Shown: piece after piece, positions 1-64,000 of the stretch
Layout of the letters: the number at the start of each line of letters is the position of its first letter
Numbering within the stretch: the first letter of the stretch is position 1
Source: Lophium mytilinum
Lineage: Eukaryota > Ascomycota > Dothideomycetes > Mytilinidiales > Mytilinidiaceae
NCBI GenBank assembly: GCA_010093605.1
Contig: MU004198.1
Coordinates: 998,456 to 1,062,455, forward strand
Length of the DNA: 64,000 nucleotides
Reading direction: 5' to 3'
Position numbers and translations under genes: made by a program
Notes under the pieces: generated by a model
The model's database searches: none
What the model was told of the DNA's origin: nothing
Seen by the model: the letters and a program-made list of their open reading frames with translations, nothing else

Positions 1-74
1 GTTCCTGCTCAAATCGCATTCTTTATACACCACTTATACAAAACCACCTTGACATATACTTTCGCAGGTCGAAA

Positions 75-2896
75 ATGTCTTCCAGGTTCAGCAAGCGCCT
101 CTCCACGTCGACCGTGGGCTCCAAGTCCACAACTGACTCTAAGTCACCCAAGTCACCACGCAGTCCACGAGAGGGTCGTTCCACCGGATCTTCCACACCA
201 AAGCCACATCCGACCTTCCTGAAGCGCATGAGTGGTTTCCTTCCATCGATGCCAGCTTTCTTCAAGACTGCACGTCGGCCAAGATCAGCCCCTGAGCTCA
301 GAAGACGCCCTGTTCTGGAGCTAACATCCCCGACGGAGGCCAGCAACATTCTATCCTACCACCCGGGAAGCGCGACAGTTCCCGTACTCTCTTCCAGGGC
401 TGTGCAGCGAAGAGACGGATACTATTACTTCCCTGAGTACAAACCCAACACATCGCAATCCCTCTTTTCGGACCCGTGCCCAACCTTCGAGAAGCTAACG
501 CATAGTCGCCCATCAAGCAAAGGGCCGTCGGAAGCCAATCGTGATCATTCCCGCGGGTCCAGTCCAACCGAGGGTTACGCACGCGGCCCGAATCTAACTA
601 TCCCACGACTACTCACCCCCGTCCGAGAAAGACACACACCACCCTCCGCCGATCCCCATACTCCCACCCGCCCCGGCCACCCTCCCAGTACCCCCAGAAC
701 CCTTAGATACAATCCCACCACCCGCCTCCTAACCGGCCGTCCACCTTCACGCGGCAAACGCATCCCCTCCCCTCCCTCTTCCCCCAATAAGACCCCCAGA
801 CCACCACTCCACCACATCCATGGCCTCCCCCACGCTTCCCAACACCCCTACATCCGCCACCGCGACCTCCCTTACTACCAATCCCAGCCCCATCAACAAC
901 GCCCGGTAACCGCGAACCCCCCGGGATGGAGCGAAACAGTCTACTACCCCCCGTACCACTCGATCCCACCGCCTCCACGCCCCACGAATCCCGTACTCCG
1001 GACCCCACTCAGCGGAAACCGCACGCACGTCGCGTTCGAAGAGCGGACTTTCGGCACGCTCGGAAATCTGGTCGAAGAGAGCGACTCCAGCACGACGGCG
1101 TCGTCGACGTCTACGGCGCGGGCGGGGGGTTTACGGTTGGAGCTGCGAGGGGGAGGAGCGGCGGGGGGGTTCCAGTGGCCGGTGGGGAAGATGCCGACGA
1201 TGAGGGGGGGCGGGGGAGGGGGAAATGTGAGGATTCCCGGGAGTTTGTGGTGGATGGCGGGAGGGAGGGGGAGGGCGGGGACGGGGGAGGGGTGGAGGGC
1301 GCAGAAGGAGAAGGGAATGCCGTGGTTGTTTCTTGGGGGGATTTTGGAGAGGAAGGGAAAAGGGGGAAAGGGGTTGGCGATGGCAGGGAATGAAGGGAAA
1401 AGGGTGGAGGAGGAAATCGTGCTGTTGAAGGAGGGAGGGGCTGCTGCTGGAGATGGAGAGGTTGTGGATGAGCTTGCTCTTGGACTTAATTATGCTCGGC
1501 CTGTGGATACTCCGGTTCCAGGCCCTGGTAACAGCAATGTCGATAAGACTCCGTCGCCGCCAAGGAGTCTTGCTGCTGGATCTGCCGCTAATATGGCGGC
1601 TGCTGGATCGCCACCGAGGAGCAACGCTGGTGTAAATCCCTCGCTACCGAGAAGTGAGGCGGCTGAGAACACATCTCCACCGAAAAGCAATGCCGGTGTA
1701 AATCCGTCACCACCGAGAAGTAAGGCAGCTGAGAATGCAACTCCACCGAGGAGCAACGTCGGCGTAAACTCCTCACCGCCTAGGAGTAATGCAGGTGGAG
1801 CAGCAAATCCTTCGCCACCTAGAAGCGATGCGAGGGCGAATACTCCACCACCCAGGAGCAATGCCTCTGAAGTTGCCGCTAATAAAGCAGGTGTAAATTT
1901 CTCGTCACCAAGAAGTACTGCGGCAGCGAATCCCTCGCCTCCTAGGAGTAATGCAGGTGGAGTAGCGAATGCCTCACCATCGAGATGTAGTGCGCATGCG
2001 AATGCTACACCACCTAGGAGCATTGCTTCTGGAGTTGCTGGTAAGAAGGCAACTCCGACTGGCTCACCTGCGAGAAGTAATGCTGCTCCAAATCCTTCCC
2101 CATCGAGAAGTAATGTAGCTTCCAACCACTCGCCACCTAGGAGTAATACAGCGGTAAATCCCTCCCCACCAAGAAGTAACGCACCTGCCGATACACCACC
2201 TCCTAGAAGCACTGCCGGAGCTGAAAACACCTCTCCACCCAGAAGCAACGCACCCGCACACCCCTCACCACCTCGAAGCACCACTACTGCGAAGCTCTCT
2301 CCACCACGAAGCGAAGCCTCTGGAGTCGCTCGTTCGATCGCCGCGCCCGCAGATCTACACACACCAGCAGCTGAGAACGCGACGTCCCAAAAAGCCGCTT
2401 CGGACGCAAGCAGCTTGACGCCCTCGGACAGCATCTCCAACGTCGGTACCAAGCCGCACGGGAGCGCTGTGGGAGGGTCTAACGCAACTAACGCCGATGC
2501 GCGCTCGAAAGTCTCTGCTACAACGGAGACGAAGGCCCAATTCGGGGGGCTGGCGACCGCTGCAGAAGCTGGCTCTAATGCAGGAGCTGGTTCTGCTGCG
2601 GGGAGCATGAAGTCCCCAAGTGGTGCTCCAGGTGCGGTGAATGGTGAAGCGACAGGTAGTGGTAGTAAAGCGGGAAGCGCCACGGCGAAGAGTAGGGCGT
2701 CTAATGCGGGGGTGGCGGTTACACCGGCAGGTGAGTCCGCTCTAGAGAGCTGTGATAAAGTTGCTGACCATGGTAGATAAAGCTTCAGGCTGAGATTTCG
2801 AGACCAGACACTGAATGGGGTTCGTCGAGTGGTACTAACGTGGGTAGCGGAACGTCGAGTGGGGCGACTAGGTATACGATTACCGGATTTTTGTGA
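75..2896 (+). CDS. Low-complexity S/T-P-P-R repeat protein (hypothetical)
   Basis: I do not recognise a family. The uninterrupted frame runs from the ATG at 75 to a TAA at 2780 (901 codons). The N-terminal 60 residues are Ser/Lys/Arg-rich, followed by a Pro-rich stretch (about 190-330), a Gly-rich stretch (about 350-450) and a repeat region (about 490-760). That region carries roughly 25 copies of an [S/T]-P-P-R-S core spaced about 10-16 residues apart, mostly followed by N-A. No membrane segment or enzyme motif is visible, so it is probably a disordered protein. A canonical donor (gtgagt) at 2731, a branch-like gctgac at 2763 and an AG at 2807 would replace the last residues with a 29-residue tail ending in TITGFL and a stop at 2894-2896. 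I prefer this model, but it is not proven. The DNA changes from C-rich (600-1010) to G-rich (1110-1480) inside the gene. Confidence 0.6.
1540..2330 (+). repeat. Degenerate in-frame repeats encoding S/T-P-P-R-S units
   Basis: The DNA repeats variants of a core reading ccaccgagaagtaa or cctaggagtaatgc, with unit lengths that are multiples of three but not constant. The encoded cores are SPPRS, TPPRS, SPPKS, SPSRS and similar. Because the repeats use restricted codons, the opposite strand is also open for about 1.5 kb. I treat that as a by-product. Confidence 0.8.
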
Positions 2897-3095
2897 GATT
2901 AGTAGATGAGCCGAAGTTTGGTAACTCGGGTGAATGTAGAGTTCAAAAGTCAGCAGTAGATGACGTAGACGGATAGAGTTTACGGCAATTTCCAATCATA
3001 CAGCGAGCGAGTAATCTTCTCTTGTTTCAACAAAGTACAAGGGAGGGAGCAACAACACCAACTGGCTTTCATTCACTTTTATTTCGGCCGGGTAT

Positions 3096-4702
3096 CTACA
3101 CACTGATAGTCTTGAACACCCTAGAAGCCAGTTAGCCAAACCCAATCAATAGATAGACCAGAATTTCACAAAACTTACCCAAACCCACTTCCTCCTGTCG
3201 CCATTACCATTCCCGGTATTTGTGGATGCCAATGCGCCTCTTTTACCTGATCCATGTAATGCACGAACAACAGCTGTGGCGGAACATCCTGTACCCCGGC
3301 CGTATCCCTGCTCTCCTCGTCGTCCAACTCAACCGCGAGATCCCATAGCGTGAGCGTGTTGTCGCCCGCGCATACAAGCACAATACTATCGTCGGTTGGA
3401 TGCCACTCGACGCTCGTAATCTGCTCTTTGTGGAAGTTGAACGAAGCCACGGGGGTCGGGCGCGCAGGGGCAGCGGATTTGCTGCTTGGTTTCCAGGATC
3501 GCAGGTCCCAAACAGCCCACTGCCCGTCGTCTGCCCCTGAGGCGAGGAGATGACTAGTCTGATGCGACCATGATAGCACGTTGACGTCTGTGGTCGAGAC
3601 CTGCATGCTGACAGCCGGCTTGCGACTCTTTGACCGCGCATCCCATATCCTGACGGTGCCATCGTTGCCGGCGGACGCGAAGACGTGATTCTCGGAAGGT
3701 GACCACTGTAGCTCTTCTACTGTGCCACTGTGGCCAGTGAACGGGTTCGTGTCGGTGACGAAGCCGCCCCCTTGTGTTCGTGTTGTCGTGAATATTTTGC
3801 CGTCGACGTCGCCGGTGATGAGCTTGCCTTCTGGTATCTTGGGCGACCAATCTACAGCGTACCCTTCTACCTTCTTATGTGCTGTTATTGTGTGGGCAGG
3901 CTTATTTTGCGCAGGGGTGATGAATGCGCCAGGGGTGTCGAAGGCGGAGAGGTGTGGTGTTATGTCGTGGATCAGCACTTGTCCGGACTCTGTCATTGAC
4001 GCTGTTAGAGTTGTAGGAGGGGCAGCGGAGGTTGCTTGGGGTGATTGATGCGACCGGATGCGATTGGTGCAGGTGTTGAGTGGGATTGCTTTTGTCTCGA
4101 GGATTGGGTCGGAAGAGTCGTCGTCGGAATCGTCGTCTGAATCGTCCTCTTGCTCGCGCTCCATACGGCTCAGACTGCTCAACTTCATTACCATGAGCTG
4201 GTTCTCCTTATCCCGCCCTGACGCGGCTTGTGTTCCAGCAACAGCATAGACAGTAGCTGGGTATGACTTGCGGTCGGAGCCCAGCTGGTCGCCCACAATA
4301 TCGCATGAGAGGCATGGCCAGGGAGACTCAAGCGCGTGTAGCATTTCGTAGGCGGAGAAGTCGGGTGCAAGTGTTTCGCCAGCTGATAGCTTGTTGCGGC
4401 CGGGCATAAAGGTTCCTTGGTCAACTTCCATGGCATCTAGAGAGTACCGAATTAGCTACTGTAGATTATGATCAGTCGGGCGGGGAGTCTCACTAACCTT
4501 CGCGCTCATCTGCCTCCCGCTCTTCATCCGGCCGGCCGTCTACGCCAGCCTCGAATATCTCGTCCTCATCCTCGCTCTCGAACTCATCCTCGAACTCATC
4601 CTCAAATTCGCCAACGTCGTCTTGGTCGTATTTGACGGGCCGGTCGCCGGATTTTAGTGTTTCAGTCTCATTCTCTGAGGCCTCGGCGCGTCGTTTGCTC
4701 AT
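3096..4702 (-). CDS. RRB1: Rrb1/GRWD1-like WD40 ribosome-assembly chaperone
   Basis: Nuclear/nucleolar WD40 protein. Family members bind ribosomal protein L3 and are needed for 60S subunit assembly. Three exons join cleanly: 4702-4498, 4436-3179 and 3120-3096, with introns of 61 and 58 nt. This gives 495 residues, close to the family norm. Exon 1 encodes the acidic N-terminus (Glu/Asp runs), exon 2 the conserved pre-WD segment and the WD repeats (for example a GNDGTVRIWD blade). The last short exon restores the conserved C-terminal ending GFGVFKTISV, which confirms the model. A second acidic stretch of Asp/Ser lies near residue 170. The start lies 456 bp from the divergent Tem1 start, so a shared promoter region is likely. 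Confidence 0.93.
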
Positions 4703-5158
4703 TCTTCCTTGGATTCCTGCTCTTTCTAGGGTGAGGTTGTGTGGGATGGAATTGCAGATCGGTGGTGGGGAAATTATATTTCGACGAGGGAAACTTTTTG
4801 CTGGTGACGAAGTGTCACGTGCCCGATCTCGCACCGCTGTTCCGCCCCTCGATCCCTTGGCTCGAGTCTCTCGCTGCCCAAAGCATCCAAATATCAACAC
4901 CAGGGTATAATTCATCGGTTGCGCATTGCTTTCCTCCTACACGCGCCCTCTTCCCCGTCGCGCGCAGGACTATGCTCTGCGGCCTTCTCAACACGACCTG
5001 CAGGTCTTGACGCGTCTGTTACTCTGTCATCGTCACCGAGCGAGGGAGGCTTCAGCGGCTACACCACTCACCCCCGATCCCACCGCCTTCTCCCCTCTAG
5101 CGCATTCTCTCTACAACACCCTTAATCCTCCATTGCTCTAAGCGATACCGCTATCGCT

Positions 5159-6343
5159 ATGGAGACCCACGGCGACCCAATGGTCACGGAGCCACAAGGC
5201 GACACGGCGATGGAAGGCCAGGAGCCAACCGTCGGCCAGAAACACACCTTCATGGGAAATCAAGCCGACCAGACTATGGTCGGAGATGACACCACAATCA
5301 CCGCGTCGACCGTGCAGGAACTGCCTCAGGTGCACAATAACGGCTTCAGTACCAGCCAGCAGAGCGACTACCGCCCGCAAACCTCATACTCAGACACTGG
5401 CTTCTCCCGTCCTGGCCTTCACGGCTCGCACTCAGAGGAGGCCCAGCCGCACAAACCTGCCTTTTACCCACAATCGGACGCAGACACTCCGCCGCGATAT
5501 GGCTACAATAACGGCCAGCAGATGGGACAATCCATCTCGCGTCCAGGCTCGGGGTTAGCCCAGCCTAGGTACCCAATCTCAGAGGGCGGAAGCCGGTCCG
5601 TGACATATCAAGAGCAAAACCAGCGGACATCTTCACAACCACAATCTGAAGCCGCGACCAAGAACACCAGCGTTGTCATAAAAGTGGGCATGGTCGGGGA
5701 CGCGCAAATTGGGAAGACTAGTCTGATGGTCAAATACGTCGAGGGCAGCTGGGATGAGGATTATATTCAGACGCTGGGTGTCAACTTTATGGAGAAGACC
5801 ATCTCGATCCGGAACACGGAAATCACGTTTTCCATCTGGGATTTGGGCGGCCAGCGCGAGTTCGTCAACATGCTTCCGCTGGTGTGCAATGACGCCGTTG
5901 CTATCTTGTTCATGTTCGACTTGACGAGGAAGAGCACCCTCAATTCTATCAAGGAGTGGTATAGGCAGGGCAGGGGCTTCAACAAGACTGCTATTCCTTT
6001 CCTAGTGGGAACTAAGTACGACCACTTTGTGAATTTCCCGCGGGAAGAGCAAGAGGAAATCTCTAATCAGGTATTTTGACCTGCTCTAAACTACTGGTAT
6101 TTTGCTAATGAATCCAGGCGAAACGCTTTGCTAAGGCAATGAAGGCCAGCCTGATCTTCAGCAGCACGAGTCACAGCATCAACGTCCAGAAGGTAAGACA
6201 CGGGGCTTCACTTGAATTTATCTCCGTTACTAATATGAATCCAGATCTTCAAGATCGTGCTATCAAAGGCATTCGATCTCCGATGCACGATTCCAGAGAT
6301 AGAGCACATAGGAGAACCACTCCTGCTCTACCAGTCTGTCTAG
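5159..6343 (+). CDS. TEM1: Tem1/Spg1-type septation-initiation small GTPase
   Basis: Ras-superfamily GTPase at the head of the mitotic-exit/septation-initiation network at the spindle pole body. Exons 5159-6070, 6118-6192 and 6245-6343 (introns 47 and 52 nt) give 361 residues. The GTPase fold starts near residue 175. Visible motifs are G1 GDAQIGKTS, the family-specific G3 WDLGGQ and G4 TKYD; the protein ends LLLYQSV. About 170 residues of Gln/Ser/Pro-rich, probably disordered sequence precede the GTPase, whereas yeast Tem1 and Spg1 are only about 200-245 residues long in total. The start is the first ATG of the frame. Later in-frame starts are possible but would not remove most of the extension. 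Confidence 0.93.
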
Positions 6344-7122
6344 AAGCGAAAAGTCTGTGAATCAAGCTGATGTATCAAAGGAATCTGGATGATGGCGTGA
6401 CGACTGAACGAGGACTCGCAAGCTACCGCAGCCGAAAAGGACGCTGGCACGTGGGAACGCGAGCATGAATGTAGTCTGCATGACTTGGGCGACTGGAGCA
6501 TTACAATGATGGATCTCATTATCCTTGGGGGCTTTCTGCAAAGGAAAATCGGAGTTGAGATGACTTGGATTCATGGGCTGGGGTGCGGTTTGTATCCTAG
6601 TAATGATTCTAGCTTGATTGAGTGCTGGAAAGCACTCATCGTTCTGTATTAAGAGAAATCCAGGAGATTTTAGTGCTGAACGATTCTCAAAGAGCTTCAA
6701 GCGGGAAGCTCCCTCGTGTACAATTGCATTTCGGTAACGCTGCTGTTGTGGTGATTCCATGTGTTGGCCGGCAAGGCCGTCTGAGGGCGCTTGAAAAATG
6801 TACAGATTCTTTAGAGTACTGACCTTCCGCCTAAGAGATCGGTCATCTGCCATTTACAGAGATAGTAATGCACAGTAATTTTTAGAAAATTACAAGGTCG
6901 TGAGCCCCTCTTCAATTGAGGTTGCTGCCCAGGAGGCAAGTTTACCCGACCCGGTCGCTCGACGTCAACCTCAAGAAAATTCCAGACAACGACATCACCT
7001 CCCAATCTCACAACCCCCAAATGGACCTTGAACGTATATTGTTAAACGAACAATCCAAAGCCTAAACACAGACCTAAATATCTCGCCAATTCCTACATCA
7101 AACCGCACTACCAACAACAACC
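6344..7122. other. Intergenic, Tem1 to Csl4
   Basis: Contains the Tem1 3' untranslated region and the Csl4 promoter. A 163-codon frame on the minus strand (6362-6853) has no recognisable domain and atypical composition. I see no supported gene here. Confidence 0.5.
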
Positions 7123-7785
7123 ATGTCCGCTTCCCCCCTCGTCGACTTCGCCCTGCCAGGCCAACCCCTCGGCCCAACCTCAAAATACGCACCCGGCCCC
7201 GGCACCCACATCTACGAGTCCGTAATCCACGCCTCGATCTCCGGCCCAGTCGTCTCTACCCATGTTCCACCCACATCCACAAACACAAACAAATCCTCAA
7301 AGCCACTACCAACCCTCTCCATAACCCGCAACCCACCCCCCACCTCCTCCTCCTTCCTCCGCGGCGGTGCCTCCGTCCTCCCCGAAGTCGACAGCATAGT
7401 CCTCTGCCGCATCACACGCCTCGGCGCGCGCTTCGCCTCCGCGGAAATCCTAGTCGTGGGCGAGCTGGTCTGCCGAGAGCCGTTCTCGGGGATGATCCGG
7501 CGGGAGGACGTGCGGGCGACGGAGAAAGATAGGGTCGTGATACGGGAGATGTTCAGGGTTGGTGATGTAGTGCGCGGGGTTGTTTTGAGCCTGGGGGATC
7601 AGAGTAATTACTATATCAGCACGGCGAAGAATGAGTACGGGGTGGTGATGGCGTGGGCGCATGTAGAGGCGGGAGAGGGGGCGGGGGGTGCGGCGAAGAG
7701 GGCGATGTATCCGGTTAGTTGGAAGGAGGTGAGGGATCCGGTCACGGGGGTGGTGGAGGGGAGGAAGGTTGCAAAACCGTTTTGA
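7123..7785 (+). CDS. CSL4: Exosome cap subunit Csl4 (S1 domain)
   Basis: Structural subunit of the RNA exosome cap, acting in nucleus and cytoplasm in 3'-5' RNA decay and processing. The single exon encodes 220 residues. The N-terminus (PGQPLGP then PGPGTHIYESVIHASISG) matches the Csl4 N-terminal domain, followed by an S1-like barrel from about residue 85 (VDSIVLCRITRLG, then FRVGDVVRGVVLSLGD and YYISTAKNEYGVV). The C-terminus ends in GRKVAKPF. The region upstream is short and AT-rich. The first half of the coding sequence is extremely C-rich and the second half extremely G-rich, with the change near 7441. Confidence 0.92.
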   Translation: MSASPLVDFALPGQPLGPTSKYAPGPGTHIYESVIHASISGPVVSTHVPPTSTNTNKSSKPLPTLSITRNPPPTSSSFLRGGASVLPEVDSIVLCRITRLGARFASAEILVVGELVCREPFSGMIRREDVRATEKDRVVIREMFRVGDVVRGVVLSLGDQSNYYISTAKNEYGVVMAWAHVEAGEGAGGAAKRAMYPVSWKEVRDPVTGVVEGRKVAKPF

Positions 7786-8076
7786 GGAGGCGGTATGAAT
7801 GGTAAGTTGCGTATATGCATAGTTGGAGGCTTGGGGTGGTCATGGATTTCAGGATTATTGAGGTAAGTGGAGTGGGACGTTTTGGGCGTGACTGACTAAC
7901 TCATTGTGCAGTTGGCGCATGATACAAGCGGAGGTTCATTTACACAGATGTTTAAGATACCCATTTCACTCCCAAAAACGCTCAAGGTCCAGGTCTCTCT
8001 TCATTAGACCCGACATTTCCCATTCCTTCAAACACCAAACTCCAAGCGAGACCAGTCCCTAAAACCACCAAAACTG

Positions 8077-8510
8077 CTACTTCGGAAGATTTAATCCCCT
8101 CAAATAGGCTTCCATTTCATGCTGCCGAACATCCGAAGGTGTCGCCGATATGCCGAGTGCGAGTCGCTCATTGACTTCCGGGTCGCTATGTAGGAAAGTG
8201 AGCAATGTAGATGATTTGGTCGCCTTTCCGCGGTTCCTAGAGCTTGTCAGCATATTTTCTTTTCGGAAGGGTTGAAGTTCGTACGCTGGGCCACTGGGCT
8301 CTGGGGCTCTTGATCTGGATTCCGAGGACGGCATTGTAGGCAAGCAGCAGACGCAATTGCTCGGTAGGCGTGGAAAGATAGCGGCGAAAAACAGTTAATG
8401 ACTTCGAAATCTGCAAGAGGTGGGATCAAAAAACTAATAACCTGGTGGGCTTCAGTATGCAGAAGTTGAGTGTTCGAGTTGTCGCTCGCTTTTGATGAGG
8501 TATTGGACAT
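8077..8510 (-). CDS. Possible small hypothetical protein (uncertain exon structure)
   Basis: On the minus strand an ATG at 8510 opens 23 codons that end at a consensus-like donor (CAG, then gttatt). Further on, a frame with ATG at 8334 runs to a stop at 8077 and encodes 85 residues rich in Ser, Arg and Glu, ending YLRGLNLPK. I could not find an acceptor that joins the two in phase, so this may be one gene with a missed intron, two unrelated frames, or no gene. No family recognised. Confidence 0.3.
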
Positions 8511-9054
8511 GGCCTTGCATCCATGGTCCTCTTTTATCCATATGAATCACGCATCTTGGAGTCTCCTAGTGACCCAGATTACGCAGGCACGAGATCTGAG
8601 ATGTATACCCTTACCGTTTGTTTCCTGCGCAGTCCGGTAATGGTTCGCGATGCCTTCATGCGCAGCTGCGAGTTCTTGGCTGATTGGCTGACGTGTCGAG
8701 CCAATCATATGGCCCAATGCTGAGTGTGGCTGTGCGCGGCGACCGTCGTGCGCGGATGCGAACCGAGCTGACCTCCCTCTCTCTTCAGGCAGACATCTCC
8801 AACAATCCACCTCCCTCCTACTACAGCGACTTCAATCTATCTCTGAACGAAATTCTACGAATCGCCGGAATCTAGTGTCGTTACATTATCAGTTATTGAA
8901 CAGCTGACGGCTTTCACTTGTATTGAGTGTGGCAAGGCTGAAGCACCATCGTCCTGTTCAGTTCGAGCCCCGATACCGAGCCGCGGATTAGAGAAACCTT
9001 GCTACACACTTGCGATTATTTTGAAGTCAGATACGCCAACTCAACGTTTCAAAG
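8511..9054. other. Intergenic upstream of the C2H2 gene
   Basis: Probable promoter of the C2H2 gene, perhaps shared with the minus-strand frame below 8510. Short frames occur on both strands but none has supporting features. Confidence 0.4.
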
Positions 9055-11956
9055 ATGTCCGTTCCTTGGTCAGCTGATCCTTGGGATCCCGCCTACCTAC
9101 TCACCTCACAATATCTTGACCCATCCTTCAGCGCGCCCTTCGACCCGGCTTCGCTGCATGAGCCGGTCCCTGAGCTATCTATGACGAGCTATCCCAGCGG
9201 AAGTTCAGAGCAGTCGTCGGCGAGCGAATTTAGCGGGTATTCAGAAGCGTCGTCCGCTCCTTCAAGTACCAATTCGAGTCCTTTCTTGCTTGAACCCTTT
9301 GACCCGGATCCGAACCCTTTTTCCACGGATATGTTCTCCATCGATACCTTTTCCGTCGATCCGTCGTTGGATTTCTCCCTGTTTGACCTAAGTCTATCGC
9401 GAGCTAGGCCGAAGGAACCACCCGTGTCTACCATCCATCAAACTACAAAACCCACCAAAAGATTAGACCTATCTGACCGGCCTCTAAAATGCCCAGTCTC
9501 CTCATGCGTAAGTTCAGACTGTTTACATCGACGATATTATTATTGCCGTCTGACCTTGATAGGAATTCCACGCAATAGGATTCGTAAGGAAAGGCGACCG
9601 CGAGCGTCACGTTTCGACCCACTTCAAAAAAGGCCTTACTTGCGAGCTTTGCTGTAGTGACTTCAGTCGAGTGGATCTCTTCAAACGACATTTGATCAGT
9701 ACTCACTCCCGGAAGCGGTCCGGCCAATACTATGAAGCAGCGTGCCCGATTTGCTTCCGAAACCTTGGGGCAGATAAACTTTCTTCACATCTTGGCAAAT
9801 GTGTCTACGATACAGTTGTTGACTCACTCAAGAAAGATACGGCTGTGCCGCCACAGGACGAGACCGAGGTAGTCGCGGATCAGGAGCAGTCTCCTCTAAG
9901 AGAAATGATCCGAAACACCTCAGGACTATCACCAGTAGCCAACAATCACTCCAACGTCACCATAGCAGCGGAAGCACAAACGCATGCTAACGTCGAAACC
10001 ATTCGCTCATCGCTCTGCACTGAGGCATTGGCGTCCCATAAGGCCGAAATCTCAATCGATACCACGGCACCGGACTCTATCCAGCAATTCAGTGAGCCTT
10101 CGTCACCGACGAGATCTTTCGGTGACCTAGACCTAGCGCCGAAACCTCAACTTGCCACTATGGGTCTTCTTCCTGTCACACCTTGTCTACCGGAAGATGA
10201 GTGTGCACGCAAAGAGACAATCGTGGGCGCGGCGGTCTCCGACAGCCTACCCGACGACACCTCTAGCGACACAGAATGTAGCTTCGATGACGACACCGAC
10301 TCTACTAGATCTCCCTTCTCAGATTCCTCTGGCATTGAATCGCCTGTGACCTCCGTTAGCCCTATTCTCAGCTCCGCAAAGAGGGAGCTCGTGGAACGAA
10401 TCATGTCGGAGTTTTATACCATTTTTGAGTCAATCGGAGGCGTGCGGTCCCACGCATGCACTGCGCCTTGCGGAAGTCCAACGACTACACACAGCACGCA
10501 AGAGAGTCCAAAAACAAGCTCTGAGAGCGGAAATAATTTGAAGAAGCGTTCTTTTAGTGGTCGTGGGTCAAATGAACCAAATGGCGACGAAGAGGATGAC
10601 GACTCCTCCAAACGTCGCAGACTCGGTTCAGAGACAAGCTCCAACACGCCATCGCATCTTGGGCTTCGATTTGCATGCCCTTACTACAAGAGGAACCCTG
10701 ACCGACATTCAGCAAACACATCCTGTGTATATCCAGGGTTTCGGCATGTATCGCGTGTCAAGTTTGTGTTTACTTCTCCGGAGACTATGTGTCTTTTACT
10801 AATTCTGATAGGGAGCATCTTTACCGCAACCACGCTCTACCTATTTCGTGCCCACGATGTTGCAACACTTTTAAGAGTGACGCGGAACTTTACGACCACT
10901 CGAGGGCGCTCGAGAGCTGCAAAATTCAAGAAAAACGTCCATTGGATGGGTTTAACAGAGACCAAGAAATGAGATTGAAAAGCAAGAAGCGCTCGCCAAT
11001 CACCGTGACAGAAGAAGACAAATGGCGAGCGATATTCCGTATTCTCTTCCCTCTTGATCCCGAGGCGGACATACCAAGCCCATGTAAGACAACCTAGGAT
11101 CCTTTTAGATGCCGTTAAGACTCTCTGTTTCCGTTCGTCGTAAATTGGCATTGCTGATGTCAGGCTAATTTTCACATCAGACTGTGACCCAAGAGCGCTC
11201 TTCGACGATGGTAAACTCAAATCACCTCGCTCGAACGAATTCGCAAGATTTGAGGAGTTTTCCCGGAGAGAACTCCCACGTCTCGTGCGGACTGGATTGG
11301 AAGTCATTGTCGAACGGGAGACACAGCCCCTAGAAGATAGACTAAAAAGCCAACTAGTGGAGATTGTTCGGAACTCTCAGGCTCAGCTTTTCTCGATGTA
11401 TCAACAGTCCCGCGCCGCTTTACCAGGACCTTTCACTGGGAACACCGACATCATAGAGGGAACAGCCAACGATACTAGGCAGCCACAGCCAGATTCGCAA
11501 GGGTCGATTGATCTCATGGATGCGGAACTTTTTCAGCTCTTCGTCCCACCGCCGCCGGCGAACGACCTTATCGCCGCGCCGAGCCTTCAAGACATCCGGC
11601 CAGTGGATTCTCTGCAACTCAAATCGGCAGCTGGGGGCTCGTCTAACGATCTTTCGGACTCTGGCTACGAGTCGGTGATGCCCAGTTCTTTGGCAACCCA
11701 GGAATCTCGGGAATCATGCAGCGCGTCCTTCCAGAAGATTCAGGATACCAAGGCTGGCTCTCCACTAACGGAAGATTTTGTGCTGTTTCTCGATGAGGGC
11801 AAAGATTTTGGTAAAGATCCCTGGACTCTTACGAATCATGGCGAAGCGAGACCGGACTCGGATCTTATGAACGCGCAGCTCGAGGTTGATATCGATCATC
11901 TTTTCGACGATTTTAGCAATGGCGCAGAAACTCTTTTCGGACGGGTGCAGAATTGA
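9055..11956 (+). CDS. C2H2 zinc-finger protein of a filamentous-fungal type
   Basis: Four exons (9055-9507, 9563-10761, 10812-11083, 11181-11956; introns 55, 50 and 97 nt) give 899 residues. The N-terminal 150 residues are Ser/Pro/Asp-rich. The exon 1/exon 2 join restores a finger-like cluster (CPVSSC, HAIGF, RHVSTHF, then CELCCSDFSR and a KRHLISTH pair). A Ser/Thr-rich linker with acidic patches follows. At about residues 510-560 is the characteristic FACPYYKRNP ... C ... HVSRVKEHLYRNH ... CPRC pattern, with the exon 2/exon 3 join falling inside the finger. This is a common Pezizomycotina domain in otherwise uncharacterised proteins. The C-terminal 250 residues are acidic and may act in activation. 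Likely nuclear; target unknown. Confidence 0.88.
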
Positions 11957-12691
11957 AAGATAGGATTCCATCATCATTACTAGACCTACCATGATGTGGT
12001 GAATCCCCCTACACAGCCTTGGCCCGATTATAACCGTGTGTGAGATATGTTGAACTACGCCACGTCCACTAGTATGAGCAAGAACAGGATCGTAGCGGAA
12101 GCGAAGGAAACGGAAACCGAGGCGAAGAAGGCGTTGATAGCTATGCTCATATTGATGTGTCGTTGGAGCACCGCAAACGGAACACGTAGCATATTTAGAA
12201 TCTTCTAGTGCGGGAGAAGGGCGATGCTAGATGCGGCGTAGAGCGGGCTGGATAAGCTCGAACGGCGGTTTAACGGGCGGACTGGTGTAAGATTGGCTGA
12301 GAGCTCAGAACGGTTTACTTTAGACCGTAACACTAGTTTATCAGCGAGGTGAATGGGGTCTACGGGCTGAGGCTTGTGGCTGTTCTATGCGACCTCCACG
12401 TGACTAGTCTGGAATAGCCGCCAATTCACCAGCCAACAGGTTGACCCCTCACTTCAGAGCTTGACCGTAATTGCAAACCACTCCACGCTCAGACCTACCT
12501 TTCGCAAAGTCTTGGTGTAAGTTCATCTGTCTGTTAACATGATTCTGCCTCTCTAATCCGATCTCCATTTCTAGATAGGCGCCGCTGTTGCCGCCAGAGT
12601 CCATCCAGCGGAGGTGGGAATACCGCGGACCTCGTAAGACTGCGGATTCTAGTTGATGTCTTGTGAGACTGACATGATTCATAGGCTCGCC
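11957..12691. other. Intergenic, C2H2 gene to first F-box gene
   Basis: No intact gene. The stretch 12421-12510 contains two pieces that resemble the intron/acceptor segments of the second F-box gene (caattcaccagc near 12423 and aaccactccac near 12476), suggesting remains of upstream exon-intron modules or unrecognised 5' exons of the next gene. Confidence 0.45.
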
Positions 12692-13531
12692 ATGGCTACA
12701 CCGGCGCCCGTGCCAGAGATGAGTCCAGCCGTGGATGCCGTCTTCTCTACCGTAGAGCTTCTGGAGGAGATCTTGGGCCATCTATCTCCCCGCGAGCTCT
12801 GCCGGTCTAAGATGCTCTGTCGACAATGGCGCGATGTAGTCAACTCCTCGCCGTCGCTACAGCGCAATACCTTCCTGACTTCGAAGTTCCCCACCCCGAA
12901 CCCACCACTCATAGGTTGGCCTGAGGGCAGTCAATCCCGCCTGGACTTCTGCGATTTCTCCTGCGAAGACCAGGGAAAGATGGCGGTGAATGAGCTCGTC
13001 CACGGGATCTTCGACACAGACATCGCGACTGGTCGGATTCAAGCACATGTTTCCTTCAACCACGAAACTAGAGAAGCCATTCTTGACTTTGGACACGCTT
13101 TCGGTCACCCTTCCCAGCTCATCGACAACATCAAGCGTACTCTAAGCGTCAATGTGGAGATTACCGGGTGGAGACAGAACGAGCGCATGCGAGACGCCTC
13201 CTGGCAGCAGATGCTAGTCGTAGATCCACCAGCGACGAAGGTATTGATGCAACTGGAAAATTGGGGCATAAACAAGCTCCTACCGCTTCGGTCCTGGGCC
13301 ACCGCTGGGCTGAAGATGGGCGAGTTGGTAGACCAAGTTGTGGCACAGCTTCTTCAAGAGAAAATGCACAAAATGGTCAAGGGATGCGGGAATGGCGTGT
13401 TTATCTCGCATACAACACAGATGATGAGTCTTTGGAACGATGATCGGGAGGTCGAGGACTGCAAGAAGGGAATCCTTTTCACGTGCTCGCATCCAGTGGG
13501 ACTACGGACAGGTAGTCGTGATGCAAATTAG
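12692..13531 (+). CDS. F-box protein, paralogue A
   Basis: The protein has 279 residues from the ATG at 12692. An in-frame ATG at 12653 exists, but the later start has the better context and fits the paralogue. Residues about 12-55 form an F-box (VFSTVELLEEILGHL, then CRSKMLCRQWRDVV). The rest has no named domain but is shared with the next gene, including ASWQQMLVVDPPATKV near residue 170. Family knowledge: F-box proteins link substrates to Skp1-cullin ubiquitin ligases; the substrate cannot be predicted here. An AG just before the start (ttcatag at 12678-12684) allows an upstream exon. Confidence 0.8.
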   Translation: MATPAPVPEMSPAVDAVFSTVELLEEILGHLSPRELCRSKMLCRQWRDVVNSSPSLQRNTFLTSKFPTPNPPLIGWPEGSQSRLDFCDFSCEDQGKMAVNELVHGIFDTDIATGRIQAHVSFNHETREAILDFGHAFGHPSQLIDNIKRTLSVNVEITGWRQNERMRDASWQQMLVVDPPATKVLMQLENWGINKLLPLRSWATAGLKMGELVDQVVAQLLQEKMHKMVKGCGNGVFISHTTQMMSLWNDDREVEDCKKGILFTCSHPVGLRTGSRDAN

Positions 13532-14063
13532 TCCTTTTTGAGGGGATACAAAGGTGGGCCGAAGGAACGGCATTTCACCGGTCGCTACTTGAAGGTGGCG
13601 TCCTTCAATTAGCTAAACCGGAAGTCGGTAGTCCTCCCATTGAGTCGAAGTATGCTGGGTAGGATTCTGATATCTTTCAATTCCGAAACTTCACTCGGTG
13701 TAGCTCGTGATGCATATCTCCGATCTCTCCTGTTACGCTCCTAATGAACATCTGATACCTTTGACAGTGAGATAGTGAGAATGCTTTACAAAAAGAATAT
13801 GTCAACTGTAGTGGTCGCGTGGAACTTTTGGGCACTTCGCCGTCGATCATCTTGCTCTCTAGCCTCTACACTGCCTACTACTGGCGAACTGGTGAAAAGT
13901 CACGTGCAATTGCTGTGTCGTCACGGCTTGCTCTTTTTTGCTTCACCGTCCTCAACGCAAACCCCTCCAAACACCGCTCACCACCAGCGGAGAGCTCCGG
14001 TCAGTTATGAATATCAATCCTTTGCCACGAAGCCAGTTCTAACGTCAACACTGCAGGCCTATC
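13532..14063. other. Intergenic between the two F-box paralogues
   Basis: Holds the 3' flank of paralogue A and the promoter of paralogue B. A 121-codon plus-strand frame at 13775-14140 overlaps the start of paralogue B in another frame and is probably spurious. Confidence 0.4.
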
Positions 14064-15242
14064 ATGCCTCCATCTCCAGGTCCGGATCGCACCGCAACCG
14101 TCGATCCGACTCTCACACCGACAATGCAGTCAGTCGATGAAGCCGATCTCGAAGTCGCTCCCGCCACTGCCCGCGACCATGACAAGCAGTAAGTCCTAAT
14201 GATTCTTTGAGCAATTCACCAGCTAATCCGCCTTTTCAGGCCTGAAATGAGCGCTTCTCCGATTGGTGACCTCACCACTGCCCTCGAAGCGGCGGAAGCG
14301 ACACCTACAGTGGAGTCAATCAATGTTGCCAACCTCAAAATCGCTCCCAGTATTGCCAACGACCGCGAGATCCAGTAAGTCCCAATCGTTCACAAACCAC
14401 TCCACCAGCTAACTCACCTTTTCAGACCTGACAAGTACGCATCTCCGGATGGCGACCTTACTACTGCCATCGAACCCACCGAAGCGACCAGCTCACCCTC
14501 AAACCAAGCTGTTCACGCTGTCTTCGCGACGTACGAACTCCTCGAGGAGATCCTCACCTACCTCCCTCCTCGCGAGATCTGCCGTGCTCAGATGGTCAAC
14601 TGCACTTGGCGCGATGTCGTGCGCTCTTCGCTGTCGTTGCAGCGGAACGCCTTTCTGGTTTCGGCCTTTCCGCCTGTGGTCGAGCCATCTGGCGAATATT
14701 CGTTATTCAAGAACTCCTTTTGGACCACCTTTTACGGCAAGCTCTCCTTTGTGCGCGATGAGATCACAGCTGTCAACCCAGTAATTTACAAGCTGTTCCA
14801 CTCCGGCGTGCTGGATGGTCAATCGCTTGGCTGTCAGAGTGGCTGTATCAGATGCAACGTCGAGACTGGGCAGGTCATTGTTAACATTTCGGAATCTTCA
14901 AGATTTTCGCCAGATTACAAAGCCTTCATTCCAATCATGAAAAGTATCCTGGGCATCAATGTAGATATTCCTGGATGGAATAAGGATGCAGGAGAGGCTT
15001 CTTGGCGACAAATGCTAGTCATGGATCCGCCAGGTACCTCTGTAGCGATCGTTGTGAGCGAAGTATATGGTAACTACATCTGGGATGGGGTGCACATACG
15101 AGAGTGGACGAGTCCTAGCCTCACGATCGGGGAGTTAATTGATCAGATAGTGATGCAGCTCGTGGAAGATAAACATATTTCTGGGGAATGCGGAGAGGGA
15201 GTGGTAGTCTCGAAGTCTACGAAAGAGGGCGACGTGTGCTAA
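14064..15242 (+). CDS. F-box protein, paralogue B, with duplicated N-terminal exon module
   Basis: Three exons: 14064-14188, 14240-14374 and 14426-15242. Both introns are exactly 51 nt and both split a Gln codon in phase 2. The product has 358 residues. The F-box is at about residues 125-170 (VFATYELLEEILTYL, then CRAQMVNCTWRDVV). The downstream part matches paralogue A (ASWRQMLVMDPPGTSV). The N-terminal 120 residues contain two copies of one module: APATARDHDKQ-PEM..SPIGDLTTALEAAEAT and APSIANDREIQ-PDK..SPDGDLTTAIEPTEAT. The introns within the two copies are also similar, so the exon and intron were duplicated together. Likely an SCF adaptor; substrate unknown. Confidence 0.82.
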
Positions 15243-16565
15243 GGGACAGTCTGGCACCGTTTGAGGTGGCCCGCAAGGCGTTTAGTCTTTTCAAAAGTTT
15301 CCTTTTCCGATCTCTCATGATGCATTACAGGACTCCAGGCAGTACTAAGCTAGTGTGCAAAAAGCCTAGAGGGCATGTGTTGCTCAAGTATTTCGCTGCA
15401 GCTGTCATCACTCGAACCTTCTTATTGATTGTGATCTTATCGATATCGTAGGGCCAAATGCGACGGGCCAAGGGATATCACCTTACCTATCCTTATGAGT
15501 TGTGCAGCCTATAACCTTCTATGGAGTGAAATCATGTATCGGAGGCCTCAATTCCTGATACTATGTTCAAGCGAACTTAACCTTGCAGATAGCTTTCCAC
15601 GTGGCAGGAATTCCAGAATCCAGAACAGTGCAAACAAGTCATGAAACCAGAAGTTGTACGGAGTTTCAGATCCCAAGACTGACCCTTCCTTGCCTCGTCA
15701 AAAAATATGATCACCTCCTTTTGCCACTGCTCGAGGTACCTTCATAAGCTCTCAGTACTCCGAGCCTAATGTGAAGTAATAAAAAGAGCAGCAAAGATTG
15801 AACTGCTGCTTGTTTGTCCGGCATCCATGTTGCTGAGGTACTCTAGACAGTGGTCTCCAGCAAGCAACATTTGAGTCTGTGCAGAAGCATTTGTCTAGAT
15901 CAAGCAATTGTCGTATTAACCTTAACGAATTGGGAATAAAAGTACCTAAAAGCAGACCAGCCACCTGCTGAATGTGGTTTCTCTTCCCCGTCTTCTTACA
16001 TTCCGCGGCGCGTAGGATTTCATCCAATATGCGGCGAAATAGTAGTTACGGTATCCCATGGCGTGCAAGCATCTAATCGGGCCTTTCCAGCCCCCCTGCG
16101 TATAACGACTCCCTCGAAACACCCGAATAGTCAGAGACATGTTCCTTTTTCTCTAGTCCTAGTTCCGGTCGCCAATCAAATGACTTCTATTCTAATTTGA
16201 GCTGAGAGCGAAGTGGTTGAGCTTCACAGGCTTCTGAAGGTGCCAAAAATGGCCCCCACGCTTCGGCTCAATTCCGTGCAGACTTAAACACCATTGCGGC
16301 ACAGTCTACACCAACACATACCAACACATACCCTTGTAGACAAGGCACTTTAGAATGGCATGTTGGACGCACAAGGATGATATGCCCGATTCCGACAACA
16401 GAAAGTGGGCAGCGCTGTTATTGCTGTGCCGCTGCTTACCCACTCATCCCCTCTCCCTCCTTAGCCCTCTATCACTGATCCTGGCCAAAACATCGAGCGG
16501 TAATCTGTCATTCCGGTTTCCACGGCGAAGCAATATTGAAGACCCGCCGCGGGTGTGGAGTGCGA
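15243..16565. other. Intergenic, F-box B to hemerythrin gene
   Basis: About 1.3 kb without a supported gene. Several minus-strand frames of 64-91 codons overlap at 15752-16140 with no recognised domain. At 15255-15290 a segment (tctggcaccgtttgaggtgg and onward) closely resembles one at 31449-31485. Confidence 0.4.
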
Positions 16566-17434
16566 TTAAGGGGTCGTGCTTGCACCTTTGAAGGCCAACT
16601 CTCTCCGATCTCTCCACATAGTGCACGGATTGAACCTCCAAGCCCCACGATGCCGCCTACCATACAAGTGATGAATAATGAAAGGCACAAAGAACGGCAC
16701 AGACGGGAAATCATGCATACCGCCCTCAAAGCTCCTATCCGCGGTGCCAAACACGAGCGGGGCGATCCGATACTAAGCCGTTGTCAGCGAACATCACTCG
16801 ACTCGCTTTAACATCAAAGCACGACTCACATTATCCGTAGCCATCAAGCTCTTCTCAAACTTCTGGTAAGCCTGCCGTAGCCGCACACTATCATACACAT
16901 CAAGCGCCCTTAGCGTCTCAATCTCATCATGCAAATGCCTCGTCAACGGCTCCGCGAAGTCGTCAATGAGGCTCCGAACCTTGGCCCCGTCGTAGTCTTT
17001 CGGAGGACACATACGGGCGTACTCTTGAAAAATGTCGAATCCCGGCGTGAACGCCCGGTGCTGATCGATATTGCGTTCCATGAGCCCTTGCACGCCCGAG
17101 ATCTGCTCGATGCTCGGGAAGAAGATCGTTTCTTCGGCGTCATGGTGGTGGTGCATGGATTCGCCCCAGCATTGGCAGTAGGTTAGGAAGTCTTTGATGG
17201 CGACGAGGTCGCTGCGGGGGATGTGGGGAGCTTGGAGGTAGATGGAGTTTAGGCCGCGGAGGATGCCGTTGTGGGCGAGGGCCATTTGGGTTGCGATGTA
17301 GTAGGCTTCGTGGGAGGACTGTGAGGAGAGGTTGAGCGATGAGAATCGTACTGAAGAGATGATAGACGTACGTCTTTTGAGAATGGATCGGTGGAAATAA
17401 GCGTATATGGCTCATCTGCCCATTGAGAAGACAT
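16566..17434 (-). CDS. Hemerythrin-like (HHE) domain protein
   Basis: Three exons: 17434-17372, 17318-16830 and 16772-16566 (introns 53 and 57 nt), giving 252 residues. The second join places a conserved fungal C-terminus (VFGTADRSFEGG, then FFVPF) after the HHE bundle. Candidate metal ligands are His in MALAHNG, the HHHHDAEE run, QHRAF and HLHDE, the usual spacing of a four-helix hemerythrin-like bundle that binds di-iron. Fungal members are uncharacterised cytosolic proteins, possibly in iron, oxygen or NO handling. Coding strand is C-rich at the 5' end. Confidence 0.87.
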
Positions 17435-18119
17435 TCTTGCTCTTTCGGTAGCAGTACAACCGCACAGTAGTAGGAGGTAGGCGATAGATATAATGAAAGA
17501 AAGATACTAGAAAATCGCCGTAACAGTATTTCGGTCTGGGTGAATGTCCACAAGCTCTGTTACAAACAAATGGCTTTGACTTTAAGATATTCCAGTAGCA
17601 CGTGATTAGAAAGTAGAGGACAATAGATGTTGTCTCTAAGTAGCAATCGAGGCTTGGCTATATACATCTAAGACTGGCCCGTGCAGGCCTAGATATAGAC
17701 TAGATCTATTAGAGGGTGGTGTGGTGGCGTTTCTACGGTATGTGGGTGGTGGGATGATAGATCCCCGTATCACGTGCTCGGCTCCTGAATACCCACCGAG
17801 ATCAAAGAATTCCACCGGTTTGGCGATCCCGGTGCAACTTGGCGCCGGCTTAGTAACTGATATAGTGGCTTAGTCACTCGCGCAACGTCATCGAAGCCAT
17901 CTCGAGCTGAACAGCACCGCTGTGCCGCAACGGCTCAACCGGTCTCCGAAATCTTCTCCGAACAGTGGAAGGTAGATATATATTCCAGCGAATCTCGAAG
18001 TTTTGTTTAAGACATCACACACAACAACTTACTACTTTACCATTTAAAGATATTCTCTACGCGAACATCCCCTGTCTAATATCATTCTATTCTACACCCC
18101 CTGCAACCAATCAGCAACC
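17435..18119. other. Divergent intergenic region, hemerythrin / Rossmann genes
   Basis: 685 bp between two divergent starts; likely contains both promoters. No frame with support. A CT-rich, AT-rich leader precedes the ATG at 18120. Confidence 0.45.
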
Positions 18120-18969
18120 ATGAAGGTCATCGTTATTGGCGCAACCGGCAATCTGGGCACTCGCGTCGTCGCAGCACTCCTCACGCATGGCCACAGCGTG
18201 GTTGCGTACGTCCGGTCCTCGAAAAAGCTCGAATCGCTTCTTCCAGCGTCTGCATTCCGCCAAATCACCGTTGTTGAGGGCGATGCCAAGAATTCAGTCT
18301 CAATCAAGAAGGCCATCTTGGATGCCAACTGTGATGCGGTTGTCAACACCGCTGGATTAGCGGCCTTGCCTCCGTGGGGGAAAAGTGACCTGCCTGAAAT
18401 ATTTCAAGCGGTCCTGAACGGTGTAAAAGAAGCGGGATCGGACAGGAAGAAGCCGCTGAGAGTCTGGTTCTTAGCTGGCATGGGAGTGTTATACTACCCA
18501 GGAACAGAGTCGATGCTTTCGAATTAGTAAGTTGGTATTTTTACTTTGACACACTATTTGCCCCTTTTAAAATTATTATCTCGTGCAATCATCAATACTA
18601 ACAACCCGCAGCATCCCCATCTACCTCGAACACCGCAAGAACTTTAGCCTTCTCAAATCCCTCCCACCAAACACGGTCGACTGGTCCATGCTGTGCCCAG
18701 CCACCATGACCCCCGAATCTCCAGACGTCAACGTGCCTTCAAAATCCTCGCACGGAGCCCTGATCGCAAATGCTGCGTATCTACCATTATGGCAGGATTC
18801 CTGGGTAAAGCACGTCCCCTTGCTCGGGAGGGTGCTGATGTGCGCTATCAATGCCCCTCGCTACACGACCACCCTTGAGCAAAACGCAGACTTTATTGCG
18901 ACTGACCTCGAGAGCTTTGAGAGCCGGTGGAGTGGGACGACGGTGGGGATTATTGACGGGTCGAAGTGA
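18120..18969 (+). CDS. NmrA/SDR-like NAD(P)-binding Rossmann protein
   Basis: Two exons (18120-18526 and 18612-18969; intron 85 nt) give 254 residues. The N-terminus has a beta-strand followed by the dinucleotide-binding GATGNLG motif (residues 7-13), then the acidic loop VEGDAKN and NTAGL typical of atypical short-chain dehydrogenase/NAD(P)H-binding proteins. The C-terminal half has WSMLCPATMTP. This fits fungal NAD(P)-binding reductases or NmrA-like sensors. No catalytic YxxxK motif is obvious, so a regulatory or reductase role cannot be decided. Confidence 0.85.
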
Positions 18970-19167
18970 GCGCATCGCAGGGGAACGGGTTTTGGAGTGG
19001 TCTTACGGAGTTATGATTACCCTAATATTGTTGTAATTGTAGTTTATACGTCTAATCATGGATTTGAACATCTATCCTAAATTTCGGCTTCATATTTCAA
19101 CTCTATTCGACTTTCGATCTATTTCCATGGAGAGTTGAGTGTACGTTCAAAGGGCAAACCGACTCTT

Positions 19168-20745
19168 CTACTCAACGTCCAGTCCCAGGAGCCGTTGTAT
19201 CTCAATCCGGTGTTCATTCCAGAAGTGCTCGAGTTTCGAGGCAGTTTCCTTCTGCGTATAATCAAGCTCAAAATCCTGCTGATAGGCGTCGCGGACCAAC
19301 TCGAATACTTTCCACGCTGTATCGAGAAAGTATTCATCAGACGGATCTCTTCTGCGCCCTGGAGTTGAACCGCTTAAGACTATTTTGCCGGAATTCCTTG
19401 CGACTTCAAGTTTTGATTGGATCGCCGCGTGAACGAACTCGCCGGCAAGTAAAGAAGGAAGACGAAAGCGCAGTGCAGCCGCAGTGAGCGCCCTCAAGTT
19501 GACGTCAAAGTCTCTCCAGCTGTCGTCTTCCGCCAAGTCCTGTTCGGTTCGCTGGAGGAAGTTTCGGCCCTTGCTGTCCACCTTGTCAGGGTCAGCGCCG
19601 TGCTGGAAAAGCAGCTCCACCACATCCCCCGTCTGGTCGCCCCAAATGCCACACAGCGCCATATCCAACGCCAGCCCATCTTCACCGTCGTAAGTCCAAT
19701 GATCATTCGGATCGGCACCGCACTCCAGTAGCTTCTGAATGAAGACGGTAGAGCCGGAGTGGCTGCTCAACAACGCCTCGCACAGTATCGTTGTGCTGGA
19801 AGTGCCTTGTGCGTATCTTACGTTCGCAGCGGCGCCGGCTTTGAGGAGCCGCAGCGCTCTTTTCTCGTGTTCGTGCTGGAATGTGAGGGCGAGAATTGGG
19901 ATGTCAGAATCGGTTTCCCGGGTTACTAGGATGTTGGGGTCAGCGCCGGCGTCGAGCAACAGATCGATGATAGTGGTATCATCGTATCTCAAGCTGTGGA
20001 CGACGCAGTGAAGTATCGGAATGTCTAGTTCAGAATGAAAGTTCACATGGGCCCCATGTCGGAGGAGAATTTCAAGTACGCGGGTATCCCGACAAAGATG
20101 GAGGAAGGGCTTGGTGATTTGTCCTCTACGTCCGTAGCCTGTGGGATTGGCGCCAAGTTCAGATATTAGGATTTCTATAAGCTCGAGTGTCTTGGTCTCC
20201 ATCCGGTCGGGCAGATTGGCGGAGTTTTGTCTGGGGAGCTTCTCCATCGCTTCCCGGTACTCGATAAGGCAGCCTGGCGAGCGAGTCCTTATGCTTTCCA
20301 TATACCTTAGGATGTTGTACAGGATCCTACTTGCTTCTTTGGTGTCCAGTCGTCCGAGTTGAGTCGCTTTGTCGATGAACAGTTTCGTTATGTCCACGAG
20401 GTCATGGTCCCCAGCGCAATCTCCACACGTCATTCGATCATAAAGAGGCCACGCTCCGGTGCCATTTTCCTCGATGCCAGTGATGTTATGTTTGAAAAGA
20501 TATCGTACAAGTGGTACGTTGCCATTCTCTACAGCCCATTCAATAGCTGAAAAAGTAGGCGGCGAAGGATTACGCTTTTGCGTAGTCATGGGATTAGACC
20601 GATCTGATATTGCTCGCTTGTGTAGGTCGGCTTGAAGAAGGTATTGATAGCGCCAGCTGGTAATAGCAAGCCTACTCAAGTGCTGGTCGTCCAGGTAAGA
20701 TGCAATTTCCAGCACCAACTCGTTTGATACTTCCGAGAAATGCAT
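19168..20745 (-). CDS. F-box/ankyrin-repeat protein, paralogue 1
   Basis: Single exon, 525 residues. An F-box-like segment at residues about 3-45 (VSNELVLEIASYL, then WRYQYLLQADLHKR) is followed by ankyrin-type repeats: AIEWAVENGNVPLVRYL, LRHGAHVNF, LLDAGADPN, LLKAGAAAN, LLECGADPN and LFQHGADPD. The C-terminal 120 residues are helical in appearance and end in LLGLDVE. It is paralogous to the gene at 23886, which is transcribed in the opposite direction. Such proteins are expected to act as substrate adaptors, but the partner is unknown. Confidence 0.85.
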   Translation of the reverse strand: MHFSEVSNELVLEIASYLDDQHLSRLAITSWRYQYLLQADLHKRAISDRSNPMTTQKRNPSPPTFSAIEWAVENGNVPLVRYLFKHNITGIEENGTGAWPLYDRMTCGDCAGDHDLVDITKLFIDKATQLGRLDTKEASRILYNILRYMESIRTRSPGCLIEYREAMEKLPRQNSANLPDRMETKTLELIEILISELGANPTGYGRRGQITKPFLHLCRDTRVLEILLRHGAHVNFHSELDIPILHCVVHSLRYDDTTIIDLLLDAGADPNILVTRETDSDIPILALTFQHEHEKRALRLLKAGAAANVRYAQGTSSTTILCEALLSSHSGSTVFIQKLLECGADPNDHWTYDGEDGLALDMALCGIWGDQTGDVVELLFQHGADPDKVDSKGRNFLQRTEQDLAEDDSWRDFDVNLRALTAAALRFRLPSLLAGEFVHAAIQSKLEVARNSGKIVLSGSTPGRRRDPSDEYFLDTAWKVFELVRDAYQQDFELDYTQKETASKLEHFWNEHRIEIQRLLGLDVE

Positions 20746-22088
20746 CTCGAAGGAATCAAATTATTTCAACTGGCGTGGATGCTTGGTGTAGTTATCGATT
20801 TGCGTGTTGTTCTGGGTAGAATGGGTGCTGAAGACAGGTACCTATTTTAAAGTGGGTACCCAGGGCGTCGGAGACAGGGGGATCGTGCCACAGTACGCTA
20901 GCAAGGCTCATCCAATCAGGACTATATACACGTGACATCGTGCGCAAGTGTCGCTATAAAGATATTCGATTGCATATCTATACGTATATAGTCAAATGGT
21001 TAAGTAGAGTCGCAAGCGACACACTGACCGTTCTGGTATCACACGCATGAAAATCCTTGTTTTAGTGGCACTGTGATTGAGCTTGCCGTCCTTACTCCCT
21101 GGACAGGAGCGTTTCAGGAAAAACTTAAAGGATGCGTTTGAGTCGGTAAAGAACATCGTAGAGCATGAACATAGTGTCAAGTGATAGACTGTGTCAACTA
21201 TGCCCATGCTAAGCTTCTACGAGGAGAGTATGCCGCTCGCGTTGGGGGCTTATGAGAAACTCGCTAAATCTTATCAAGATGACCATGCCCATAAGTTTCG
21301 TTGTTTCCGGGAGGCGCACCAAGCTGGAATCGAAGGACTGCAGAGGATAATTAGTAAGCAGATACATTGGGCTGGCTTCATCCGGTTTCTGGTCGGATCA
21401 TTACGACTTACGGGCCACAAAATGAGCGAATTGTTTTGATGTTTGACTGCTTCAGATAGGAATTGTACGGCGTTAACGACTCTACTTTCTTAGTTAACTT
21501 GGTTGATAGAGCAATATGAAGCAGCGTCAGCTGATAAAGATGCAGTATCTGCTGACAAATGACTTGCCATATTGCGAAACTGTTCCGAAACATCTTGATA
21601 TGTTTATCATATGTGAAAGATTACTAGAAAATCTGTAGACGCAGAGAATCTGTCATCGGTCATGACAGCTTGTTAAGTAAAGTCGAAATACAACTAGCTG
21701 ACTCTCGGAACTGGGGTGCCATATTTTATTATGCCTAGATATGCACTCCGCCTGTAGGTGTGGGAAATAAATGGAGATGAGATAAGAAAAGGAGGACGAA
21801 AATAAGAGGACGGAGAGTTCCTCCTGTTGGGCAATTCTCGATTAGTATGAAGAAGAAAGAAACCTGTGCGCATAGTCAGCTTTCATAAAATGATTCCATA
21901 ACCAAAGATATCAGAAACCAGGAACAAGATATCCGTACCGTTCGGAGTGTTAGGTTTAGTGATTTGTATTAGACGTAGCATGAGCTACCTGAACCGTACA
22001 ATAACCATTAGCCCCATCCAATCCTCGGTAGACTACAGCGGCCTTGTTCATAGTAGTCTGCTGACATATTCTGGAAAGGTTCCCGAGC
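20746..22088. other. Intergenic, AT-rich
   Basis: 1.3 kb without a convincing gene. Plus-strand frame 21191-21439 (82 codons) starts with a plausible soluble sequence (SFYEESMPLALGAYEKL) but is short and isolated, so it may be a relic. The remainder is AT-rich. Confidence 0.4.
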
Positions 22089-22823
22089 TTACAGATCATC
22101 CAAAGAAGCAGTCCAAATCCCGTGTACGAACCACATCGTCGGACCCCAAGCCATGATCGCAAACAACACAAAGACCAAGAGCTCCTCCGCAAAGCCGAAT
22201 GGTATGTTTTGTGATGGCATCGCCTGTCGTAGCTCGCCGGTTGCAAGCGGATACCAGTTGATCAGTTGCTGAATATGCTTCTTCTCCATCCAAATTTCAC
22301 CGTATCCATCCGCGAAGCCCTTCGAAACCATCTGCACAAGCATGTCGTGGGCTGGTAGTGTGCTTAGTATCTTTGCGCGCTGATCCAAGAACAAATGGGG
22401 GTTCTCTCTTGCTAATGGCGCAATATGTCCTGCCATATGCTCCTTTACGAGCGGAATATCCAGCACTGCTGCGGCCATGTAGAGTTCGATGTTCCCGCCC
22501 AGCCAGCCCCTCATCTGTATTGGCTCGATCTCGAGACTTTCGCATGATTCAATCATCCAGTCCATGACTGAGGCGATGGCGTCCAGCTTGAGGTATTCTC
22601 CAGTGATACGGGGGTCGCAGGTTTGGGTATCATAGTGCTTCTTGGCTCGAGCAGAGAAAGCAGTGAGGACGGCGATGGGAATCTTCCGAACAGGTCTGGT
22701 TGTGTCTTCCTCGTGGATCTGAACTTGGAGCTTTGGGCTGAGCAGGAGCGCGCGTCGAGCATCGCGAGACATGGTGGTAATGTCCGGCGCAGCATTGCGA
22801 TTATGTGATGTGTTGGCTGCCAT
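22089..22823 (-). CDS. BTB/POZ-like protein (hypothetical)
   Basis: Single exon, 244 residues. The middle portion (KIPIAVLTAFSARAKKHYD, then a MIESCESLEIEPI stretch and NIELYMAAAVLDIPL) has the pattern of fungal BTB-like proteins, where an N-terminal SPK-like beta region is followed by an alpha-helical dimerisation part. The C-terminal 30 residues are hydrophobic (LLVFVLFAIMAW), which is unusual for a BTB protein and may be a membrane or hydrophobic helix. It sits between two divergent F-box/ankyrin paralogues. Confidence 0.65.
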   Translation of the reverse strand: MAANTSHNRNAAPDITTMSRDARRALLLSPKLQVQIHEEDTTRPVRKIPIAVLTAFSARAKKHYDTQTCDPRITGEYLKLDAIASVMDWMIESCESLEIEPIQMRGWLGGNIELYMAAAVLDIPLVKEHMAGHIAPLARENPHLFLDQRAKILSTLPAHDMLVQMVSKGFADGYGEIWMEKKHIQQLINWYPLATGELRQAMPSQNIPFGFAEELLVFVLFAIMAWGPTMWFVHGIWTASLDDL

Positions 22824-23885
22824 TTTGGCCTGCGCCGCTGTAGAATGTTACGGCGTTGAAACACCGTGAGAAACTGAAGCGGTTCTCTGCTTGACAACAA
22901 ACGGCGCCAAGAAAGTGCTTATCACGTGCTATTTGCTTTCACCGTTTTCTGATTGGCTGATTCCCGACTGTCCGCACGCCTCAAATTCTCAAGCTCTCAC
23001 TAGTTTGCGCTGAAGCTGCAATGGCTGTATCACTATAACAGAGCCTGCAAGCCTCATAAGCCGTAATTAGTAAGATCCTATCTTAATTCTTTGAATACTT
23101 AAGTTTTCAGACCGGTCTATAACGTATCATGCAGCCTTAGCACAATGGTCATCCTGGTGGATCAGCTGTGCGTCGCTTGTGCCGTGGGCTCGATACCTAA
23201 GACTGTCAGAGGCGGAATACATGTAATTGCACTCGACAAGAGGCTGCATGTGTTTCGCAGTGGAGGCGGTCCAGTCCTATATCAATTATTATTGGGGCCC
23301 GCTATGACATTCAGGTTGGGGGCTGTCTGCGAGGTAAAGTCTTGATCTCTTTTCCTTTTTTCTGGAAGTTTTCTATATGTCCTGCTCAGTTTGAGATGAA
23401 GGACGTGAGCTGGAAGCGCTTTCATTCACAACTGCAGAAGCACAGGCAAGCTACAATGGCTACCTAAGAACCACTTGATAGGCGATCGCGGGAAAACGCC
23501 TACTTGCATCTTCTTACCCGAACGATCTACAAATAGGGCGCTTTACATTGAGACATGTAGCACTTAAAGCTAGGGCTTGAATAACCTGCGCCAATTAAGC
23601 TTGGATATGATCGCTCTTTCTTAGCTTTCGTGTTTCATGATTCAAGACAAAATCTTCAACGTGTTACTGGGATAGCCACGTGGAACGGTTTCGCTTGGCC
23701 AAAGAAGAGGCGGAGTGAATGGTCAGCATCACGTGACCCGGGCGCTTAACTACTTTAGATCGGAACCTCCAACGTCCTTCCCTCCACCTCACACGCAAAC
23801 ATACACCAAACACACACACCACAACTACTCAAATAAACGCAGCCTCTCCGTCAATCCTAGAAACCACTACCACCCACTTCCGGCC
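22824..23885. other. Divergent intergenic region, BTB-like / ankyrin paralogue 2
   Basis: About 1.06 kb. Contains the promoters of both flanking genes. The 66-codon frame at 23145 has no support. Near the ATG at 23886 the leader is rich in CAAACACACAC-type sequence. Confidence 0.4.
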
Positions 23886-25526
23886 ATGCCGTTTTCGGCG
23901 TTGCCAAACGAGCTGGTGCTCGGCACAGCCTCGTACCTAAACGCCGCCTCCCTGAGTAGTCTCTGCAAAGTGAGCTGGCGATACTACAGCTTACTGGAAG
24001 GCGAAATCTTCAAGCGCGCTAATGCGCCTCGGCCCAAGTCCACTCGGTCCACGGATGCCTCCAACGTTGAGCTTATCCCAGCAATCGAGTGGGCTGTTGC
24101 GAACGAGAGGAAACTCCTTGTGCAATATCTTCTAAAACGCGACGTCATGGGTGTGAATACAGAAACGAATTCCTGGGATCTGTTTTGTACGGTGACCAAC
24201 AAAGGATACGCTCATATCGACATTACATCTCTTTTCATCCACAAGACTGGCGAGCTCGGCTGGTTGGAGCCCGCAGACGCAACCCGCATCCTTCATAACA
24301 TCCTTCCAAATATGTTCTACGTCAAGAACTCTCATCTGAAGCAGCAAGGCTATTCCGCGGTCTCGGCGCACAAGAGACAGGATGGCGGATATGACATGGA
24401 CCAAGAGCAGAAAGTTCGACGACACGACCCTGATGGCTCCAAGACCGTGAAGCTGATTGAAGAGCTTCTGTCGACATACGGCGCAGATCCGACGAGATAC
24501 TCCGGCGAAGACTCGCCTGAGTTTGGCTCATTCCTCCACCGGACCGCTGACTACCGCGTATTTGAGCTGCTGATCGACCACGGCGCGGATCTCGAATGGA
24601 GCTCTAGCCTTCGCTGGCCAATCCTTCACCACTTGATATCGGAGAACAACAAAGACGACAGCACCCTTGTCCGTGCGGTGTTGGAAGCTGGCGCCGATCC
24701 GAATCAGCTCTGGCGTGAGTGGGGAGCTACGAGCGGGGGTGCTCTGCCAATTGACCTCGCCATTCGCAAGGGGTTGTTTAGAGTAGCGAAGACGTTGCTC
24801 AAGCATGGCGCCTCCGGCGATGTACGATACACACCTTATGGTTACCACAACATTGAGACGACCCCTTTGATCCAGGCCGTTCGTTTCAGTGATGTGTCTG
24901 TTCGGTTCGAGGTTCAATCGAAGTTCATTGACGATCTCCTGGAACGTGGGACCTCACTCAACGACTATGCTACGATCTATGGCCAACAAGTATTCCCGCT
25001 CGACGCGGCCGTGACGAACAGGATGGTATGGACGGATCGCGTGGACCTCGTCCGCATGTTACTCTCTCGCGGCGCGGATCCCGAAAAGCAAGACCAGTAC
25101 GGGCGAAACCTCACTCAACGCACGATGCACGAAGCTAGAACGAGACCGAAAGATGTGGCAGGGCTTGAGTTGAGTGTGCTTCTCCGCGTCGCGCTGGATC
25201 TCAAGATTCCGGCATTGCTACCTGGTGAACATGTCCTGGAGATTACCACTGAGGCATTGGCAGACGCTATGGAGACCTACAAGATCACCAACAGTCGGTA
25301 CTCCCTCGAGCACCTTAATCGCTCTACATCTAGCCACAAAACGTTGAAGGGTGTATGGGCAATTTTCCAGCTTATTCTCAATGCGTATAAGCAGATCGCT
25401 AGACCCGATGATAACGTCGCATCCATGCTTCTCAAGTTCTGGGTTCTGAACGATGGCATGATCAAGCGGGTCTTGGGAGAGAAGACTCCTGCCGCGGTTT
25501 TGCCACTTCCCATAGGCCTGGGGTAG
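23886..25526 (+). CDS. F-box/ankyrin-repeat protein, paralogue 2
   Basis: The open frame begins at 23715, but the paralogue comparison (MHFSEVSNELVLEIASYL against MPFSALPNELVLGTASYL) places the start at the ATG 23886, giving 546 residues. F-box-like segment at residues 4-45, then ankyrin repeats (LIDHGADLE, VLEAGADPN, LLKHGASGD, LLSRGADPE) and a helical C-terminus. The gene ends 25 bp before the first partial copy of the 162-bp repeat family. The function is inferred only: adaptor in ubiquitin-dependent turnover. Confidence 0.84.
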   Translation: MPFSALPNELVLGTASYLNAASLSSLCKVSWRYYSLLEGEIFKRANAPRPKSTRSTDASNVELIPAIEWAVANERKLLVQYLLKRDVMGVNTETNSWDLFCTVTNKGYAHIDITSLFIHKTGELGWLEPADATRILHNILPNMFYVKNSHLKQQGYSAVSAHKRQDGGYDMDQEQKVRRHDPDGSKTVKLIEELLSTYGADPTRYSGEDSPEFGSFLHRTADYRVFELLIDHGADLEWSSSLRWPILHHLISENNKDDSTLVRAVLEAGADPNQLWREWGATSGGALPIDLAIRKGLFRVAKTLLKHGASGDVRYTPYGYHNIETTPLIQAVRFSDVSVRFEVQSKFIDDLLERGTSLNDYATIYGQQVFPLDAAVTNRMVWTDRVDLVRMLLSRGADPEKQDQYGRNLTQRTMHEARTRPKDVAGLELSVLLRVALDLKIPALLPGEHVLEITTEALADAMETYKITNSRYSLEHLNRSTSSHKTLKGVWAIFQLILNAYKQIARPDDNVASMLLKFWVLNDGMIKRVLGEKTPAAVLPLPIGLG

Positions 25527-25550
25527 TTTGATAGGAGAAGGGTCGCTCCT

Positions 25551-25792
25551 GCCAGGGCGTCTACACATTACTAATCAAATGTTCAAAACTAGAGTCTGGT
25601 CCTCTTGATCTCTAACGACGTGGAATTGAAAGCATCACATGAGGTCTGAGATCCTGCGGTCTGGGTTTCAGGATGTGGACCTTTACATCCACATAGATGT
25701 TACTTTGCATGGGCCAGGGCGTCTACAGCGCGCGATACAAGTGTTCAGCATAGCAATATATTCCTCTTCATTCGAAGCTACCGGTAATTCAA
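25551..25792 (+). repeat. Partial plus full copy of the 162-bp repeat family
   Basis: The marker gccagggcgtctaca occurs at about 25551 and again exactly 162 nt later. The second copy (25631-25792) has tttacatcc at 25682 and gtctaca at 25721, 39 nt apart, the same spacing as in the array at 28.1 kb. The first copy is cut off near the end of the ankyrin gene. Confidence 0.75.
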
Positions 25793-25821
25793 ATGCATTT
25801 ACGTGATGTTGGTTCTATCCC

Positions 25822-27273
25822 TTAAATATGCAACTGCTGGAAATTGATGCAACCTCTAAGCTTGTACAGCTTCTTCAAGAGCCAGGCGACGCCCTCTATC
25901 TGGTGATCCATCAAATACATTCCGCTTTGCATTCCCGGAATCCTCGGTCGAATGTCGGTTTGCGGTATCCTCAACGCCGTGCGAGCATTAGCGGTACTGT
26001 TATACCCTGCCCAGTTATAACCAAGCAGGTATGCACACGCACTGCCGAAGGCGGATATATTCGCCTCCAACATCGGACGCCGGGCGTAAAGGGAACAGGA
26101 ATTAGTTTCCTCGTACTCGTGTTAAAGGGACGCTAAACCCAGGTGGACGTTGTATCGGGCATTAGCGACTAGATTCTCCCAACTTCTTACCTCGTCCTCG
26201 CTGGGGAGCTGTATCTTTTAATATTGTTGCTGGTCGTTCCTAGTCTGCCCGGTCAGTTTCAAAATGCCTTTAAAGATCGCATCCACTGCCGGATCCAAGG
26301 TAGCCCGAAGACGGTCGATCGCGAATCGGAGTTCGTCTTCTGTCTCGCCGATGAGCTCTTTGGCTCTGTAGTCCTCGACCTTGGACCTCGTAGCACTGCG
26401 TCGCTTGGGGCCAGGCTTTTCTGCATGAAACTCGTATTGATTACCGGAGTCGACGAACGAGTCGCGATCAAAGAAACCTGTTATGTCAGAGATGGTGGTG
26501 TTGTTGGGCCCTAGAGTAGGCGTTGCATTGCCCGAGGCCGTTCTTCCTAAGATTGCCTCGCTCTTCGCAGGATACTCCAGCGAGGGGCGTATACCCTCGA
26601 TGAAGCGAGCCATTCTCCCTCTTCTGGAGGTATTGTATTTGTACCGCAGTCCTCTCACGATCCTAAGGACACCGTCGATATGATCGAGACGGTTTTGTGT
26701 TGACAGTGAATGAAGCGGTGCACCTGGTTGAACGAGCGTGCTGTATAGCTTCAGAACGCAGAAGAGATCCCAATCTTCTCGGTCCCGAAGCGTGCTTCCA
26801 TCTTGCGCAGAATAAAAGCGGCTCCGGGCGCCCAGGCCCAACTCTTTCTCGACTTCCTGGACGAGTCGATCAACATGCCAACCCTTCGTCACAGAACCCC
26901 TATTGCCCCACAAGCACTGGTCCCGATATAGTGTCCAGACCTCAAGGAATCTGAAGTCGCGGAGGACTTGGGATTGAAACTCATCCTCGTTGTTTAGCCC
27001 TAACACGGCTGCCAACTCTTTCCAATTGGTGGACATTTGGATGGTGGGAAGAGACAGCGAGCTGCCTCTGGTACCGATGGAGAGCCGTTGGTATTCCGGG
27101 AAAGGTACAGCACCGGATGGTATACATACGTGCATGGCCAGGCGCATCGGCTGGCTGCCCCACCGGCCGCCGTAGCGGGCGGAGGCTCCAGTCCCGAAAG
27201 CTAACATTCTGCCGGGCAACGAGGGCCTGCCGCGAGAGTCCTGGGGCACACGCGGGAATATCAATGTGAACAA
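25822..27273 (-). pseudogene. Relic of an SNF2-like helicase-type protein
   Basis: A single minus-strand frame stays in register from 27273 to 25822, interrupted by TAA at 26220-26218 and TAA at 26124-26122. The sequence reads as real protein across both stops (for example WENLVANARYNVHLGLASL before the second). The last 30 codons contain LMDHQIEGVAWLLKKLY, the pattern that precedes motif I in SNF2-family ATPases. The Walker A and the rest of the helicase core are missing because the frame runs into the 162-bp repeat. The upstream part (about 350 codons) has no recognised domain. There are no frameshifts. SNF2 membership rests on this one motif, so confidence is moderate. Confidence 0.6.
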
Positions 27274-27308
27274 CTACTGCATCTCCCTTGCAGGGCTTCG
27301 CAGCTTGG

Positions 27309-27470
27309 TAGACGGTAGAGCATGTAGACATCACAAATGAGATCTGAACCGCACAGTCTTTTACATTGCCGTGCTCATACTTCGAATACGCCAGGGCGTC
27401 TACAGGCTGATATACAACTCTACAAGGGTAACAGCCCAGGCCTACCATCTGCGAACAGCTGGGCTTTCAG
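27309..27470 (+). repeat. Isolated copy of the 162-bp repeat family
   Basis: Contains tttacat at 27360 and gcgtctacag at about 27397, one nucleotide closer than in the other copies. It lies between the two coding relics and ends a few bases before the stop codon of the upstream fragment. Confidence 0.65.
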
Positions 27471-27475
27471 GTACT

Positions 27476-27960
27476 TCAGAGTCTTATCTTAGACCTATGC
27501 CGGACCACCATCTCCAGGCGATCGGGAGTGATGACCGCGGTATCTGCTCTCATGTCGTCATCGAAGAGCTCTTTCATCTCTTGTCCATTGTCTTGCCCCC
27601 GCCAAATCGTGTAGGGAACTGGCTTGTCGCGGGCAGCTTTCCGGTCCGGCACGTATGCAGCCGCGTAGGAGTAAAGCCACTCATCGAGCTTATCATCGCC
27701 TGGGGCTACCGCCGGGTTTGCGCCTCGTAGCCAGTGGAGATAGCTTATGGTGCCTTCGAACTGGAAGAGAGAACCTGGGTAGGTTAGATACTGGTTGAGG
27801 AATAGATTCGAGAGCTCTAATGGACTAGCCGCATTTTCTGATAACCTATTATAGGTAAGCCTCTGGACCAGGACATAGTGTTAGGAACTTACATGATATG
27901 TATGAGGGAAAGGACCTCGAGAGGCCCTTCTTCCTACCCAAACTCGTGATGGTAGTCGAC
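27476..27960 (-). pseudogene. Unidentified coding fragment upstream of the SNF2-like relic
   Basis: The minus strand reads as natural protein from about 27850 to the TGA at 27478-27476 (segments LFLNQYLTYPG, LFQFEGTISYLHWLRG, KLDEWLYSYAAAYVPDR, YTIWRGQDNGQEM). A 47-nt intron (gtaagt to ataatag, with ctaac) can join it to an upstream segment containing VDYHHEFG followed by an in-frame TAG. I recognise no domain. It may be the 5' part of the same dead gene as the SNF2-like relic, separated by a repeat copy. Confidence 0.5.
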
Positions 27961-28095
27961 AAAGATAGTAAGATTTAGGCATGAAGAAATCAAAGTCGAT
28001 CTAATTCAGGAGACTAAACGGAGTGGTGGTACTAGAGGTGTTGAACGGTTCTCTCCCTTTTGAAAGTTTAAAAAATCCAAAAAGTTTATAACTAA

Positions 28096-29067
28096 AGCAC
28101 TTCAAAGTATGTTAAAACTACGCGTGAGATCTAGAGGGTGGAAACCTTTACATATATTTCGCGGTTAGTCTGTATAGGCCAGGGGGTCTACAGACCCATA
28201 TGCAACCGTGCATAAGCAACAGTTAATTCTTGCGATGTACAAGTAGGCAGAAATTGGAGCACTTCAAAGCATACCGAGATTGAGAGTGAGATTTGGAGAC
28301 TACCGAACTTCACATCCATCCTTCACTCATTTTAGTTTGGCTGGGGGTATGTTAAAGGGATACATCAGTGTGCAAATGCAACTACTCGCTGCCGCAATCT
28401 GCGATTACGTGGAAATTGGAGTGCCCCGAAGCATGTCAAAACCAAGAGTGCAATTTGAAGCCAACCGAGCTTTACATCCATACTTCCTCCAACATAGTTC
28501 ATCTAGGGGTTCCATAAAGCGATGAATAACTGTATAAACGCAACGAGTCGTTCCCGCGATATGCGATTAGACGAAACTTAAAGGACTTCAGAGCATATTG
28601 ATATCAAGTGTGTGCTTTAAAGCCTGCCGATCTTTACATCCATACCTTACTCACGTTAGTTCGGCTAGAGGCATCTCAAAGCGGCATACCACTGTGCAAA
28701 TGCAACCACTAGTTCCTGCAATATGCGACCAGACTGAAGTTAAAGCAGTTCAAGACATGTCAAAAATCATATCTGCAATCTAGAGCTTACCAAACTCTAC
28801 ATCCATAATTGACTTATATTAGTTCGGCAAGGGGTGTCTTAAAGAGATACATGATTGTGCAAATGTAAGAGCTCCTCTATCTAATCTACGATAAGGGGGA
28901 GATCGAGCGACTTCAGAGAACGTCAATATCACGTGCACGATTTGAACTGGATCAATCTTTACATCTTCAACTCAATCATCTCGATTCGGCTAGAGGCGTC
29001 TCAAGTCCATAAAGACGTGTATAGAAGCAATATCACTGTCAATTCATCTGAACTACCTAGATAAACA
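28096..29067 (+). repeat. Tandem array of six 162-bp units
   Basis: Units start at 28096, 28258, 28420, 28582, 28744 and 28906, each exactly 162 nt apart, marked by agcacttcaaagc-like starts. The internal marker tttacatcc lies 51 nt into units 1-4 and 52 nt into units 5-6. A cggctagagg-like block follows at 80-81 nt. Sequence identity between units looks only moderate, with many C/T and G/A differences, but length is almost constant. The units contain stop codons in all frames I checked. No flanking direct repeats or terminal inverted repeats were seen. Confidence 0.85.
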
Positions 29068-29242
29068 ACCAGACTCAGTCCAAACAACCACCCAAAGCAT
29101 CCACATAAAGCCCCTAAACCAACTACACGGTCCAGCCGCAGGACCCACGCTACCCAGGCCCAAAATCTCTCAAAGCCCACAGAATCCACCACGAACAGCA
29201 GCCCAAACAACCCCCAAAGCCACTAGAACCCCCATATCAGCC

Positions 29243-29350
29243 ATGACCACCAGAACCACCCGAACTACCAGAACCACCAAGACTACCAGAATCACCAAGA
29301 CTACCAGAACCAGCCAGCACCGCAACCCAAACAACCCCCCAAACCCTCCA
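29243..29350 (+). repeat. Low-complexity ACCAGAACC/AACCC simple repeat
   Basis: Short imperfect tandem repeats of accagaaccacc and aagactaccag, then aacccaaacaac and aaacccac. Either direction can be translated as a Thr/Arg or Gly/Ser run, but this is a microsatellite-like tract in the 3' flank of the next gene. Confidence 0.7.
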
Positions 29351-29355
29351 AACTC

Positions 29356-30366
29356 TCAAAACCCACAACCAAAGCTCCCCCAAACCACCGGATACGCATA
29401 CGGCGCCCACGCATACGCCGGCTGCATATAATACGGCTCCGGGTACACGCACCCCGGCGTATAGTACTCCGCGCCCACCGGACACGGCTCCTGCAGATAC
29501 CCCGTCGTAAACAGCGGCGGGAGCGGCGCCACCTCGTCCTCCCCAAGCGGCGAAAGCGGCGGGCGCGTGGGCGGCTCAGCGGGGACAAGAACCGGCGAGA
29601 TGAGCTGGAGCGGGCACGGGGAGGGCGACGAGGAGCGGGACGAAGGCGCGGAAGCTTGAGACGGTTTCGGGCGCGGGGAGTAGGGCGATATGTAGCCGGG
29701 AGGGGAAGAAGAGACGTAAGCGGTGCTGGGAGGGGACGGTTCCGGGACATCTAGGGCCAGGAGGAGGGCGGCGTCGTCGTCGAAAAGGGGCTCCATAGCG
29801 TCGAAGTTGGTTGCGGTGAGGGGGGCGGTGAAGCGCAGACGTTTGGGCATGTGAAGGGACGCATTCGGGCCATGTTGCGGAGCTTCGTCGCACGCGGCGC
29901 CGGTCTCCGGGTCGTAGTGGAGGAACTTGCGCTTCGCGGAGCGGTTGGTGTTGATGGTTTCCTGGTAGTCCCTCATGTAGCATCTTGAGCCGGACGTGAG
30001 GCAGCGGAGGCAGCGCGTGAAGTCACCGGCCATGCAGGCGGTCTTGGCGCGCGTGCAGGAGAGGCAGGATCGGGCGAGTTTGCGCGCGGGGTTGAAGGTG
30101 CAGTCGATGCCGCGGAGCTGGCATGGGTGGCAGGTGGTGGTGCCAGCGGGATCGCATTTGTTGATGCGGTTTGCGTGGCAGTTGTCGCAGCTGTGGGCTC
30201 GCTCGACGAATCCAGAGGGAGCTTCAGTGGTTGGAGATGGAGGAAAATGGGATAGTCCGGCGGATCCAATCTGCGCTCCGTCCAGCGGAGACTGCAGGTG
30301 CGAAAGCTTCTCGGATCCAATCTTTAGGACAACGATCAGGGACTTCTTCTTGTCGAAATCGGACAT
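29356..30366 (-). CDS. Protein with two tandem Zn2Cys6-like clusters
   Basis: Single exon, 336 residues. Two cysteine clusters follow one another at about residues 59-120. The first is C-x2-C-x7-C-x7-C-x2-C-x6-C, starting CDNCHANRINKC. The second is C-x2-C-x6-C-x7-C-x2-C-x6-C, starting CLSCTRAKTAC. The second has exactly fungal binuclear-cluster spacing. A basic patch (SAKRKF, PKRLRF) follows, then a Pro/Ser-rich tail ending in a Tyr/Pro-rich segment. There is no fungal-specific regulatory (middle homology) region, so this is a small zinc-cluster protein, probably nuclear. Start is the ATG at 30366, 266 bp from the divergent neighbour. Confidence 0.78.
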   Translation of the reverse strand: MSDFDKKKSLIVVLKIGSEKLSHLQSPLDGAQIGSAGLSHFPPSPTTEAPSGFVERAHSCDNCHANRINKCDPAGTTTCHPCQLRGIDCTFNPARKLARSCLSCTRAKTACMAGDFTRCLRCLTSGSRCYMRDYQETINTNRSAKRKFLHYDPETGAACDEAPQHGPNASLHMPKRLRFTAPLTATNFDAMEPLFDDDAALLLALDVPEPSPPSTAYVSSSPPGYISPYSPRPKPSQASAPSSRSSSPSPCPLQLISPVLVPAEPPTRPPLSPLGEDEVAPLPPLFTTGYLQEPCPVGAEYYTPGCVYPEPYYMQPAYAWAPYAYPVVWGSFGCGF

Positions 30367-30632
30367 CTTGGCAAGAAAGGGGTGAATTTGGAGGTTTTGA
30401 GTGACGGTTTGAGAGCGCGGCTAGGCGAACGAAACTGGATAGAAGGACGAAAGAAACGCTGCTAAGCGTCGAGAATGAAGAAGTTAGGAAGGTACGAACA
30501 TTTAAAGCAGACTCGAGGCCAGAAGATATAGGTATAGAGCACAATACCTATTGTGCGTCCGAATGCGGTTTAGCGCGTCGAGCGAGGTGAAGATTTGGGC
30601 GAGCGGCAGCGCGCGCCAGCCTTCACCTCTCA

Positions 30633-31094
30633 ATGCAATACAGCTCGACCGTTGTCATGGTATTGAGAACCTTATTGAAAGTATTGTTGCCCTACTGCGA
30701 GGCGGCATTGCCCTCCATCGCGGCAGGGTGCCCGAGAAAGCGCTCTCAAGGCGATCGACCGGTATTGATGGATCGTCCGGCACCACTAGGCTACTACATC
30801 GTAGAGCACATTAATGAAATGGAATCAAATGGCTGTCAGATGGGCAACATGCTGCGCGCCTCGTTCGAGAACAATGGCGCAGAGTATCTAGACGTACCAT
30901 CGGACGGCTCGCGCTTTCGGTCGGAAGACGCATCGACGGTCCTATTCAAGACTGCAACTCCACCGCCTGCGACACTATCCGAGGCCCAACAAAGGCAGCA
31001 GCTGCTGGAGGTGATGGAGCGTGCAGACGCTCTCGAGGCTGTCGATGCTACGCTCAAGAAACTGATCCGAACCTGGTTCGACATTGGGGTTTAG
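30633..31094 (+). CDS. Hypothetical protein, 153 residues
   Basis: No family recognised. A 153-codon frame from the ATG at 30633. The first 30 residues are hydrophobic (MVLRTLLKVLLPYCEAALPSI), followed by polar sequence (YYIVEHINEMESNG) and a helical, Gln/Glu/Leu-rich C-terminal 45 residues that could form a coiled coil (LSEAQQRQQLLEVMERADAL). Divergent from the zinc-cluster gene. Confidence 0.5.
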   Translation: MQYSSTVVMVLRTLLKVLLPYCEAALPSIAAGCPRKRSQGDRPVLMDRPAPLGYYIVEHINEMESNGCQMGNMLRASFENNGAEYLDVPSDGSRFRSEDASTVLFKTATPPPATLSEAQQRQQLLEVMERADALEAVDATLKKLIRTWFDIGV

Positions 31095-31971
31095 AGACAA
31101 GGAAGGAGAGCGGCGAAGCTGGAGGAGCCGAGCCATGCACTGCATCGCTCCGATTGAATGGAGATATGGAGACGGGCCACATACTTAAGTCTCCACTGGA
31201 GCCAGTCCACGCTCCTCAGTGATGGTGATCACCGAGTGATGTGAGAGCGCGAATCTTAATAGACCTAAGGACAATGAGCCTGTGCTTGGAACTGTATGAA
31301 GGGTAGCATACCTTCCAAACTTGATACCCACCGTGAGAGCTGAGATGATGTGTAGTACTAAGCTGACACATGTCTGACACTGCTTGCAGCGCTTCAGCGT
31401 ACTTACTCAGACCTGGAGCAATGGGTCATGGATCCGGCCTGTGCACACCTATCTGGCACCGTGTGAGGTGGCCCAGCAAGGTTTCTGATCTACCAAGATG
31501 ATAGATTGAGGTTGCCAACAACTCGTCAGGGCGCTTCAAACGGCGTTGAACAGCTGTCCTAGTCTCATGCTGAGGTGAAATAGAATAGCTGATAGTGATG
31601 ACCAGAGACGACGTGATGAAACGGTTCGCTAAATATACTGATTCACTGCTCCGGCCTCTCCTGCCAAGCCCTACCACTAAGGACTCACTCGTTGGAAGAT
31701 GATGAGGGCTAGTAGCCTTCATCGAAAGAAGTGCGTGAAAGACGTAGAACACTCTAGACGGATGTGACGAAGTCTGATGCAGACCAAATCGAAAGAAAGA
31801 GTCGTATGATAGGGCTTTGAACGCTACCTCCATAGGCTTCTCGGATCATCATTCACCCGTTTGTTCGACCGCAGCCTTCCACATGACCCTGCGGAGCTTA
31901 CAGCAAACTCCCTCACTCCTGATATATACTACAGCTACCCAGGTACCGCACACTCACCTCATCATATCACC
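31095..31971. other. Intergenic between two small hypothetical genes
   Basis: No supported gene. A 135-codon minus-strand frame at 31426-31833 has no recognised feature. Contains the segment at 31449-31485 that resembles 15255-15290. Confidence 0.4.
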
Positions 31972-32469
31972 ATGACAGACGTCATCATGGCCAACGGACC
32001 CGAAATCCCATACAACCTCCCACCCACCGACGACATCTTCGAGATCGCCCTCCGCAAAGAGTTCTGGACGCACAGACCTAGTCAGCAGGGCATCCCAAGC
32101 GACGACGCAGGCGTGAGGTTCTTCCGTAAGCTGTTCCCTACATGCTCATTCCCCCAACACTGTTAATCACCCACCTTTTCTCTTACAGAGACTCTTGCAA
32201 CGAAGCTCAAAGCTATCCGCACCGCGCGATACCCCAATGACCCACCGGAGCAGTTCGCCCAGCGCCTGCGCCTGCAAACGAAGGAAGCGGCGAAGAGGCC
32301 AGGGAAGTGGGTCGCTGACATCTGCCTCCAAGCATCGGGGGAAGGGGCTATAGCGTGGCCGGAGGGAGAGGTGCCGAGTCTGCTGAGCCCTTTGCTTTCG
32401 ACGGGGGAGGGGCATGGATGGGGGGCTGAGAAGGAGGCGTGGGCTTGGAGGGGTTTCATAACTACCTAG
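31972..32469 (+). CDS. Hypothetical two-exon protein, 144 residues
   Basis: Exons 31972-32125 and 32189-32469, joined by a 63-nt intron (gtaagc to ttacag) in phase 1. The product is soluble, with a Trp-rich C-terminal third (KWVADIC, EKEAWAWRGF). The N-terminus has IPYNLPPTDDIFEIALRKEFW. No family recognised. The clean splice and preserved frame after the join support a real gene. Confidence 0.62.
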
Positions 32470-32677
32470 GGGAGCGGGGGACCGAAGTGGTGAAGGGTGA
32501 TGGGAGAGAGAAGAAGAGATTGATAGTATGAAAGGGAGAAAAGTAAATGAATATAAACAGTAGCCGATAAAAAGAAAGATGTTCCACATCGAGCTTGGCT
32601 GAGTTGAGTGGAGCGAAAATACCTGGTCTCACGACTACGTAGATTAACGAAATGTGTTTCCCTTTGCTACTCCTTCC

Positions 32678-33367
32678 TTAGAACACCTCGAACCCATTCC
32701 AGACTACATACCCTACCACGCTCGCCACACTCGCCAGCGCATACCCCAGATCCATCTCGACCACACTCCACACCCACATCGTACCAATCGGCGGCGCCGT
32801 CTTCATGACATAGTAGTACCCATTCATATTCCCTGAATACACTAGCCAGCACCCCGCCCCTACGCTCGTTCCCAGGAAGAACAGATTCCGCAACCACGGC
32901 ACCCGCATCGCCGTCCTCGTATGCAGCAACCACACCGCAATCATGAACACGGGGAAATTCGTAAGCGTCCGCGTGGTGATCTCGCGCCACACAACTTCCT
33001 CGCGGTACTGGCTATACACTATCACGTCGAGGGTGAAGTGCAGCATGCATAGCGAGATTGAGTATAGTAGGGCGTTTCCAAACGGGCCGATGGGGTCGTC
33101 GTCAAAAGGGGTCTCGCCCTCAGGTGTGTTGGAGGGCTCGTCGGGGTATTTCCCAGGGTTCTGGGCGCGGATCTCGGCTTGTCGCTCGGCGGCGAGGTCG
33201 AAGAGGGATTTGCCTTTTGGGCCGGAGCGGTCGGGGTGCGCCATGAGCATCTCGATGCTTTTTTCTGAGATCGTGGGTTCGTGCGTGGTGGGTTCGAAGG
33301 GGACGCCGGCTTTCTTTGCGGCGGCGCGGCGTTCTTTGCGGTTTCGGGGGCCTTCGGGTTCGGACAT
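32678..33367 (-). CDS. Conserved fungal membrane protein (DUF7719-like)
   Basis: Single exon, 229 residues. A basic N-terminus (NRKERRAAAKKAG) and a Pro/Asp linker precede about four hydrophobic segments from residue 100 on (LLYSISLCMLHFTLDVIVY, FPVFMIAVWLL, the NLFFLGTSVGAGCWLVY stretch, and the C-terminal ALASVASVVGYVVW). Motifs such as APPIGTMWVWSV fit a widespread uncharacterised fungal family. Probably an ER or other endomembrane protein. Its start is 188 bp from the divergent Gpi12 start. The coding strand is C-rich first and G-rich later. Confidence 0.78.
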   Translation of the reverse strand: MSEPEGPRNRKERRAAAKKAGVPFEPTTHEPTISEKSIEMLMAHPDRSGPKGKSLFDLAAERQAEIRAQNPGKYPDEPSNTPEGETPFDDDPIGPFGNALLYSISLCMLHFTLDVIVYSQYREEVVWREITTRTLTNFPVFMIAVWLLHTRTAMRVPWLRNLFFLGTSVGAGCWLVYSGNMNGYYYVMKTAPPIGTMWVWSVVEMDLGYALASVASVVGYVVWNGFEVF

Positions 33368-33555
33368 TTTGAGAGATTCGGGGCGATCGAGAGGTGTTGG
33401 GATGTTTTACGGTGAGATACGGTGATGTCGAAAGTTTGATGTTGAGGCTCTGCGGGAAGGGTGCGGAGAAGACCGCCAACGTCTGAACCTCCGCCCATCG
33501 CCCGTTTCTACATGCTCCCTCCACGAAGGCATCGGGACGTCAGACTGCCGCGAAT

Positions 33556-34524
33556 ATGAATTGGGTCACCTGGGCATCCGTCCCAATCCTCATCTTCGGC
33601 CTATGGATCTACACCGCGCAACTTAGCAAGTCTTTCCCTACGCTGAAGGGAAAGCGGATATGCCTCCTAATCGCCCACCCTGATGATGAAGCTATGTTCT
33701 TCGCGCCCACGCTCCTTGCGCTAGGACGCCCAGAGCTGGGGAACCACATCAAGATACTATGCCTAAGCAGTGGTGCGGCCCGATCCCAGACCCGCGAAGC
33801 TAATTGAATTGGGCTGACAGCTATGGCATAGGCAACGCAGACGGCCTCGGCGAAACGCGCAAAAAAGAGCTCGTCCAAAGCGGTCTCCAACTCGGTCTCC
33901 GCAGCACCGACGACATCCTCGTAATCGACGACCCGTACGTCCCCTCCTTCCTGGGCGGGTGGGATCCTCTACCATCTCTCCCTCTCTAACACCCCCACCA
34001 GCAACTTCCCCGACTCCATGACCACAACCTGGCACCCCCGCCTCATCTCCAACCTCCTCACCTCCACCTTCGCCCCCCGCATGTCCTCCGTCTCCGCCAA
34101 AGACCCCCCCCTCGCCACCATCGACGTCCTCCTCACCTTCGACCGCTCCGGCATCTCCTCCCACCCCAACCACATCTCCCTACACGCCGGCGCGCACACC
34201 TTCCTCCGCGCACTCATGCACCGGCACGCCGGGTGGGAGTGCCCGATAAAACTCTACACGCTCACCAGCACCAACATCGCTCGGAAATACCTGAGCGTGC
34301 TCGATGCACCTGCCACGATTGTAGGCATGATGATTGGCGGGAAGAAGGAGCTAGGGGAATTTCCGACGCCACTGATGTATGTGAGCGGGCCCACCCAGTA
34401 TAGGCGGGCGCAGCGGGCGATGACGCAGGCGCATGAGAGCCAGATGCGGTGGTTTCGGTGGGGGTGGATTGGGGTGGGGCGGTATATGGTTGTGAATGAT
34501 TTGGTGAGGGAGAAGACTATCTGA
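33556..34524 (+). CDS. GPI12: GlcNAc-PI de-N-acetylase (GPI anchor synthesis)
   Basis: Enzyme of the second step of GPI-anchor synthesis at the ER; removes acetate from GlcNAc-phosphatidylinositol. Three exons (33556-33772, 33832-33934, 34002-34524; introns 59 and 67 nt) give 280 residues. An N-terminal membrane anchor (residues 3-22) is followed by the metal-binding AHPDDEAMFF motif of the PIG-L family, then LSSGNADGLGETRKKEL restored by the first splice. The conserved SSHPNH motif with its second metal ligand lies in exon 3. Length is normal for the family. Confidence 0.94.
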
Positions 34525-34830
34525 GCGTGTAGGCTGGCTTCGGGTTGAGAGGGGAGTTCGCTAGTTTGGGGCACATCGTTGTGAAGACTGGAGCTTCGAG
34601 ACCGCGAGTTGGACACGATGTCACGTGATAGTTAAGTGATATTGATAATGAAGGAATAGGTGAATGGCTTGATACGGCAACGCTACGAGGCGCATACGAA
34701 GTACATGAAGGAAACCCAATTCGAACGCCTGCAAATGCATAATACAGCTAGTCATGAGACAACCCAAACAACAATAATACCCAGTCCCTCCCCAACTTGT
34801 CCAAATTGAACCACCTTTGGAGCTAGAAAT
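34525..34830. other. Convergent intergenic region, Gpi12 / GOST gene
   Basis: 306 bp of 3' flank shared by two convergent genes. Nothing else seen. Confidence 0.5.
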
Positions 34831-36647
34831 TTAGTCGCCCTTTTTAGTCAACCCTCTCCGCTCATCACCGTCCGGACTCGCTGGCTCCATGTCATCGTCA
34901 TCGCTCCACTTGTCGTCCTCACCGACGGCGAAGATGGTGTCGCCGTCGAGGCTCTCTCTTGGCCGCGCTATCGGCTTCTGTGGCGTGGGCGCTGGTAGGG
35001 GAGATGCGTCTCGGTTCGCGCTGTGGCGGCCCTGCCGTGGAGCGGGGTCATACGCCTGGGGGTTGCTGGAAGAGCCTTCCTCTTCGTCGAGCGAGTCGCG
35101 CAGCGAGGCGATTTCGAAGCCTTCGTCGTCTTGGGCAATCTGGACGCATGTTAGCATACAAATTTGATACTTTAGAAGTCAAACTTACCTCGTCACTCAT
35201 AGCGAATCGCCTGTTATTCGCCGTTGGCCGCCAGATGTAGGCAACAAAGCAAACATCCCCTAGGTATACCAGATTGAGCCAACCATCCAGGATAAACCAT
35301 CGAGTCTGCCAGTGGGTGGGAGCGAAGTCTGCGCTGCGAGCACTAGCGAAGGTGAAGCTGTTGATAAAGAAGAATCCAAAAATGACAATGATGGAGGTTA
35401 GTATGCACCACCAAAGTCTTTTGTACATCATGGCCTTGACGTGCTGTTTCCTGTCTGTGAGGTCCTTCATCGTCATGTTGAGGGAATTCAGGGTCCAGAT
35501 GTAGAAGGCTGTCAGAGTGGCCGAGAGAGGAAGAATGACAAGGAGGACAAGAGGACCAGCATCGTCAGGGTGGATGGTAAGAGATGCAACGGCGTAGACA
35601 ACACCGAACACGAAATGTGCCACCGCGAGCCATCTCACAATCGTCATGGTCTTCCCTAGCGAAGGCTTAACCACTCCGTAGCCCATGCAGACGATCAGAA
35701 GCAGGAAGAACGAGAAGGAGTTCCGGAAGGCGTTGAGGATGGCGACAATTATCATGAGCACCTTTGCTCCAACATTGTCTCCATGGCGGTTCCGGTAATC
35801 ATAGAAGCCCCAAGTCATCAGCATTTCGATGACCAGGAAGACAATGATGGCGGTGATGTAGTTTTGGACCGCGAGAATATCACTCCTGTTCTGGAAGTAG
35901 AGGAATCCCCAGAATGCTCCAATGACCGCATATAAAATTGTAATTCCTCCATAAAACGGCAGCTTGGCAATTTCCGCCGCGGGAAGCTCTCCGTAGGCGT
36001 TCCGGAATTCCAGCACGGCAGTATATTTCAGCCCGTCGGTGTATGGAGCTGTAGCGACACAGTAGTAGCCGGTCCGGAGGAGCATAGTGGTTCCAGCATC
36101 ACTCGCGGTAATGGGGTATTTGATCGGCGCGGGTGCCTTGAGGTGAACCGCATCTGTCCTAATGAAGTTTTTCGAAACAGCGGCCGCATTATCCGCCAGG
36201 ATAAATTCGCCCTTGTGAGTCGCATTACACAGATTGGCCGCTACCGTCTCGTCATTGCAGATGAATTTTTGCTATGCGCCAGAGTATTAGCCTTGTTTTC
36301 GGGGTCAGACAACTGTCGAAACCTACATCTTCCGGGAGAGCGCCGGGCGGCTTTCCAATGAGATCTGAATCCTTCCATTCCCATATTACTATGCTCACGA
36401 GGGGATCCGCAGCGTCGTCTCCTTTTGTGTCGGCTTTTATGAACTTGACGAGGATGAAGGGTTCCACGTTGCCTCCCCAGGACTTCTTGCTGTACATGCC
36501 GGAGCATTTCTGGGTATCATCTTGCGTCTGGAACCATTAGCGATAGAATCAAATAGTGAGAGAAAGCCTTACTAGCTTGACTTCAACAGCATTTGCAAGT
36601 GCTATAGTCGCTAAAAGCACCGCGAGGAGCTGCGTCCATCGACCCAT
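34831..36647 (-). CDS. PTM1: GOST-family seven-TM protein (Ptm1/lung 7TM receptor-like)
   Basis: Four exons: 36647-36573, 36527-36327, 36271-35189 and 35139-34831 (introns 45, 55 and 49 nt); 555 residues. A signal peptide (residues 1-21, MGRWTQLLAVLLATIALANA) leads into a luminal beta-rich domain with several cysteines. Seven hydrophobic segments follow (beginning YGGITILYAVIGAFWGFLYF), including the conserved YDYRN and FINSF regions. The C-terminal 100 residues are acidic and Pro/Ser-rich, probably cytosolic. Family members reside in Golgi and endosomes and act in protein trafficking. The start is 283 bp from the divergent Ncs2 start. Confidence 0.92.
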
Positions 36648-36930
36648 CTCAGTAGCAATTGCAGCCTTCGAGGCTGTGGTTCAGCGCACGCTTTCGACAG
36701 ATGTATTCGAAAAGAAGCTCCACAGAGGTTCCGGGAGACAGCAGAGGTGCTGCAGTGAGTTGTCTTGGGGATGATCGTAATGTTGTTGTCGTCGTGGCCG
36801 CGTTGTCTCTGATGCAGTCGTTCCCTGAGGCCGGCAAGTTCCGCGCCTCAAACTTCCGCGCTGCGCCGCACACCCTGTCACCCAAAATACTCCACTACGT
36901 CCCATTCAAAGAGGCACGTAAAACACCAAA

Positions 36931-38127
36931 ATGCCTGGCAAACACGTGCCGCAGGACGCAGCTGCGGCTGGGCAGCTTTGCAGGCGCTGCAGGACCTCTG
37001 AAGCAAGTCTTGTTGTCCGAACGGAGCCATTGTGCAGGTATACATGTGCATGGAAGATATTAAATTTACATTCACTGACCCAGAATAGGGACTGCTTCAT
37101 CAGATATGTTAGCACCAAAGCGGTAAAACGAATGGAATCATTCCGAGTCCGACACTCCACTCCAGACCAGACTCGGAAGCTGCTCCTCCCTATGTCTTTC
37201 GGAGTATCATCAGTCACGTTACTCCACATTCTCGACTACCAGCTCAAGAACCAAACCGCCAAGACCGGCCGAACTGGCTTCCAGCTCCTCGTTGTGCACA
37301 TAGACACTTCAGCCGTAGAGAAGAACGCCCCAGACCCATCCTTTATGTCAAAACTCCAAGCCCGATTCAAAGACCACTCCTACGCCACCGTCCCCCTAAA
37401 AGACGTCTTCGAAACCCCCAGTTCTTACTCCAACGACCAAAACATCGAAGTAGATCCCACACCAACATCAGACCAGCTCTCAACCTTCCTTGCCACCCTC
37501 CCCTCCGCCACCGCCCTCGCCGACGTCCTCTCCACCCTCCGCACCCGCCTCCTCGTCGCTTACGCCCGCCAGCACGGCTGCGAAGCCATCCTCTGGGGCG
37601 ACAGCACCACCCGCCTGGCCGAGAAAACCCTCTCCGAAACCGCCAAAGGCCGCGGCTTTGCCCTGCCCTGGTCAATCGCAGACGGCCAAACCCCCGCCGG
37701 CATCCCGTCCAACTACCCCCTCCGCGACCTCCTCAAAAAAGAACTAACCTCCCACGCGAACTTCGTGAACCCCCCGTTGACAGAGGTCGTGTACGCGCCT
37801 GAACCCACGGGACCAGTGTCGACGAGCAGCAAAACCACGACGATTGATGATCTTATGAAAGCGTATTTCGAGTCCGTGGAGGAGAATTACCCGAGTATCG
37901 TCGCGAATGTGGTGCGGACCGCCACGAAACTAGATGCTGCAAAATTCGAAGAAGGCGATGAGCGTTGTTCGCTATGCGGCATGCCGGTTCCGGATGGCAA
38001 GTTCGGGATCCACGGCTGGGGCGGCGACCAGCACGATGTCCAAGGGGTGTCTCCGGGCGAGCAGACGGAGGCGCTGTGTTATGGGTGCACGCGGTCCGTG
38101 CCGAAGGGGACGACGCTACCGTCTTGA
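36931..38127 (+). CDS. NCS2: Cytoplasmic tRNA 2-thiolation protein Ncs2/Ctu2
   Basis: Partner of Ncs6 in thiolating U34 of tRNA-Lys/Glu/Gln, in the cytoplasm. Two exons (36931-37037, 37089-38127; intron 51 nt) give 381 residues. The N-terminal CRRC and CRDCF cysteines are joined across the intron. The PP-loop-like region has LLPMSFGVSSVTLLHIL and LWGDSTTRLAEKTLS. The C-terminus carries the paired CSLCGMP and CYGC cysteines. As in other Ncs2 proteins the ATP-binding loop is degenerate. Length is slightly below some homologues. The coding strand is C-rich up to about 37760 and less so afterwards. Confidence 0.93.
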   Translation: MPGKHVPQDAAAAGQLCRRCRTSEASLVVRTEPLCRYTCAWKILNLHSLTQNRDCFIRYVSTKAVKRMESFRVRHSTPDQTRKLLLPMSFGVSSVTLLHILDYQLKNQTAKTGRTGFQLLVVHIDTSAVEKNAPDPSFMSKLQARFKDHSYATVPLKDVFETPSSYSNDQNIEVDPTPTSDQLSTFLATLPSATALADVLSTLRTRLLVAYARQHGCEAILWGDSTTRLAEKTLSETAKGRGFALPWSIADGQTPAGIPSNYPLRDLLKKELTSHANFVNPPLTEVVYAPEPTGPVSTSSKTTTIDDLMKAYFESVEENYPSIVANVVRTATKLDAAKFEEGDERCSLCGMPVPDGKFGIHGWGGDQHDVQGVSPGEQTEALCYGCTRSVPKGTTLPS

Positions 38128-38827
38128 TATCCGCATTACGAGTAGTATGGAGAGAGTGTCGACGGGATCTACCTTGCCCCTGTTTGGTTTTGGGCGCGGT
38201 GAGTCGTCGTCGCGGCCTGGGATGCACGCGCAGTGCCTCCATCACCTAGAACCGGGCCGTATAGCACAAGACGACGTGAAGGAAAGACGGAGCCTACCGC
38301 GGCTCCGCTGTCTCAGTTTCCCACGTGCCGAACTGTCACGATACAAAACCCCCCGAAGGAGGTTGGGCTATGCAGATGGAAGGCGGAAGAGTGGTGGACG
38401 CGGAGATGGATGGGCTTTTTGAGTTTCGAATCTGGTCCGCGCCGCCGCAACCAAGCGTGCGGGCTGGGCTGGAGGCATGGGGTGGTGCTAATGCGCGCAT
38501 TTGTACGCTTTGCTATACGCATTTTCGGCCATACGCATCAGGGACGAGGGGCCCGTCGACGGAGCGGGCTCAAACGGGCGAGGAAGGAGAAGAAAAGAAG
38601 AAACATGAAGTCTTGAGAATTCAACAGATAGGACTGCATAGGATTCCAGCAGAACAAGTCTTTCATTCCCAAAACGCCGAAAGTCACGCTCGCTATGCCT
38701 ACCCTAGCCCGCCTACATACCGCTGATACCCAGAAACCCAAAGCAAAAGAAGCAGCCCCTTCCCGACTCGGCCTAACCTACACATCCCCCAACTCAGCTC
38801 CCATCCCATCCAACCCATCCACCCAAC
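38128..38827. other. Convergent intergenic region, Ncs2 / Dcp2
   Basis: 700 bp between convergent 3' ends. Frames of up to 162 codons overlap on the plus strand (37934-38730) with no domain or conserved start and in conflict with each other, so I list none as a gene. Confidence 0.45.
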
Positions 38828-41800
38828 CTACCTCCTCCCCCCAACACTTTCCTCCAAAAACCCGAGCAAGAACGCCTTATCATCCCCACTCGCCTTTTTC
38901 TGCGGCTGCTGCCCTCCTGCCGCCTTTCCAGCCACTAACTGCTCGGCTCCACTTCCAGCACCACTTCCAACACCCATCTGCTCCCCAATACTACTAATCC
39001 GACTCCTGCCCCCATTCGCCGCGGGACTCCCCTGCACGCCTCCACTCCCAAACGCCGGGCTGACCGGACTAATCACCCCCGAGCCCACCACCGACGGGAA
39101 ATGCGCGTGCGCGTGTGCGTGCGGCGTCGCGGGCCTCCCCGTCCCCGTACCAGCTGGTTTCGTGAAGAGTGACAACAGCGCCGATTTCTGGTCATGGGGG
39201 AGGTCGTCCCTGCGGTCGAACGCCGGCGGCTGGTTCTGGTTCTGCTCCCGGCGGTTCAGCGGCACGACAGTCCCTCCGCTGCTGCTCGGCGGGTTCGGGG
39301 TCGGGGCCTGCGGCTTCATGAAAGACGGTTGCGGGCCCGGTGACGGCGTCGGTTGCGGGCGGCGCAGGATCTTGGGGTGGAAACCTGTTGGTTTCGGGGC
39401 GAGGATGGTTGGTTTCGGGGAGGGGGTGGCGGTGGAGCGGCCGCCGTTGCCGCCGCGGAGGATGGAGCTGGGGGGGCCGGTGGGTTTCGTTTCCTGGGGA
39501 GGGTGGGGGGAGGTGGACGCGGAGGCGCTGGCGAGGGGGTGGCCATTTGCGTCGCGGCCGTGCTTGAGGGTTGCGAAGTCAGGCGCGTTTAAAGGGCCGG
39601 AGACGGTGGCGGAGGTGAGGGAGGGTTTGCGGGGGTCGTGGGGGGCGATGTTGAGGTGGGGGAGGGAGGAGGGGATCATGGGTTTGCTCGCGTGGCGGGC
39701 AGTATGTCTGGGGTGGCCGGGTGTTGGGTGTGCGGCGAGTTCGATTGGTTCACCAGATAGGTTCGTGGGAGTTGTGGGTGCAGGAGAGCCGACTGAAACG
39801 GACCCGGCACGGAAGAGATTGAGGAGGGAGTCTTGATGCGCATTTCGTGGCTTGGGTGCTACAGGTGCAAGTGCGGGAGACTCGCCGCCGAAGACGGTTC
39901 GTGGTGATTGAAGCACCGGAGAATCGACTATATGACGAATTGGTGCCGGCTCTGGAGCTGGTGGTGGGGCAGCCCTCTGCTTCATACTTGTAGTGCCGTG
40001 GACTTCGGACGGCTGCTGCGTTTGGGGAGTAGTCTTTGGAATAGTGGGTGACTTAAATGCGTTCAGTAATGACAAGCTGTGGGCAGTAAGCTTGGGCGGT
40101 GGCAGCTTCGAAGCAGGTGGGATCGCAGGTCCATGTAATCCCGGAAATTGCGGAGGTTGCGCGAATTGAGGATCTCCAGTCCGCTGGTAAGGCCGTGGCA
40201 CATCGTGTGTGAAAGTTGGCTGGATGCTCGGGCCATGGGTATTAAACATGGGATGTGCAACGCTCGAAGGAAACGGCGGAGGCCGGAACCCAGGCGGGAA
40301 CATGCCCTGCTGCCCGAATTGGTTTGGTCCAGGTGAAAATCCACCAGACTGCGGTCGTGGTGGCTGCATATGCTGCGGGGGTGATAATGGGAACTGTGGA
40401 GGTGATAACGGGAACTGTGGAGGAGGCGGCATTTGCGAGAAATGGGGTGGTCGAGGATGCTGATGATGAGGGGGCGGAGGCGGATAAGTTGGCTGAGACA
40501 CCTGCTCGAAAGGCGTTTGAGGATATGGTGGAGCGGTTGGAGGACCATTTTCTCTGAGAATAGCGAGCAGAGGATTTATTGGAAGTTCTTCTGGGGGAGA
40601 CACGACTTGCTGTCCTAACGGTATTGAGCCGACTCTCAGAAGGCGCTTCAGATCTTCTGCAGGGTCGGATATAATTAGCGGAGGAGCAGAGACTTCAGGA
40701 AGAGTGTCCGAAGCTCTGTGCCCACGTCCAAGATTGGCCAGCAGTTGACTGAGATTGTCTTCCGCTCCCACAGGCTGTCCATTCGAAGCTTGTAGTCCCT
40801 CGTCTGCCGTCAGCTCATCCATGTGGACAGCAGATTCTTCCGCCTCGGTTTCCGTAAGGTCTGTTTCGACGGGAGGAGCGAGATGGGTGGGCTTTGCCGC
40901 TTTGAGCTTGTCTTGTTTTTTCTGCTTATTTATCCAAGCTCTTAAGGGTCCGAGGAACGGCGCAACCATGTAGAACATGTTGTCTTTGTATACGTCCTCT
41001 CCGTTTCCTTGCACCTGTTGTGAATTTTGGCCCTTCCGTTTGAGGGTCGGCAGGTCGGAGAGTTTATACCAGTCGATTTTCTACGCTAAGTCAGTATTCC
41101 ATCCCATCCAAACGACAGCTTTATCACTTACGCTAATCTCCTTCCTCGTCCGCGGCGCAAAGTAGGTATCCATTGGCACGCCTCGGAAGACATACAGGCG
41201 CATATGTTGCTCTCGCATCGAAACTTCGATATATTTCATATCAGCCTCGTCCTTCACAAGGCCCGCCTCTTTGATCTCAAAGCCCGTCTCCTCATAGACT
41301 TCGCGTATAGCGCAATCTAAATCTTTCTCATCCTTGTTGATCTTGCCGCGGGGGAAACTCCACTTTGCACCCTTTTTCCATCCCTTCACTAATACGGCTT
41401 GGTCCATAGCTTCATTCAGCATTATAGCGCCACGCACGGGAACGCGAGTTTTGTAGGCGAGGAATTCGGAGTAGGCTTGGGTATGGTGGTACTCGGAAAA
41501 GGCGGAGAGCAGCGGGCAGTGCTGGAATATGAGAAGGCAAAACTTCTTGAGGTTCATGGAGGGGAGCTGGGGGTCGAGTGGGCGGATGAAGTCTTCGTAG
41601 AACCATTGTGCCTCTTCGACTTGGAAGCAGATGCGCTCGACGGATTCGAGTTCTTCTTGGGGGAGGTTGATGATGAAGCGGACGCACAGATCGTCGAGCC
41701 CTGATTGAGTTTGTTAGTGAGGTGCGTATCAGAGAGTGAGGGCGCAAATATGAGGTATAGAACAGTTGCGACAGCGTGTTGACAAGCTGTATTGAGGTCG

Positions 41801-41930
41801 CGCGTGGGGGGATGAAGGGTGCTAGAGTGCAAACAAGAAGCACTCCCCACAGCGGAACTCATCTCCTGAGATCAAGGTACTAAGAAAGATCGGACTCACA
41901 ATCAACTAGCCGCATCTTTGTATCTGCCAT
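38828..41930 (-). CDS. DCP2: mRNA-decapping enzyme Dcp2
   Basis: Catalytic subunit of the decapping complex, in cytoplasm and P-bodies; cleaves m7G caps. Three exons: 41930-41900 (only 31 nt), 41700-41132 and 41080-38828; introns 199 and 51 nt; 950 residues. The first splice rebuilds the N-terminal regulatory domain (LVDWLDDLCVRFIINLP). The Nudix box lies at about residues 129-151 (GKINKDEKDLDCAIREVYEE, then TGFE). Box B (KIDWYKLSDLPTL) starts exon 3. The last 650 residues are Pro/Gln-rich and disordered, ending in a short hydrophobic LLGFLEESVGGRR motif of the kind that recruits decay factors. The 199-nt first intron is unusually long for this window. Confidence 0.95.
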
Positions 41931-42737
41931 ATTGCCCAGTGTCTCTATGCATGTCCTCCGGCGGGCAGCAGTCGCAGTCGTGGCAGCTCACTCGGTCAAG
42001 CTTTCGGGTCTAGAACGCGGGGGATCAGCAAGGAAGCTCACAGCCACGCAAGCAGATGCGTTGTTTGTCACGAGGCGGGGGACGAACGGCTGGCGACGGG
42101 ACGGATTGGGCGTGGTGGTGGTGAGGCCGCGATGGCCGAAGGACGAGATCTGCGCCACGGGAATGTGGCTGTGTTGATGCCAAGCTCTTTACGGGATGCG
42201 CTAAAGGCCAGATAGACAGAAAGGTGCCACAGTACTAGTGCTGTGGTCAGCCGTAGTGTGGCGAGTGACGATTCAGCATGAGACGAGAGCGATCGATGAC
42301 GGCAGGGTGCAGCGGGTAGCGGTATCACGCTGTTTTCCCCCAGCTGGCCAGCGCAGTCCATAAATCAAGGCACCGCACCCGCCGATCCAGCCTCGCAGCT
42401 ATTAATTGCTCGCCTGTCCTCGCGCGCTGCACTTCTTCACTATTCCTGTCGGCTCTGCTCCATTCGCTGTCTATTCGTAGCCCACCGCGCGCTTCCCCGA
42501 GACGCCCGTTTCATCTTTGGCAGTGTCGCAAAACCACCGCCAACCACGACACCTTCACCCAAAGTTCGGCTACATTGAGCCAGCTGGACCGCGAAACACG
42601 TCCTGCGACAACTGGGATACAAAAGTGTTGTTTGTCGCTGTTTAGATTCTTGATCTAAGCTTCTGTTTTCTCCACTACCTCCTATCCTCGCAAACACTAC
42701 ACATTCCAACTCTCTCCAACACACACGCACCACAACC
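41931..42737. other. Divergent intergenic region, Dcp2 / DUF4112 gene
   Basis: About 800 bp of shared promoter space. An 81-codon frame at 41932-42177 has no support. Pyrimidine-rich sequence precedes the ATG at 42738. Confidence 0.45.
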
Positions 42738-43652
42738 ATGACGGCCGCAATTGGCAAATATGCTGCGAAGAAGCTGCTCAAAGGGGAGATGGCGAAATAC
42801 GCTAAGAAAGATGTCGCTGGCCCATACGTAAGTCCCCTTCCATCCAATTACCAGATCTAGCAATGCAATCGCATCCTTCAATCCTTCTTAATTAATTCAA
42901 CCTTGCCCCTCACCCTCCCCATACACAGTGGCTAACATGTCTTCTTACCACAGGATCCCTACTTCGCAACAGTAACCGACTCACGCGGCAAAACGCGCAA
43001 AGTCAAGAAAGAAATCCCCGACTACATCCCCGACCACCAAGCCCTGATCCTCGCCAAAGTGCGCAAGCGCGCCTACCGCCTCGACTGCTCGCTCTTTAAC
43101 TTCCTCGGCTTCCGATTTGGGTGGTCTTCCGTCGTCGGCATTGTGCCCGTCGCTGGTGACGCAATCGACGGCGCCATGGCGCTGGAAACGATCCGCCTCT
43201 GCTCCAAGGCCAAGGACAAGAACTTCACACTACGGCGCCAGGCGTTGATCCTGATGTTTTTGTGGTTGGCGATTGATATCGTGGTGGGGCTAGTGCCGTT
43301 TGTCGGCGACCTGGCGGATGCGAGCTTCAAGGCGAACTCGAGGATCTGTCAAGTATTGGAGAAGGAGTTGGACAAGACGTTTAAGCCGAATGCGACGAAG
43401 GTGCCGAGGCCCGCGACCGTGTATGAGGAGTTCAGTGAGGACGAATTGGCTGGGCTGCGGGATAGCTACGAAGGAGATGCTGGGGTTCAGCAGCCGCAGC
43501 GTGTGAGGAGCAGCAGGCGTGAGAGGCAGCCAGATCTCGAAATGGGACAGGCGCAGGTTCCTTCGCGATCGGGGACGAAGACGAAGTACGACTCCAGACG
43601 CACTGCGGAGAGGGATGCACCGGCTAGATCGGGAACGAAGGGGAGGCGGTAA
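42738..43652 (+). CDS. DUF4112 membrane protein
   Basis: Two exons (42738-42827 and 42954-43652; intron 126 nt) give 262 residues. The core contains the DUF4112 signature: a hydrophobic segment ending VVGIVPVAGDAIDGAMAL and, 60 residues on, LMFLWLAIDIVVGLVPFVGD followed by LADASFKAN. The two segments are probably membrane hairpins. The C-terminal 80 residues are Arg/Ser/Glu-rich and probably cytosolic. Family function is unknown. The coding strand switches from C-rich to G-rich near 43200. Confidence 0.87.
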
Positions 43653-44471
43653 ACGCTTCGTCTGCACTTCGGTGATTCTGGAGTTCTCTTTCATACGGCA
43701 TCGGAGTTGACCTCGGTAGCGACTGCTCACAATCCTTCATTTTTCGTCAGTTTGGCTGGCGTTGCGGTTCGATGCTCTCAATCCCTTAACCCTACTTGTA
43801 TTGTAATCATCATACCCAACCCATAACTCGGGCCGTGCAGTCCCTGAAAACTTCATCTTTCTTAGCGTAAGATCGGAACAGACTGCAACACTGCATCATC
43901 TCATCTTCGTATCTATAATTCCGTATATCAGGGATACAGCTCTCCATCGTCCACAGCGTCAAAATACATTTACCCTAACGTAGCATCAGATCGTCTCCTT
44001 ACCCGACAGATAAATGGTACCAACCCTTCGAAATCGAAATATTACCAGAACAAGCAAGGCTTGGCAACAATGAGGTTGGAACAGTGTCGAGCACCGAGTG
44101 TAATTCTGTCCACTCTTGGCGTTTTCGTGAAACCGCCAAGAAGAAAATCGCACCCCTAAAGTACCAAAACCATGACCAACTCTGTTGACTTCTCATAACT
44201 TTATTATCAGTCTCTCGGACTCTTCGCCTCTAATGTTGCCCCTGCCGACTTTGCCGCCTGGCCTTCGATCTGAAACGAAAATGCAGGGGCATGTCCACAG
44301 GCGCTTAGCCACAGGGCAAAGAAACCCTGAAGAGCACAACTACGCCGTACACCTGCAGGACGTCTCAGCCTCGCTGCAGGATGGATGCCTACCTTCAATG
44401 CGCCCTCCTTTTCTCTTACGCTCCTCAAAATTTCTTTTCTTTTGACTTTGAAATAATGTCTTTTGCTCTTC
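43653..44471. other. Intergenic, DUF4112 gene to membrane protein gene
   Basis: About 820 bp. An 86-codon plus-strand frame at 44185 and an 88-codon minus-strand frame overlap each other; neither has support. Confidence 0.4.
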
Positions 44472-46682
44472 ATGATGTCGTTTCTTGCTGTTTGCTGTTT
44501 TCTATCAAAAGCCTCGTCATCTAGCGCCTATCCTTTGATTCTGCACACAAGAAACTCCTCAAATAACACTTCTAACCCTGCGCAAAGCACTTCCGGCTGG
44601 GTGGGTACGCCGAATGTTCGAGGCACGGCGGACCTATTAATTTCAAGCTTGACAACTCTTGCATTATGCGCGTGGACGGCATACCATCCAAACGTCAATC
44701 CAAAAAGGAGCCTCCTGCATACCTCGTTACGCAGATTTAAATGGATGCTAGCGGCCATTCTCATACCAGAATGGGTGCTGTACTGCGCATGGAACCAGCG
44801 CTACTCCGCGCTGGCCCTGAAGGACACTATCAATAAAATTCTAGAAAAAGATATTCAATTCGACACGAAATATGAAACGATCAACGCCGCTGAATCCCAA
44901 GCGACTACGGACGGATCAGTAACGGATGGTCAATCTTCAAAACCACCAGCTACCACGAAACGCTCCATGTGGACTACCGAACAAGCCTTCTTCGCGACAT
45001 CCGGTGGATTCTCCGTGGACGCAAGCACATTCTGGCCACAGGAGCAATTGACCTTCACTCCGAACGGCTTGGTCGAACTCGCAAGACTTGGCCTGCTTCC
45101 AGATGTGTCTCCAACTACGATAACGGACAAGACCAAAGCAGACGTGGTCGCCAAGGTTCTAGTGTGCCTCCAAGCTGGCTGGTTCCTAGTTCAAACCATT
45201 GCTCGTTTGATCCAACATCTCCCTGTGACGCTCTTGGAAGTCCACGTGGTAGCACACATCGGGTGCGCGTTTGGAATGTATCTACTGTGGCTTGAGAAGC
45301 CGTATGATGCCGAATACCCAATCGCGTTCGAGGATGAGCGTGTGAGGGATCTGGCTGCGCTGTTTGCGGTTGATGGGGAGAGCGTAAGTCATGCCTTTCG
45401 CATAGCTGTACCGCATCTATTAATTATATGATAGGACAAGCGGCATCGATACAGACCACACGCTGACCCCGGGAAAGATGAAAATGAGGTCGATATTCGA
45501 GACGTTCGCAGCGCGCATGCATACGCCAATAAAGGCCGCTCGAAACGAGCGAGACTCCATCATTCTCTCCACCGGAGCGAGGGCTCCTCTACTGGCCCAA
45601 AACACCGGTTGACGAACTTTTCAGATGATGATTGGTTCAAGGCCACTTTCCCCCAGATATCAACAAAGGAGGCCGAAGATCGCATCCAAGAACATGTCGA
45701 CCGAGCGAATAGGGGGGTTCGGCTGGTTTGGACTCCCGCCATCCAGGAAGCCGTCCAGCCTCCCCACTTGCCAACCTCAGAGCCACTATCCCCAATCTCA
45801 ACATCTTCAACTCCTCTCCCGAACCCATCAAACACCCCTTCTCCCTCATCATCGTCATCACCTCATCCTTCTCCATCTCCATCGGCCCATTCACTAGCTC
45901 CCCCCTCTCCACCCTCTCCCTCCCCAGCTCCCTCCTCTCCGCCCCTTCCCTCTCCAGCATCTCCCTCCTCTCCTCCCCTTCCTTCTCTAACTCCTACCCC
46001 TCCAGCCTCACCCTCCCTCACCCCCCGGCCCTCCTCCCGCGCCACAACCTCCTCAACCTCCTCCTACGCCACCCTCGACCCCCACCTCCTCTACTTCTCC
46101 GCCGACGCCTTCCCCACCCGCGCCACGACCTCCCGCCCCTCGTACCCCTCCCCCCACGTCGTCTCCACGCGCCGCAACCACCGCATCAAAGGCCAACGCT
46201 CTCTCTTCAGCGGAGCGGTAGCGGGTAGGGACACCTCCACCCGCGCCCTCACCACCATGACCCTCCTCGGCTTCTACTACGGCGCGGTCCACCTCAGCGC
46301 CTGGAACGCCTTCTTCGTCACCGAAACCGAGCGGTGGATGTGGCGCGTGGCGGGGGTTGCGTTTGCGGGGTTTCCGGTGCTGTTGCTCGGCGCGGTGGTG
46401 GTGGGGGGGTGGAAGATGGGATTGCGGGCCGCACCACCCGAGGAGAGGGTGCAGAGGGGGAGGTCGACTCGGCGGCCCACCCACCCACTGGTGAGGAGAG
46501 TAGCGGTGTGGGGGTTGGAGGCGGTGGAGGCGGGGTGTGTGCTGCTCATGATGCCGATGTGTGTGGCGTATGCGGGGGGCAGGGGGTTTGTGGTTGTGGA
46601 GGCGTTTGTGGGGTTGAGGGGGGCGGAGGAGGGGACGTGGAGGACGGTGGAGTGGGCGGGGTTCGTGCCGCATCTTGGGTAA
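44472..46682 (+). CDS. Multi-pass fungal membrane protein with Pro/Ser-rich insert
   Basis: Two exons (44472-45383 and 45435-46682; intron 51 nt) give 719 residues from the tandem ATG at 44472. A signal-like hydrophobic N-terminus (SFLAVCCFLSKASSS) is followed by a membrane segment with ISSLTTLALCAWTAYHPN, then WMLAAILIPEWVLYCAW, and further hydrophobic stretches around residues 240-275. A region of about 110 residues in exon 2 is almost entirely Ser and Pro. Three to four hydrophobic segments follow (LLGFYYGAVHLSAWN, VAGVAFAGFPVLLLGAVVVGG, CVLLMMPMCVAYA), ending FVPHLG. This order matches a common uncharacterised fungal family. Composition flips from C-rich to G-rich near 46330. Confidence 0.82.
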
Positions 46683-47160
46683 GGGAGGGGTGGTGGCGTT
46701 GTGTATGGGCATGGTGATGGTGTATTTTTTTCGTCGCTGTGGAAGATGGAGACTGCGTATATATGAGCGCGCGGATTTCAGCTGGGGGGGATTGGTGGTT
46801 GTTGAGATTGGAATCTCACGACTTTGGAAGACGATGGGATCGGTGTGTGGACTGCTCGTGCGGCTGGGGGAGGCCTTCGGGAGAAAGGAAATGATGACTT
46901 GTGGAAGAGTAGTTAAGACGAAGCAGCGAATTGTAGACGGACTTGGGCGACCAACGCAGTTATCATGATTCAGAGTTAGTGGGTAGGACAGGAATACAAT
47001 ATCAGATCAAATCTTGCTATGAGATCGAAATAGTGGTGGTGATGGCATTTGCACTAGTCCTATAGACGGAATGCTTGGTTTCCAGTGTTTCTTAGGTCTG
47101 TGAGCCAGAGCACTAACAGCTTCCCTTTCTAATCTTGCCTTCTCTTCACTTCTCAGGTAA
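46683..47160. other. Convergent intergenic region
   Basis: 478 bp. A gtaagg just at the stop of the upstream gene could act as an alternative donor leading to a 46790-46968 frame, but the family normally ends at the preceding stop. Nothing else seen. Confidence 0.4.
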
Positions 47161-48061
47161 TCATAGGATTGAACTAATCCGCAATGTCGGCCCATTCGCG
47201 CTTTGGTCTTCTGCACGCCCGGAGTGGGGTTGAAGAGGTGCCGGTAGTGGCATGTCTGAATCGTCTTCTGGGCTTAAGTCATTCTCAGAGCGCTCATCGG
47301 TGTAGTGTGAGTCGGTCGGGAGGGGTATGTCTCCGTTATGGGACGGCAGGGGGCTAGTCGGATGCCGAGAGGGGTGGTAGAAAGGGGTGTATGCCGCACT
47401 GAAGATGGCCAGGAGCCTAAACGGGTCAGCTCTCTGAAAGACAGCAGCTAGCTGGATGAAAGGTAGAGAAGGTTAAGGTGAAACTCCGGGACAGAAAGGT
47501 AATTGGGGAATTGAGAAGCGTATGATCACAACGCAGTGGCACGTGAACCGGTCGCGGGCACAGTGGCAATACACGGGACCCAGGATAAGACAGAAGAAGA
47601 GTAAAGCAGTATGAGACTTACCAGTGGACCACATTCAACCATCCAATTATCTCCCAGAACAGATTGCTGTACCCTATTACCTCCGCAATCATCATCCGCA
47701 ACCCTCGCGAAAAGATAGCCGCTACCACAAATGGCAGATACACCACGAGCATCGCGCCCAACCTGTATCCTTGAAGCCGCCCATACCATCGCCGACTCAG
47801 AGTTCTTGTGCCGAGCGCGCGTCGTTCGAGCGAGAGAACATAGCCAGTGGATATTGAAGAGAGGATGTATGGCCAAAGGAGGGTGAAAGGGGAGGTTATA
47901 CTGGCTACGAGGAGCGCGTATAGAGAGAGAAAGAAGAGAAAAGGTGCGGGAAAGGTAAGAACGAGGGAGGTTGTATGTAGTGTTAGGTGGAGATGGGTCG
48001 TGGAGGCGTGAGTAAATGTGTTCGGCATCTTGGAGATCGCGTCGGATAGCAAGGCGGCCAA
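47161..48061 (-). CDS. Small multi-pass membrane protein (hypothetical)
   Basis: Exons 48061-47622 and 47416-47161, joined in phase 2 across a 205-nt intron (gtaagt to gtttag) to give 231 residues. Three hydrophobic segments lie in exon 1 (LVLTFPAPFLFFLSLYALLVA, FTLLWPYILSSISTGYVL and LGAMLVVYLPFVVAAIF), with a fourth near the join (IIGWLNVVHWLLAIFSAAY). The tail is acidic and polar (ERSENDLSPEDDSD). No family recognised. The intron is long for this window, so a shorter alternative acceptor is possible. Confidence 0.62.
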
Positions 48062-49400
48062 TTCCTAGCGAAGACTTCAAACAGCAAGGAACGTAAAGAC
48101 GATACTTAGGTACGATTCGTGGATGCCGGGAAGCTGGAAGCCAGTGATCCAACCAAAAACGCGTAAGCGGAATGGATAGGCGCAACGATAAGTTAAGGGG
48201 GTTGAAAGATTATCGCCGGGGTACTTTCGGCGGGGTTGTGGATCGTGACTTGAAGTCCTTATTTGATGTTGTTTGCCTTATTTCAGTCCAAGGAGATTTG
48301 AAGAGCTCGGAAAGATGGGGAGGGTTGGTGACGACTACCTATAGCGGATTTCGCAATGCCAAGACCTAAAAGCGGCAGCGTGCGGCAACGACGCGTACCC
48401 CTTTGATGGAGTCGTAAGCTATATAAGGCGACGCCGCAATCGAAAGGTACATGAATAAGGCGTTTATTCGGATTTTCAGTGCGCCTTGTGTGGTACTCTT
48501 CGCGAATATGCGGCGAATACGCTGAACTAGACTGCCCTGGAGGATGGCGATCCTAGGAAAAACAAGACCGGAGCGTCTATGAATTCCGACGGTGTAGACC
48601 GAGTCATGCGTGATTGATCCCCCCCAAAGATTATCCAGGAATCCTAGGCGCAGATTTGCAGGCTTTGTTGTTATCGTGCGCTTGTGCTCATATACGGCCG
48701 TTGTGTCGAACCATGCTCGAGGTCTGGAACTGATCTTTGCAGTTGGAATTAGCGACGACAGAGTTGATATCAGTAGGACGCGCCGTGGAAGTCGTCTCGA
48801 GTATTAAGGAGACGAAGTCAAGCTGTTCCGACCATGCCTATGCATCTGAAGCCTCGGAACCAGGCGAGACATTCTTATCTTTTCGCTAAAAGGTATCTTC
48901 GACGCTAGCGATTGGCTGAAGATGATACAGGAATCTTACTTACTTGGAAATCTAATAATCTGATATTATAAAGGCAGCAAATGTGTTGGTCGAAACAAGC
49001 GAAAATAATAGATGACACGGGGAAGTATGGTAGGTGGGTAGCTGCAGGTGGAACAGGACGAGTCGTCGTCGTCATGGAGTGGAGCCCACAGTCGCTTAAG
49101 TCCGGGGAAAAGGCCGAGCGCCAGCATTTCTTATCCCAACGTCAAAGCTCCCCTACGACACCACTGTGGCGACGAAGAGACGTCGTCTGCGATGTTCTAT
49201 TCCATCAAATCGAATAGAGCACTCATCCCGAGCCTTCCAATTGTTCGCTCCGATTGCTTGCTTGTTTGCGCCTCTTGGGGCTGTCCTGCGGGCAAGTAAC
49301 CTAGTGAGTTGTAAAGCATCCGCTTCAGTGGTCTCCCCTCAAACGCGTATGAGACTCTCGTTCGCATCACGTTCAACACACAGCCTCTCCAACTGCTGGA
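48062..49400. other. Intergenic upstream of the F-box gene
   Basis: 1.3 kb with only short, mutually overlapping frames. No gene supported. Probably marks the start of the second accessory region. Confidence 0.4.
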
Positions 49401-50882
49401 ATGGATGGCATAATTTCGCCACCAATGGCCCCCACACTTAGCGAATTTCCTGACGAGCTTCTCACCGAAATCATCGCCTTCATCAAATCTGGATGCAAAG
49501 GCAACCACGCAGCAGCCTTGACGGACCTTGCTTTTGTATCTAAGAAGTTCGCCAGGTGTACCCAGGAAGTTCTATTCCGCAATATCGACTTCAGGCTCTT
49601 TTCCCACAAGACTGACGTTAGAACTTGGCCTCCCAAAGGCGCTCGGCTCTTTTCACTATTCCGAACACTTTTGAGTAAGCCCAGTCTTGCGAAAAAAGTG
49701 CGCTCTTTACACTGTGGAAGCTACGGAGTTTTCCAGGTTAAGAGCGGAACATGCTCATGGGACATACTGCAAAACCACATCAAAACCCTCGCTATTCCAG
49801 AAAATTTAAAGGAATTATGGTTAAAGGACACCAGAAACGAGCAATATGACGCAATCCTCTCTGGCGTCATTTCAATCGTCCCGAATCTACGACAGCTGTG
49901 CTTGCAGGTCAACGATTTCTTTCCATACACTTTGGCGAAGTTCTTCATATTCTCTCTTGGTCCAATCTTAGGATCCCTGCAAGTCCTAGAACTTGAAGCG
50001 CAGGACAGTAATGGAATTCAATTGTCGGAGGCTTACTACCGCGACACGTACTCAAACACATCATACCTGCGTCACCCATCGTTGAGACTACGTCACCCAT
50101 CGTTGAGAAAGCTTTGCATTCGAGACGTTGACGACCGTTCGCACGGCTATGTGACTGCGCCTCTTCATGGCGTTTCTGGGATCACGGATCTATCTATCGA
50201 CGGCACGACCGGAGAAGAAACTCTGAAGTCCTTACTACGTTGCTTCAAGGGTCTCAAATCCTTACAATGCACTGGAACGGCAGGCTCGGCATGGAATGCA
50301 AGCTATGTTAACCTTGACAAGATTTTCGATGGACTGCGAGCACATCAGGACACACTGGAACGTCTGACAATCGAATGGGACGTTCAGGCTGAGCATAGAA
50401 CAGATCCGGGTTCTTCTTTCTCATTCGCGAGGTTCAACCACCTCCGCACTCTCACGATATCCAGTAAGATATGGGTCAGCAGTCGCGCGGGGAAGCCTTG
50501 GGTCAATCAACAATGTGCCCCAGGAATCATTGCTCAATTACTAGCGAATTCCTTACCGACATCACTTACCAGCTTAGACCTTCTTGACTGGGGGTACTCT
50601 CATGCCTGCAATCCAGAGTGGACTTTGACCTCCAGCAAGGTTTCTGATGGCAACGCTGACCTGGAACCCCTTCGGTGCCTTATTCCATGGCTACAAGAGG
50701 ATGAAGGCTTGCCTAACCTTCGTTGCATTAGTTTTGGTAGGCTTAAGGAAGACTTCGATGATTTCAGCTGCGAATGGCCTAGAAACTCATATCCGAGGGG
50801 TCTCGAACTGGAATTGTATAAAACCAATGTGGCAGACTGTCTTTTGAAAGCAGGAGTTGAGGTAGTAATCAGGTACTCCTAA
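49401..50882 (+). CDS. F-box/leucine-rich-type protein, intact paralogue
   Basis: Single exon, 493 residues. An F-box-like segment lies at residues 12-60 (LSEFPDELLTEIIAFI, then FARCTQEVLFRNIDF). The rest has spaced leucine-rich segments (VRSLHCG, LKELWLKDT, LQVLELEAQ, LRKLCIRDVD, ITDLSIDGT, LKSLQCTG) typical of fungal F-box proteins with a degenerate LRR fold. A perfect in-frame 7-residue duplication (LRHPSLR twice) lies at about residues 223-236. The next gene downstream is a disabled paralogue. Confidence 0.8.
   Translation: MDGIISPPMAPTLSEFPDELLTEIIAFIKSGCKGNHAAALTDLAFVSKKFARCTQEVLFRNIDFRLFSHKTDVRTWPPKGARLFSLFRTLLSKPSLAKKVRSLHCGSYGVFQVKSGTCSWDILQNHIKTLAIPENLKELWLKDTRNEQYDAILSGVISIVPNLRQLCLQVNDFFPYTLAKFFIFSLGPILGSLQVLELEAQDSNGIQLSEAYYRDTYSNTSYLRHPSLRLRHPSLRKLCIRDVDDRSHGYVTAPLHGVSGITDLSIDGTTGEETLKSLLRCFKGLKSLQCTGTAGSAWNASYVNLDKIFDGLRAHQDTLERLTIEWDVQAEHRTDPGSSFSFARFNHLRTLTISSKIWVSSRAGKPWVNQQCAPGIIAQLLANSLPTSLTSLDLLDWGYSHACNPEWTLTSSKVSDGNADLEPLRCLIPWLQEDEGLPNLRCISFGRLKEDFDDFSCEWPRNSYPRGLELELYKTNVADCLLKAGVEVVIRYS
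50067..50108 (+). repeat. 21-bp tandem duplication inside the F-box gene
   Basis: Two adjacent 21-nt units differing at one base (ctgcgtcacccatcgttgag and ctacgtcacccatcgttgag, each followed by a) encode LRHPSLR twice. A recent in-frame slippage or unequal exchange is likely. Confidence 0.9.
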
Positions 50883-51416
50883 ATCGTAAGCTTCACACAG
50901 AAATTCGACGTCGCTTGACATCACAGATTAGGCGTGACTGAACTAAGTGAAAACTCATCACCGTGAATAGGTCACTGCGAACTCTGCTGCTACCCTCAGT
51001 TTTTGACCACCAGTATATAACAAGAAGAAGAACCTACTTAACCTCCAAAGTGAAGGAGAATAATGTTGGAAAACGAGCCCGTTGTTCGTGAATCAGATTT
51101 GGAGTGGCAGGTGCATTGTTGGAACGTCAGCATTTTCACTCAAGCAGTGAATCGAAGGCCCCTCGTGGAAGATAGGACATCAATATATATGGGGAGTAGC
51201 TAGCTTGTTTCTTATCACCTAATTCCATAATCATCGCACCGCACCACCACTTTTACCAGCGTACCACCAACGCCACCGCCTGCACCCCTCTGCAACTGCT
51301 ATTGACCCCTCTGCAACTGCTATTGACATTTCCTGCTACAGAAGCGGCCACTCAAACCCATTTCTACTCTATCTTCCCTCATCTGCCTCGAAGTACAACC
51401 GCTCAGGGTCGCAAGC
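50883..51416. other. Intergenic between F-box paralogues
   Basis: 534 bp. Contains a short direct repeat near 51288-51328 (cccctctgcaactgctattg, twice) just upstream of the pseudogene start. No gene seen. Confidence 0.5.
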
Positions 51417-52823
51417 ATGAACTTCAATACCTTGCAACCTAGGAATATCGAGGATTTGCCCGACGAGTTGCTCGCCGAGGTCATTTCATACGTAGGTAAG
51501 GAATGCAGAAATAATCCCGGAAATGGACAGTTGACGGACTATGCTATCATCTCCGAGCAGTTTGCGAGATGCACATAAGGCGTCCTATTTCGAAACATTG
51601 ACTTCATGCTTGACCTTCATGCCACGAAACTCCAAGCCGCATTGATGTTCGAAACTATCCGTGCGAAGCCTGGTCTCGCAAACCGTGTTCAGAGGCCGAG
51701 CGTCACGGCCTGCGACACCTAGGAGTACAGCCATGGATTTCTTGCGAAATAATCGACTCGGGCCAACCTACTAGGACATGTAGTTAGCTTAAATCTACTG
51801 CGCGATACCGAACGGCTTTGGTACACCGAGATCCACAGTAAGCAGTTCGTCGCCATGATTGCGGGTCTTCTTTCCCTCATGCCGGGCCTGCAGGAGCTCC
51901 GGTTGGAGGTGGGCCCACAAGCTGACCCGGTTTTGTTGCCCCAGTTGGCTCAACTTCCCACGAGGCCAATTTTGAAGTCGCTCAAGTTTCTGGACGTAGA
52001 AGGGGGTGCTGCTGAAAACTACAGCGTCTTTCATACTGGTCTCTTTCTTCCTGGGCTGCAACATGACGCCTCAATGCTGTTTCTTTCATCGCTGCAGAAG
52101 CTTTGCATCAAGAACAATGGCGACGACTTCCCCGAGTTGATCCCGATAATCGCGGTGCATCCCAGTATTTTCGCCAACATCCGCGCGGCTTCTAACATCA
52201 CGGACGTAACTTTCTACGGGGAAGTCGACGAAGATGTATTCATCCCCTTCTTGGCAAGCTTTAAACAGCTCCGTAAACTCCGCTGTACCGTAACCGGATA
52301 TGACGCTCCCGCCAGGGCAAAACTGTTTCGCGAGCTAGAAGCCCATCGCGATACTCTGGAGACCCTGACACTCGACTGGAATACTGAGTATTTGTCTCCC
52401 TGTTTCGTTCCATTTGAGAAGCTTACGCAGCTGGAGTTCCGTGCGTGCCATGGGTTTCTCCCGTTCGGAACGGACAACCCCGAAAACGTCACTTGGAAGA
52501 TAGTACGAGCTCTGTCGAAATCACTCAGATCCCTTGGGTTTTTCGGGTGGGTGTATGAGCACTAGACTAATCCGCAATGGCAAGGACCGGAATGCGAACG
52601 GGAAGATCCTGATCTCCAGCCGTTCGAGCATCTTATTCCTCTACTTCCGGATTACCTTCCGCACCTTCGGCACATTCAATTTGTGGATAAAGCCTATGAT
52701 GAGGAGGAAGAGGTGACTGATAGATCCGCGTTGTATGGGTTGGAGTTCGAAAGAGACAACCTACAGCGAAGGTACAGGGAGGCAGGAGTAGACTTATCGT
52801 ACAGATATGAGGCATTTGTCTGA
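51417..52823 (+). pseudogene. F-box/LRR-type paralogue disabled by four nonsense codons
   Basis: From the ATG at 51417 to a TGA at 52821-52823 the frame holds 468 codons without any frameshift. It is interrupted by TAA at 51576, TAG at 51720, TAA at 51750 and TAG at 52563. It aligns with the intact gene at 49401: IEDLPDELLAEVISYV, then FARCT-stop-GVLFRNIDF, where the intact copy has CAG at the stop position. The segment 51855-52565 alone is open for 236 codons. All four stops could arise from CAA or CAG by a single C-to-T change. Selenocysteine or readthrough is very unlikely. Translation of a truncated product from an internal ATG cannot be excluded. Confidence 0.85.
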
Positions 52824-54393
52824 GAGAAGGGCCTAGGCTATTGCGGTCGGATTATACTGGGTCATCTACCAGCTCTGTATCTACTTCGTGTTCAGTGCAG
52901 GGGGGTTCGTTTTTTGAAAGTCATTACGGATCAAAGAGCTTCCAGCTTGTCTTTTTTCTCTCAATTATATCTCAGACATACTTGAGCACACACACAAGTG
53001 GACAAAGTAATGAATACTAGTTATTTCCAGTATCTCTCCTAATCGCATTGTAACCACACACATAGTAAAGTTAAGCACTAAAATTCTATTACTATAGTCT
53101 ATTAACTATTTACACATATTAATTAGTTCTATAAGGTTTCTAGTCTCTATAAATACTCTACCCCTAGTGCATGCTATATTTATCCTCCCCTTAACCTTAA
53201 GCATGCTAGTCATCCTCGTGTTTATACAGCTTGGCAACATCTCCGCGCTACTTAGCAATCTCCTATCTTGCCTAAACTTTAGCTTTATTGTCTTCAAGCT
53301 CTATTTATTTTCTGTAGCTTTAAGGCTGGAAGAGTATTTTATAAAGCTATACTCCAAGTTATATAAAATGACTGTGCTTTATATTAGACAGAGGGTGTCC
53401 ATAGTTACATAATACGTATCCCCCTTTTCTAGCCCGACCTTTCTAAGATAAAGATTAGTAGTTTTCTCTCTTTATAAGCAAACTTTCCCATGTTTAATAG
53501 AGATCTAGTAGCTTGTATTGCAAGACTACTCTTAAAAGAGGCGTAAGATAAACACAATATTAACTAGGAATGCGCCGTGCCGCTAATATAGAACTCTTGC
53601 ACCAACGTGCCAAAGACATGAAAAAGTTGCCCTAAGACACTATCTATTTGCCACTCGGAAACTCTGGCCATTTCTAGGTGCAGCGAATTGGTTCTTTTAG
53701 AAGAACTAAAGTCATATTAGGCAGTAAAGCGGAGAAATGCTATAGCTAAATATTAGCGACCGCATTGAGCGGCCGCGAATGAAGTCACATATTATCCTCA
53801 AGATACAGTAAGGCTTTAACATCACTTCTACGGCTTAAGCATGGGCCTGTATAGTTACAAGTTGTGACAAAAGGCGCACGCAGCGTGTGCAGGGTTGCTA
53901 GACGCGAATTCCCCAACCCCAACAAAATGTTGGACTTCCATCCTCACCATCACTTAAAGATGAGCGTACACTCAAAGCAGTCGGGGCTTTTGAGGACCAC
54001 GCACAAGAGACGTTCGGATTCCCTGGTAAAGTGATCCCTTCACCTTGCCATCGGCCGTTGCCAAGGGCCGTTGCCAAGGTGCCCTCCGGCGTAGTGTAGC
54101 AGCAAATTGACAGAGTCAAATTCACCTAGTGCCACTGACGTCACAGAGCTCATAGAATGTCGTAGAATGTCGTGGAAACTGCTGCCTGAAGGCTCGCGTG
54201 GCTAGGCTTGGCGACAAATTTTCGCCATAAAGCCTCTGCTCGCCCTCCAACTTTCCACTCTCGACAACCTCCTCCTTCTCCTTCTCTTTGAAACAACATC
54301 GGCCTCTTCTCTTCATCTCGACACTCCTTCTCTCTTCGACAACATCGACCATCCTTCCTTGCTCACTCGACGATTTCCTCCATTTCACCTCCT
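52824..54393. other. Gene-poor region with AT-rich island
   Basis: From about 52960 to 53870 the sequence is visibly AT-rich with few CpG dinucleotides and long mixed runs such as ctattactatagtctatta. Frames on both strands near 53106-53412 look like relic sequence. 54052-54078 contains a 13-bp tandem duplication (gccgttgccaagg). A CT-rich tract at 54250-54370 precedes an ATG at 54394 that opens 60 codons only. Confidence 0.5.
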
Positions 54394-54857
54394 ATGGACT
54401 CGACCCGACCGGCACCAAGCCAACCTCACCAGTCGCGCGAACGGTCAGTGCTAAGTCCCATACCTCTCCTCCCTTCTGCCTGCAATGATGAGGAAATCCT
54501 TAGACCGAGACTGGCCTCGACTAACTCTCCTGATGGCGGCCCTTCCTCTCATGCATTGCGACAATCTGTGATCTAAGATCACGAAGTCGTAAGCGCTGTA
54601 TGATGGGATTGGCTATCCTGACGTTGTGACTTGCTTGGTTGGCACTGTTGATTAAAGGACTAATCTTCTCTCTGATACACAATGGCATTATTTCACTGTT
54701 CCTCGCTTCATTTACTTCACCACATGGAAGCTAATCATTATCATTCGCAGACCTTCGGCCTCGCGCTCTGTTTCCCGGCTACGGAATATCGGACGACGAC
54801 CTACAACATGCTCGACTCACCCGACATTCGGCAACTTTGACTCAACCAACGTGGATC

Positions 54858-55160
54858 CTTGGCGCTCCAAGGCTCATTGGCCTCAGCCTTCGGGGTGTGC
54901 TAGGCGGGCTCCCTATAGGGGGGTCTTCATGATGCTCGTCAATTGGTGTCACGTCTAGCATGCTGTCCCACAGTACACATGCCGGCAACCAGTTTCTGGT
55001 GCCCGTTGGAGGTGGGAATCCTGACGTACTGCAACTGGAGCTGGGTCAAGGCGTAAGGCCAGGCGTGAAGGCGCTCTTGCGGGACGTTGCCGGGGAAAGC
55101 AGGGACCACAATCACAAAACGGTGGCGGATGGGATTCTTGAAGTGGGGGTGGTCTGCTTA
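54858..55160 (+). repeat. Direct repeat, copy 1 (about 300 bp)
   Basis: Shares with the copy at 55522-55830 the block cttcatgatgctcgtcaatt followed by ggtgtcacgtctagcatg (54925 and 55591, 666 nt apart), the flanking caaggctcattgg / ccctatagggg sequence and a distal ggattcttgaa ... ggtctgcttagac block. Identity is high in the first 110 bp and lower after. Confidence 0.8.
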
Positions 55161-55194
55161 GACGACATCGACGGACGACTTTCGGCTTGGCGAC

Positions 55195-55480
55195 TTGCGA
55201 CGGAGGGCTGAGGAGGATTTGGGACTTGGGACTTGGGATGCGGGAGCTGGGATTCAAGAGCTGGAATTTGGAATTTGGTACTTGGGATACGGGGTACTGG
55301 ATCTGGGGGTTAAGAGCTGGGAGTTGGTGGGTGTCAAGAGCTACGAGGGGTTAGGTGTCAAGAGCTGGGAGTCGGACTTCAAGAGATGGGAGGCGGTGAT
55401 TCATGAGTTGGGTGTCGGGGATTCAAGAGTTGGATGTTCGGAGCTGGGATGTTGGAACGAGCTTGGCTTCTGGGGCTTAG
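55195..55480 (+). repeat. G-rich minisatellite between the direct repeats
   Basis: Irregular repeats of a core like tcaagagctgggag or gggacttggga, almost free of C runs on the plus strand. It happens to be open for 129 codons at 55195-55584 (Gly/Leu/Trp/Glu-rich), which I regard as a by-product. Confidence 0.75.
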
Positions 55481-55521
55481 GACGACCTTCGACTCACGAC
55501 ATACACGACATACTCGGACTC

Positions 55522-55830
55522 CTTGGCCTTCCAAGGTTCATTGGCTCCAGCTTCCGGGGTCTCTGCTGGGCGGGTTCCCTATAGGGGAGCCTTCATGATG
55601 CTCGTCAATTGGTGTCACGTCTAGCATGCCGCTCCTCACACAACAGTCCGGCAACTTGTCTCAGGTCCCGGCGCAAGTAGGCGGTTCTTGCAACGTGTGT
55701 CAACTGGAAGCTGTCCAACGGCGTAGGGCCGGGATTGAGGGCCATCCTCCTGTGGGATGGTATCGAGGACCGGGGCCATGCATGGGTCGGGGACGAAGGA
55801 TTCTTGAAAGGGGGCGGTCTGCTTAGACAA
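55522..55830 (+). repeat. Direct repeat, copy 2 (about 300 bp)
   Basis: Second copy of the element at 54858-55160; see that entry for the shared blocks. No terminal inverted repeats or target duplications were recognised. Confidence 0.8.
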
Positions 55831-57313
55831 CATTTACCACTTCGCGCGCAATTCCCATTTCCCCTACCCTTTCCTCCTTGCACATCCTTGCCCAAACTTC
55901 CCTAATTACTCATCAAAGGTGTGTTCGATGAGGACTTTTCCGAGGCACACTAGTTTCTAAACTCCCACCTTTTTTTCATTGGTTCTCTCACTATATGTGG
56001 GACATCGAAGAAGAAAGCTTCAATCAATATCAACTCTTTTCGTCTCTTGCTCCAAGCATCGCCACTGTGGACAGCTCCTCGTCCTCGTCTCCCTCATCGC
56101 CCTGCTCATCTTCTTCTCCAGATTTCGTCCCAGCCATACCAGTCAACGACCCCAGGACTCTCTCTTGCTCCCCCTCCACAATCACAGCTCCGCCACGATC
56201 TTTCCTCGCCGCTACTCTTCTATCCTATCATCCAAGGCCGAAGACTCGCTTATGTAGAAGACCTGTCCAGAACCACCTTCACCGTAAACACATCTATCCC
56301 TTTACTGCGCCGATAATCTAGCAAAATGTTCTTTGCCAATGGCCCAATAAATGGCTGCATCTCCGCCAGCACGGGCGCATCCCAATAGCATCTGGCGCAT
56401 CTGGCGCCCGGCAGCTTGGCGCTTCCCTACGGTAGGTGCCCTGTAGCTAGCCTTTGAACCGAGAGTGAAATTTGTTCAGCGCGTTTTGCATTTGTGGCTT
56501 GGGTGGGTTGGCATAATCCACCCCCCGGATCTAATCATGTCTTGATGGTTCTATCGGCATCGAGCAGGAAGAATCAACCTTGCAGACGACAGTTGAAGAC
56601 CGCTGGTGTCCTCCAAATGCCATACGCTTGTTTCGCAGACGCCAGTGTGCGATGCCGCAAGATGACGGTAACAGGCTCGGCTGGAAGAAAGAACAGTTTA
56701 CAGTGCGCTGATGAGGGGAGAGGTTCGTTGCAGCATAGCGCACTGTGCCTTTTGGGAGCATGGTGCGGGTATGTCTCGTAAGACAGGAAACGAGTGGTTT
56801 CACTACACCAAACTTCTTTCTATCAATCTAGCACTTTCAAACAGTAGCCAATGAACACACAGAGATTTCACAGAACGTCTGAACAGGCGCACAGGACGTC
56901 CCGGACAATGTTTGCAGTCGCTGTTACCACCATAGCGCTAGCATGTAAGAAGAACGTACCTTTGTACGTGATACCTAATTACATCGTTCGTGAAAGATTG
57001 ACTTTGTGTAGGGAGTCTTCATGTCTGAATTAGGGTTCCTGTTCCCTACGATTCCAATTTGGCTGCTTCGTATGCACTGCTACCTCGAAATGCTTGTCAG
57101 TAGCAGGCCGGATCGCCGTCAAGTACTCCTTCTTGCGCCTACTTTCATTTTCGCAGCAATACGTGAACATTCTCCCAGCGCTGCTGATTGCTTTCTATCC
57201 ACGCCCGCCTGGAATCGTCGGAGGCACAGTGGCATTACCCTCTACTATAAGAATAGTAGAGACCCACGGCCTACAACTAGCAGATCATCAGTAAACGCAG
57301 CACTAGCACCGCC
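55831..57313. other. Region before the J-domain gene
   Basis: A 108-codon plus-strand frame at 55995-56321 begins MWDIEEESFNQYQ and is Ser/Pro-rich; it could be a small gene or first exon but nothing confirms it. Other frames at 56494-57033 have no recognisable content. Confidence 0.35.
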
Positions 57314-58252
57314 ATGTCCGGCCCTTCAAATCCCTACGCAGTCCTTGACCTTCCTCACGACGTGGACGAAAAGGTCATCCGCTCCGCATACCACCGTCTC
57401 GCCCTCCTCCATCATCCAGACAGAGTGCGCAGTCCCAACGAACGCTCGGATAGTGAAGGAAAGTTTAGGGAAATCCAACACGCTTATGATGTGCTCAAGG
57501 ATAGCACCAAGCGCGCAAAGCTCAACCGCAACTTGGGGCAATGGAGGCAAGGCGTGAGTTCACAGCGTTCTGCGAGCGCGAGTACATCTTCTGCTCCCGT
57601 TGATGTTGTCGGCTTTGACTTGGAGGAGTTTTTGAAGAGTCTCAAGACTAATAGTGCGCCGTGTCAAGAGGAAGGAAAAACCGCTTCCTCTACCGTAGAT
57701 CCTCAGACAACAGAGGAGCGCCAGGCCAACGACATCCGCGACGCAGCCGCGTTGGCATTCGCTGAAGCTACGGAGATGAAGAAGGAAGGGAACGAAGCCG
57801 TCGAGGAAGCCGCCAATGAGACAGGGAAGGCCAGATACACAGGTGGCCCCAAATCCCACCGTTATCTCAACTCACGGAAGGGCACTCCCGAACACAGGAC
57901 TCACACTGCGGCCACAGCGGCTGCGTACGACAAAACAGCTTCGTTCGGGACGATTGCGTACAAGCACTATGGTGCCGCTGCCCAGGCTCGAGAAGACGCC
58001 GCTGATGGCTTCCAGAAGGCTGCAGATGCGTGGGCTAAGCTCTTCCGTACCTTCGATCTGAGTAGAGATCTTATCTTCGAAGATCGAGCTCTGCAAAATG
58101 TGTTACTGTGTAGAGAGAATGTGAAGGTCGCCAGAGGGCTCGTGGATATGGATCGGGAGATGGAGGAGCGTTGGGAGAAGCAGGTCGATCAGTGGTCCCG
58201 CTGGTCTTTGGCTTGGTTTGAGGAGGCTAAAGAGAGTGGACTTTCTCGCTAG
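57314..58252 (+). CDS. J-domain (DnaJ/Hsp40-type) protein
   Basis: Single exon, 312 residues. A J domain occupies residues 5-75 (NPYAVLDL, then AYHRLALLHHPDRV with the essential HPD, then FREIQHAYDVLKD). No Gly/Phe or zinc-finger region follows, so it is a type III J protein: a specialised Hsp70 co-chaperone. The C-terminal 230 residues are Ala/Glu/Lys-rich and helical (AAALAFAEATEMKKEG, YGAAAQAREDAADGFQKAA). No membrane segment or signal peptide. Client unknown. Confidence 0.87.
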   Translation: MSGPSNPYAVLDLPHDVDEKVIRSAYHRLALLHHPDRVRSPNERSDSEGKFREIQHAYDVLKDSTKRAKLNRNLGQWRQGVSSQRSASASTSSAPVDVVGFDLEEFLKSLKTNSAPCQEEGKTASSTVDPQTTEERQANDIRDAAALAFAEATEMKKEGNEAVEEAANETGKARYTGGPKSHRYLNSRKGTPEHRTHTAATAAAYDKTASFGTIAYKHYGAAAQAREDAADGFQKAADAWAKLFRTFDLSRDLIFEDRALQNVLLCRENVKVARGLVDMDREMEERWEKQVDQWSRWSLAWFEEAKESGLSR

Positions 58253-58535
58253 CCCGTAGACAACGACGTCGAATGAAAACATATGGTTGAGTCGTTCAAG
58301 TATCGGTTGAGACGAGTCTTATTGAATAAATTCATAGTACTACGGATGTCCCATTTTCTGAATTATGTCCCTCGAAAAGACCACCTCATAGAAAAGCCAC
58401 AAAACCAGCGGTGTCATTTAAAGGAACGTGTATCAGTGTTCTCCAACCAACATTTCTCTGCTTGCAATTTACGTTCTAGCATAATCCGTCCATCACCGCT
58501 ACTACTATGAACTGCCAGAGAGTGATGCATCCGTT

Positions 58536-61500
58536 TCAGCCATAGACTTCACGCGGGAACGTTGGCTCAGTCACTGATTGTATCTCTGGCATGCGATGCG
58601 GCAGCGCTTGAGGCATTGGCAGATGTTCTGCCTCCGTGGGGGTCGAAGCAGATTCGTTGGTCGAAGGGCGACGTTGAATCTTGATCGGCACAAGCTGTTT
58701 CAATTTCTTGAACCCGTATCCGACCAAGGAAGAGTTGAACTTTTTACTCATCTCCTCAAGCGAGATCGCCTGATATCCGCGAGGTTAGCCAAGGTCGAAG
58801 AAGCGCAAGATGAACGAGACGGAGATCAGGTAGCCTACATGATCTGTGGAGGGGACGAAGAAGTAGACAAGAATTGCTCCAATAGCGCTCGTTCCGCTGC
58901 ACGGACGGGTCAGTCGAATGCGGACTGTCTATCCTATAAAACAGAACTCACGTGAATACTCCAAAGAGCCTAGAAGCTCCCCATTTGAAGCCTCGCGGTA
59001 CAAAGAGGGCGAGAATACCGGAACCTGAGACGTTAAATTAGACAAGTGTGCGTGGCCACACGGCCTTGGTTATTTCTAGATGGGGTATTGTCTTACCTAC
59101 GAAATTCCAAAAGACGCCCCATGACATTCCGACCTCTGTCATCTGGTTAGTACTCTGTATGTGAACCAACGTTGTCCATAATTTCGACATACCTCGGCCT
59201 TCGTTCGGCCAAACTTCTGCCGTATATATGAAAGGCACGGCACCAGCTCCAGGAGCATAGAAGAGAGTGAAAAACATGATGAAGACAATGACCACCCCCA
59301 CCTTGTGAGGGTTCTCGTTGTCCAAGCGCAGTAAAAGAGCAACGCAGAGTAAAGAGACTGTACCGCCAATTAGTGACACAAGGAGCAATGCTCGTCGCCC
59401 ATATAATGCCTTTAGCAAACGCCTCTTAAAAGTCTGTCGATTCTTATGAGGCGCAACGGGGTTCACCTCCGGGTCGACAGGAAGAGGTTCGATAAGGAAG
59501 AACGCTATGATGGAAAATATGGTGAGTCCAGCACTCCAGCCCATGGAGAAGCGTAGACCGTCTTTGTCCGCGTGATTGTCGCTATTAAAGCCCAGGTCTG
59601 ATAATACGAAGAAGGTGCTAGCAAGAAACGCAAGAGTGCTGTTGGACATTAGAAATTCGTCAAAAGATTATTCGAGCATGAAAGACGATTGCCTACTTGA
59701 TTCCTGATAGCTGTCTAATGTAGATTATCAGCGATTAGAGTTAGGACCCAATTTGACGGTAGCACGACTTACTGAGCAACCATCTATCGAATTTGGTTAG
59801 CATAATTAACACGTTGAGCTTGGTGAAATGCTATTACTGACTACAATCCACGATGCTATCGCGGCACGTCGGTTTCTTGACAGCGTCAGCCTCAATTCTT
59901 CTCCAGGACCTATGTGAGAAAGATTACCGAGCAATAGTGACTAGCTTAGGAAGCCGTTCGCTATATCCGATCGGACGTTGATATATGTCCAAATCGACTT
60001 TCTCCCGATGAAACAAAGCCCGTTCGGTCTATGAGGACTTTGTCAGCCATCGGTGATCAAAGCTTGGAAAACCTAAGATTGGTATTTACCTGAACTTGAA
60101 AATATATGTAACAGAACTCCTCTGCTGCTAGTACTCGCTCTTTCCGAAGCTTTACGAGAGTGTGGAATGCCTAAAAAGATCGATTTAGCAAAGAGACTAG
60201 TGTCGCCTTTCTTGTGCAGGCGATGAAGCGCGAGCTGACCTTTTCATATTTTTGCCGTGTTATCAACCATCGTGGGCTCTCGCAACCAAGGTATGTCGAC
60301 AAGAGCAGAAGCAAGGCCGGGATGGCACTAGTGAGGACTTGATTCCGCCAATTGTTGTGGCAGATATATGTCGCGCAGCTTCCCGCAAATATGCCCATGG
60401 CGTTGAAAAACTGCCACGAGACGAGCAAGCGTCCTATTCAAATCAGTCAGGATATCTTTACTGTCGAACACTAACATAGGACAGTCACCTCTTTTGGCTG
60501 GAGGGAGAATCTCCGACTCCCATATTGGCACAATAGACGCTTTGGCTCCAATACCGACCTGTTCCATGCATGTGTTAGTCATTCTCCACACTCAAACAAA
60601 CGGACTAGAAAGAACAAACCCCAACCAGTAATCGAGAACCGAGAAATTCTTCCCTAAGTCGTATTTTAGACGATGATCAACAAAATAGTAGTTGTGCGAC
60701 GTACCAGGACTTCGCTCTGCCACCCCAAATAGAACCTCCAAGGCTGCGATCATGGTTAGGAATACCACGCGGAATGTCACATACGAGCTAGATTACGCAC
60801 CCGAATGCTGCAGCAATAAAGACAGAGCCACGTCTAAGGGTAATTAGCCAGTATTACTAGAAAGGAACCCTTCATAGCTGCGGTTGAAACATACCTGCCA
60901 AAGAAACTTGAATAGCAGACTGGATCCACCAAAAATGGTCCACATATAGCCGCTCCGAACCACATGATTGCTAAGACATTGTCAGCTCTTTCCGATTTCG
61001 ATACTGAAAGTATGATTCGATATACCATTCACGATGCCAAATATCCAAATGTCTCGTCCACGCCCTGTTTGCTGCGCCGTTACCGTAAGGCCGAACTCTT
61101 GAGGCCACCCTGAAATTCTGTCAATTATATATAGTCTCAGACCTCCTAGGATTACTAACCAAGGTTACCATTGGCAACTTGATCCCATCCTACATTGTGT
61201 CAGTCCCTGGTCAAACTCTAGTAACAAATTTACGCTACGTGTTCTGTTCAACAAGAAGCGGCTGACCTTGAGCCATAGAGGCAATACAACATGCGACCTA
61301 ATGTAAATAGAACGTTATTAGCAAAGCTATGACTAGAACGTAAGTAAATTCCAACATCTTACCATCGTGACCAAGAGGTCTTTCGGTTCATCCCAAAAGA
61401 TTTTAGACTGCTGGACCTTGATAGCAGACCACTCGTGCGGCTCCAATAGCGACTGATCAGACACCAGTGATGATGCTAGGCTTCCTCGTCGTCGGTCATT

Positions 61501-61850
61501 GCTGCCTTGACTTTCAAGATCTTTCGGAGGATCGTGATAGCCGTAGTCTACGCAGATAACGACGGTCAGCTTGGTCTTGGGTAGTATACCGGGATAGGAT
61601 TGAACCTACTTCGGGCGAGCCTCGCACCAACCTGCAGTTCGTTCTCCGTGACGATATGTTTACCTTCGAAATGTTTTGCATAAAGCGTCTTCACATGTTG
61701 TTTCAAGGCGGGAAGATCAAGCTCCTCAAAGGGATTGTCCTTAAGCTTGTCTTCCTCCACAACAGACTGAGAGTTGCTTGGTTCCTCTTTGACGTTAGTC
61801 CGTGATAGGTCTCAGCCCGTATTTCGAAAGCGTACCTTTTCTTTCCCCAT
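58536..61850 (-). CDS. MFS sugar-transporter-like protein with about 21 introns
   Basis: The frame can be rebuilt through about 22 small exons from ATG 61850 (first exon 15 nt, 61850-61836) to the stop at 58536. Recognisable MFS sugar-porter parts appear in order: GWDQVANGNLGWPQEFG; the CGPFLVDP region; SWEEFLGSRLLVG; VGIGAKASIVPIWESEILPP followed by AKRGRLLVSWQ; CESPRWLITRQ (a PESPRW-like motif); LSRNRRAAIASWIV; MVAQQLSGIN; FYAPGAGAVPFIYTAEVWP; REVGMSW; and a final DHAISLEEM. About 12 membrane segments are expected. The substrate is not predictable. Nearly all introns are 45-70 nt with GT..AG ends. Several short exons make individual junctions uncertain, but the order and phase are consistent, so I regard it as intact. 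Confidence 0.78.
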
Positions 61851-63475
61851 GGCAGTTATGGCGGTTTCAGAAGGCGATCAAAAGCGTGAACAACTCGATG
61901 CTGTAACGTTTATGGCACAACGCATTGATTTGTAGGTTCAAGATGTCAACTGAAGTCCGGATCCACCCCTACGAAGCCCACGGAGCATTCGCCCTCTTAC
62001 CAGGGTTATCGCAGTTCATGTTCCGTAATTAGAAATATGGTTGCCTCGTCTTGAACAGCTCATGCATTAGGACGCGGCATTAGTACGCGATGGCACTGCC
62101 CCTCAGGCTACATATTCAGCAGACGAAGTGGAGTGGCATATCACTTCCGGGTCTATTCAGGGGCCTGCCCTGTGAGGCTGTGACTGCCATTTGCTTTTTG
62201 AACTAGGATGGTGCGTATTCTATCTGAACCAGGTAGCCGTCTAAGGTGATTGAACACCCCAGTTTTTCTAGTTCAGATACAGCAGTCTTCCCGTGAGCCT
62301 AAGCTAATGAAAGAGACGGAGTCTATAGCGCCAATTCTATCACAGCATGACTGTCAGCGTTAGAACAGTCGAGAGCTAATAAGGTCTCGCTCATCTCCAA
62401 GAATAATGCGATAGATCGTCAACAACCGGTCTGGTCACACAAACGACAAGGAAACTTTACTCTTGAGACTGATGGAACAACATGCATGCAGCATGTGAAT
62501 GCATGCAATGGTTTGCGTATCTCGTCAATGCTGCGCGAAAAAGGATTTTCAACCCTGCAAAGGTTATTCCGGCCAATGGAATCCCTTTAATCCGCTTCCA
62601 GAGTCTTAATATACCCTTGCAAGCACCTCCACACAAATCACTGCATGCGTCCATATGCTGTAGAAGGCCAAATGGGACATACTCGAAAATGTGATGATCA
62701 GCATCAGTCCTTCTTTGAAGACGTGTCACAGAGTCTACCCGCATGAATGCCTGTGACAGATGATCAGCAAGACTAAATATAACGCGACTGTGAGGCTCGG
62801 GGTCACAAAAGTGGCAGTCTTCCATACTATAATTAACTTAAGCGAACTGCCAGCTTCTGTGACCCCGAGCCTGACTGTTCACCGGTCTCACTTGCTGGTA
62901 GATTGGACGCCAAAGGAAACAGATGGGAAGCCGGGCGTAATGCTGAGTGTAGATTCGTTCTTAGCGGTCAAACCTATGAAATTTTGCACGGACTAGATCG
63001 CTGCGGTGCGGCCCGGGGAGTAAGCCGTGGTTGGACGATGTGGGGTAGCATGCATGTGGGTGTCTCAGCCTTGTACTTCGACTTTCTTGATATGCATGTC
63101 AGCGCCGGATTTGGGTATGATTATCGGACTGCGGTCTTTTTCGATTGTCAAGCGACTGGAGGAGCCCTCCTCAACACCACTTTTTGGATCCGGCCGAGGT
63201 CCTGTTGTACCCTGTCACCCACTATCAGGCGTAAACTTATGCAGACTTATCGTAAATTTGACGCTAAAAGGGCAAGACTTCGAAGATTGATAGCCTTCGG
63301 AGACCTTCGCGTGGCCAGATTCGTCAGATCCTGCACTAATCCACGGTTGATAAATGGAGATCGTTGGCATGCGGCAATGTGCGCAAGGTGTACGCTGGAG
63401 CGGCATCGGATGACCATGCAATGGTGAATGATCGGCGGGCACCAAAATGTATGCGTCAAAACGAGGCAAACGTAC
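61851..63475. other. Right-hand intergenic region
   Basis: No gene supported. A minus-strand 122-codon frame at 62457-62825 and a plus-strand 174-codon frame at 62903-63427 lack recognised domains. A strong inverted repeat lies at 62793-62872. Near 62481-62512 gcatgc-containing sequence recurs (catgcatgcagcatgtgaat, then gcatgc). Confidence 0.4.
62793..62872. repeat. Inverted repeat, 26-27 bp arms, 27-bp loop
   Basis: Left arm 62793-62818 (aggctcggggtcacaaaagt, then ggcagt) and right arm 62846-62872 (actgccagcttctgtgaccc, then cgagcct) are reverse complements apart from about two mismatches and one extra base. The loop is AT-rich. It could fold as a hairpin or be a relic of a small inverted-repeat element. 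Confidence 0.85.
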
Positions 63476-63702
63476 CAAGGTGGTAGACCATGTCCTTCAG
63501 ATGTTCGCGCTCTTCTGCAGTCTCATCCTCTTGCCACAAGGCTGCATTGAGTCGTTAGCGCTGGCTAGGAAATGACATCACAATGAGCTCCCATGTCTCT
63601 CCCCGTTTCCTTATACCCAAGCTCGAGATGATATGAACATTCCGTTTGACAACGATGGATATCACCGAGCTTTGTCACGGTTGTGCAGATGTCGAAGTCG
63701 TG
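63476..63702 (-). CDS. Possible two-exon fragment of an unrecognised fungal protein
   Basis: On the minus strand, 63702-63582 reads as natural protein (HDFDICTTVTKLGDIHRC, then YHLELGYKETGRDMGAH). A 40-nt intron (gtgatg to atgcag) joins it in phase to 63541-63476 (LWQEDETAEEREHLKDMVYHL), which ends at a gtacgt donor. Upstream, an in-frame TGA follows within a few codons and no acceptor fits, and downstream I could not find the next exon. It may be a relic or part of a gene whose other exons I missed. No family named. Confidence 0.35.
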
Positions 63703-64000
63703 AGGATGACAGGTGCGTAAGCCCAATCAACAGGCTATGATCTGGAGGCTGTGAACAATCTAACGAGTCTCCAGGTGATAAAGAATGGTCGTGTACTAAA
63801 TTGAAACCAGGCGTTTTCCGATCACAGGGCGCGAGCGAGAATTCGGTAGAAATACTGTATGTGTTTGATCAGTCGCTCAATCCGGGAATTCAACTGAGAA
63901 ACATGCAGTATCTTGAAAGCAGACGCCATTCGAAAGTGTGAGAAGTGTCGAGAGTACTTTACGTAAACTTTCAATATGCCCGAGCTGTGGTGGAGTTCTT

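Follow-up and report, generated by a model that had tools for sequence, protein, structure and literature searches.

The Csl4/EXOSC1 coding sequence lies on the plus strand of a 64,000-nucleotide stretch of the Lophium mytilinum genome (C18:998456-1062455, in an assembly of 24 contigs and 43.18 Mb), referred to here as the window. On its coding strand, a C-rich first half gives way to a G-rich second half at about position 7455 (LLR 52.9), and here, over a span of 100-200 bp, the GC skew climbs from about -0.56 to values near +0.6. In the G-rich arm, the 100-bp skew stays between +0.54 and +0.62 over 7500-7899 and then falls to -0.13. The initial annotation of this DNA had drawn attention to the switch by means of short base counts, and all six of its C/G pairs are reproduced exactly: 27 C and 2 G at 7261-7320 against 8 C and 31 G at 7681-7740 in Csl4 (coding strand), 32 C and 7 G at 34081-34140 against 4 C and 30 G at 34441-34500 in the exon that it named Gpi12, and 36 C and 1 G at 45961-46020 against 4 C and 35 G at 46561-46620 in a gene that it called a membrane protein. 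The features of the window that bear on the pattern are the following:

600..1500, strand unassigned: strongest C-to-G switch of the window, centre 1061, LLR 63.3
7000..7455, plus strand: C-rich arm of Csl4, beginning upstream of the ATG, 100-bp skew about -0.56 over 7000-7399
7123..7785, plus strand: Csl4/EXOSC1 coding sequence (Pfam EXOSC1, E 1.2e-19; ECR1_N, E 2.1e-12)
7456..7900, plus strand: G-rich arm of Csl4, extending about 115 bp beyond the stop codon
16797..17411, minus strand: Hemerythrin-domain gene (Pfam Hemerythrin, E 1.4e-11), absent from the initial annotation
29359..30420, minus strand: Zn2Cys6 gene (Pfam Zn_clus, E 7.6e-6), switch at about 29546, LLR 37.0
32681..33406, minus strand: DUF7719 gene (Pfam DUF7719, E 1.3e-28), switch at about 33003
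34081..34524, plus strand: exon named Gpi12, turning from C-rich to G-rich at about 34282, with about 242 bp left to the stop
38831..41713, minus strand: Dcp2 gene (Pfam DCP2 and NUDIX), with a predicted intron at 41081-41131
42936..43652, plus strand: DUF4112 gene (Pfam DUF4112, E 3.6e-28), switch at about 43113, LLR 16.2
45435..46682 (also given as 45435-46679), plus strand: ORF called a membrane protein, switch at about 46328, LLR 56.1

The assignment of these switches to named genes is of unequal firmness. The exon at 34081..34524 has no Pfam match at E<=1, so that the name Gpi12 is unconfirmed, and a Pfam search with the ORF at 45435..46682, in which the switch lies about 350 bp before the stop, returned nothing above the cut-off. 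Around the strongest switch of the window, neither the ORF at 791-1390 on the plus strand nor that at 944-1489 on the minus strand has a Pfam match. The DUF7719 gene switches 322 bp before the ORF end (step LL 23.8, p 0.005; LLR 21.7), and the Hemerythrin-domain gene carries a strong C-to-G step as well (LL 26.4, p 0.005). The DUF4112 gene had been listed among those with the polarity, and a switch is indeed present; from the first ATG onward, however, all four third-position quarters are G-biased, and the C-rich part lies mostly upstream of that ATG. Dcp2 contains two C-to-G centres, at 41437 and 39092, one of them within the box A/NUDIX exon and the other near the 3' end. In the Zn2Cys6 gene the coding-strand G arm runs about 350 bp past the ORF end. 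The stretch directly downstream of this ORF end (29000-29360) is of low complexity, rich in C and A with CCA/ACC-like runs, and the plus-strand AT skew reaches about +0.5 at 29001-29500.

The extent of the pattern was assessed in a main sample of 267 kb, made up of the window, 30 overlapping mitochondrial-carrier (Mito_carr) loci, 20 random 5-kb stretches and five DEAD/helicase loci, the latter selected around long DEAD-family ORFs by length. A held-out sample of 12 further random 5-kb stretches (60 kb) was taken later. Protein families such as Zn_clus and Fung_rhodopsin mark the sampled genome as fungal. For ORF calling, a score of amino-acid composition was trained on 15 ORFs of the window that have Pfam matches; it yielded 57 ORFs: 21 in the window, 19 in the random stretches, 12 at carrier loci and five at helicase loci. 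Locus L054 contributes a 370-codon ORF to the last group; its long ORF, truncated at the end of the locus, is excluded. These units are often single exons, their starts are first ATGs, and transcript ends are not known. The composition filter misses, because of low scores, Csl4, the Gpi12 exon, the Zn2Cys6 gene, the ORF at 45435-46679 and the long Dcp2 exon. Such low scores of strong-skew genes probably arise because the skew alters amino acids, and since the filter drops these genes, strong cases are probably under-counted.

In this sample (267 kb of the 43-Mb genome), 50 of 57 ORFs have a third-position skew that increases towards the stop. Steps were tested against synonymous within-gene shuffles (significance at p<=0.01) and are significant in 22 of the 57, running from C to G in 20 (11 on the plus strand, nine on the minus) and from G to C in two; the pattern is genome-wide. 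Among the ten held-out ORFs, nine rise, two have a significant C-to-G step and none a G-to-C step. A shuffle test comparing the first with the last 100 bp is passed at p<0.05 by 31 of the 57 ORFs, distributed as 10/21 in the window, 13/19 in the random stretches, 5/12 at carrier loci and 3/5 at helicase loci; the held-out ORFs pass in 5/10 cases, and all random stretches together in 18/29. Averaged over 39 ORFs, the skew is -0.24 in the 100 bp upstream, -0.18 in the first 100 bp and +0.27 in the last 100 bp. At fourfold sites along the ORFs, C declines from 0.38 to 0.20 and G increases from 0.21 to 0.40, A and T remaining nearly flat. Whole-sequence AT skew in ORF bins is small and mostly positive, and third-position AT skew moves from +0.05 to -0.20 in 52 ORFs (a set that predates corrected duplicate removal).

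A scan that makes no use of gene calls, in which centres of skew change in the 267 kb were scored by LLR and their numbers compared with those in 60-bp block shuffles, finds 64 C-to-G centres with LLR>10 (19.1 +/- 3.5 in shuffled sequence) and 73 G-to-C centres (17.5 +/- 2.2). The two kinds are placed differently with respect to genes. At LLR>15, 17 of 38 C-to-G centres and 3 of 36 G-to-C centres fall inside called ORFs, whose share of the sequence is 37.5%; the corresponding figures for the held-out sample are 6 of 10 and 0 of 11 at a coverage of 28%. G-to-C centres clearly avoid called ORFs, and the excess of C-to-G centres within them is modest. Several of the 21 C-to-G centres outside called ORFs sit in Pfam-supported genes missed by the filter, among them Csl4, the Zn2Cys6 gene and ORFs of the SDR, Dak2 and fungal rhodopsin families.

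The initial annotation knew of no standard annotation for such a polarity. It had in fact been described by McLean and Tirosh (2011, BMC Genomics 12:638, PMC3315797), who reported a coding-strand C-bias at the 5' end and a G-bias at the 3' end of genes in dozens of fungi, from a data set that covers filamentous ascomycetes such as Aspergillus, Neurospora and Fusarium. The polarity of L. mytilinum is almost certainly the same phenomenon, already known from fungi, in which the two ends of genes have GC skews of opposite sign. In both cases the C-bias begins on the promoter side, the G-bias precedes the stop codon, the flanks are reached, and the skew is seen at fourfold and non-degenerate positions alike; AT skew in that work is flat and mostly positive along genes, and the correlation with expression is weak. 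The known pattern is strong in this genome, with an abrupt switch in some genes. The ends test is passed by 31 of 57 ORFs here, in a small sample of units that are often single exons, compared with 33% of Candida albicans genes by a similar test in PMC3315797. Unlike the pattern set out in that article, individual genes here can show a step instead of a ramp (8/20). In addition, polarity strength rises with GC3 in L. mytilinum (rho 0.46; 0.39 per informative site), whereas PMC3315797 reports, by a different measure, a negative relation between skew and GC content. In an earlier study of plants and fungi (Fujimori 2005, PMC555766), GC skew was described at transcription starts; several filamentous fungi there have a C-excess at 50-100 bp ahead of the start codon, as the present genes do, but in the passages compared the skew concerns the 5' end only.

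The direction of the pattern relative to transcription requires some caution. Minus-strand genes had been said to show the reversed order on the plus strand, and this order is absent in all three of the genes named. The DUF7719 gene, read from left to right on the plus strand, has a skew of -0.33 and then +0.32, and plus-strand skew goes from lower to higher in the Zn2Cys6 gene and in the C-terminal exon of Dcp2, both on the minus strand. The argument built on it, that the polarity follows transcription because both strands agree, is invalid: a C-then-G arrangement is its own reverse complement, so that agreement between plus- and minus-strand genes is uninformative on transcription. What suggests some dependence on direction is the near-constant distance between switch and stop, on which the held-out data are not decisive.

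This distance has a median of 110 codons (IQR 83-146) in the 20 genes with C-to-G steps and does not scale with gene length (rho 0.08, against a mean of 0.54 under a uniform-break null; P 0.007). A break common to all 57 ORFs attains a likelihood of 364.5 when placed from the stop, 341.5 when placed by fraction of length and 222.3 when placed from the start. In the 26 ORFs of 250-699 codons, on the other hand, the fit is slightly better for a fixed fraction (203) than for a fixed distance (196). With preset parameters, the held-out ORFs favour stop distance (59.2) over fraction (39.2), and with free fits fraction (62.3) and stop (59.8) are near equal; one gene (L064) dominates the likelihood comparison. 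The transition is sharp in some genes, a linear ramp within the gene being rejected in favour of a step at p<=0.01 in 8 of the 20 genes.

A further proposal, that conserved genes carry the polarity and accessory genes do not, describes part of the window, where F-box, ankyrin and Sugar_tr ORFs are weak (p 0.05-0.70), and fails outside it. Five long DEAD/helicase-type ORFs of 1138-2304 aa (the L054 one cut by the locus end) have bodies without polarity. Their third-position skews in 240-bp bins range from about -0.36 to +0.31, with the exception of the last bin of L053 (0.69), and in the step test, applicable to four of them, a significant C-to-G step emerges only for L053, at its last 5%; the L052 ORF leans slightly the opposite way (0.03 to -0.20, p 0.03). 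For four of the five the locus includes sequence ahead of the ORF, and the nearest 200 bp of it are C-biased (-0.18 to -0.45). Conversely, strong switches occur in genes that we take here to be accessory, of the tannase, P450, fungal rhodopsin and SDR families. With polarity absent from helicase bodies and present in tannase, P450 and rhodopsin genes, the contrast between conserved and accessory genes was discarded beyond the window.

The skew was held to work largely through codon third positions, and there the signal is indeed strong, as codon or amino-acid selection along the protein would also have it. It is not restricted to these sites: codon positions 1-2 shift in the same way at the third-position breaks in 19 of 20 genes, and the polarity alters protein sequence as well as codons. 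The flanks follow, with 50-bp skews in the 20 strong genes of -0.43 ahead of the ATG and +0.20 beyond the stop, compared with -0.12 and +0.07 in 29 weak ones. The skew of predicted introns correlates with that of their flanking exons when the scan is relaxed (27 introns, rho 0.54, p 0.004), six decoy scans giving 5-7 introns each, and less so when it is strict (n=20, rho 0.40, p 0.08). Because positions 1-2, flanks and predicted introns move together with third positions, codon choice alone does not account for the skew, and codon or amino-acid selection is accordingly a very improbable explanation. These data show that the skew acts on DNA or pre-mRNA composition and not solely on codon choice, and they bear out the proposal of a gene-scale compositional asymmetry at all four levels.

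McLean and Tirosh left the cause open between mutation and selection, proposing either mutation linked to the phase of RNA polymerase II (Pol II) or avoidance of CTP (PMC3315797). Our tentative preference is for a strand asymmetry in mutation or repair that is linked to the transcript end, which we consider somewhat short of an even prospect as the mechanism. The coding strand carries a C-bias that sets in a little ahead of the ATG and persists over most of the gene, and a G-bias in the final 330 bp or so ahead of the stop. In the favoured mechanism, mutation or repair would act unequally on the two strands as the gene is transcribed, first under the regime of initiation and elongation and then under a different one where Pol II enters its 3'-end state. 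It is the position of the switch, about 110 codons before the stop, that leads us to favour such a process, although the held-out data do not settle the matter. In yeast, the departure of elongation factors from Pol II takes place ahead of the poly(A) site whatever the length of the gene, and a release of this kind would fit a fixed 3' zone. The helicase-locus ORFs that pass the ends test are as expected of an end-anchored effect. Several observations argue against a transcript-end process: the bodies of the long ORFs lack polarity and only one of the five turns clearly G-rich at its end, the fixed stop distance is slightly outdone by fraction in mid-length ORFs and nearly equalled in the held-out free fits, and two ORFs run from G to C, that at 3694-4434 of L045 and a Ybp2-like kinetochore-family gene (L033:1044-3269, minus strand), whose inverted polarity encloses two C-to-G centres. 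The dependence of strength on GC3 also speaks against a simple transcription model, which does not predict it. Taken together, the known pattern and a transcription-linked mechanism form the best overall explanation, one that we hold to be as open to failure as to success.

The two main classes of explanation differ in whether gene ends or recombination sites set the position of the switch, and the strong form and sharp steps of the pattern in this genome ease tests of mechanism. We favour the transcript-end process over a strand-symmetric footprint with its centre inside the gene, left for instance by meiotic break repair or by gene conversion whose repair is biased between strands; this alternative seems fairly unlikely. 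In such a footprint each side of the centre would gain C on one strand, giving C-to-G on both strands, and the self-complementarity of the C-to-G arrangement counts in its favour. GC content is 0.62 at C-to-G centres, about 0.52-0.54 at 1 kb and 0.49 at G-to-C centres, and this peak and dip recur in the held-out sample (0.60 and 0.51), although part of the peak is explained by coding DNA being GC-richer than intergenic DNA. At fourfold sites, the 5' arm (A.19, C.43, G.18, T.21) approximates in composition the reverse complement of the 3' arm, given in this mirror comparison as A.19, C.51, G.17, T.13; the values for genes that lack a switch are A.21, C.31, G.24, T.24. The correlation of strength with GC3 and the paired centres of Dcp2 and of the Ybp2-like gene also agree with a footprint, as does a reversal of GC skew about the centre of yeast recombination hotspots (PMC8276760, citing Smagulova 2011). 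The likeness to these hotspots consists in a sign change about a centre, the available text of that article giving no direction for it, and hotspot centres were there set by hotspot maps, those here from skew alone. Against a footprint stands the switch near 110 codons from the stop, which in the first set does not scale with length. A broader formulation appears improbable, in which the switches would be strand-symmetric, GC-rich, two-armed domains of up to about 1 kb marking long-lived sites of recombination initiation or repair, and the published gene skew largely a by-product of where such sites are placed and not of transcription.

Selection on transcription elongation, for instance avoidance of C at 3' ends owing to scarce CTP (the adaptive hypothesis of McLean and Tirosh), would affect introns, transcribed flanks and all codon positions alike, matching the data, but it predicts neither abrupt steps, the ramp being rejected in 8/20 genes, nor the dependence on GC3; we regard it as unlikely. 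The initial annotation had also suggested selection on transcript structure, and the two halves of these genes are indeed complementary in composition, so that they might pair in the mRNA. In ten genes with 15 shuffles each, the native fold is more stable than the within-arm shuffle mean in three (L022 being the clearest, z -2.67), but native energies are no lower than those of synonymous shuffles, mean z being positive for both within-arm (+0.49) and whole-gene shuffles (+0.72). Since natives are on average no more stable than shuffles, folding selection was rejected for these ten genes and is scarcely credible as a cause. Antisense promoters at the 3' end, whose own C-skew would be read as G-skew on the sense strand, would render gene ends mirror images. 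The 3' G-bias is, however, alike for convergent neighbours, where no downstream promoter is expected, and tandem ones (0.28, n=20, vs 0.21, n=13; p 0.40; called ORFs within 3 kb), and on the basis of these neighbours the possibility, which seems very doubtful, was rejected. Replication origins were set aside by scale only, the arms spanning a few hundred bp and the window holding 14 C-to-G centres in 64 kb.

The skew may also affect gene finding. On the plus strand at 3-2777, the window contains a stop-free frame of 925 codons that is partly antisense to an ORF at 1493-2995 on the minus strand, and its amino-acid score of -35.5 is strongly non-coding. It is probably the skew that generates long antisense frames of this kind as a side effect, and gene finders could be led astray by them.
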